DNA of 20,669 bases from a virus. Each line of letters starts with the position of its first letter. The first letter of the stretch is position 1. This document shows, piece after piece, positions 1 through 20,669 of the stretch. Both the position numbers and the translations under genes were made by a program. The stretch is from positions 1-20,669 of IMG/VR virus record IMGVR_UViG_3300046001_006151; one strand, given 5' to 3'. The notes beneath the pieces were generated by a model that worked only from the letters and a program-made list of their open reading frames with translations, was not told where the DNA came from and searched no databases.

Positions 1-178
1 AGGCGCCGCACTTCTCTCTAGCCATCATATGTAGCGTTTGCTCTACAGCGCAATACTGTGTAGTATAAACAAAGCTGTCTACGATCTCTCCAATCGTCAT
101 ATAGAGGCCGACTCCGTCTACGATAGCTCTGATTTTCTGCGAGTTCTTGAACCCTTTGATCACTGCCGCTCTACGCAT
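1..178 (-). CDS. Partial hypothetical phage protein (N-terminal 59 residues)
   Basis: An open frame starts with ATG at 178 and runs off the left edge of the window, so only the first 59 residues are visible. The start is well supported by AAGGGG five bases upstream and by a complete sigma70-type promoter 33 bases further up. The N-terminus is basic (MRRAAVIKGFKN), followed by a region that could form helices (IRAIVDGVGLYMTIGEIVD) and two cysteines near residues 43 and 57. I do not recognise the family. It is the first gene of the last promoter unit in the window. Function unknown. Confidence 0.7.
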   Translation of the reverse strand, partial: MRRAAVIKGFKNSQKIRAIVDGVGLYMTIGEIVDSFVYTTQYCAVEQTLHMMAREKCGA

Positions 179-210
179 AACTGCCCCTTTTCTTTATTGT
201 CTATACCGCT

Positions 211-239
211 ATTATAGCACAGTTTGACCAAAAAGTCAA
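211..239 (-). promoter_or_regulatory. Sigma70-type promoter P1 (extended -10)
   Basis: On the minus strand there is TTGACT (234-239), a 17-bp spacer and TATAAT (211-216). TGC directly before the -10 makes an extended -10 element. A TATAGACAA box follows at 197-205, shared with promoters P2 and P3, and then the ribosome binding site of the partial gene starting at 178. The fit to the bacterial housekeeping consensus is nearly perfect, so host RNA polymerase should read it without phage factors. Confidence 0.9.
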
Positions 240-240
240 G

Positions 241-599
241 CATTTTGTTAGAGTAGATAGAGTTGTTAATATAATAAGTCTAGCTGCCGCCGTTGAGCGC
301 TAGAGTTGTTAGAACAATAATATTAATAAAAATATAATATAACAAGCATGCAACATCAAGTACATCGCGTACATCTACGAAAAGCTAGTACTCTACGCCC
401 TCTATACATTCTGACACTATATATGCTATTCTGTATAGGCTCGATTATTCCTTATGTTCTATATACTCTATATGCCATATCGATCTAATCTGTACTTTAA
501 CGTTGCTTTTTGCTTTTTGCCCCTTGAGAAGCCGCACTGTTGTTGACTTATTTTGATGCTATATTACGTTTTTTTCTTTTGTTCTACTGTGAGAATTTG
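241..599. other. AT-rich non-coding stretch
   Basis: About 360 bases without a convincing gene, the longest gap in the window. On the minus strand it has short direct repeats (AACAACTCTA ending near 245-265 and 300-315) and an A-rich stretch with GCAAAAA repeated near 505-525. The only frame of note is a 21-codon hydrophobic ORF at 309-374 without a ribosome binding site. No tRNA-like fold or strong rho-independent terminator was seen. It separates the end of the P2 gene cluster from promoter P1 and may be a long 3' untranslated or regulatory region. Confidence 0.5.
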
Positions 600-884
600 T
601 TAGATGTATCGATCTATATGTAGACCGGAGTACGTAGCATACTTTAACAAACTGTTCTCGTATTGGTTTGATGTGTGCCAGTATAGGTTGATTAGTTCTG
701 TGTCTTTCATGTACGTGTAATTACGTTGAAGACGGTGGGATTCTTGTAGTGCTTTTAAATTAAATGCTTCATTGCTGTACTTTACCATATCATCCTCATG
801 CTTGTGAGAGTTGATACGTTTTGTCTGTTCTCCTGCTTGTGCTACATTGTTTAGTAGCGACATTGGTATCTTATGTATTATCAT
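600..884 (-). CDS. Hypothetical protein, 94 aa
   Basis: Ninety-four residues, charged and mostly hydrophilic, with no signal peptide or membrane segment. The middle is rich in His, Lys and Glu, and the C-terminal half is tyrosine-rich (LINLYWHTSNQYENSLLKYA). The ATG at 884 has only a weak AAGG about 13 bases upstream; an internal ATG at residue 8 is the alternative start. It is the last gene of the cluster fed by promoter P2 and follows the 52-aa gene after a 22-base gap. I do not recognise a family. Being downstream of a run of tightly linked genes supports it being real. Confidence 0.6.
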   Translation of the reverse strand: MIIHKIPMSLLNNVAQAGEQTKRINSHKHEDDMVKYSNEAFNLKALQESHRLQRNYTYMKDTELINLYWHTSNQYENSLLKYATYSGLHIDRYI

Positions 885-906
885 TTATTCGTACGTTACC
901 TTGTTA

Positions 907-1065
907 CTAATAGTTTACGCAAATCCAGAATGGTCCGAGGTTTAACGTGATCCAGTCACCGTCATAGTAATTATGGTACACGCCGAATTTAGATTTACCC
1001 CATTGTCGGCCTGCGGACCAGGCACCGTGTCTTACTAGATAGTAGATATGATTCCAAATACTCAT
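907..1065 (-). CDS. Small Trp/Tyr-rich phage protein, 52 aa
   Basis: Encodes 52 residues starting MSIWNHIYYLVRHGAW and ending GPFWICVNY. It is very rich in aromatic residues (five Trp, six Tyr) with two HG/HN-type motifs and a YYDGDW segment. The ATG overlaps the stop of the upstream gene (ATGA at 1062-1065), which indicates translational coupling. The composition is unlike random sequence, and similar YYDG...GPFW proteins occur, from memory, in T4-like marine phages. Function unknown; no membrane segment or signal is evident. Confidence 0.75.
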   Translation of the reverse strand: MSIWNHIYYLVRHGAWSAGRQWGKSKFGVYHNYYDGDWITLNLGPFWICVNY

Positions 1066-1199
1066 CGCTTGCTCTGTTCGTAGTCTACTGCGATTTCCTG
1101 TATCGAATACATTGCCTTATCTAGAATCTTTGCTACTCCGCTGAATCCTAGCTGAGATACAATAATTCCGAATATGGTACCTATGATGAAATTTCCCAT
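1062..1199 (-). CDS. Small membrane protein, 45 aa
   Basis: Forty-five residues with one hydrophobic segment at about 4-16 (FIIGTIFGIIVSQ), then GFSGVAKILDKA and a charged tail. The arrangement of a short helix followed by GFSGVA resembles a small protein I recall from many T4-like marine phages, whose function is unknown. The ATG shares one base with the TAA of the upstream gene (TAATG), and its own TGA overlaps the next ATG, so it sits in a coupled chain. Likely an inner-membrane peptide with the C-terminus in the cytoplasm or periplasm. Confidence 0.75.
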   Translation of the reverse strand: MGNFIIGTIFGIIVSQLGFSGVAKILDKAMYSIQEIAVDYEQSKR

Positions 1200-1441
1200 T
1201 AGTATCTTACCCAGTTGTCAGTGTTCGTTTTCTTCTGTACTTTTACTTCTTGCTGTAAATATGCGTCAGGCATACACTTGAAGGTACCGTAGATACTGTA
1301 GTATTGCGCCGAGAGGTCTACGAAAGCTTGTTGGCAGGCTTTGTTGGATTCATACGTTCCCAGATACTTCCAGTCACCGTGCTCTGTTCCAGTAACAGTT
1401 GAGATTGACATGGACCACATGAGTAGTATATGCGGTATCAT
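1199..1441 (-). CDS. Possible exported small protein, 80 aa
   Basis: Eighty residues. The N-terminus MIPHILLMWSMSISTVTG is hydrophobic and could act as a signal peptide, followed by a polar domain with two cysteines (about residues 36 and 56) that could form one disulfide after export. The Trp/Tyr/Cys pattern (GDWKYLGTYESNKACQQAF) looks like small secreted proteins in which a Cys follows a Y-x-S segment. The start overlaps the stop of the upstream gene by ATGA. Internal Met8 or Met11 could also serve as start, which would shorten the signal. Family not recognised. Confidence 0.65.
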   Translation of the reverse strand: MIPHILLMWSMSISTVTGTEHGDWKYLGTYESNKACQQAFVDLSAQYYSIYGTFKCMPDAYLQQEVKVQKKTNTDNWVRY

Positions 1442-1551
1442 AATGTACTTAGTACCATCTTAGCCAGCATCATTCCGAAACCGATTAGCGAAATACTGGC
1501 GCAAAAAATAATAAAAACAAATGTAGTAATGAACATAATATTATCTGTCAT
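1438..1551 (-). CDS. Single-helix membrane peptide, 37 aa
   Basis: Thirty-seven residues starting MTDNIMFITTF with one long hydrophobic segment at about 5-32. I chose the ATG at 1551, preceded by a purine-rich GAAGAAGAAAAAC stretch. The same frame is open up to 1635, but that part is a shadow of the upstream PGDYG-type gene and would give a long basic N-terminus. The stop overlaps the next ATG (ATGA). It is probably one of several tiny membrane proteins in this cluster. Function unknown. Confidence 0.55.
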   Translation of the reverse strand: MTDNIMFITTFVFIIFCASISLIGFGMMLAKMVLSTL

Positions 1552-1570
1552 ATCAATTAGTTTTTCTTCT

Positions 1571-1795
1571 TCATTCAACCCAATTATAAGTCTTTTCAAA
1601 GATTTCTTCATCGCAGATATACAGTTCTCCATCAATACCTTGCATCAGGTAATCACCAGGCTTACCTTGCTTATAGTTACCTTCAAGTGTATTGACACGA
1701 AACTCTTCACCAATTTGTTTAGCATGAATAACAATAGGTCGTTTCATGCAACGATTCATTCCTCTTACTGATTCAAATGTATCAAATGTTTTCAT
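1571..1795 (-). CDS. PGDYG-type phage protein, 74 aa
   Basis: Seventy-four residues. The C-terminal half carries PGDYLMQGIDGELYICDEEIF and ends YNWVE, the pattern of the small PGDYG family (named after its Pro-Gly-Asp-Tyr-Gly motif; Leu replaces the last Gly here) found in phages and bacteria. The family function is not established. The ATG at 1795 has AGAGAGG eight bases upstream, a good ribosome binding site, and overlaps the 3' end of the gene at 1782-1943 by 14 bases. Met18 is an alternative start that would remove a variable N-terminus. Confidence 0.75.
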   Translation of the reverse strand: MKTFDTFESVRGMNRCMKRPIVIHAKQIGEEFRVNTLEGNYKQGKPGDYLMQGIDGELYICDEEIFEKTYNWVE

Positions 1796-1943
1796 TACGT
1801 AACCTCTCTATCTCAATTGCTGCTTCTTCTAACAAATCTGCAATACGATCTGGTCGACCTTCCTGTACAGACTTACGATCTACAATCTGCCTACGGATCT
1901 CAGCTCTCTTACGCAGCCTGTATACTATGTCGTCTTCGTTCAT
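1782..1943 (-). CDS. Small charged helical protein, 53 aa
   Basis: Encodes 53 residues, MNEDDIVYRLRKRAEIRR at the start and IADLLEEAAIEIERLRNENI at the end. It is strongly charged with a heptad-like pattern in the last 25 residues, suggesting a short coiled coil. Peptides with an ADLLEEAA-EIERLR end are common in phages, with unknown role. The ATG shares a base with the TAA of the upstream gene (TAATG). No other domain can be seen. Confidence 0.75.
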   Translation of the reverse strand: MNEDDIVYRLRKRAEIRRQIVDRKSVQEGRPDRIADLLEEAAIEIERLRNENI

Positions 1944-2092
1944 TATGCTGGTTCTAGTTCACGTATGCGTGCCGAAAGTTCTCGGCGCTGCCCGTCAATC
2001 CTAGCATTGGTTTCCTCATCAAAACAACCAGCTACTTCATCTAAATTAATGAGTGCGTTATACAACGTATCAAGTAATTCTTGGTCCACCAT
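1943..2092 (-). CDS. Small acidic helical protein, 49 aa
   Basis: Forty-nine residues starting MVDQELLDTLYNALINLDEV and ending RELSARIRELEPA; predicted helical and amphipathic. ATG at 2092 has a clear GGAG seven to eight bases upstream, and it is the first gene after promoter P2. Like its downstream neighbour it ends in a heptad-like charged helix, so the two might pair, which is inference only. Family not recognised. Confidence 0.75.
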   Translation of the reverse strand: MVDQELLDTLYNALINLDEVAGCFDEETNARIDGQRRELSARIRELEPA

Positions 2093-2127
2093 AGTAATCA
2101 CTCCGTTTCTTCATTGTCTATATGCAT

Positions 2128-2156
2128 ATTATAGCATAGTTTGGAAGAAAAGTCAA
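2128..2156 (-). promoter_or_regulatory. Sigma70-type promoter P2 (extended -10)
   Basis: TTGACT (2151-2156), 17-bp spacer, TATAAT (2128-2133), with TGC immediately upstream of the -10. The TATAGACAA box lies at 2114-2122, five bases past the -10. The 22 bases at 2141-2162 are identical to those around the -35 of P3 (5325-5346). It starts the cluster running from 2092 down to 600, and its -35 is only 14 bases beyond the stop codon of the preceding gene. Confidence 0.92.
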
Positions 2157-2170
2157 GCAAAAGATGATCG

Positions 2171-2356
2171 TTAATCTAGTACGGGTTCTATACGTTTTGG
2201 TTGTTCAAAATTGGCATCGTTGCGAATTTCTAGTATAGTATGGGTGATCGTAAAAAATACGAAGAGGAGAGCGCAGGCTAGAATATTGCCTGCGCTTAGG
2301 GCGAACGTCATGCTAGAGAGAAATACTAAAAAATTAAGTAGAACAAGTTTGGTCAT
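2171..2356 (-). CDS. Small two-helix membrane protein, 61 aa
   Basis: Sixty-one residues. The first 40 are hydrophobic and can form two short membrane helices (about 4-20 and 23-42) separated by an AG turn, followed by a polar tail ending in EPVLD. ATG at 2356 has GTGAG about 9 bases upstream. It is the last gene of the P3 cluster, downstream of the large modular protein, and ends 14 bases before the P2 -35 box. The arrangement could suit a holin-like or other membrane peptide, but there is no specific evidence for that. Confidence 0.65.
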   Translation of the reverse strand: MTKLVLLNFLVFLSSMTFALSAGNILACALLFVFFTITHTILEIRNDANFEQPKRIEPVLD

Positions 2357-2403
2357 TATAAAATCTCACTTAGGTTATGTAGATTGCTTCTCTTTAGTTT
2401 GTA

Positions 2404-3888
2404 CTACTTTGTATCAACATCTTGTTTACTATGCATTAGGTAATCATGGACCGAATCAAGATAATCAGATGCCGTAGTTAGTTTAGATTGTACCCAACCA
2501 TCCAACTGCTTTTTATCATCCATAATTTTAACTAGACCGGTTGCCTGGTCAATCATTCTGTTTAATTGACCTTTAGCCATACTACCTTCATCATCAACTT
2601 CTTCGTTGGCAGTTTTGAGTGCTTGCTGTACTCTTGGATGATTAGATAGATTCTTTTTAATTTTTTCTAATGTACTTACTGCACCGGTCATATTACCACC
2701 GGCATATCTTTTATCTTTTACTACCCCAACAGCCATTTTAATGTCTTTGCTGGTAATAGCTTCTTCTAGTTCAGCTTCTTCAGTAGCATACCGTTTTTGT
2801 ATTTTACTCATGGCTTGCATTTGACCTTTCATACGCTTCTCACGCGTATTAAGATCTGGAATAGCACTAACATACTTACCTGCATCTAAACTTTTTGATG
2901 CTCTTACACCAGCTTCTAAACCACTTTTTCCTGCTTTAGTGTGATAGCGAAGTAATGTACCGGTTTTTAATTCGTCTATTTGTTCTTGCTCTTCAGCTAC
3001 CTTAGGTTTAGCAGTTTGACTTTTGAACCATTTTATGTCTCTATCCATTTGATCGTCAGGACTTACTCTTGCGCTGCCATCTGGGGCAGGTGTTGCCATT
3101 TTTGCGGCGGTTGCTGCTCGACGATCATCTCTTTGTGCTGGAGTTTCTGCTGCTCGTTTGGCGGCTGTTTTATCTCGCATAGCTTTTATGCTAGCGTCAG
3201 CGTCTTTTTCAAAATCGTATGAATTTATATCTTCTTTAGTCAAACGATCAACTGCTTTTGCAATACCTTTTTGACGTTTTTCACCACGCGCATAGTCATT
3301 TTTATGACCATGATACTCTTGGTCTCTGCCTGCCTCTTCAGCATCTTGTGCTGCTTTCTTAACATAAGAACCCAATGTAGACTTTTTCAGTTCATCGATC
3401 TGCTCAGCTTCACTAACCCCAGTATCTTTATCCGCACCTTGTAGCTTTTTCGCTCCGTAACTAAATGGGCCAGCCTCCTCACCCATTGCTTCCATCTTAC
3501 CTAATTTGTCTTTGATTTTGTTGATATACGCTTGATGAACTTTTACCTTTTCGCTATCGCCTTCGCCTTTTGCAGCAATCGCGGAACGGGTATGTCTAGA
3601 CATTGCGTCTCTTAGTTCTTGTTTAGTATCTCTGGCTTCATGTACACCTCGACCAAGATCTATTGATTTTTCGTGATGGTAGTCTGCTTTATCAGCGTGT
3701 TTATCTGCTGTAGCGCTTCTACCTTTTGATTCGTGCCATTGAGACAATTCATCGTGGTATTCGGACATATGAGCGTGGAATGATGCCATTTTACCGTTGG
3801 CATCTGCATCATTTGCCTTAGAAAGATGTTCTTCAGCCTTTGCATAATGGCCGGTTTCTTCTCTAATTTGCTTAAAATTTCTCATGCC
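2404..3888 (-). CDS. Large modular protein with EQIDEL repeats, possibly virion-associated
   Basis: About 494 residues, highly charged and predicted mostly helical, with no membrane segment. The ATG at 3888 was chosen because CAGGGA lies upstream, rather than the in-frame start at 3906. From the N-terminus: a His-rich helical region (about 10-70), a charged linker, then two copies of an acidic-plus-helix motif: SEAEQIDELKKSTLGSYVKK at about 158 and EEQEQIDELKTGTLLRYHTK at about 298. Near 380 comes KDIKMAVGVVKDKRYAGGN, and near 460 LDGWVQSKLTTASDYLDSVH. I have seen such modules mixed in proteins of T4-like marine phages, sometimes annotated as head or scaffold-associated, so a virion or core role is possible but unproven. 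One LEE/A site near 374 fits the T4 prohead protease consensus. A GATAAATA late-type motif sits upstream. Confidence 0.8.
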   Translation of the reverse strand, partial: GMRNFKQIREETGHYAKAEEHLSKANDADANGKMASFHAHMSEYHDELSQWHESKGRSATADKHADKADYHHEKSIDLGRGVHEARDTKQELRDAMSRHTRSAIAAKGEGDSEKVKVHQAYINKIKDKLGKMEAMGEEAGPFSYGAKKLQGADKDTGVSEAEQIDELKKSTLGSYVKKAAQDAEEAGRDQEYHGHKNDYARGEKRQKGIAKAVDRLTKEDINSYDFEKDADASIKAMRDKTAAKRAAETPAQRDDRRAATAAKMATPAPDGSARVSPDDQMDRDIKWFKSQTAKPKVAEEQEQIDELKTGTLLRYHTKAGKSGLEAGVRASKSLDAGKYVSAIPDLNTREKRMKGQMQAMSKIQKRYATEEAELEEAITSKDIKMAVGVVKDKRYAGGNMTGAVSTLEKIKKNLSNHPRVQQALKTANEEVDDEGSMAKGQLNRMIDQATGLVKIMDDKKQLDGWVQSKLTTASDYLDSVHDYLMHSKQDVDTK

Positions 3889-3906
3889 GATCCCTGTAAA
3901 TAACAA

Positions 3907-3914
3907 TATTTATC
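3907..3914 (-). promoter_or_regulatory. Possible T4-like late promoter (GATAAATA)
   Basis: GATAAATA on the minus strand, ending 18 bases upstream of the ATG at 3888 and matching the NATAAATA form of late promoters known in T4-like cyanophages. It lies in the short gap between the 55-aa gene and the large modular protein. With eight bases in AT-rich DNA chance is a real alternative; the position is the main support. Confidence 0.4.
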
Positions 3915-3933
3915 GGTTTAGAATATTTAAAGA

Positions 3934-4101
3934 TTATACAAGTTCTTCAAGGATGCCGAGGCATTCTGCTAATACAATACAAATGCCAGCTAACCAAACA
4001 TTTCCTAGCATCAATACACCACCAGCAAATATACGAACAGCACTCTTACCTATACTGACCCAGAAGTGGCCTCGACTCGTATCCTTCGGTTGTATTTCCA
4101 T
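3934..4101 (-). CDS. Small membrane protein, 55 aa
   Basis: Encodes 55 residues starting MEIQPKDTSRGHFWVSIGKS with a hydrophobic stretch from about 21 to 47 that can span the membrane once, ending AECLGILEELV. Proteins of this shape (HFW...GKS...AE.LGI.EEL) recur, from memory, in T4-like marine phages; function unknown. The ATG shares one base with the TAA of the upstream gene. Too short for a 60-codon cutoff and easily missed. Confidence 0.75.
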   Translation of the reverse strand: MEIQPKDTSRGHFWVSIGKSAVRIFAGGVLMLGNVWLAGICIVLAECLGILEELV

Positions 4102-4406
4102 TATGGTGTCTCCATGTTAGCTAAACTAGCGCCATTATTAAATGCTTCATTGATATCGGCACTAAGCATTTGTAATATGCCGTTATCCTGTATCGAAAAT
4201 CTATCGTTGATTTCAGATATGATATGAACAAGCATAGCATGCTGAGCTAGATCAACCGCACCGCCAGGGTGTCGCATAGTCTCCCAAATTACCGAAGTAC
4301 ATTCTTTTGCTACAGACTGAGCAAACTGTTCCAGACATGATGTTGCTACCCATTTACCCGAAACATCTTTCATCAATTGATCCGATAACCTATCAATAGA
4401 ACTCAT
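4101..4406 (-). CDS. Hypothetical phage protein, 101 aa
   Basis: About 101 residues from the ATG at 4406, which overlaps the TGA of the upstream gene as ATGA; an in-frame TTG six bases earlier is less likely. The sequence is helical with motifs LEQFAQSVAKECTSVIWETM and a later INDRFSIQDNG. The arrangement of ERFA/EQFA followed by ECxxV resembles a small protein frequent in T4-like marine phages with no known role. No membrane or metal-binding motif stands out. Confidence 0.75.
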   Translation of the reverse strand: MSSIDRLSDQLMKDVSGKWVATSCLEQFAQSVAKECTSVIWETMRHPGGAVDLAQHAMLVHIISEINDRFSIQDNGILQMLSADINEAFNNGASLANMETP

Positions 4407-4576
4407 AGCCAAAGATACCCCGAATCGTCTTTTTTGTCTGGAGCAGGTTCCGGTGCGATAGGTACAGTGTTCGCTGAAGGAGGCGTCTCATTGCTGTTAG
4501 CTTTAACAATAACTACTGACTCATTAGTATGGAATGTTCGCTTTGCGACACCGACCATATCATTAGAATTTGTCAA
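4403..4576 (-). CDS. Small Pro-rich protein with TTG start, 57 aa
   Basis: The frame encodes 57 residues ending KKDDSGYLWL, with a Pro/Ala-rich linker (TPPSANTVPIAPEPAPDK). I chose the TTG at 4576 because TAGGAG lies six bases upstream; the first ATG would be at residue 7 (MVGVAKRTFHTNES) without a ribosome binding site. The gene overlaps the 3' end of the upstream membrane peptide gene by 14 bases and its TGA overlaps the next ATG. The DSGYLWL end may be a short interaction tail. Family unknown. Confidence 0.65.
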   Translation of the reverse strand: MTNSNDMVGVAKRTFHTNESVVIVKANSNETPPSANTVPIAPEPAPDKKDDSGYLWL

Positions 4577-4700
4577 TTGCAACTCCTAAAAGAAAAAGAA
4601 CACTGAACCATTCTGCGAATGTAAAATTCTGCAATATAGTTAAAGTCCTAGGAAATCTTGCATTCAAAAAAGAATTTAGTTTCCACATAATAGTACTCAT
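4563..4700 (-). CDS. Small membrane peptide, 45 aa
   Basis: Forty-five residues: a polar N-terminus (MSTIMWKLNSFLNARFPRT) and a hydrophobic C-terminal half with FAEWFSVLFLLGVAIDKF, probably one membrane helix at about 27-43. The ATG at 4700 shares a base with the TGA of the upstream gene (TGATG). Translational coupling on both sides supports it as real. Role unknown. Confidence 0.65.
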   Translation of the reverse strand: MSTIMWKLNSFLNARFPRTLTILQNFTFAEWFSVLFLLGVAIDKF

Positions 4701-5038
4701 CAATCTAATCTCGAATCGACAATTACTTTGATGCCCAGTTTAGCTCGAAGAACTCTAGCAAATGCGTAAGCACCTTCTTCTTTGATATCGATGTTCTGTA
4801 CATTGAGCTTACCTGGATTCCAAATTTGAATACCGCCACCGTATGCAGCCTTACCTTCGCCGATTGCTTTCAAATATCGAGCAACCTTGGATGTACCCGG
4901 TTTAACTGTAACCCAAGCAAATCCACACGACATACTGTCTCCGCCTAATCGGTCATACTCTTTTCGACTGGCTTCTTTGGCTGCTTCAAATGCTTGCACC
5001 ACTGCTGCTTCAATTGTAGTTGTATCAAGTGTAGTCAT
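4700..5038 (-). CDS. Conserved phage protein with SRLD end, 112 aa
   Basis: About 112 residues starting MTTLDTTTIEAAVVQAFEAA from the ATG at 5038, one base after the stop of the upstream gene; the longer frame to 5068 is within that gene. Motifs: a helical N-terminus, CGFAWVTVKPGTSKVARYLK, YGGGIQIWNP and a C-terminal VIVDSRLD. This pattern (CGFAWV, GGG.-WNP, SRLD) is one I recall from a protein common across large phages and T4-like phages, of unknown function. The compact conserved segments suggest an enzyme-like or nucleotide-binding fold but no catalytic motif is clear. Confidence 0.8.
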   Translation of the reverse strand: MTTLDTTTIEAAVVQAFEAAKEASRKEYDRLGGDSMSCGFAWVTVKPGTSKVARYLKAIGEGKAAYGGGIQIWNPGKLNVQNIDIKEEGAYAFARVLRAKLGIKVIVDSRLD

Positions 5039-5039
5039 A

Positions 5040-5282
5040 TTATTTACCATAAAAGTTATAATCTTCATCTGTACCCATACCTGCAGAGCTCATTGCAGTA
5101 TCAAAATCACCATCCATACTATCATCATACTCGTCGATGTCATCAATCATATCATTCATGTACATCATTTCTCGAACTTCATCTTCCGACAAATACTGCG
5201 CAAAGGCAGAGATAACCATATTCTTATCAAGCATACCATCGTCAATCATTTGCAGCAATTTTGCAGTATATTCTCTAGTCAT
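5040..5282 (-). CDS. Acidic hypothetical protein, 80 aa
   Basis: Eighty residues, strongly acidic in the second half (DDIDEYDDSMDGDFDTA). The N-terminal half is helical with an LSEDEVREMMYMND segment. The ATG at 5282 has GGAG seven bases upstream and this is the first gene after promoter P3, so it should be highly expressed early. The acidic character would suit a DNA mimic or a protein-binding adaptor, but that is only a thought. Similar LSEDEV proteins occur, from memory, in T4-like marine phages. Confidence 0.75.
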   Translation of the reverse strand: MTREYTAKLLQMIDDGMLDKNMVISAFAQYLSEDEVREMMYMNDMIDDIDEYDDSMDGDFDTAMSSAGMGTDEDYNFYGK

Positions 5283-5311
5283 CGTTTTCTCCTTGTCTAT
5301 ATTGTTTCATT

Positions 5312-5340
5312 ATTATAGCACATATTGGAAGAAAAGTCAA
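5312..5340 (-). promoter_or_regulatory. Sigma70-type promoter P3 (extended -10)
   Basis: TTGACT (5335-5340), 17-bp spacer, TATAAT (5312-5317), TGC before the -10. The TATAGACAA box is at 5293-5301, ten bases past the -10. The -35 region is identical to that of P2 over 22 bases (5325-5346). It drives the gene at 5282 and the chain down to about 2171. The -35 begins 14 bases after the preceding gene's stop. Confidence 0.92.
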
Positions 5341-5354
5341 GCAAAAAGATGTTA

Positions 5355-5537
5355 TTAATCTGCTATCCAATCAATGGTGATTCTGATGCTTCCGGTAGGA
5401 GTCTGATTCTCATCCTCAATCATTGCTATAAGAGCAGCATTTTGCTCCGGATCGAAGGCATTAGCAATGTCCTCGTCCATTTTTTCCATATCATCATGTT
5501 CCATTCTGTATTCTTTTTGGAAAAGCCTAATTGTCAT
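5355..5537 (-). CDS. Small acidic protein, 60 aa
   Basis: Sixty residues starting MTIRLFQKEYRMEHDDMEKM, with an acidic helical middle and a C-terminal GSIRITIDWIAD that looks like a beta strand. ATG at 5537 has GAGGTAA upstream and overlaps the end of the zinc-ribbon gene by 11 bases. It closes the P4 cluster, stopping 14 bases before the P3 -35. Family not recognised. Confidence 0.7.
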   Translation of the reverse strand: MTIRLFQKEYRMEHDDMEKMDEDIANAFDPEQNAALIAMIEDENQTPTGSIRITIDWIAD

Positions 5538-5730
5538 TACTTACCTCACATGTATTAGAATGATTTGTATATTTTGAACATTGTTTAGTTCTACACTCTG
5601 GGCATACTAGCGTATGCGTGCCATCATATGGTATCTGAAATGATGTACCATCTTGAACAAGTGTCATGTCTTTGTTGCATTCATAACACCAACACTTGTT
5701 TGCAATTATACGCTTACGCCACAGAGTCAT
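5527..5730 (-). CDS. Zinc-ribbon miniprotein, 67 aa
   Basis: Sixty-seven residues with two CxxC knuckles, CWCYEC near 13-18 and CPECRTKQC near 43-51, separated by about 25 residues; this is a zinc-ribbon layout. The tail has one more Cys (NTCEVSNDN). It overlaps the 3' end of the upstream zinc-ribbon gene by 17 bases. ATG at 5730 follows a purine-rich AAAAGAGAA. Zinc ribbons in phages often bind nucleic acid or RNA polymerase, but the target here is unknown. Confidence 0.75.
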   Translation of the reverse strand: MTLWRKRIIANKCWCYECNKDMTLVQDGTSFQIPYDGTHTLVCPECRTKQCSKYTNHSNTCEVSNDN

Positions 5731-5875
5731 CTTTAAATTCTCTTTTCTTTTTCTTAGGAAACTTAGTACACCATAGGCATTTACTAGATTTCGTATTGAA
5801 AAAATATAGATTAGTATCGAATCTAGTTTGACCGCATACTTTACATTTAAATATCTTTAGTTGCGGTTCTTTCAT
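5714..5875 (-). CDS. Zinc-ribbon miniprotein, 53 aa
   Basis: Fifty-three residues with CKVC at 11-14 and CLWC at 33-36, a four-Cys zinc ribbon, followed by a basic KKKKR patch that could contact nucleic acid. The frame is shorter than 60 codons. It overlaps the next zinc-ribbon gene. The start ATG at 5875 (MKEPQLKIFK) lacks a strong ribosome binding site but the Cys pattern and overlap make the frame convincing. Its neighbour has the same CxxC-CxxC plan, so the two may be an ancient duplication, though the sequences otherwise differ. Confidence 0.75.
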   Translation of the reverse strand: MKEPQLKIFKCKVCGQTRFDTNLYFFNTKSSKCLWCTKFPKKKKREFKDDSVA

Positions 5876-5893
5876 TCACCTACACTCATTAGA

Positions 5894-6085
5894 TTAAGGT
5901 GCACGGTATAATTCCTTCAAATTCTTGCAGCTATCTTTATACTCTTGCGCTACATTAGATTTACGTTGAACAATTACACAGGGGTCAACCGCATCTTTCC
6001 TCGGGAATCCTACAGTTAGAAATAGTAATACCAGTATGGCAATAATCATAACTAACAGTAGTTCAAAGAAAGATAGCGGTCTCAT
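5894..6085 (-). CDS. Single-helix membrane protein, 63 aa
   Basis: Sixty-three residues with a basic start (MRPLS), one very hydrophobic helix at about 6-28, and a polar tail with two Cys (about 36 and 53) that could form a disulfide if periplasmic. This is an N-in/C-out anchor, or a signal-anchor as in small spanin-like or export proteins. ATG at 6085 overlaps the TAA of the upstream gene (TAATG). Function unknown. Confidence 0.7.
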   Translation of the reverse strand: MRPLSFFELLLVMIIAILVLLFLTVGFPRKDAVDPCVIVQRKSNVAQEYKDSCKNLKELYRAP

Positions 6086-6234
6086 TATGCAGCTACCGCA
6101 GGAAGATTCTTAACTTTAATGCTGCCCACATCAACCATCCAAATATCCCATTCTTTTCGTTTGATACGATTAACAGGAATATTATTAAAATGGCAAAACT
6201 TCCACGCCTCAAGGTAAAAAGAAAATTCTCTCAT
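6085..6234 (-). CDS. Small hypothetical protein, 49 aa
   Basis: Forty-nine residues starting MREFSFYLEAWKFCHFNNIP, then a basic stretch (NRIKRKEWDIWMVDVG) and a hydrophobic end. ATG at 6234 has AGGAG seven bases upstream, an excellent ribosome binding site. No known motif is visible. The Trp/Lys-rich centre may bind nucleic acid, but this is a guess. It is shorter than 60 codons and easy to miss. Confidence 0.7.
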   Translation of the reverse strand: MREFSFYLEAWKFCHFNNIPVNRIKRKEWDIWMVDVGSIKVKNLPAVAA

Positions 6235-6246
6235 GTGCCACTCCTA

Positions 6247-6480
6247 TTAAATAATTTTTTTATCAGCAATTAACTTCTCAAATGTTTCCCAAAGATCATC
6301 AAACTTAAGCGCATAGATTGCCTTTAAGCCAATCATAGAATTCATTCTGGCATCTGCATCCATATATTCCATTCGATTGCAAATAAGTTGAATATCGTCA
6401 ACTACGCTCCAACAATTTAGAATTTTAGTTTCTAAATGGAATCTATCTAAAGGCGGCACTGTTAAAATTTCAGATGTCAT
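6247..6480 (-). CDS. Hypothetical phage protein, 77 aa
   Basis: Seventy-seven residues, helical, with FHLETKILNCWSVVDDIQLI and MIGLKAIYALKFDDLWETFE; a pattern I recall from T4-like marine phages without assigned function. The ATG at 6480 overlaps the TGA of the upstream gene as ATGA and has GGAG just ahead. No signal peptide or membrane helix. Confidence 0.75.
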   Translation of the reverse strand: MTSEILTVPPLDRFHLETKILNCWSVVDDIQLICNRMEYMDADARMNSMIGLKAIYALKFDDLWETFEKLIADKKII

Positions 6481-6782
6481 ACATCTCCTATAGCGGTTCC
6501 ATTACTATGTTTATCTCTAATAGTTTCTACATCTTGCTCAAATTTTAATTCTTGAATGGTCTTATCACCAAATGATTTTCTAGGATTCATACACATCACA
6601 CACTTAGGATCACCGCAATTAAGAATATGAGTTTTTCGATTCCGATGAGGTTGCTCAATTTTTTTCCATTTCAACCCTTGATGCAACTTATATTCTTTTG
6701 CGATCTTTACCTGCTTATTGATTGCATTCTGATCTTTTAAAAGTCGTTTACTACGCTTCTCTTTGTCTTCTTGTGCGCTCAT
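6477..6782 (-). CDS. Basic Cys-containing phage protein, 101 aa
   Basis: About 101 residues, very basic in the first half (Lys/Arg-rich helix), then NCGDPKCVMCMNPRKSFGDK, and a helical tail with TIQELKFEQ. The three clustered cysteines with a nearby His (THILNCG) make a plausible metal-binding knuckle, and similar CGxPxCxMCxNPRK proteins are familiar from T4-like phages. ATG at 6782 has AGGAG seven bases upstream. The role is unknown; nucleic-acid binding is likely from the charge. Confidence 0.75.
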   Translation of the reverse strand: MSAQEDKEKRSKRLLKDQNAINKQVKIAKEYKLHQGLKWKKIEQPHRNRKTHILNCGDPKCVMCMNPRKSFGDKTIQELKFEQDVETIRDKHSNGTAIGDV

Positions 6783-6796
6783 ACTACTCTCCTATA

Positions 6797-7057
6797 TTAA
6801 TGCAAAGTAAATTTACCTAAGATTTTGCTTGCATCAGAATAATCCGGTTCCTCAATCATATCCGCATCTAACTGCTCTAGAAGAATTAGAACCATCAATG
6901 CTTCTACCATTTTACTTTGACGCAAACTTAATTTATCTTTCCAAGTATACAGATCTTCCTCGGATTCAATCGTCCACATCACGTTCAGCAGAATAACTTG
7001 TTCCTGTGTCAATCCATCAATTGTAATACTACCATTACTCAATTTACCCTTGCTCAT
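6797..7057 (-). CDS. Hypothetical protein, 86 aa
   Basis: Eighty-six residues starting MSKGKLSNGSITIDGLTQEQ, with a helical middle (VILLNVMWTIESEEDLYTW) and an acidic tail. No metal-binding or membrane motif. The ATG at 7057 overlaps the stop of the upstream gene. I do not recognise the family. Confidence 0.7.
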   Translation of the reverse strand: MSKGKLSNGSITIDGLTQEQVILLNVMWTIESEEDLYTWKDKLSLRQSKMVEALMVLILLEQLDADMIEEPDYSDASKILGKFTLH

Positions 7058-7371
7058 GCAGTCACCTCATCTTGAATGTGTAATTGTTTTGCCTGATATG
7101 TAATGTGTCCGTCGTAGTCTAATTGATCTTTTTCAAACGGAGTTAAATACGCATCCGACTCAATACTTGAGTAGATGATATGTTCTCGATAATAATCATT
7201 ATGAGATTCAATACGAGGACTAAAAAATTGGATTAGTTCGGCAACTGCTTGTTTGCTTCGACTATACTCACCAAGATCATACCAATAATCTTCTCCACCC
7301 TTTGCCTTCCAATGAGGATTGCTAGCTTCACCGTAGTTTTCGTATACTTGAGTCTGAATAACAAGTTTCAT
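7054..7371 (-). CDS. Conserved phage protein, 105 aa
   Basis: About 105 residues starting MKLVIQTQVYENYG, with a Trp/Tyr-rich region (HWKAKGGEDYWYDLGEYS) and a helical C-terminus. The N-terminal MKLVIQTQVYENYG matches a protein I recall as frequent in phages of aquatic bacteria, function unknown. ATG at 7371 has AGGAA eight bases upstream. It lies directly after the GIY-YIG gene with 11 bases between them, in the P4 operon. Confidence 0.75.
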   Translation of the reverse strand: MKLVIQTQVYENYGEASNPHWKAKGGEDYWYDLGEYSRSKQAVAELIQFFSPRIESHNDYYREHIIYSSIESDAYLTPFEKDQLDYDGHITYQAKQLHIQDEVTA

Positions 7372-7382
7372 AATATAGTTCC

Positions 7383-7688
7383 TTATTGAGTATTAAGAGT
7401 AGGAAGATATTCTTTAATCATACTACGTTCAATTGCATGTGCTTGAGTCTTACCTCGAACAACTTCAATAATTTGTGAAAAGAATTGGTCTGCACCAAAA
7501 TGACGTATTGCTTTGCACAACGACCAATTTTTGTTTTCGGTCAATGCTCGGCGAACGTGTTTCTGTACACGAACTTTTAGATCTTTTTGACGAAAACCCT
7601 GCGTAATACCTATGTAGAAGTCACCGGTCACAGTATTTGTCATACTGTAAATTATGTGCCTACGATCAGATCTCTTTTTTCTCACCAT
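7383..7688 (-). CDS. Freestanding GIY-YIG nuclease-domain protein, probably leaderless
   Basis: About 101 residues consisting of a GIY-YIG domain: HIIYSMTN at 11-18 and DFYIGITQG at 23-31 form the GIY and YIG strands, with a basic helix near 35-48 and AIERSMIKEYLPTLN near 85-99 holding the likely metal-binding Glu and the C-terminal Asn seen in the family. Such proteins cleave DNA in homing, repair or host-DNA attack; there is no DNA-binding extension here, so target choice is unclear. The ATG lies seven bases after the last base of the P4 -10, so transcription should begin at or next to it and no ribosome binding site exists. A GTG at codon 2 is the alternative. Confidence 0.85.
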   Translation of the reverse strand: MVRKKRSDRRHIIYSMTNTVTGDFYIGITQGFRQKDLKVRVQKHVRRALTENKNWSLCKAIRHFGADQFFSQIIEVVRGKTQAHAIERSMIKEYLPTLNTQ

Positions 7689-7694
7689 ACACTT

Positions 7695-7723
7695 ATTATA
7701 TGTGCAAATGGTTCAGAAGTCAA
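7695..7723 (-). promoter_or_regulatory. Sigma70-type promoter P4
   Basis: TTGACT (7718-7723), 17-bp spacer, TATAAT (7695-7700). Unlike P1-P3 there is no TGC before the -10 and no TATAGACAA box, because the coding sequence begins only six bases after the -10. The gene upstream stops 23 bases from the -35. It starts the chain from 7688 to 5355. Confidence 0.9.
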
Positions 7724-7746
7724 GCAAAAGTTTTGTTAGCAAATTG

Positions 7747-7941
7747 CTAACTTTTTGGCTCGCATTTGTGCAGTTTGGCCTCAGTTTCCTTCAACCAAAT
7801 ACCTTCGCAAAGCGTACATCTAAATGCTACACCGTCTGTATCAAATGGATATTTTGGCTGGCCACCTAAGTATTTTTCATATGAAGGCCTAACCCCGTTG
7901 GCACTAATTGTTCTAATCTTTTCTAGGTATGTCTTTTCCAT
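7747..7941 (-). CDS. CxxC-containing small protein, 64 aa
   Basis: Sixty-four residues, with FRCTLCEGIWLKETEAKLHK at about 40-59 followed by C60: a C-x2-C...H-x-C zinc-finger arrangement (residues 42, 45, 58, 60). The first half is polar (KTYLEKIRTISANGVRPSY). It overlaps the 3' end of the upstream gene by 29 bases, and GGGA sits about 8 bases before the ATG at 7941. It is the last gene of the P5 cluster. A DNA- or RNA-binding role is possible. Confidence 0.65.
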   Translation of the reverse strand: MEKTYLEKIRTISANGVRPSYEKYLGGQPKYPFDTDGVAFRCTLCEGIWLKETEAKLHKCEPKS

Positions 7942-8146
7942 TTATAAAATCCCATGCTCTGCATTCTGCTTCTGCATATGAAGCGGCAAGTATATTAAAT
8001 TGAGCTATACCATCTTTATTTATTTTTACATCAAATGGGACCGGTCCTCGGAATACTAATGAGTGAGCCAACGGTATGACTACTTTATAATATTTCAAAG
8101 ACTTCCATCGCTCCATTAAATTATCAAACTTTTCGTCTTCGGTCAT
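7913..8146 (-). CDS. Hypothetical protein, 77 aa
   Basis: Seventy-seven residues, starting MTEDEKFDNLMERWKSLKYY and ending WDFINGKDIPRKD. The middle (HSLVFRGPVPFDVKINKDGI) looks like beta strands, and the last third contains an ASYAEAECRAW helix. The ribosome binding site is weak. It follows the SleB-type hydrolase by 26 bases in the P5 operon. The family is not recognised; the layout resembles small proteins of the type 'beta strands plus AEAEcrA helix' seen in phages. Confidence 0.65.
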   Translation of the reverse strand: MTEDEKFDNLMERWKSLKYYKVVIPLAHSLVFRGPVPFDVKINKDGIAQFNILAASYAEAECRAWDFINGKDIPRKD

Positions 8147-8172
8147 ATTTTAATTTAAGTTCTCAATTGGCA

Positions 8173-8742
8173 TTATCCTCGATCTCCGTAAAAGGTATGC
8201 CTGCCTATTTTAGCAAGTCTTCGCTTTTTCCATACCGGGCTTACTTCCTCATTGTGAAAATACAGTGCAGTCTTTAATTTCTTATTGCCATGTTTTTCAA
8301 AAATAATCATATTGGCAGCACGAGTACTTTCATCCCATTTTGCTTTATTTATTTTCTTATCTCTATAATTTTCGCAGTACCAACTGAATTGACAAATTGT
8401 TTTTTCATTTACTGCTGTTTTCTGTTGTACAACTTCACATATAGAATGTGGGAACTTGCCGGAATTTACTCGGTTTAATGTAACCTGAGCAACAGCAATT
8501 TTACCTTCTAATGATTCACCTGCTGCTTCGAAATAAATGTTTCGTGTTAAGCATGCGTGTTGTTTTTTTAATTCTTTTGCCTTTGCATATTCTTTCTTTA
8601 TGTATTGTGCGTCAACTGTCTTTGCGTTGACGACATAAAGATTTGTATATGTACAAAGTAAAAGCCCTAGGGCGAAAGCTTTAAAGAACTTCGTTGTTAA
8701 GCTAATCGTTTTTTTGATTTTGCTCTTCGAACTTATTTCCAT
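8173..8742 (-). CDS. SleB-type cell-wall hydrolase (phage endolysin candidate)
   Basis: About 189 residues. The C-terminal domain fits the SleB/Hydrolase_2 family, which cuts peptidoglycan glycan strands: NIYFEAAGESLEGKIAVAQV near 68-87 with the expected catalytic Glu at 72, then TLNRVNSGKFP, ICEVV, CQFSWYC near 117-123, and ALYFHN near 160. The first 40 residues are basic then hydrophobic (helix about 19-38) with a VNA/K site, so it is exported by a signal peptide or held as a signal anchor. It has a good AGGAGA site upstream and is third in the P5 operon behind a secreted protein and a lipoprotein. It is the best lysis enzyme candidate here; a role in DNA entry or envelope change is possible. 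Confidence 0.88.
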   Translation of the reverse strand: MEISSKSKIKKTISLTTKFFKAFALGLLLCTYTNLYVVNAKTVDAQYIKKEYAKAKELKKQHACLTRNIYFEAAGESLEGKIAVAQVTLNRVNSGKFPHSICEVVQQKTAVNEKTICQFSWYCENYRDKKINKAKWDESTRAANMIIFEKHGNKKLKTALYFHNEEVSPVWKKRRLAKIGRHTFYGDRG

Positions 8743-8770
8743 TTACTTCTCCTGGTTGTGAATAAGTTTA

Positions 8771-9364
8771 TTACTGTTTTGCGTTGCGGCGTGCTGTCTC
8801 TACTTTCTTTTCTAATTCGTTAAATGATTTGCTTGCTCGCAACTTGGATTCCATTACAGAATTACTTTTAATCTTTTCAATCAACACCCGATTCATTTCT
8901 CCTAATGGGTATTTGATTAAAATATACGCAACATAATGCGTGTCCTCAATAATTATTTTGCAATCTTCTTGCTGCACTCCGTGTAGTTTAGCTAATAGAA
9001 CATCCTGAGATGTCGTAACCGAATTCATATTAGAGATAGTAGGATCTTGCCCTGCTTCATCCATGAACAATTTAATATTAGCATTAATCTCTCCTTCGAT
9101 TGATAATGCCAATTGAGCACGAGCAAGGGCAGTTGCTTTAATTACTGCCATTTGCATATCATGCGACTTTGCGGTTGCTTTCTCATATAGTGCATAATTA
9201 TCTACAGGTGGCTTAAGAAACCAAGCAGGCGCAGCATCTAGCGTCTTAGTCATTTCCTTTTTTGTTTCTTCTTTTTGCGCTTTGAATGCTTCGTATGTAC
9301 CCGGCTTAGGTGTTCCGCAACCAAATAACGCAATGCTACCTGCAATAATGATTAATTTTTTCAT
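8771..9364 (-). CDS. LPP20-like lipoprotein
   Basis: About 197 residues. Residues 1-16 form a lipoprotein signal (MKKLIIIAGSIALFGC) with lipidation at Cys16; Gly17 rather than Asp suggests sorting to the outer membrane. APAWFLKPPVD near 45-55 and a helical MQMAVIKATALARAQLALSI near 70-89 match the LPP20/FlgP-type fold, in which a PxWf segment is followed by an A-rich helix and later strands (HYVAYILIKYP). The C-terminus is a charged helix. In bacteria this family includes flagellar and outer-membrane lipoproteins. In a phage it may alter the host envelope, block superinfection or assist lysis. GAGAGA precedes the ATG; it lies between the secreted protein and the hydrolase. Confidence 0.8.
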   Translation of the reverse strand: MKKLIIIAGSIALFGCGTPKPGTYEAFKAQKEETKKEMTKTLDAAPAWFLKPPVDNYALYEKATAKSHDMQMAVIKATALARAQLALSIEGEINANIKLFMDEAGQDPTISNMNSVTTSQDVLLAKLHGVQQEDCKIIIEDTHYVAYILIKYPLGEMNRVLIEKIKSNSVMESKLRASKSFNELEKKVETARRNAKQ

Positions 9365-9375
9365 GAATGTATCTC

Positions 9376-10155
9376 TCAGTTTGGTGCCATTATAAAATAG
9401 GGTATGCGAACTACTCGACGTTCATTACGAGGTATTTCAAGTAGTCTTTCATTAAACTCTGTAAAAGTAAACTTCTCTCTAAAAGTTATTTCTTTTTTTG
9501 TTGCAACAGCAATTACCATCTCACCCGCTAAATTACCGCTAATCTTTGGAAACTCTGCATTAATCTTATAACTATTTTTTGTAGGTATATTAGTAACCTT
9601 TGTAATCTTTTTACTTGAATCATATCGATTCGGATATATTAGTTGTATATCTTCGGTATGAGGAGAATATACAAATAAATTCAAGTACATATCCGAGGTT
9701 GGCTTAACAATGTAAGTAATTGTCTCACCATCTCGCAAACGAGTTTGAACCATTTTTATTTCTGGATCAAATGATACATCTGCAAAACCTTTTTCTTTCT
9801 GTATCTTTACCTTTGCTGATACAGTACATACCTTTTTACCGGGCAATGTGGTTACTTCTTGATGCACTCGTTTTAATCCGGTAACCGTACCTTCAGTATA
9901 CATAATTGCTGATGATAACATTCTGCAAACATCTGCTCTGTTATCATCGCATGTCTGAAACTGAGAAACTGAAATTGATTCTCCCTTAGTGCGTCTAAGT
10001 ACATCTAATACTGCTAAGTCTTCCGCTGCTTTACATGCAACCTTTTCTGAAGTTTCTACACCAAAATAATACTCACCGCGGGAATCGTACCATTCCGCTA
10101 TTGCCAAACTAGGAAGGAAAAGACACCCTACCATTAATATTTTGGACAAATTCAT
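9376..10155 (-). CDS. Secreted DUF4384-like protein
   Basis: About 259 residues with a classical signal peptide, MNLSKILMVGCLFLPSLAIA, cleaved before EWYDSRG. The first mature domain (21-118) has four cysteines (41, 69, 77, 110) that likely form disulfides in the periplasm, and an A-rich helix (VACKAAEDLAVLDVLRR) similar to LPP20/FlgT-type domains. The second domain (about 140-232) reads DGETITYIVKPTSDMYLNLF, then DIQLIYPNRYDSSKKI and NIPT, the pattern of DUF4384 (a strand, Y-x-F, L-x-PN turn). DUF4384 proteins are found in bacterial envelopes, often beside lipoproteins; such a pair in a phage is unusual. It is the first gene after P5, behind a leader with a small CTATG...CATAG hairpin and an AAAAGG site. 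Confidence 0.75.
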   Translation of the reverse strand: MNLSKILMVGCLFLPSLAIAEWYDSRGEYYFGVETSEKVACKAAEDLAVLDVLRRTKGESISVSQFQTCDDNRADVCRMLSSAIMYTEGTVTGLKRVHQEVTTLPGKKVCTVSAKVKIQKEKGFADVSFDPEIKMVQTRLRDGETITYIVKPTSDMYLNLFVYSPHTEDIQLIYPNRYDSSKKITKVTNIPTKNSYKINAEFPKISGNLAGEMVIAVATKKEITFREKFTFTEFNERLLEIPRNERRVVRIPYFIMAPN

Positions 10156-10224
10156 TGTTTACCTTTTAAGAAATCTATGCTATTAACATAGAGGATAAGG
10201 TTACCTTTTTTAGGTCACATGGTA

Positions 10225-10253
10225 ATTATATAATCTTTTGGCGCGGAAGTCAA
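10225..10253 (-). promoter_or_regulatory. Sigma70-type promoter P5
   Basis: TTGACT (10248-10253), 17-bp spacer, TATAAT (10225-10230). It directly abuts the hairpin at 10254-10272: the -35 is the first sequence after the stem. About 65 bases of leader separate the -10 from the ATG at 10155, including a small inverted repeat (CTATG...CATAG). It starts the secreted protein, lipoprotein and hydrolase operon. Confidence 0.9.
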
Positions 10254-10272
10254 GACCCAGCGGTGCTGGGTC
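10254..10272 (-). terminator. Hairpin terminator, GC-rich stem
   Basis: A perfect 8-bp stem, GACCCAGC/GCTGGGTC, with a three-base loop, 15 bases after the stop of the structural gene at 10288. The T-tract is poor (TTGACTT follows), so it may be an imperfect rho-independent terminator or an mRNA-stabilising hairpin. Its position at the end of the structural block and against P5 suggests it insulates the two. Confidence 0.7.
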
Positions 10273-10287
10273 TATCCGAAACTAATA

Positions 10288-10662
10288 TTAGACAGAAACG
10301 GTGACTTCTTTCCAATTTGTAATGGTTTCATCCCATTCATACATCTTTGGAGGTTCGCCCGTACCGTGATCTTCAGGCAAAGCTACCGGTGCGGCCCAAT
10401 AACAAGTATTTTCATCCAATACCCAACTTGGATACGGTTGCGTTGAATAAAATGCATCTCTAACCGAATCATATACCATACCAATTCCGGCATAGTTTTT
10501 ACGCATTGGCGTTCCCCCGTTACGATGGACTCCACCTGCCGTATTATAACTGGTTTGAACCCAACTAGAAGGATCTCCTACCGCACCAGTATTAATAAAA
10601 TCTTGTTCCGCAACGATTACTTGTGTTACAATTCCGTTTTCTACTTTAGCAAAATGACTCAT
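10288..10662 (-). CDS. Virion-type structural protein, 124 aa
   Basis: About 124 residues starting MSHFAKVENGIVTQVIVAEQ, with SYNTAGGVHRNGGTPMRKNY, AGIGMVYDSVRDAFYSTQP and PYPSWVLDENTCYWAAPVAL. This FAKV...SYNT...RKNYAGIG.-YD...D-AF...SWVLDE-T layout is very characteristic of a small structural/tail-associated protein found next to tail-fibre genes in T4-like marine and cyanophages (often just 'virion structural protein'). ATG at 10662 has AAGGAG seven bases upstream. It closes the fibre block and is followed by the hairpin. Confidence 0.85.
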   Translation of the reverse strand: MSHFAKVENGIVTQVIVAEQDFINTGAVGDPSSWVQTSYNTAGGVHRNGGTPMRKNYAGIGMVYDSVRDAFYSTQPYPSWVLDENTCYWAAPVALPEDHGTGEPPKMYEWDETITNWKEVTVSV

Positions 10663-10676
10663 TTATTTCTCCTTAA

Positions 10677-11690
10677 TTAAACTACGTATCTTACAATTAC
10701 AATCCCTGAACCACCCGCACCTGCAGGAGATCTATCTAAAATTGAACTAGCAGCTCGAGATGAAGCTCCGCCACCGCCGCCCCCAGTATTAACATTGCCG
10801 GCATTTGCAATGATAAAAGCATTACCTCCGGCGTTTCCGCCTCCACCGAACCCACCTTTACCTACATACAAAAACGATGTTGCGCTCCAATTGTGACTGC
10901 CGCCACCGCCACCGCCACCATAGCCTGACCAAGTGCCGGATATTGTACTCGCTATACCAGGACCACCGTTGAAAGTTCCTCCGAAATGGGCGGGGTAATT
11001 TGCTCCGCTTTCTCCGGCGCCGCCAGCGCCGCCACCGCCACCCGAACCAACTTGGGTAGTTCCTATAGTACCACGAAAACCACCTCGATATCCTTGATTA
11101 GATACGAATGGTAACATGGCTGCATTTCCTCCTAGAGCGCCGTCACTTGATATGATTACCGAGCTTATTCTTCCGCCATATGCGATAAGATTGAGGACAC
11201 CGCCCGCAAATATAGTATTGCCGCCGTCTCTACCAAGTTGCGGCGCGCTAACATAGTTATTTGCGGTTCCTGGGCCGCCGGCACCAATAGTAATAGTATA
11301 AGTGTTTGCCCCGTCTAAATAGATTGGACCCCCGCCTGCTCGAGATTGTTCATACGCACCATATAATAAAACACCGCCGCCCCCGCCTCCACCGCTACTA
11401 CCGTAATTTAATGCATTTATCCATCCTCTGGCACTACCACCGGCACCGACAACTAGAAGATCTACATTTCCCCCAGTTGTAACTACTAAATTTGCGCTGG
11501 TTGCGAATGTGTGAACTCTATAATTTGTCCCGTTTATGCTTAAATTTGATTGTGTGCCTCCACTGGCAACAACTGTGCCTAAGCTAGTTGCAGCTGCAAC
11601 TGCGGTACTTATTCCTTTAGCGCTTTCAAGACTTGCCTGTGTCAATCTTGCATTTAGCGAACTTCTAGCTGAGGTTTTTCTTATACCCAT
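10677..11690 (-). CDS. Glycine-rich adhesin-like fibre protein
   Basis: About 337 residues from the ATG at 11690, chosen over the in-frame TTG at 11741 and ATG at 11726 because AAAGGA lies five bases upstream and it follows the previous stop directly. The first 60 residues are helical and Ala/Ser-rich, possibly the fibre-attachment part. After that come VDLLVVGAGG near 76-85 and several runs of six to seven Gly (for example near 100-106), ending GSGIVIVRYVV. This Gly-rich pattern is typical of Gly-rich domains and of poly-glycine adhesins (T-even gp38-type) at fibre tips. It probably contacts the host receptor. It lies just after the large fibre, as adhesins often do. Confidence 0.75.
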   Translation of the reverse strand: MGIRKTSARSSLNARLTQASLESAKGISTAVAAATSLGTVVASGGTQSNLSINGTNYRVHTFATSANLVVTTGGNVDLLVVGAGGSARGWINALNYGSSGGGGGGGVLLYGAYEQSRAGGGPIYLDGANTYTITIGAGGPGTANNYVSAPQLGRDGGNTIFAGGVLNLIAYGGRISSVIISSDGALGGNAAMLPFVSNQGYRGGFRGTIGTTQVGSGGGGGAGGAGESGANYPAHFGGTFNGGPGIASTISGTWSGYGGGGGGGSHNWSATSFLYVGKGGFGGGGNAGGNAFIIANAGNVNTGGGGGGASSRAASSILDRSPAGAGGSGIVIVRYVV

Positions 11691-11691
11691 A

Positions 11692-11880
11692 TTATCCTTT
11701 AAATCCGACCATTGCAATTTGCTCATACCAGGCAATTGCAATATTATTGTTTACATAGATCAACGTAGGATCTGCATCATCTAAGATAGTATCAAAAATT
11801 AAATCCGTTTCAAATGTGGTCTTATCCATGTCAGAATTAGCCGGATTGCTTAAAACGTAATCTGCGATTGTTGTCTGCAT
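11692..11880 (-). CDS. Small structural-type protein, 62 aa
   Basis: Sixty-two residues, MQTTIADYVLSNPANSDMDK at the start, acidic in the middle, ending AIAWYEQIAMVGFKG. There is no ribosome binding site; the ATG lies two bases after the stop of the large fibre gene, so re-initiation is likely. Position between the fibre and the adhesin suggests a chaperone or connector, but there is no direct sequence proof. Confidence 0.65.
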   Translation of the reverse strand: MQTTIADYVLSNPANSDMDKTTFETDLIFDTILDDADPTLIYVNNNIAIAWYEQIAMVGFKG

Positions 11881-11882
11881 AT

Positions 11883-14800
11883 TTATTTTAATAAAAATGT
11901 TGTGGGTGGGGTAAAGGTAGTTGTATATCTTGCCACGCCTTTTGTTATTCTAAAGTCATCCATGTATCCAGTAAATGGATAACTATCACTGTCGGAATCT
12001 TTACCAATAAAAAGTCTATACGAGGCAGCATACGGCAGTATTGTTGAGTATGTGGTTCCAGCCACTCCATCAATAAACAGTCTTGTTGATGATCCACTTC
12101 TTGATAGTGCAATGTGATACCAGGTATTGATTGTTGGTAACCAAGCTGTGTTTATAGCTCCACCCACAGCAGCATCATAATAGCATAGTGCGTCGCCAGA
12201 CAGGCGCCAACTTATACCACCCCGTAAACTGTCATTGTCAGGAACCCACCATACCAGATCCTGCCTGTTTGCTATAGAAGTAAAGTTTACCCAAAACTCA
12301 ACGGTAAAATTCCCAGACTCAAATGCAAGCGCAGGGTTTGTTCGCACAAACAAGGCGTCGTTGTTACCACCAAAAAATATACTGCTGCTACCATACTTTT
12401 TTACTTGAGTACGAATTTCCGGTTGTCTGCGGCCTGGCTCTGCAGTGGTATATCCTCGCGTTTCAATAACATTCCTACCTGTTCTATCAAATATACCTGC
12501 GTTTGTTCCTTGTATTAGTAAAGATGTTCCTGAAATAGCAGTTAGTGGTGTAGAGGGTGGAGTAAAGTTGGCAGTATATACTGCAGTGCCTTTAACTAGA
12601 CGTACCCCCGACATATATCCAGAATAGGTGTACGTCGCATTCGATCTGGTGCTTTCTCCCCCGAACGTTGTGGTTGTATTATCAGAGAAATTACTAGCAC
12701 TAGCAGTGCCGGCATTACCTACACCATTTACGTAAATCTTAAAAGTTCCACTGCTGCGGACCCACGCTATGTGGTTCCAAGTGTTTAACGGAGGAGCGGT
12801 TGCTGTACCCATAAACCCAGCCGGCCCGTATGCAGTTATGGTGGACCCGTTACTAGCAATAAACAAAATACCATTTACCGTATGTACACCAATTTCAAGA
12901 ACTCCTGGGTATGTATTCGTGGCTGTCTGATAAAACCAACCTTCAAAGGTAAAGTCCCCGGTGCCCAGTAGCACATCGGCATTATTTGCTGGACCAGTAA
13001 GATAGTCCCCAGTACCATCAAAGTACATACTACCACCATGAGTCGCAGCACTGTATGCGGCAGCGGGTGCGAATGGAGAGAAGGCTACTATTTTACTATC
13101 CCCAGCCACGGTTATTGCTCGATTGTTTGGTCCGGAGTCTTTAAATCTGTTACTTGCTAATCCCAAAAAGATGGTATCTGCATCGCTGGTAAAATTTGCA
13201 GTCGGCAATGCAAAGTTCGCAACTGTTGTACTTGTTCCGCTATATCTAGCAACACTTGAAAATCTAAAATTACTCATATAATGCGGTACATTTACTGGAC
13301 CACCATCATTTGCCGCTCCAATACCAAAAGTTTGTGAAGCAGTATAATCTGTACTGTTTGCCGCCGATCCAAGCTTTATACCATTCAAATAGAAGGTTAT
13401 TGTGCCAGAACTTCTAACCACTGCCCAATGATTCCATTGGTTAAGAGGAGATACACCATTTGGATAAACTGCAGAATCATTGGGGGGATTAAGGAAATAA
13501 CCACCATTCTGCCCTAAAATTGTTTTAAGAGTGTCTAATGATATAATTGGACCCATGCTACTTGCAGATGTGAAATGGCCACCGCTTGGTTGTGCAGTAA
13601 GATAACTCCAAAATTCCAGTGTAAAGTTAGTTGGCAATCCAAATCCACTGGTTGTTAAATAATCCCCGCTACCATCAAAATAAGCGCTATAGCCAGTTGG
13701 GCTAAACGGACTAAAAGTGCCCTGAGCAGAATTACCGTATCGAATAATAGGAAACCCGTTGGTGCTATCATCTACAAAACCTGAGTTGGTAGTTCCTTGT
13801 TTGTATTGCAGTGCTAGGAATACTGTATTTGAAATTGCTGTTAAAGGAGCAGCGGGTGCGGTAAAATTGTCAGTGTAGACTGCAGTACCATTAACTATGC
13901 GGAAATCAGCAATATTACCTCTAAACAGGTTCTGATACCCGTTTGGCTGTCCCCCAATCTTGGCTTCAGCAGCGGTTAATGGAGTGGTGGCACTAGTAAA
14001 TGCACCCGACGCAAGGGTTATTAATGTGCCGTTTAAATACATCTTGAATTCGCCTGCGCCAGTGCCGGTACGCACCACCGCAACGTGATTCCAAGTACGA
14101 ACAGAAAATGCACCAGTTGCAGTTTGGAACTGGAATCCGGTTGTGCCAGCCGCTAATCCTCTATCGTTGTATATTCCTATATTAAATCCGCTGTTACTGT
14201 AGATAAAATACTTGGTGTCTGTTAGACCAGGTGATGTCTCGTCGGCATAAAACCAGAATTCAACAGTAAACACAGTTCCCAATTGTGGCATTTGGAAACT
14301 TAGAGTATCATATGCGCCAGGGCCGTCGGGAGCGTTACCAGCAAACCACGCACTACCAACTGCGGGGTATGTTGTCTTGTTATAAGGACTACGTCCAGTT
14401 GGTATTACGGCAGCGTTTGTTCTAAAATCACTTCTGTTAGTTACTAAGAGATTGTTAGTACTGGCATCCGACAACCATGTGGGGGTCGTAGTTTCGCCAT
14501 TCAACAATAAAACAGTATTTTTAAAATATAGGTCGCCAGCGACCGAAACAACCCAAGTAAATGTTCTATTTGCAGTTCTATTTGTAGTTGCCGAGGTAGC
14601 CGTCACCACACTAATAGTGTTACCAGTCACAGTAGGTGTACCAAAAACATTTGAACCGATTAGACTTAGTCCGGTTGGTAATATATTTGCACTATATGAT
14701 ACGCTATATCCTGCTGCACTATTTGCAATAAATGAAACATTACTCATTGCGGCATCCGCAGCAAGTTCTATAATAGCGTCTGCCGCTGGGCTACCCCAAA

Positions 14801-15404
14801 TTACAATATCGGGATTAACCGTTATACTAAAAGGCCTGTCGGTATCTTGATTTTGCGCATCCGAAGCACGAACGGTAAAATTATATGTGGTAGTGTTTGC
14901 CGTAGATGAACTTGTACCAGTAATATTACCTGTGCTACTTAAATTGGCACCTGGCGGCAAAGTTCCGCTGTACACACTATACGCAATAGGTGCATCGCCT
15001 GTCGCAACTATTGCACTATTAAAAGAAGTTGTTTCATATACGTTTGCTAAATTACCTGCAGCAGTTGTATACGTGGGCAACCCACTATAACTAATTCCTG
15101 GTATCGCAATAGCAGAACTACCATCGGAATTAATAACATACAACGGATATGTTCCTGCGGTTTTTGCTGGAGGAATAAAGGTAATTTGAGTTGAACTTAC
15201 TACGGATACAGAACCTGCACTGGTTCCATCAATAAAAACACTTGCACCGGCTGCAAACCCTTCTCCCGTTAAGGTGACACTAACATTTCCTGCAGTATCT
15301 GTTGCAGTTTCATCTCCACCATAACCAATTGAAGTAATTCTTGGAGGCGTAATAGAGGCTAATGTGGCTGTTTCAATATTTTGTACAGAAATCTTTGTGG
15401 TCAT
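11883..15404 (-). CDS. Large multidomain tail-fibre protein (IPT/TIG, Ig-like, four LamG-like)
   Basis: 1173 residues. An N-terminal IPT/TIG domain (about 20-108: PRITSIGYGG ... STQITFIPPAKTAGTYPL) is followed by one or two Ig-like domains (about 109-290: GTLPPGANLSSTGNITGT, FTVRASDAQNQDTDRPFSIT) and four LamG/concanavalin-like domains of about 200-230 residues at roughly 295-530, 570-745, 790-955 and 1000-1173. Each has a 'FT(V/L/F)E.W' strand, a WNH/WYH segment with 'VR/SRSG', and an 'FRI/VRLVKGTAVYT..FTPP' end. LamG folds bind sugars, so it probably recognises surface glycans. Starts MTTKIS like the next gene upstream. It is very Gly/Ser/Thr-rich and ends in FLLK. Confidence 0.9.
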   Translation of the reverse strand: MTTKISVQNIETATLASITPPRITSIGYGGDETATDTAGNVSVTLTGEGFAAGASVFIDGTSAGSVSVVSSTQITFIPPAKTAGTYPLYVINSDGSSAIAIPGISYSGLPTYTTAAGNLANVYETTSFNSAIVATGDAPIAYSVYSGTLPPGANLSSTGNITGTSSSTANTTTYNFTVRASDAQNQDTDRPFSITVNPDIVIWGSPAADAIIELAADAAMSNVSFIANSAAGYSVSYSANILPTGLSLIGSNVFGTPTVTGNTISVVTATSATTNRTANRTFTWVVSVAGDLYFKNTVLLLNGETTTPTWLSDASTNNLLVTNRSDFRTNAAVIPTGRSPYNKTTYPAVGSAWFAGNAPDGPGAYDTLSFQMPQLGTVFTVEFWFYADETSPGLTDTKYFIYSNSGFNIGIYNDRGLAAGTTGFQFQTATGAFSVRTWNHVAVVRTGTGAGEFKMYLNGTLITLASGAFTSATTPLTAAEAKIGGQPNGYQNLFRGNIADFRIVNGTAVYTDNFTAPAAPLTAISNTVFLALQYKQGTTNSGFVDDSTNGFPIIRYGNSAQGTFSPFSPTGYSAYFDGSGDYLTTSGFGLPTNFTLEFWSYLTAQPSGGHFTSASSMGPIISLDTLKTILGQNGGYFLNPPNDSAVYPNGVSPLNQWNHWAVVRSSGTITFYLNGIKLGSAANSTDYTASQTFGIGAANDGGPVNVPHYMSNFRFSSVARYSGTSTTVANFALPTANFTSDADTIFLGLASNRFKDSGPNNRAITVAGDSKIVAFSPFAPAAAYSAATHGGSMYFDGTGDYLTGPANNADVLLGTGDFTFEGWFYQTATNTYPGVLEIGVHTVNGILFIASNGSTITAYGPAGFMGTATAPPLNTWNHIAWVRSSGTFKIYVNGVGNAGTASASNFSDNTTTTFGGESTRSNATYTYSGYMSGVRLVKGTAVYTANFTPPSTPLTAISGTSLLIQGTNAGIFDRTGRNVIETRGYTTAEPGRRQPEIRTQVKKYGSSSIFFGGNNDALFVRTNPALAFESGNFTVEFWVNFTSIANRQDLVWWVPDNDSLRGGISWRLSGDALCYYDAAVGGAINTAWLPTINTWYHIALSRSGSSTRLFIDGVAGTTYSTILPYAASYRLFIGKDSDSDSYPFTGYMDDFRITKGVARYTTTFTPPTTFLLK

Positions 15405-15432
15405 TTTACAACATTCTTTAAAAGTAAATTAT

Positions 15433-15753
15433 TTAACTATAACTAAACCCAGGGGCAACCGCAAAACTTCCGTTTGGATTTGTAATGAACAAGATATAAG
15501 TGCCTGCAGGATTTGCCGGTGCAGTAAAAGTAATTTGCGAAGAATTTATAAATGTAACTACACTTGCAATTTTACTATTTGCAACAACACTTAGACCAGA
15601 TTTAAACCCTTGCCCATTAACAGTGATTGTGTCGCCACCCGCAGTGTTCGCAGAAGTTTGTACTCCCGGATACACCAATGAAGTAAATTCGGGTCCGACT
15701 ATATCGTAATACGCGGTGTCATTTATGTTGTTACGAGATATTTTAGTAGTCAT
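15433..15753 (-). CDS. IPT/TIG-domain protein, paralogue of the fibre N-terminus
   Basis: About 106 residues, essentially one IPT/TIG domain: PEFTSLVYPG, then TITVNGQGFKSGLSVVANSK, and SSQITFTAPANPAGTYILFI. The opening MTTKIS and the domain order match the first 108 residues of the 1173-aa fibre, so the two probably arose by duplication; the standalone copy lacks the LamG part. It may occupy a different site in the fibre or act as a baseplate connector. No strong ribosome binding site; ATG at 15753. Confidence 0.8.
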   Translation of the reverse strand: MTTKISRNNINDTAYYDIVGPEFTSLVYPGVQTSANTAGGDTITVNGQGFKSGLSVVANSKIASVVTFINSSQITFTAPANPAGTYILFITNPNGSFAVAPGFSYS

Positions 15754-15777
15754 TTAGAAAACAGTATTTTTGTAATT

Positions 15778-16107
15778 TTAATATATTTCAGAACCGAATA
15801 TATTAAAACTTACACTAGCTGTATTTGCACGCACCGTAACAACATCTGTTGCAGCTAATGTTAACCCCAATGTCAACGAAATACCGTCATTGGCCGGTAT
15901 TACCGCATCATATAACAGATAATGTTTTGTTGCAATTGATGCGCCCGCTGGTCTAACCGCAATACGAAATTTTGCATCGCTATTAGCTTGATTGCATACT
16001 TGTAATGTGGATGCAATTGTGCTATTTGCCGCCGGTACCGTATATAATGTAGTATCGGTATCTGCCGATGGTATTTCTTGCCCTAATACTTTAATTTTAG
16101 TTGCCAT
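15778..16107 (-). CDS. Small virion-type protein, 109 aa
   Basis: About 109 residues, MATKIKVLGQEIPSADTDTT at the start, then LYTVPAANSTIASTLQVCNQ, FRIAVRPAG, KHYLLYD and an end FNIFGSEIY. This 'VLGQ.-P.-..TLYTVP....VCN....FRIAV.P.G....-HYL' layout is a familiar small structural protein encoded beside tail-fibre genes in aquatic phages; its exact role is unknown. ATG at 16107 has AAGGAA six bases upstream. Confidence 0.8.
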   Translation of the reverse strand: MATKIKVLGQEIPSADTDTTLYTVPAANSTIASTLQVCNQANSDAKFRIAVRPAGASIATKHYLLYDAVIPANDGISLTLGLTLAATDVVTVRANTASVSFNIFGSEIY

Positions 16108-16115
16108 ATTGTTCC

Positions 16116-16445
16116 TTACATTCCTGATAGCATTAGTGATAGCGGATTAAAATCTAATTCTGTTGCGGTAGAGCTAATTCTACCATTTGCTTCAACTAGT
16201 ATTTTGTCACCGGAGGACACGGTAGAGCTAATTCTACCATTTGCTTCAACTAGTATTTTGTCACCGGAGGACACGGTAGAGCTAATTCTACCATTTGCTT
16301 CAATCGTTGTAAATGTGCCCGCAATTAACAAATCAGCTACTGCACCTGTAGATATATTATTTGCGGTGATTGCAGCAGGAGCTATATTAGTTGCGGTGAT
16401 TGCAGCAGGAGCTATACCGCTACTTTTAATTTTAGTTAAAGCCAT
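16116..16445 (-). CDS. Small fibre-type protein with tandem repeats
   Basis: About 109 residues, MALTKIKSSGIAPAAITATN at the start, of the type that opens many phage fibres ('ITKIKSSGI'). Two repeat arrays are visible: GIAPAAITATN repeated as a 10-residue unit, then an 18-residue unit (SSTVSSGDKILVEANGR-type) with two full copies and one partial copy. ATG at 16445 has AAAGGAT six bases upstream, and a TATAAATA motif lies 25 bases upstream. Repeat units this size usually form a beta-helical or triple-helical shaft segment. Confidence 0.75.
   Translation of the reverse strand: MALTKIKSSGIAPAAITATNIAPAAITANNISTGAVADLLIAGTFTTIEANGRISSTVSSGDKILVEANGRISSTVSSGDKILVEANGRISSTATELDFNPLSLMLSGM
16167..16303 (-). 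repeat. 54-bp tandem repeat, 2.5 copies
   Basis: Copies at 16167-16220, 16221-16274 and 16275-16303 (partial, 29 bases). The two full copies are identical base for base, meaning recent expansion or gene conversion. The unit of 54 bases keeps the reading frame and adds 18 residues each time. Confidence 0.95.
16361..16416 (-). repeat. 30-bp-spaced direct repeat, two copies
   Basis: Copies at 16361-16386 and 16391-16416 are identical over 26 bases, 30 bases apart, so they add ten residues per copy in the fibre-type gene (the IAPAAITA part). It is independent of the 54-bp array in the same gene. Confidence 0.85.
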
Positions 16446-16469
16446 ATTAATCCTTTAAATTTACCACAA

Positions 16470-16477
16470 TATTTATA
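16470..16477 (-). promoter_or_regulatory. T4-like late promoter (TATAAATA)
   Basis: Exact TATAAATA on the minus strand, starting at 16477 directly after the TAA of the gene at 16478-17233 and 25 bases upstream of the fibre gene ATG. This matches the T4 late consensus, which needs sigma gp55-type factors and a sliding clamp. It is the best such match in the window. Confidence 0.6.
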
Positions 16478-17233
16478 TTATCCGAAGTCTTTATTTTCTA
16501 TGTTAAATACCGAGCTTTTGTCAATTTCGATTGAATATTTTGAGTTTTTTGGCCGAATCTTATGTTTTCTTTGATGTAGAAGCATATTCGCAGCTATAAC
16601 TAATAAAATAGCTAACGGGTCAAATACAAACATCAATGCCATAATAATAAGACGAACTGCTCGATCAATTGTTTCCATATCATTTTTCTGATATACTAGC
16701 TCAGAGATATATCGAATAGGGCCAATATCAGCATTCTGTTTATTTTTGTTTTTTTGTATTTCGCCAAAATCCTTAGTTAATGTAGAAATTCTATTTTGTG
16801 AATTCTGAATTTCCGCATCTAATTTTTTATTCGACGTTTCTCTTTTAGATTGCCTATCTAAAAGATTATCCAACCGCCTACGTTCTATATCTATTAAATT
16901 TTTAGTAGTTGTTATTTGTGTTTCACTATCATATATTCCAGCAGAATCAGATGTATATGATTTTGATAGATAACCAAAAATACCCAAGGAGGTAATAATA
17001 GATAATATGATAATACTAATGACGAAATACGTCTTCATTAATATATTAATTTTGTTCCATTGTCTATATACAAACGATGCAGTAACAAGCTTTCCAACCT
17101 CAAGTATGCAACCCATAATAACTATAGGTAGTACATTTGCAGAGAATATATGAGCCAATCCTACAATTGAAAAATACCCCGCTATGCCTGAAATTGCGAA
17201 TGCCGTTAATAATAAAATTACTGCGAATATCAT
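16478..17233 (-). CDS. Four-helix membrane protein with central coiled coil
   Basis: About 251 residues. Hydrophobic segments at about 2-20, 33-56, 67-90 and 194-219 give three N-terminal helices and one C-terminal one. Between them lies a long charged region (about 105-165, with DIERRRLDNLLDRQSKRETS) predicted as coiled coil. The motifs VLPIVIMGCILEVGKLVTAS and FDPLAILLVIAANM resemble a membrane protein I know from T4-like cyanophages, always near structural genes and of unknown function. ATG at 17233 is 14 bases after the upstream gene's stop without a clear ribosome binding site. It might be virion- or membrane-anchored. Confidence 0.75.
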   Translation of the reverse strand: MIFAVILLLTAFAISGIAGYFSIVGLAHIFSANVLPIVIMGCILEVGKLVTASFVYRQWNKINILMKTYFVISIIILSIITSLGIFGYLSKSYTSDSAGIYDSETQITTTKNLIDIERRRLDNLLDRQSKRETSNKKLDAEIQNSQNRISTLTKDFGEIQKNKNKQNADIGPIRYISELVYQKNDMETIDRAVRLIIMALMFVFDPLAILLVIAANMLLHQRKHKIRPKNSKYSIEIDKSSVFNIENKDFG

Positions 17234-17247
17234 TTTTCATATACCCA

Positions 17248-17685
17248 TTAAAATATTTTTTGGTAATTCATATTAAGCACTAAACATATTCTATCCTGTT
17301 TACTATTATTAACTGTTACTCGATGTTCTAAGTTACCTGGAAATTGAATCATTAACCCCGAATGAGGAGTGATAGTTAATATTCGGTCTTCATCACGAAA
17401 TTCAATATCACCAGAATTAGCAGGTGTTTGAATATAAATTACCCCTGAGGTCGGAATTCCTAAATGATTATGCCATTCATTATATGATCCAGGAGTATTG
17501 ATACAAAACCACGAAGACAATACATTAAAGTTGGCTAATAAAGGAACTTCATTACTAATATTACCACTGGTCCATCCCCCTCTGGTAGAGCGGGCTGCAT
17601 TGTTAGGATTTAGTTCTTTTAATTTATAAACAAAAGAAATAATATTTTCCGGAATTTCTATCTTAGATCTTTGGATGTCTATCAA
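17248..17685 (-). CDS. 2OG-Fe(II) oxygenase family protein, TTG start
   Basis: About 145 residues of the phage-type 2-oxoglutarate/Fe(II) oxygenase family (2OG-FeII_Oxy_5-like). Visible: ARSTRGGWTSGNI near 31-43 (the 'GGWqS' motif), EWHNHLGIPTSGVIYIQTP near 70-88 with iron ligands His72/His74, GDIEFRDED near 92-100, HSGLMIQFPGNLEH near 108-121 with the distal His121, and DRICLVLNMN near 131-140 with Arg132 for 2OG. It hydroxylates an unknown substrate, perhaps a tail protein or nucleic acid. No ATG is available: TTG at 17685 with GGGGAT about 12 bases upstream is the best start. Confidence 0.8.
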   Translation of the reverse strand: MIDIQRSKIEIPENIISFVYKLKELNPNNAARSTRGGWTSGNISNEVPLLANFNVLSSWFCINTPGSYNEWHNHLGIPTSGVIYIQTPANSGDIEFRDEDRILTITPHSGLMIQFPGNLEHRVTVNNSKQDRICLVLNMNYQKIF

Positions 17686-17690
17686 ATATT

Positions 17691-17993
17691 TTATATCCCC
17701 GTAATCGTTGCACCACCAGTAATGGTTATTCCTGTACCACCCCCACCTTCAGTAAATGAATAGGGTGTGAAGATGTTAAAGCTCCCAGAAGATGTAGTTA
17801 TCGAAGCGTAATTACTCTCAGGAATATACACTACATCAGTAACAGTACCTAATTCTGGATAACCAACAACCGTCCATCCTATTTGTATTAAACTAAAACT
17901 AGGATCAACCGGACTAAAATAACCTGGGTTACCTCCTTCTGACACATTTACTGCAGCGGTAGTTTCACCGCCTGCGATTCCTGAAATTATCAT
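17691..17993 (-). CDS. Small virion-like protein, 100 aa
   Basis: About 100 residues, starting MIISGIAGGETTAAVNVSEG and Gly/Thr/Ser-rich at the end (GGGGTGITITGGATITGI). The pattern looks like a short beta-rich structural protein or fibre segment. ATG at 17993 has AAAGGT eight bases upstream, and that ribosome binding site is inside the 3' end of the GIY-YIG gene. No family is recognised. Confidence 0.65.
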   Translation of the reverse strand: MIISGIAGGETTAAVNVSEGGNPGYFSPVDPSFSLIQIGWTVVGYPELGTVTDVVYIPESNYASITTSSGSFNIFTPYSFTEGGGGTGITITGGATITGI

Positions 17994-17994
17994 A

Positions 17995-18396
17995 TTATAC
18001 CTTTAAATTTTTAATATGAGTTTTATGTACACGGCATTGCACTTGCCCATTGTAGTACTCTTCTGTTTCTAAAACTCGACGATCCATTTGTTCGCGAGCT
18101 TCCAAATAATTACATAATCCTTTATTGGGGCAGATATATAGAATTTCTCTAATGAAATTTTCTTCACCGTGTTCTTGTACATCTTTTTTGACTTCGTCAG
18201 ATGAGGACCAATAGTCTCTCCAATCCGATTCAACCTTAATACGTTTCTTTTTACCTTTAACTTGTTTTGTCTTACGAAACCAAAACAATTTTTTTCCTAT
18301 ATATTTTTTACCGTTAGTAATATTAGTAATCAAGTATACAAAACCATAGGCTGTTTCTGGAATATCTATTAACGGGTTATTATCATATATCCACAT
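17995..18396 (-). CDS. SegE-like GIY-YIG endonuclease family protein
   Basis: About 133 residues. GFVYLITNITNGKKYIGKK near 18-36 carries GIY- and YIG-like strands in the form seen in the SegE-type family (YGFVYLI...GKKYIGKK), then WRDYWSSSDEVKKDVQEHG, NYLEAREQMDRRVL near 97-109 with the expected Glu, and YYNGQVQCRVHKTH near the end. T4 SegE is a freestanding homing endonuclease, but many family copies in T4-like phages have no proven cleavage. An AATAAATA motif sits 23 bases upstream of the ATG at 18396. It is one of two GIY-YIG genes here and is clearly distinct from the one at 7383. Confidence 0.8.
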   Translation of the reverse strand: MWIYDNNPLIDIPETAYGFVYLITNITNGKKYIGKKLFWFRKTKQVKGKKKRIKVESDWRDYWSSSDEVKKDVQEHGEENFIREILYICPNKGLCNYLEAREQMDRRVLETEEYYNGQVQCRVHKTHIKNLKV

Positions 18397-18414
18397 AAAA
18401 ATACCAATTCTAAA

Positions 18415-18783
18415 TTAGTATTTATTGTAGTCATCTACGACCTCCCAAAGATCACCATCCTCAACAAACGTATCTATTTCCTGTCTAGGTGGTACTAAAA
18501 AATAATCATCGGGGTCAGTCATAACATCTTCAAGCCGTTCTGTTGCTAAACCAGAACCCATGCGCCCCGTTTTATGTAGCATGGTAGTTTGTATAGATTT
18601 TTTATATCTGTGACCTTCGGACTCTTCCGTGGCCATATATTCTTTTTGTTTTTGTGAGAATACCTGTTTTTGCTCAGATGTCCATTGCCGGGAGTTAGCA
18701 CAAACCCGGCTACAAAATTTGCCGGGTTTGTTGTGCGTTGTATTACACTTAGGACACGTCTTCGTCATACTCGTTATCTTCAT
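18415..18783 (-). CDS. Zinc-finger phage protein, about 122 aa
   Basis: A zinc-finger at the N-terminus, CPKCNTTHNKPGKFCSRVC near 10-28, has two CxxC-type pairs and is followed by SRQWTSEQKQVFSQKQKEYM and a charged, acidic C-terminal half. Such CPKC...KFCSRVCANSR fingers precede HNH or GIY-YIG domains in phage homing endonucleases, but no nuclease domain follows here. I chose ATG at 18783; 18804 and 18768 are alternatives. The gene overlaps the zinc-ribbon gene at 18749-18922. It might be a DNA-binding partner of the SegE-like neighbour. Confidence 0.7.
   Translation of the reverse strand: MKITSMTKTCPKCNTTHNKPGKFCSRVCANSRQWTSEQKQVFSQKQKEYMATEESEGHRYKKSIQTTMLHKTGRMGSGLATERLEDVMTDPDDYFLVPPRQEIDTFVEDGDLWEVVDDYNKY
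18419..18426 (-). promoter_or_regulatory. Possible T4-like late promoter (AATAAATA)
   Basis: AATAAATA on the minus strand, 22 bases upstream of the ATG at 18396 and inside the last codons of the gene before it. The spacing is like that of the late-type motifs at 16470 and 3907. It differs by one base from TATAAATA, so it is weaker. Confidence 0.35.
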
Positions 18784-18922
18784 ATCGATCTTCTTCCTCG
18801 GCATCCATAGCAGTGCCGCAGAAGGGACAATTTTTTACTTTATAGTAATTTTCATCTAGATCATAACTTATTTTGAAGACGGCGTCACATTCGAAGCATT
18901 CGTGGTGCTGTTTTCTGGCCAT
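18749..18922 (-). CDS. Zinc-ribbon miniprotein with acidic tail, 57 aa
   Basis: Fifty-seven residues: CFEC at 9-12 and CPFC at 32-35 form a zinc ribbon, followed by an acidic tail (about 15 Asp/Glu in the last 20 residues). AAGGGGG is seven bases upstream of the ATG at 18922, the strongest ribosome binding site in the area. It overlaps the genes on both sides, by 55 bases upstream and about 35 downstream, and is too short for a 60-codon cutoff. The acidic tail could mimic nucleic acid or bind RNA polymerase, as inferred from charge only. Confidence 0.8.
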   Translation of the reverse strand: MARKQHHECFECDAVFKISYDLDENYYKVKNCPFCGTAMDAEEEDRYEDNEYDEDVS

Positions 18923-19359
18923 ACTAACCCCCTTTTCTTAACTTCTGTTTCAAACACTCTTTTACGAAGATCAGTCGAACTAAAGTAATGATCTCTTTTA
19001 TTGTAAAAGAATTTGATACTTCGTTTTAAACAAATATCCTTGCCCGTAAATTCCAAATCTTTATATTCCTCCCCCAATATTCTAACATTAATTGGTAAAG
19101 TCATAAGAATATCTTCTAATTCTTTTTCAGTATTATAGATAACAACCTCATCTACATATTTACATGCTTTGACTTGTATCTGTCTTTCTATAATAGATTG
19201 AACGGGCTTATTCTTCGTATCTCTATCCATTGTAGGATCCGTTTGAATACCTACAATAAGGTAATCGCATTGTCGTTTAGCTTCTTCAAGCATAACAACA
19301 TGACCTGCGTGGAAAAGATCAAAGGATGAGCATGTAAATCCTACTGTCAAATCTTTCAT
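18868..19359 (-). CDS. Cytidylyltransferase-like nucleotidyltransferase
   Basis: About 163 residues of the HxGH nucleotidyltransferase superfamily: SSFDLFHAGHVVMLEEAKRQ near 11-30 with HAGH at 17-20, DYLIVGIQTD near 32-41, and FSSTDLRKRV near 126-135 (the (I/F)SST-xLR motif). Family members such as TagD make CDP-glycerol; others make FAD or CDP-sugars. The length and the SIIERQIQVKACKYVDEVVI segment fit glycerol-3-phosphate cytidylyltransferase-type proteins. It may modify nucleotides, sugars or lipids in the infected cell. GGAG lies six bases upstream of its ATG, and the ATG overlaps the stop of the dCMP deaminase gene (ATGA). Confidence 0.85.
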   Translation of the reverse strand: MKDLTVGFTCSSFDLFHAGHVVMLEEAKRQCDYLIVGIQTDPTMDRDTKNKPVQSIIERQIQVKACKYVDEVVIYNTEKELEDILMTLPINVRILGEEYKDLEFTGKDICLKRSIKFFYNKRDHYFSSTDLRKRVFETEVKKRGLVWPENSTTNASNVTPSSK

Positions 19360-19805
19360 AATTGCTCCACTTCAATTTTACATTTAGTTAAAAACTCAAT
19401 GCCATCAGTTGTTCTATATGCATTGCGATAAAATACTTTTTTAATACCTGCAATATGTATAAGTTTCGCACAGTCAAAACAAGGAGCATGCGTCACATAC
19501 ATAGTAGCATCTTCACCCGAGGATACTGATTTTGCTAACTTTCCTATAGCATTCATCTCCGCATGTATAACCTCGGGTTTAGTTTTTAATATAGTGCTAT
19601 GTATTGCGCCTTCGTAATCTGAATATAGTTCCACAGTTTCATTTTCGCAGTTGTTATCCCAACCCGAGGGCGTGCCGTTATAGCCAATAGAAATTACTTT
19701 ATCATCTTTTACTATAATAGACCCAACCTGCAATCTTTTCGCATTTGATAATTCAGCATACGTTTCCGCAGCCTTCATATGAGCATAATCAATTTTATTA
19801 GGCAT
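19356..19805 (-). CDS. cd: dCMP deaminase
   Basis: About 149 residues, the typical length. It has the zinc/catalytic signature HAEMNAI (81-87) and PCFDC (108-112), so His81, Cys109 and Cys112 bind zinc and Glu83 is the catalytic acid. The earlier GYNGTPSG (41-48) and later RNAY are typical of the phage and bacterial dCMP deaminase family, which converts dCMP to dUMP and so feeds dTTP synthesis. It clusters with NrdB upstream, as in T4-like phages. No strong ribosome binding site was seen before the ATG at 19805; coupling to the gene before it is likely. Confidence 0.9.
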   Translation of the reverse strand: MPNKIDYAHMKAAETYAELSNAKRLQVGSIIVKDDKVISIGYNGTPSGWDNNCENETVELYSDYEGAIHSTILKTKPEVIHAEMNAIGKLAKSVSSGEDATMYVTHAPCFDCAKLIHIAGIKKVFYRNAYRTTDGIEFLTKCKIEVEQL

Positions 19806-19811
19806 TGTGAA

Positions 19812-20102
19812 TTATGCTAACGCAATTCCTGTAGTTGTTTTAAGAAATTGCTTAGCAAAAATTTCATCAGTAGGTTCTGCTACAGTAACAGCATGCTTAG
19901 ACAATTTAACATCCTTCTCCTGTTTCACTGTGAACAAATAAGGCATTAAGCCTGGCCCTTGTTGTCCCATACCGATTACCATTGGCTTAGATAACTTATA
20001 ATGAGTAGCAGTTTCCTCTACCAACTTTGCCACCAGCTCTTCACCTGAAGTAAGCTTAAATGTAATTACTTCACCTGCAGTAACACCTTTATCAATTAAC
20101 AT
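19812..20102 (-). CDS. LSm-like small phage protein, 96 aa
   Basis: About 96 residues. GEVITFKLTSGEELVAKLVE near 10-29, then HYKLSKPMVIGMGQQGPGLM near 34-53 and later strand VTVAEPTDEIF, resemble the Sm/LSm fold (Sm1 and Sm2 strands; RNA-binding rings such as Hfq). Proteins of this type are common in T4-like phages with no proven function. It could bind RNA, but there is no clear Hfq signature. AAGGAA is eight bases upstream of the ATG at 20102. Confidence 0.7.
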   Translation of the reverse strand: MLIDKGVTAGEVITFKLTSGEELVAKLVEETATHYKLSKPMVIGMGQQGPGLMPYLFTVKQEKDVKLSKHAVTVAEPTDEIFAKQFLKTTTGIALA

Positions 20103-20123
20103 AATATTTCCTTTTCAAATAAT

Positions 20124-20306
20124 TTAATCTTCAACGCCCCATTTATCCTTTGGGCACTTTGTACTTTTAATTCTAATTTTAGTCCAAATTGCGCAGCCAC
20201 ATATTTGACACGATTTAACTCCTACGAAAGATGTAAGGTGTTCGCAGCTATTGCATATGTCTCTTCGCTTTTCGACAAATGTTATTACTTTTCGATCGGT
20301 ATCCAT
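20124..20306 (-). CDS. Cys-rich zinc-binding miniprotein, 60 aa
   Basis: Sixty residues: ICNSCEHLTSF near 17-27 (CxxC), SCQICGCAIWTK near 32-43 (CxxCxC) and KCPKDKW near 50-56. This is a known small phage layout with C-x2-C...C-x2-C-x-C...CPxxKW, and probably binds zinc. The start ATG at 20306 overlaps the upstream gene's end by 22 bases; an in-frame TTG at 20318 is less likely. Function unknown. Confidence 0.75.
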   Translation of the reverse strand: MDTDRKVITFVEKRRDICNSCEHLTSFVGVKSCQICGCAIWTKIRIKSTKCPKDKWGVED

Positions 20307-20494
20307 TTTTTGCACCAATAGTTAGGTCTCACTTTTGCATCCCATATACTGCAATATTTTGTTTCCGCTTTATATGCTTCACAATTCTCACAATTTTCTT
20401 TTGCATTTCCTAATTTATACGCAGGTGGCAAATTTTTAGATATCAATTCGCCGTCTGGATACTTTTTTACTGAAATATCTTTAAATGTTTTCAT
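20285..20494 (-). CDS. Cys-rich metal-binding miniprotein, 69 aa
   Basis: Sixty-nine residues with NCENCEAYKAETKYCSIWDA near 34-53 and NYWCKKWIPIEK at the end, giving Cys at 35, 38, 48 and 61. This four-Cys pattern with a WCxxW end is reminiscent of a small phage protein family seen near replication and metabolism genes; it probably holds zinc or an iron-sulfur centre. The ATG overlaps the stop of nrdB (ATGA at 20491-20494), so both are translated together. Confidence 0.75.
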   Translation of the reverse strand: MKTFKDISVKKYPDGELISKNLPPAYKLGNAKENCENCEAYKAETKYCSIWDAKVRPNYWCKKWIPIEK

Positions 20495-20669
20495 GCAGCT
20501 TTACCCCATACCTCATTCCAATTTCCGCTTAATGCGCCTTTAGCATAATCGGTTGCTCTGTTTTCAAAGAAGTTAGTATGAGTAGGAGCATTAATCATTT
20601 CCTCAACCCAAGGTAAAGGATTCTTCTTACGTTTAAAAATACCACGTAGACCAAGACTAATTAAACCCT
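20491..20669 (-). CDS. nrdB: Partial ribonucleotide reductase beta subunit (NrdB), C-terminus
   Basis: The last 58-59 codons of a gene running off the right edge: GLISLGLRGIFKRKKNPLPW, VEEMINAPTHTNFFENRATD, then YAKGALSGNWNEVWGKAA. The NPLPWVEEM...H-NFFENR-T-YAKG segment fits the conserved C-terminal region of class I RNR beta subunits, which supply the tyrosyl radical for converting NDPs to dNDPs. The metal-binding residues are outside the window. Adjacent dCMP deaminase supports a dNTP-supply cluster. The stop overlaps the next ATG. Confidence 0.85.
   Translation of the reverse strand, partial: GLISLGLRGIFKRKKNPLPWVEEMINAPTHTNFFENRATDYAKGALSGNWNEVWGKAA

Follow-up and report, generated by a model that had tools for sequence, protein, structure and literature searches.

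The stretch of viral DNA analysed here (the window; 20,669 nucleotides of IMG/VR record IMGVR_UViG_3300046001_006151) carries on its minus strand, from 10155 to 8173, three consecutive genes for a DUF4384 protein, a lipoprotein of the LPP20 fold and a SleB-type murein hydrolase. The first (9376..10155) encodes an exported protein of 259 residues with a Pfam match to DUF4384 and an N-terminal domain common to Melnitz gp74-type proteins, the second (8771..9364) a lipoprotein of 197 residues with the lipobox LFGC, placed in the LPP20/SHS2-like fold by profile and fold matches, and the third (8173..8742) a Hydrolase_2 protein of 189 residues, assigned by its Pfam match, whose N-terminal hydrophobic stretch is read as an export signal. 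Two small genes on the same strand follow, for a 77-residue protein with no family match (7913..8146) and a 64-residue protein with a weak zinc-ribbon match below the cut-off (7747..7941); the gaps in gene order are 11, 28 and 26 bases, and the last two genes overlap by 29. A predicted sigma70-type early promoter (TTGACT-17-TATAAT, 11 of 12 consensus letters) lies ahead of the operon at 10225..10253 on the minus strand, and is kept in a related contig (L006) that is 93-98% identical to the window in the aligned pieces. The preliminary description of an exported trio behind one strong promoter, with first gaps of 11 and 28 bases and two small genes after it, is borne out for every gene named, export being a prediction.

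Promoter-like sites in this region show no excess over chance (13 found, 15.0 expected). Across the window a looser pattern gives 7 minus-strand and 3 plus-strand sites, and five of the seven are alike (TTGACTT, a spacer of exactly 17 bases, TATAAT; at 10253, 7723, 5340, 2156 and 239) and are all kept in L006. Just before the promoter the sequence reads as a perfect 8-bp inverted repeat with a loop of 3 (10254..10272, minus strand), which has no T run and is not listed by a terminator scan; a terminator role is unproven. The window DNA has no megablast match among known phages.

The assignments of the DUF4384 protein and the hydrolase are sound. The hydrolase matches Hydrolase_2 at E 2.7e-24 (86.1 bits against a cut-off of 27) and falls below the cut-off of the spore cortex-lytic SleB equivalog TIGR02869 (52.4 bits against 236.5). 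Its Glu72 is invariant in the 7 rows of alignment A2 and aligns with the Glu of the SleB structure 4f55 that we take to be catalytic. The DUF4384 protein matches PF14326 over residues 140-221 (E 6e-9, 36.3 bits against a cut-off of 27) and is full-length kin to a chromosomal protein (31% identity, 271 aligned columns, E 1e-46). A profile of its N-terminal domain built without the window lineage finds it at E 6.6e-5, the best of 2000 shuffles reaching 0.76, and finds the chromosomal protein of locus L248 at E 1.4e-14; the same profile has no match at E 10 to a secreted protein downstream of the lipoprotein of locus L021 that looks alike by eye. A tblastn search with the DUF4384 protein against 50,697 phage records found nothing at E 0.01, and the structure model of the protein (pLDDT 36) was unusable.

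The lipoprotein belongs to the LPP20/SHS2-like fold family, at the level of family and fold only. The LPP20-like assignment previously proposed thus stands by family profile and fold and fails on the window protein itself, which has no match to Pfam LPP20 (PF02169) up to E 1; the family likewise has no match against that record. Of 26 family members, 11 match PF02169 at E 0.1 or better (best 9.9e-7), the family profile finds the Helicobacter pylori LPP20 structure 5ok8 at E 1.2e-5, and the predicted fold superimposes on 5ok8 with Z 11.2 and 2.4 A over 105 residues (Foldseek E 6e-4). Against the PF02169 cut-off of 25.9, the chromosomal homologue of L248 passes (27.5) and that of L242 fails (21.9). 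The lipobox Cys16 is invariant in all 26 aligned members, and the lipoprotein is 38% identical to a chromosomal protein. Profile searches have thus not failed for both proteins of the pair. The dN/dS ratio is about 0.06 for the DUF4384 protein gene and about 0.08 for the lipoprotein gene; for the hydrolase gene, four base differences between the window and L006 give about 0.25, too few changes to judge.

Relatives of both proteins sit in bacterial chromosomes as regular neighbours, and the earlier view that they belong to bacterial envelopes was right. Among 199 genomes of the order of Terasakiella, the DUF4384 type was found in 16, 15 of which also have the lipoprotein (two of the 15, G001 and G002, supplied loci that served in finding the pair); in the sixteenth, G475, the gene next downstream encodes a diverged lipoprotein (E 9.8e-11). 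All 17 lipoprotein places in this order lie 43-1722 bases downstream of a DUF4384-type place on the same strand, as measured between matched stretches. In a sample of the phylum, 1 of 398 genomes (the centre genome) has the DUF4384 type; apart from G001, weaker matches to the lipoprotein (E 4e-24 to 3e-10) turn up in six genomes that have no DUF4384 type. Order and strand of the pair are as in the phage in 8 of the 9 chromosomal loci L242-L250, L249 having its DUF4384 relative on the opposite strand and 3 kb off. Among the neighbours are a TPR-trypsin protein and a lipoprotein that matches GNA1162 below the cut-off, joined in some loci by a caspase-domain protein; no SleB was seen among the loci read by eye. 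Judged by their sequences, the phage DUF4384 protein and lipoprotein are a captured piece of this bacterial cluster, and we know of no described function for the chromosomal pair. A tree of the lipoproteins, built without L021 and L128 (long branches in an earlier tree), prefers neither a grouping of the window lineage with bacteria nor one with other phages (p-AU 0.54 and 0.51).

The trio is conserved in other phages in a related form: Methylophilales phage Melnitz and its IMG/VR relatives have a parallel operon, in which a protein sharing its N-terminal domain with the DUF4384 protein is joined by a membrane protein of 45 residues, the lipoprotein and SleB. A 45-residue protein at 1062-1199 of the window resembles this small membrane protein by look, and was left uncounted because a model of the Melnitz family has no match in the window at E 0.1. 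The 164 lipoprotein reading frames compared reduce to 73 distinct proteins, each represented by one locus, and fall into 13 groups at 70% identity; loci too near a contig end were kept outside the testable counts. Since each scan was confined to the best 80 loci (of 275, of at least 596 and of 112 relatives), the lineage counts come from samples skewed towards the queries. Of 69 testable distinct loci, 33 have SleB at most 250 bases downstream of the lipoprotein (31 of 31 of the Melnitz type, 2 of 2 of the window type), and a small membrane protein lies upstream in 60 of 70. No SleB is adjacent in 10 of 13 lipoprotein lineages, and the lipoprotein is therefore useful without it. Jumbo phage locus L128 has the order SleB, holin-like gene, lipoprotein.

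Trees were used to follow the hydrolase, with groups fixed from gene neighbourhoods before the tree was built from 36 hand-chosen rows (SleB matches occur in 170 loci, with many copies among them). The window SleB falls in a clade (98/94) of phage enzymes that have a holin-like gene nearby, and a single clade for window-type and Melnitz-type SleB is rejected (p-AU 2e-8). SleB has therefore joined the pair on two or more occasions, evidence in favour of a functional link between them, and these independent joinings favour an accessory role in lysis.

No holin or spanin was seen beside the trio, as previously described; the same phage does have a predicted spanin pair 3.6 to 4.3 kb past the right end of the window, two overlapping genes with matches to Rz-like spanin families. 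A typical holin-spanin cassette holding the hydrolase elsewhere had been named as a finding that would speak against the preliminary description, and of such a cassette this spanin pair is the part that was found. With this pair in place, the lipoprotein is not needed as a spanin. Spanin families have no match to the window lipoprotein up to E 1, and its neighbouring genes do not overlap it. The o-spanin family of the window phage, phrog_2425, gave no match in the records of Melnitz, HTVC008M and Mosig, so these phages could lack that pair; a search of phage records with the o-spanin of the window phage also found no match. Melnitz has a holin-like gene close to another endolysin, GH108, and SleB may therefore not be its main endolysin. 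A curli pore has been proposed for Melnitz lysis, and Melnitz is said, in the parts of that paper covered, to lack other lysin-like genes (PMC9004378). A curli link was discarded here, as CsgF/CsgG of Melnitz lie in a separate run from the cassette; the passages covered in papers on csgG/curli and phage do not mention LPP20.

A lysis module, a superinfection exclusion device and a change to the outer membrane, the three roles first suggested for the operon, are all possible. We tentatively prefer, at somewhat less than an even chance, that an assembly at the outer membrane holds an exported endolysin in position or in check, and in this way helps lysis or sets its timing. All three operon proteins would be exported; the lipoprotein would be sorted to the outer membrane's inner face and may associate with itself there through its SHS2-like domain, and the DUF4384 protein would bind it from the periplasm. 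During infection the assembly would then place the exported SleB at the murein, or restrain it there, the wall would be opened at the right place and time, and the assembly would act as a lysis accessory alongside the predicted spanins of the phage. The many lipoprotein lineages with no SleB beside them speak against this reading, and an early promoter, as predicted here, is odd for lysis; the T4 endolysin e is likewise under an early promoter, according to passages of PMC9004378. A stronger version, in which a captured ring-type outer-membrane lipoprotein and a periplasmic partner gate or hold a Sec-exported SleB, as a new Gram-negative lysis control arisen independently in marine methylophages and the window lineage, is an unlikely one.

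The main rival, which we consider possible and on the unlikely side, is early envelope remodelling or superinfection exclusion: soon after infection, the pair would form a coat on the outer membrane and murein or make them stiffer, and SleB would open the wall locally for the installation of the assembly. The early promoter predicted in the window speaks for it, as do the lipoprotein lineages with no adjacent SleB, the spanins placed elsewhere and, in Melnitz, the other endolysin near the holin-like gene. A loose pattern used without a chance control, which found early-type promoter sites before the Melnitz cassette and no late motif TATAAATA within it, points the same way. However, two independent joinings of SleB, one from a holin-associated clade, exceed what remodelling requires, and matches to the Cor exclusion family (phrog_1119) are confined to the signal region, both in the window lipoprotein (residues 1-19 only, E 0.17; mature protein unmatched) and in its HTVC008M homologue (residues 1-32, E 0.053).

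It is rather improbable that the pair are passengers, that is, host envelope genes picked up by chance that share a transcript with an ordinary endolysin, the three not working together. Host genes are common in T4-like phages, SleB is not adjacent in most lipoprotein lineages, and the binding of the partners is something we infer; but the dN/dS of the pair is low, and a similar gene order recurs in a second lineage with a different SleB. One might also speculate, with little probability, that the chromosomal cluster, with its trypsin-, caspase- and GNA1162-like proteins, DUF4384 and LPP20, senses or kills infected cells, and that the phage pair is a decoy or substitute subunit countering it. 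The caspase-domain and TPR-trypsin proteins that stand beside the pair in some loci resemble defence-protein models in L248 (E 2.9e-6 and 1e-19), and the DUF4384 type is patchy in both genome samples, yet neither member of the pair matches a defence model at E 0.01, and the idea presupposes the cluster in the host of the window phage and gives SleB no role. That the lipoprotein is itself an outer-membrane spanin disrupting the outer membrane at lysis is very improbable: it lies beside an endolysin and commonly has a small membrane protein upstream, the phages without a phrog_2425 match could lack such a pair, and the HTVC008M homologue weakly matches an Rz-like family (phrog_812, E 0.077) in its signal region only, residues 1-25, but the LPP20 fold is unlike small o-spanins, and this reading was set low once the Rz-like pair turned up in the same phage.

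The manner in which T4-like phages of streamlined marine bacteria open the envelope looks unsettled. Our analysis points to a SleB hydrolase in Melnitz that is coupled with a lipoprotein of the outer membrane, and to a second such coupling, of independent origin, in the lineage of the window. Together, the window operon and the separately arisen marine-phage set point to what may be an undescribed way of handling the host outer envelope; in the literature covered (in part, with most subscription journals outside its scope) we found no treatment of these genes in phages. The chromosomal pair also gains a testable partner, a phage module small enough for expression and assay.

Several known systems resemble the operon in part. 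The lipoprotein is alike in fold to H. pylori LPP20, Campylobacter FlgP and Vibrio FlgT (SHS2-like), the last two having the LPP20 fold according to the parts of PMC12222027 covered, whereas its own sequence lies below the Pfam LPP20 cut-off. The flagellar link first suggested is borne by this common fold; no flagellar gene was found among the 8 window proteins and 10 chromosomal-locus proteins searched, none was noticed by eye among other neighbours, and a flagellar hijack was set aside. With the chromosomal DUF4384-(GNA1162-like)-LPP20 cluster of Pseudomonadota (Terasakiella, Paramagnetospirillum, a Thiotrichales MAG and others) the phage has two proteins in common. In Terasakiella the genes of the pair adjoin each other, 28 bases apart by reading frames (11 in the phage), whereas many chromosomal loci have a TPR lipoprotein with the sub-cut-off GNA1162 match between its members and the TPR-trypsin protein upstream, which is not so in the phage. 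The Melnitz cassette (QZI95027-QZI95030) has, like the window, the DUF4384-protein N-domain, an LPP20-like lipoprotein and SleB in a one-strand run, but the DUF4384 domain itself finds no match there, a membrane protein of 45 residues is added, and the SleB is of another clade. Finally, SleB accompanies a holin-like gene in 31 of the 80 loci of the SleB scan, including L096-L112, and the window SleB belongs to the same clade; in contrast to its weaker N-terminal hydrophobic stretch, that of the holin-type enzymes (L100, L128) is more hydrophobic, and whereas a holin-like gene adjoins SleB in the eight such loci read, the window SleB adjoins the captured pair instead.

The five genes of the minus-strand operon, their spacing and their promoter are present as the preliminary description had them: the promoter (10253-10225) is followed by genes for a DUF4384 protein (10155-9376), a lipoprotein (9364-8771) and a SleB-type hydrolase (8742-8173), and then by two small genes (8146-7913 and 7941-7747). 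The first protein is over the Pfam cut-off for DUF4384; the third exceeds that of Hydrolase_2 by a wide margin and is similar to SleB structures. The window lipoprotein alone did not match LPP20, but in its family, where the lipobox cysteine is invariant in the alignment, 11 of 26 members matched PF02169 (LPP20) at E up to 0.1, and the family profile found H. pylori LPP20 in the PDB (E 1.2e-5). A moderately confident structure model (mean pLDDT 72, pTM 0.61) is consistent with this, its best counterpart being LPP20 (Z 11.2, 2.4 A over 105 residues; next row Z 7.8). According to PMC12222027, the FlgP rings of Campylobacter are built from the LPP20 fold, which FlgT shares, and ring formation accompanies an insertion after the SHS2 helix. 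Our model has a predicted helix at that place (residues 108-124), which might by analogy serve to form rings.

We found that the pair of DUF4384 and lipoprotein genes also occurs in bacterial chromosomes. Scanning bacterial genomes with an alignment of four lipoproteins, we obtained nine loci from eight genomes, all eight of which carry the close type of the DUF4384 protein. It lies upstream of the lipoprotein on the same strand in 8 of the 9 loci, the exception being L249, where the two are 3 kb apart on opposite strands. Terasakiella brassicae (L248) has the DUF4384 gene immediately before that of the lipoprotein; there, both proteins are over their Pfam cut-offs, and the DUF4384 protein and its window counterpart align over their full lengths (31%, E 1e-46); in the chromosomal locus L242, both are below the cut-offs (DUF4384 25.7 vs 27, lipoprotein 21.9 vs 25.9), and the lipoprotein is 38% identical to the window's. 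Of 199 genomes of the Terasakiella order, 16 have the DUF4384 type and 15 of these the lipoprotein (E up to 1e-10); the 15 include G001 and G002, two of the genomes in whose loci the pair was first recognised. Each of the 17 lipoprotein places follows the DUF4384 type on the same strand at a distance of 43 to 1722 bases, counted between matched stretches, and in the sixteenth genome (G475) the gene directly downstream is that of a diverged lipoprotein. In the phylum sample (398 genomes), the DUF4384 type is restricted to the centre genome, which also has the lipoprotein, with weaker matches in six others. The counts thus make the pair regular where the close DUF4384 type occurs, yet patchy. 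Its companions in the scanned loci are a TPR-trypsin protein and a TPR lipoprotein with a sub-cut-off GNA1162 match, joined in some loci by a caspase-domain protein; this patchy cluster is seen across L242-L250 and L272-L277. We know of no described function for the cluster of TPR-trypsin, DUF4384, TPR lipoprotein and LPP20 lipoprotein.

Among phages, the lipoprotein has relatives in Pelagibacter phages HTVC008M and Mosig and in four records of the Methylophilales phage Melnitz (7 of 50,697 records, HTVC008M being counted twice), as well as in at least 275 IMG/VR stretches; the relatives fetched form 13 lineages at 70% identity. At the testable distinct loci, the lipoprotein is preceded within 30 bases by a small membrane protein (60 of 70) and within 300 bases by a Melnitz gp74-type protein (32 of 66, both window-type loci entering this count via their DUF4384 protein), and followed within 250 bases by SleB (33 of 69, made up of all 31 loci of the Melnitz type and the two of the window type). 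Built without the window lineage, the N-domain profile matched the window DUF4384 protein at 6.6e-5 (best of 2000 shuffles, 0.76), three of five chromosomal ones at 1.4e-14 to 9.9e-9, and those of L250 and L245 at 0.001 and 1.2. Because this profile matches both window and chromosomal DUF4384 proteins, this pair, cut down to the N-terminal domain, is most likely the origin of the Melnitz operon as well. SleB is not next to the lipoprotein in 10 of the 13 lineages, which is evidence against the two being obligately linked; in L071 and L072, a SleB is found ~5 kb downstream. HTVC008M-type phages (L012:6794-8495, L091:4789-6492) carry, before the LPP20-like lipoprotein, small exported-looking proteins, a 17-kDa-antigen-like protein (below cut-off) and a membrane protein of ~40 residues. 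The window also encodes, 7.5 kb from its lipoprotein (1062-1199, minus strand), a protein of 45 residues that has a membrane helix at its N-terminus and resembles the small membrane protein encoded in the Melnitz cassette, scoring below threshold against the model of that family.

Pairs of this kind were joined with SleB on more than one occasion. The window SleB belongs to a clade (98/94) that includes SleBs of loci with a conserved holin-like gene and that of L128, a 353-kb phage. Melnitz-type SleBs are a separate clade, and a single clade of both types was rejected (p-AU 2e-8), as was one of both types with L128 (6e-83). The holin-like gene, whose product of 105 residues looks three-helical by eye, is found downstream of SleB in 31 of 80 SleB-scan loci (L096-L132), directly so in all eight loci used for its model; its L100 copy matched neither PHROG nor Pfam families at E 0.1. 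In L128, SleB, the holin-like gene and an LPP20-like lipoprotein (weaker match, E 1.8e-5) stand in a row (4007-5449). Among the 80 loci, a lipoprotein match is limited to L128, L129 and L131, three loci of similar appearance, so most SleB genes do without it. Between the window and its close relative L006, SleB differs at 4 of 567 bases and the two genes before it at 51 of 591 and 39 of 777 (window 8173-10155); a recent exchange of one part is possible.

More of the window phage is seen in contig G598 (99.99% and 100% identity over 18,986 and 1,498 aligned bases). G598 and G597 have overlapping genes for a predicted i-spanin and o-spanin (L283:5114-5840, minus; L282:1497-2226, plus), which by coordinates start 3.6 kb past the window's right end on the strand of the trio. 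In scans made with the G597 copies, the outer protein matched phrog_2425 (unknown function, E 1.2e-11), Rz-like phrog_456 (3.1e-6) and, below cut-off, the Rz1-like Pfam family LysC (7e-4), and the inner one phrog_4952 (signal peptide motif, 4.2e-13) and Rz-like phrog_2536 (2.6e-4). In each contig a single Hydrolase_2 protein was found, and a search for the holin-like family in stretches of this incomplete genome returned nothing at E 1. A 251-residue membrane protein of the window with a periplasmic-looking coiled coil (16478-17233, minus) has relatives in 13 phage records (Xanthomonas XacN1, Stenotrophomonas CM1, Mosig and others) and in 9 of the 80 SleB-scan loci; its weak match to Rz-like spanins (E 7e-4) may come from the coiled coil alone.

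A functional link between lipoprotein and hydrolase is supported by two independent unions of such an envelope pair with a wall hydrolase, by the low dN/dS that we calculated for the pair (window against L006), and by a third lineage that combines SleB, the holin-like gene and the lipoprotein. Our first choice would be that the trio is an accessory to lysis. Close behind comes envelope remodelling or exclusion, which is favoured by the SleB-free lipoprotein lineages, by the other endolysin in Melnitz and by the predicted early promoter. A looser pattern fits ten promoter sites in the window, of which seven are on the minus strand. Among these seven, five sites, the operon promoter included, have TTGACTT and TATAAT 17 bases apart, and all five are kept in L006. 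Because the number of promoter-like sites in consensus scans alone is not above chance, early expression of the operon is a prediction only. A GIY-YIG endonuclease-like gene (7383-7688, minus) has its own promoter of this class at 7723.

In Melnitz, HTVC008M and Mosig, nothing matched the o-spanin family seen in the window phage. Melnitz itself is said in PMC9004378 to be without lysin-like genes except a glycosyl hydrolase. Its record holds a Hydrolase_2 protein (E 7e-23), annotated 'cell wall hydrolase', inside the LPP20-SleB cassette, and a holin-like gene of the SleB-associated family (E 3.6e-20, L095:16985-17266) one small gene after the GH108 gene. The LPP20-SleB cassette of Melnitz may be a second system.
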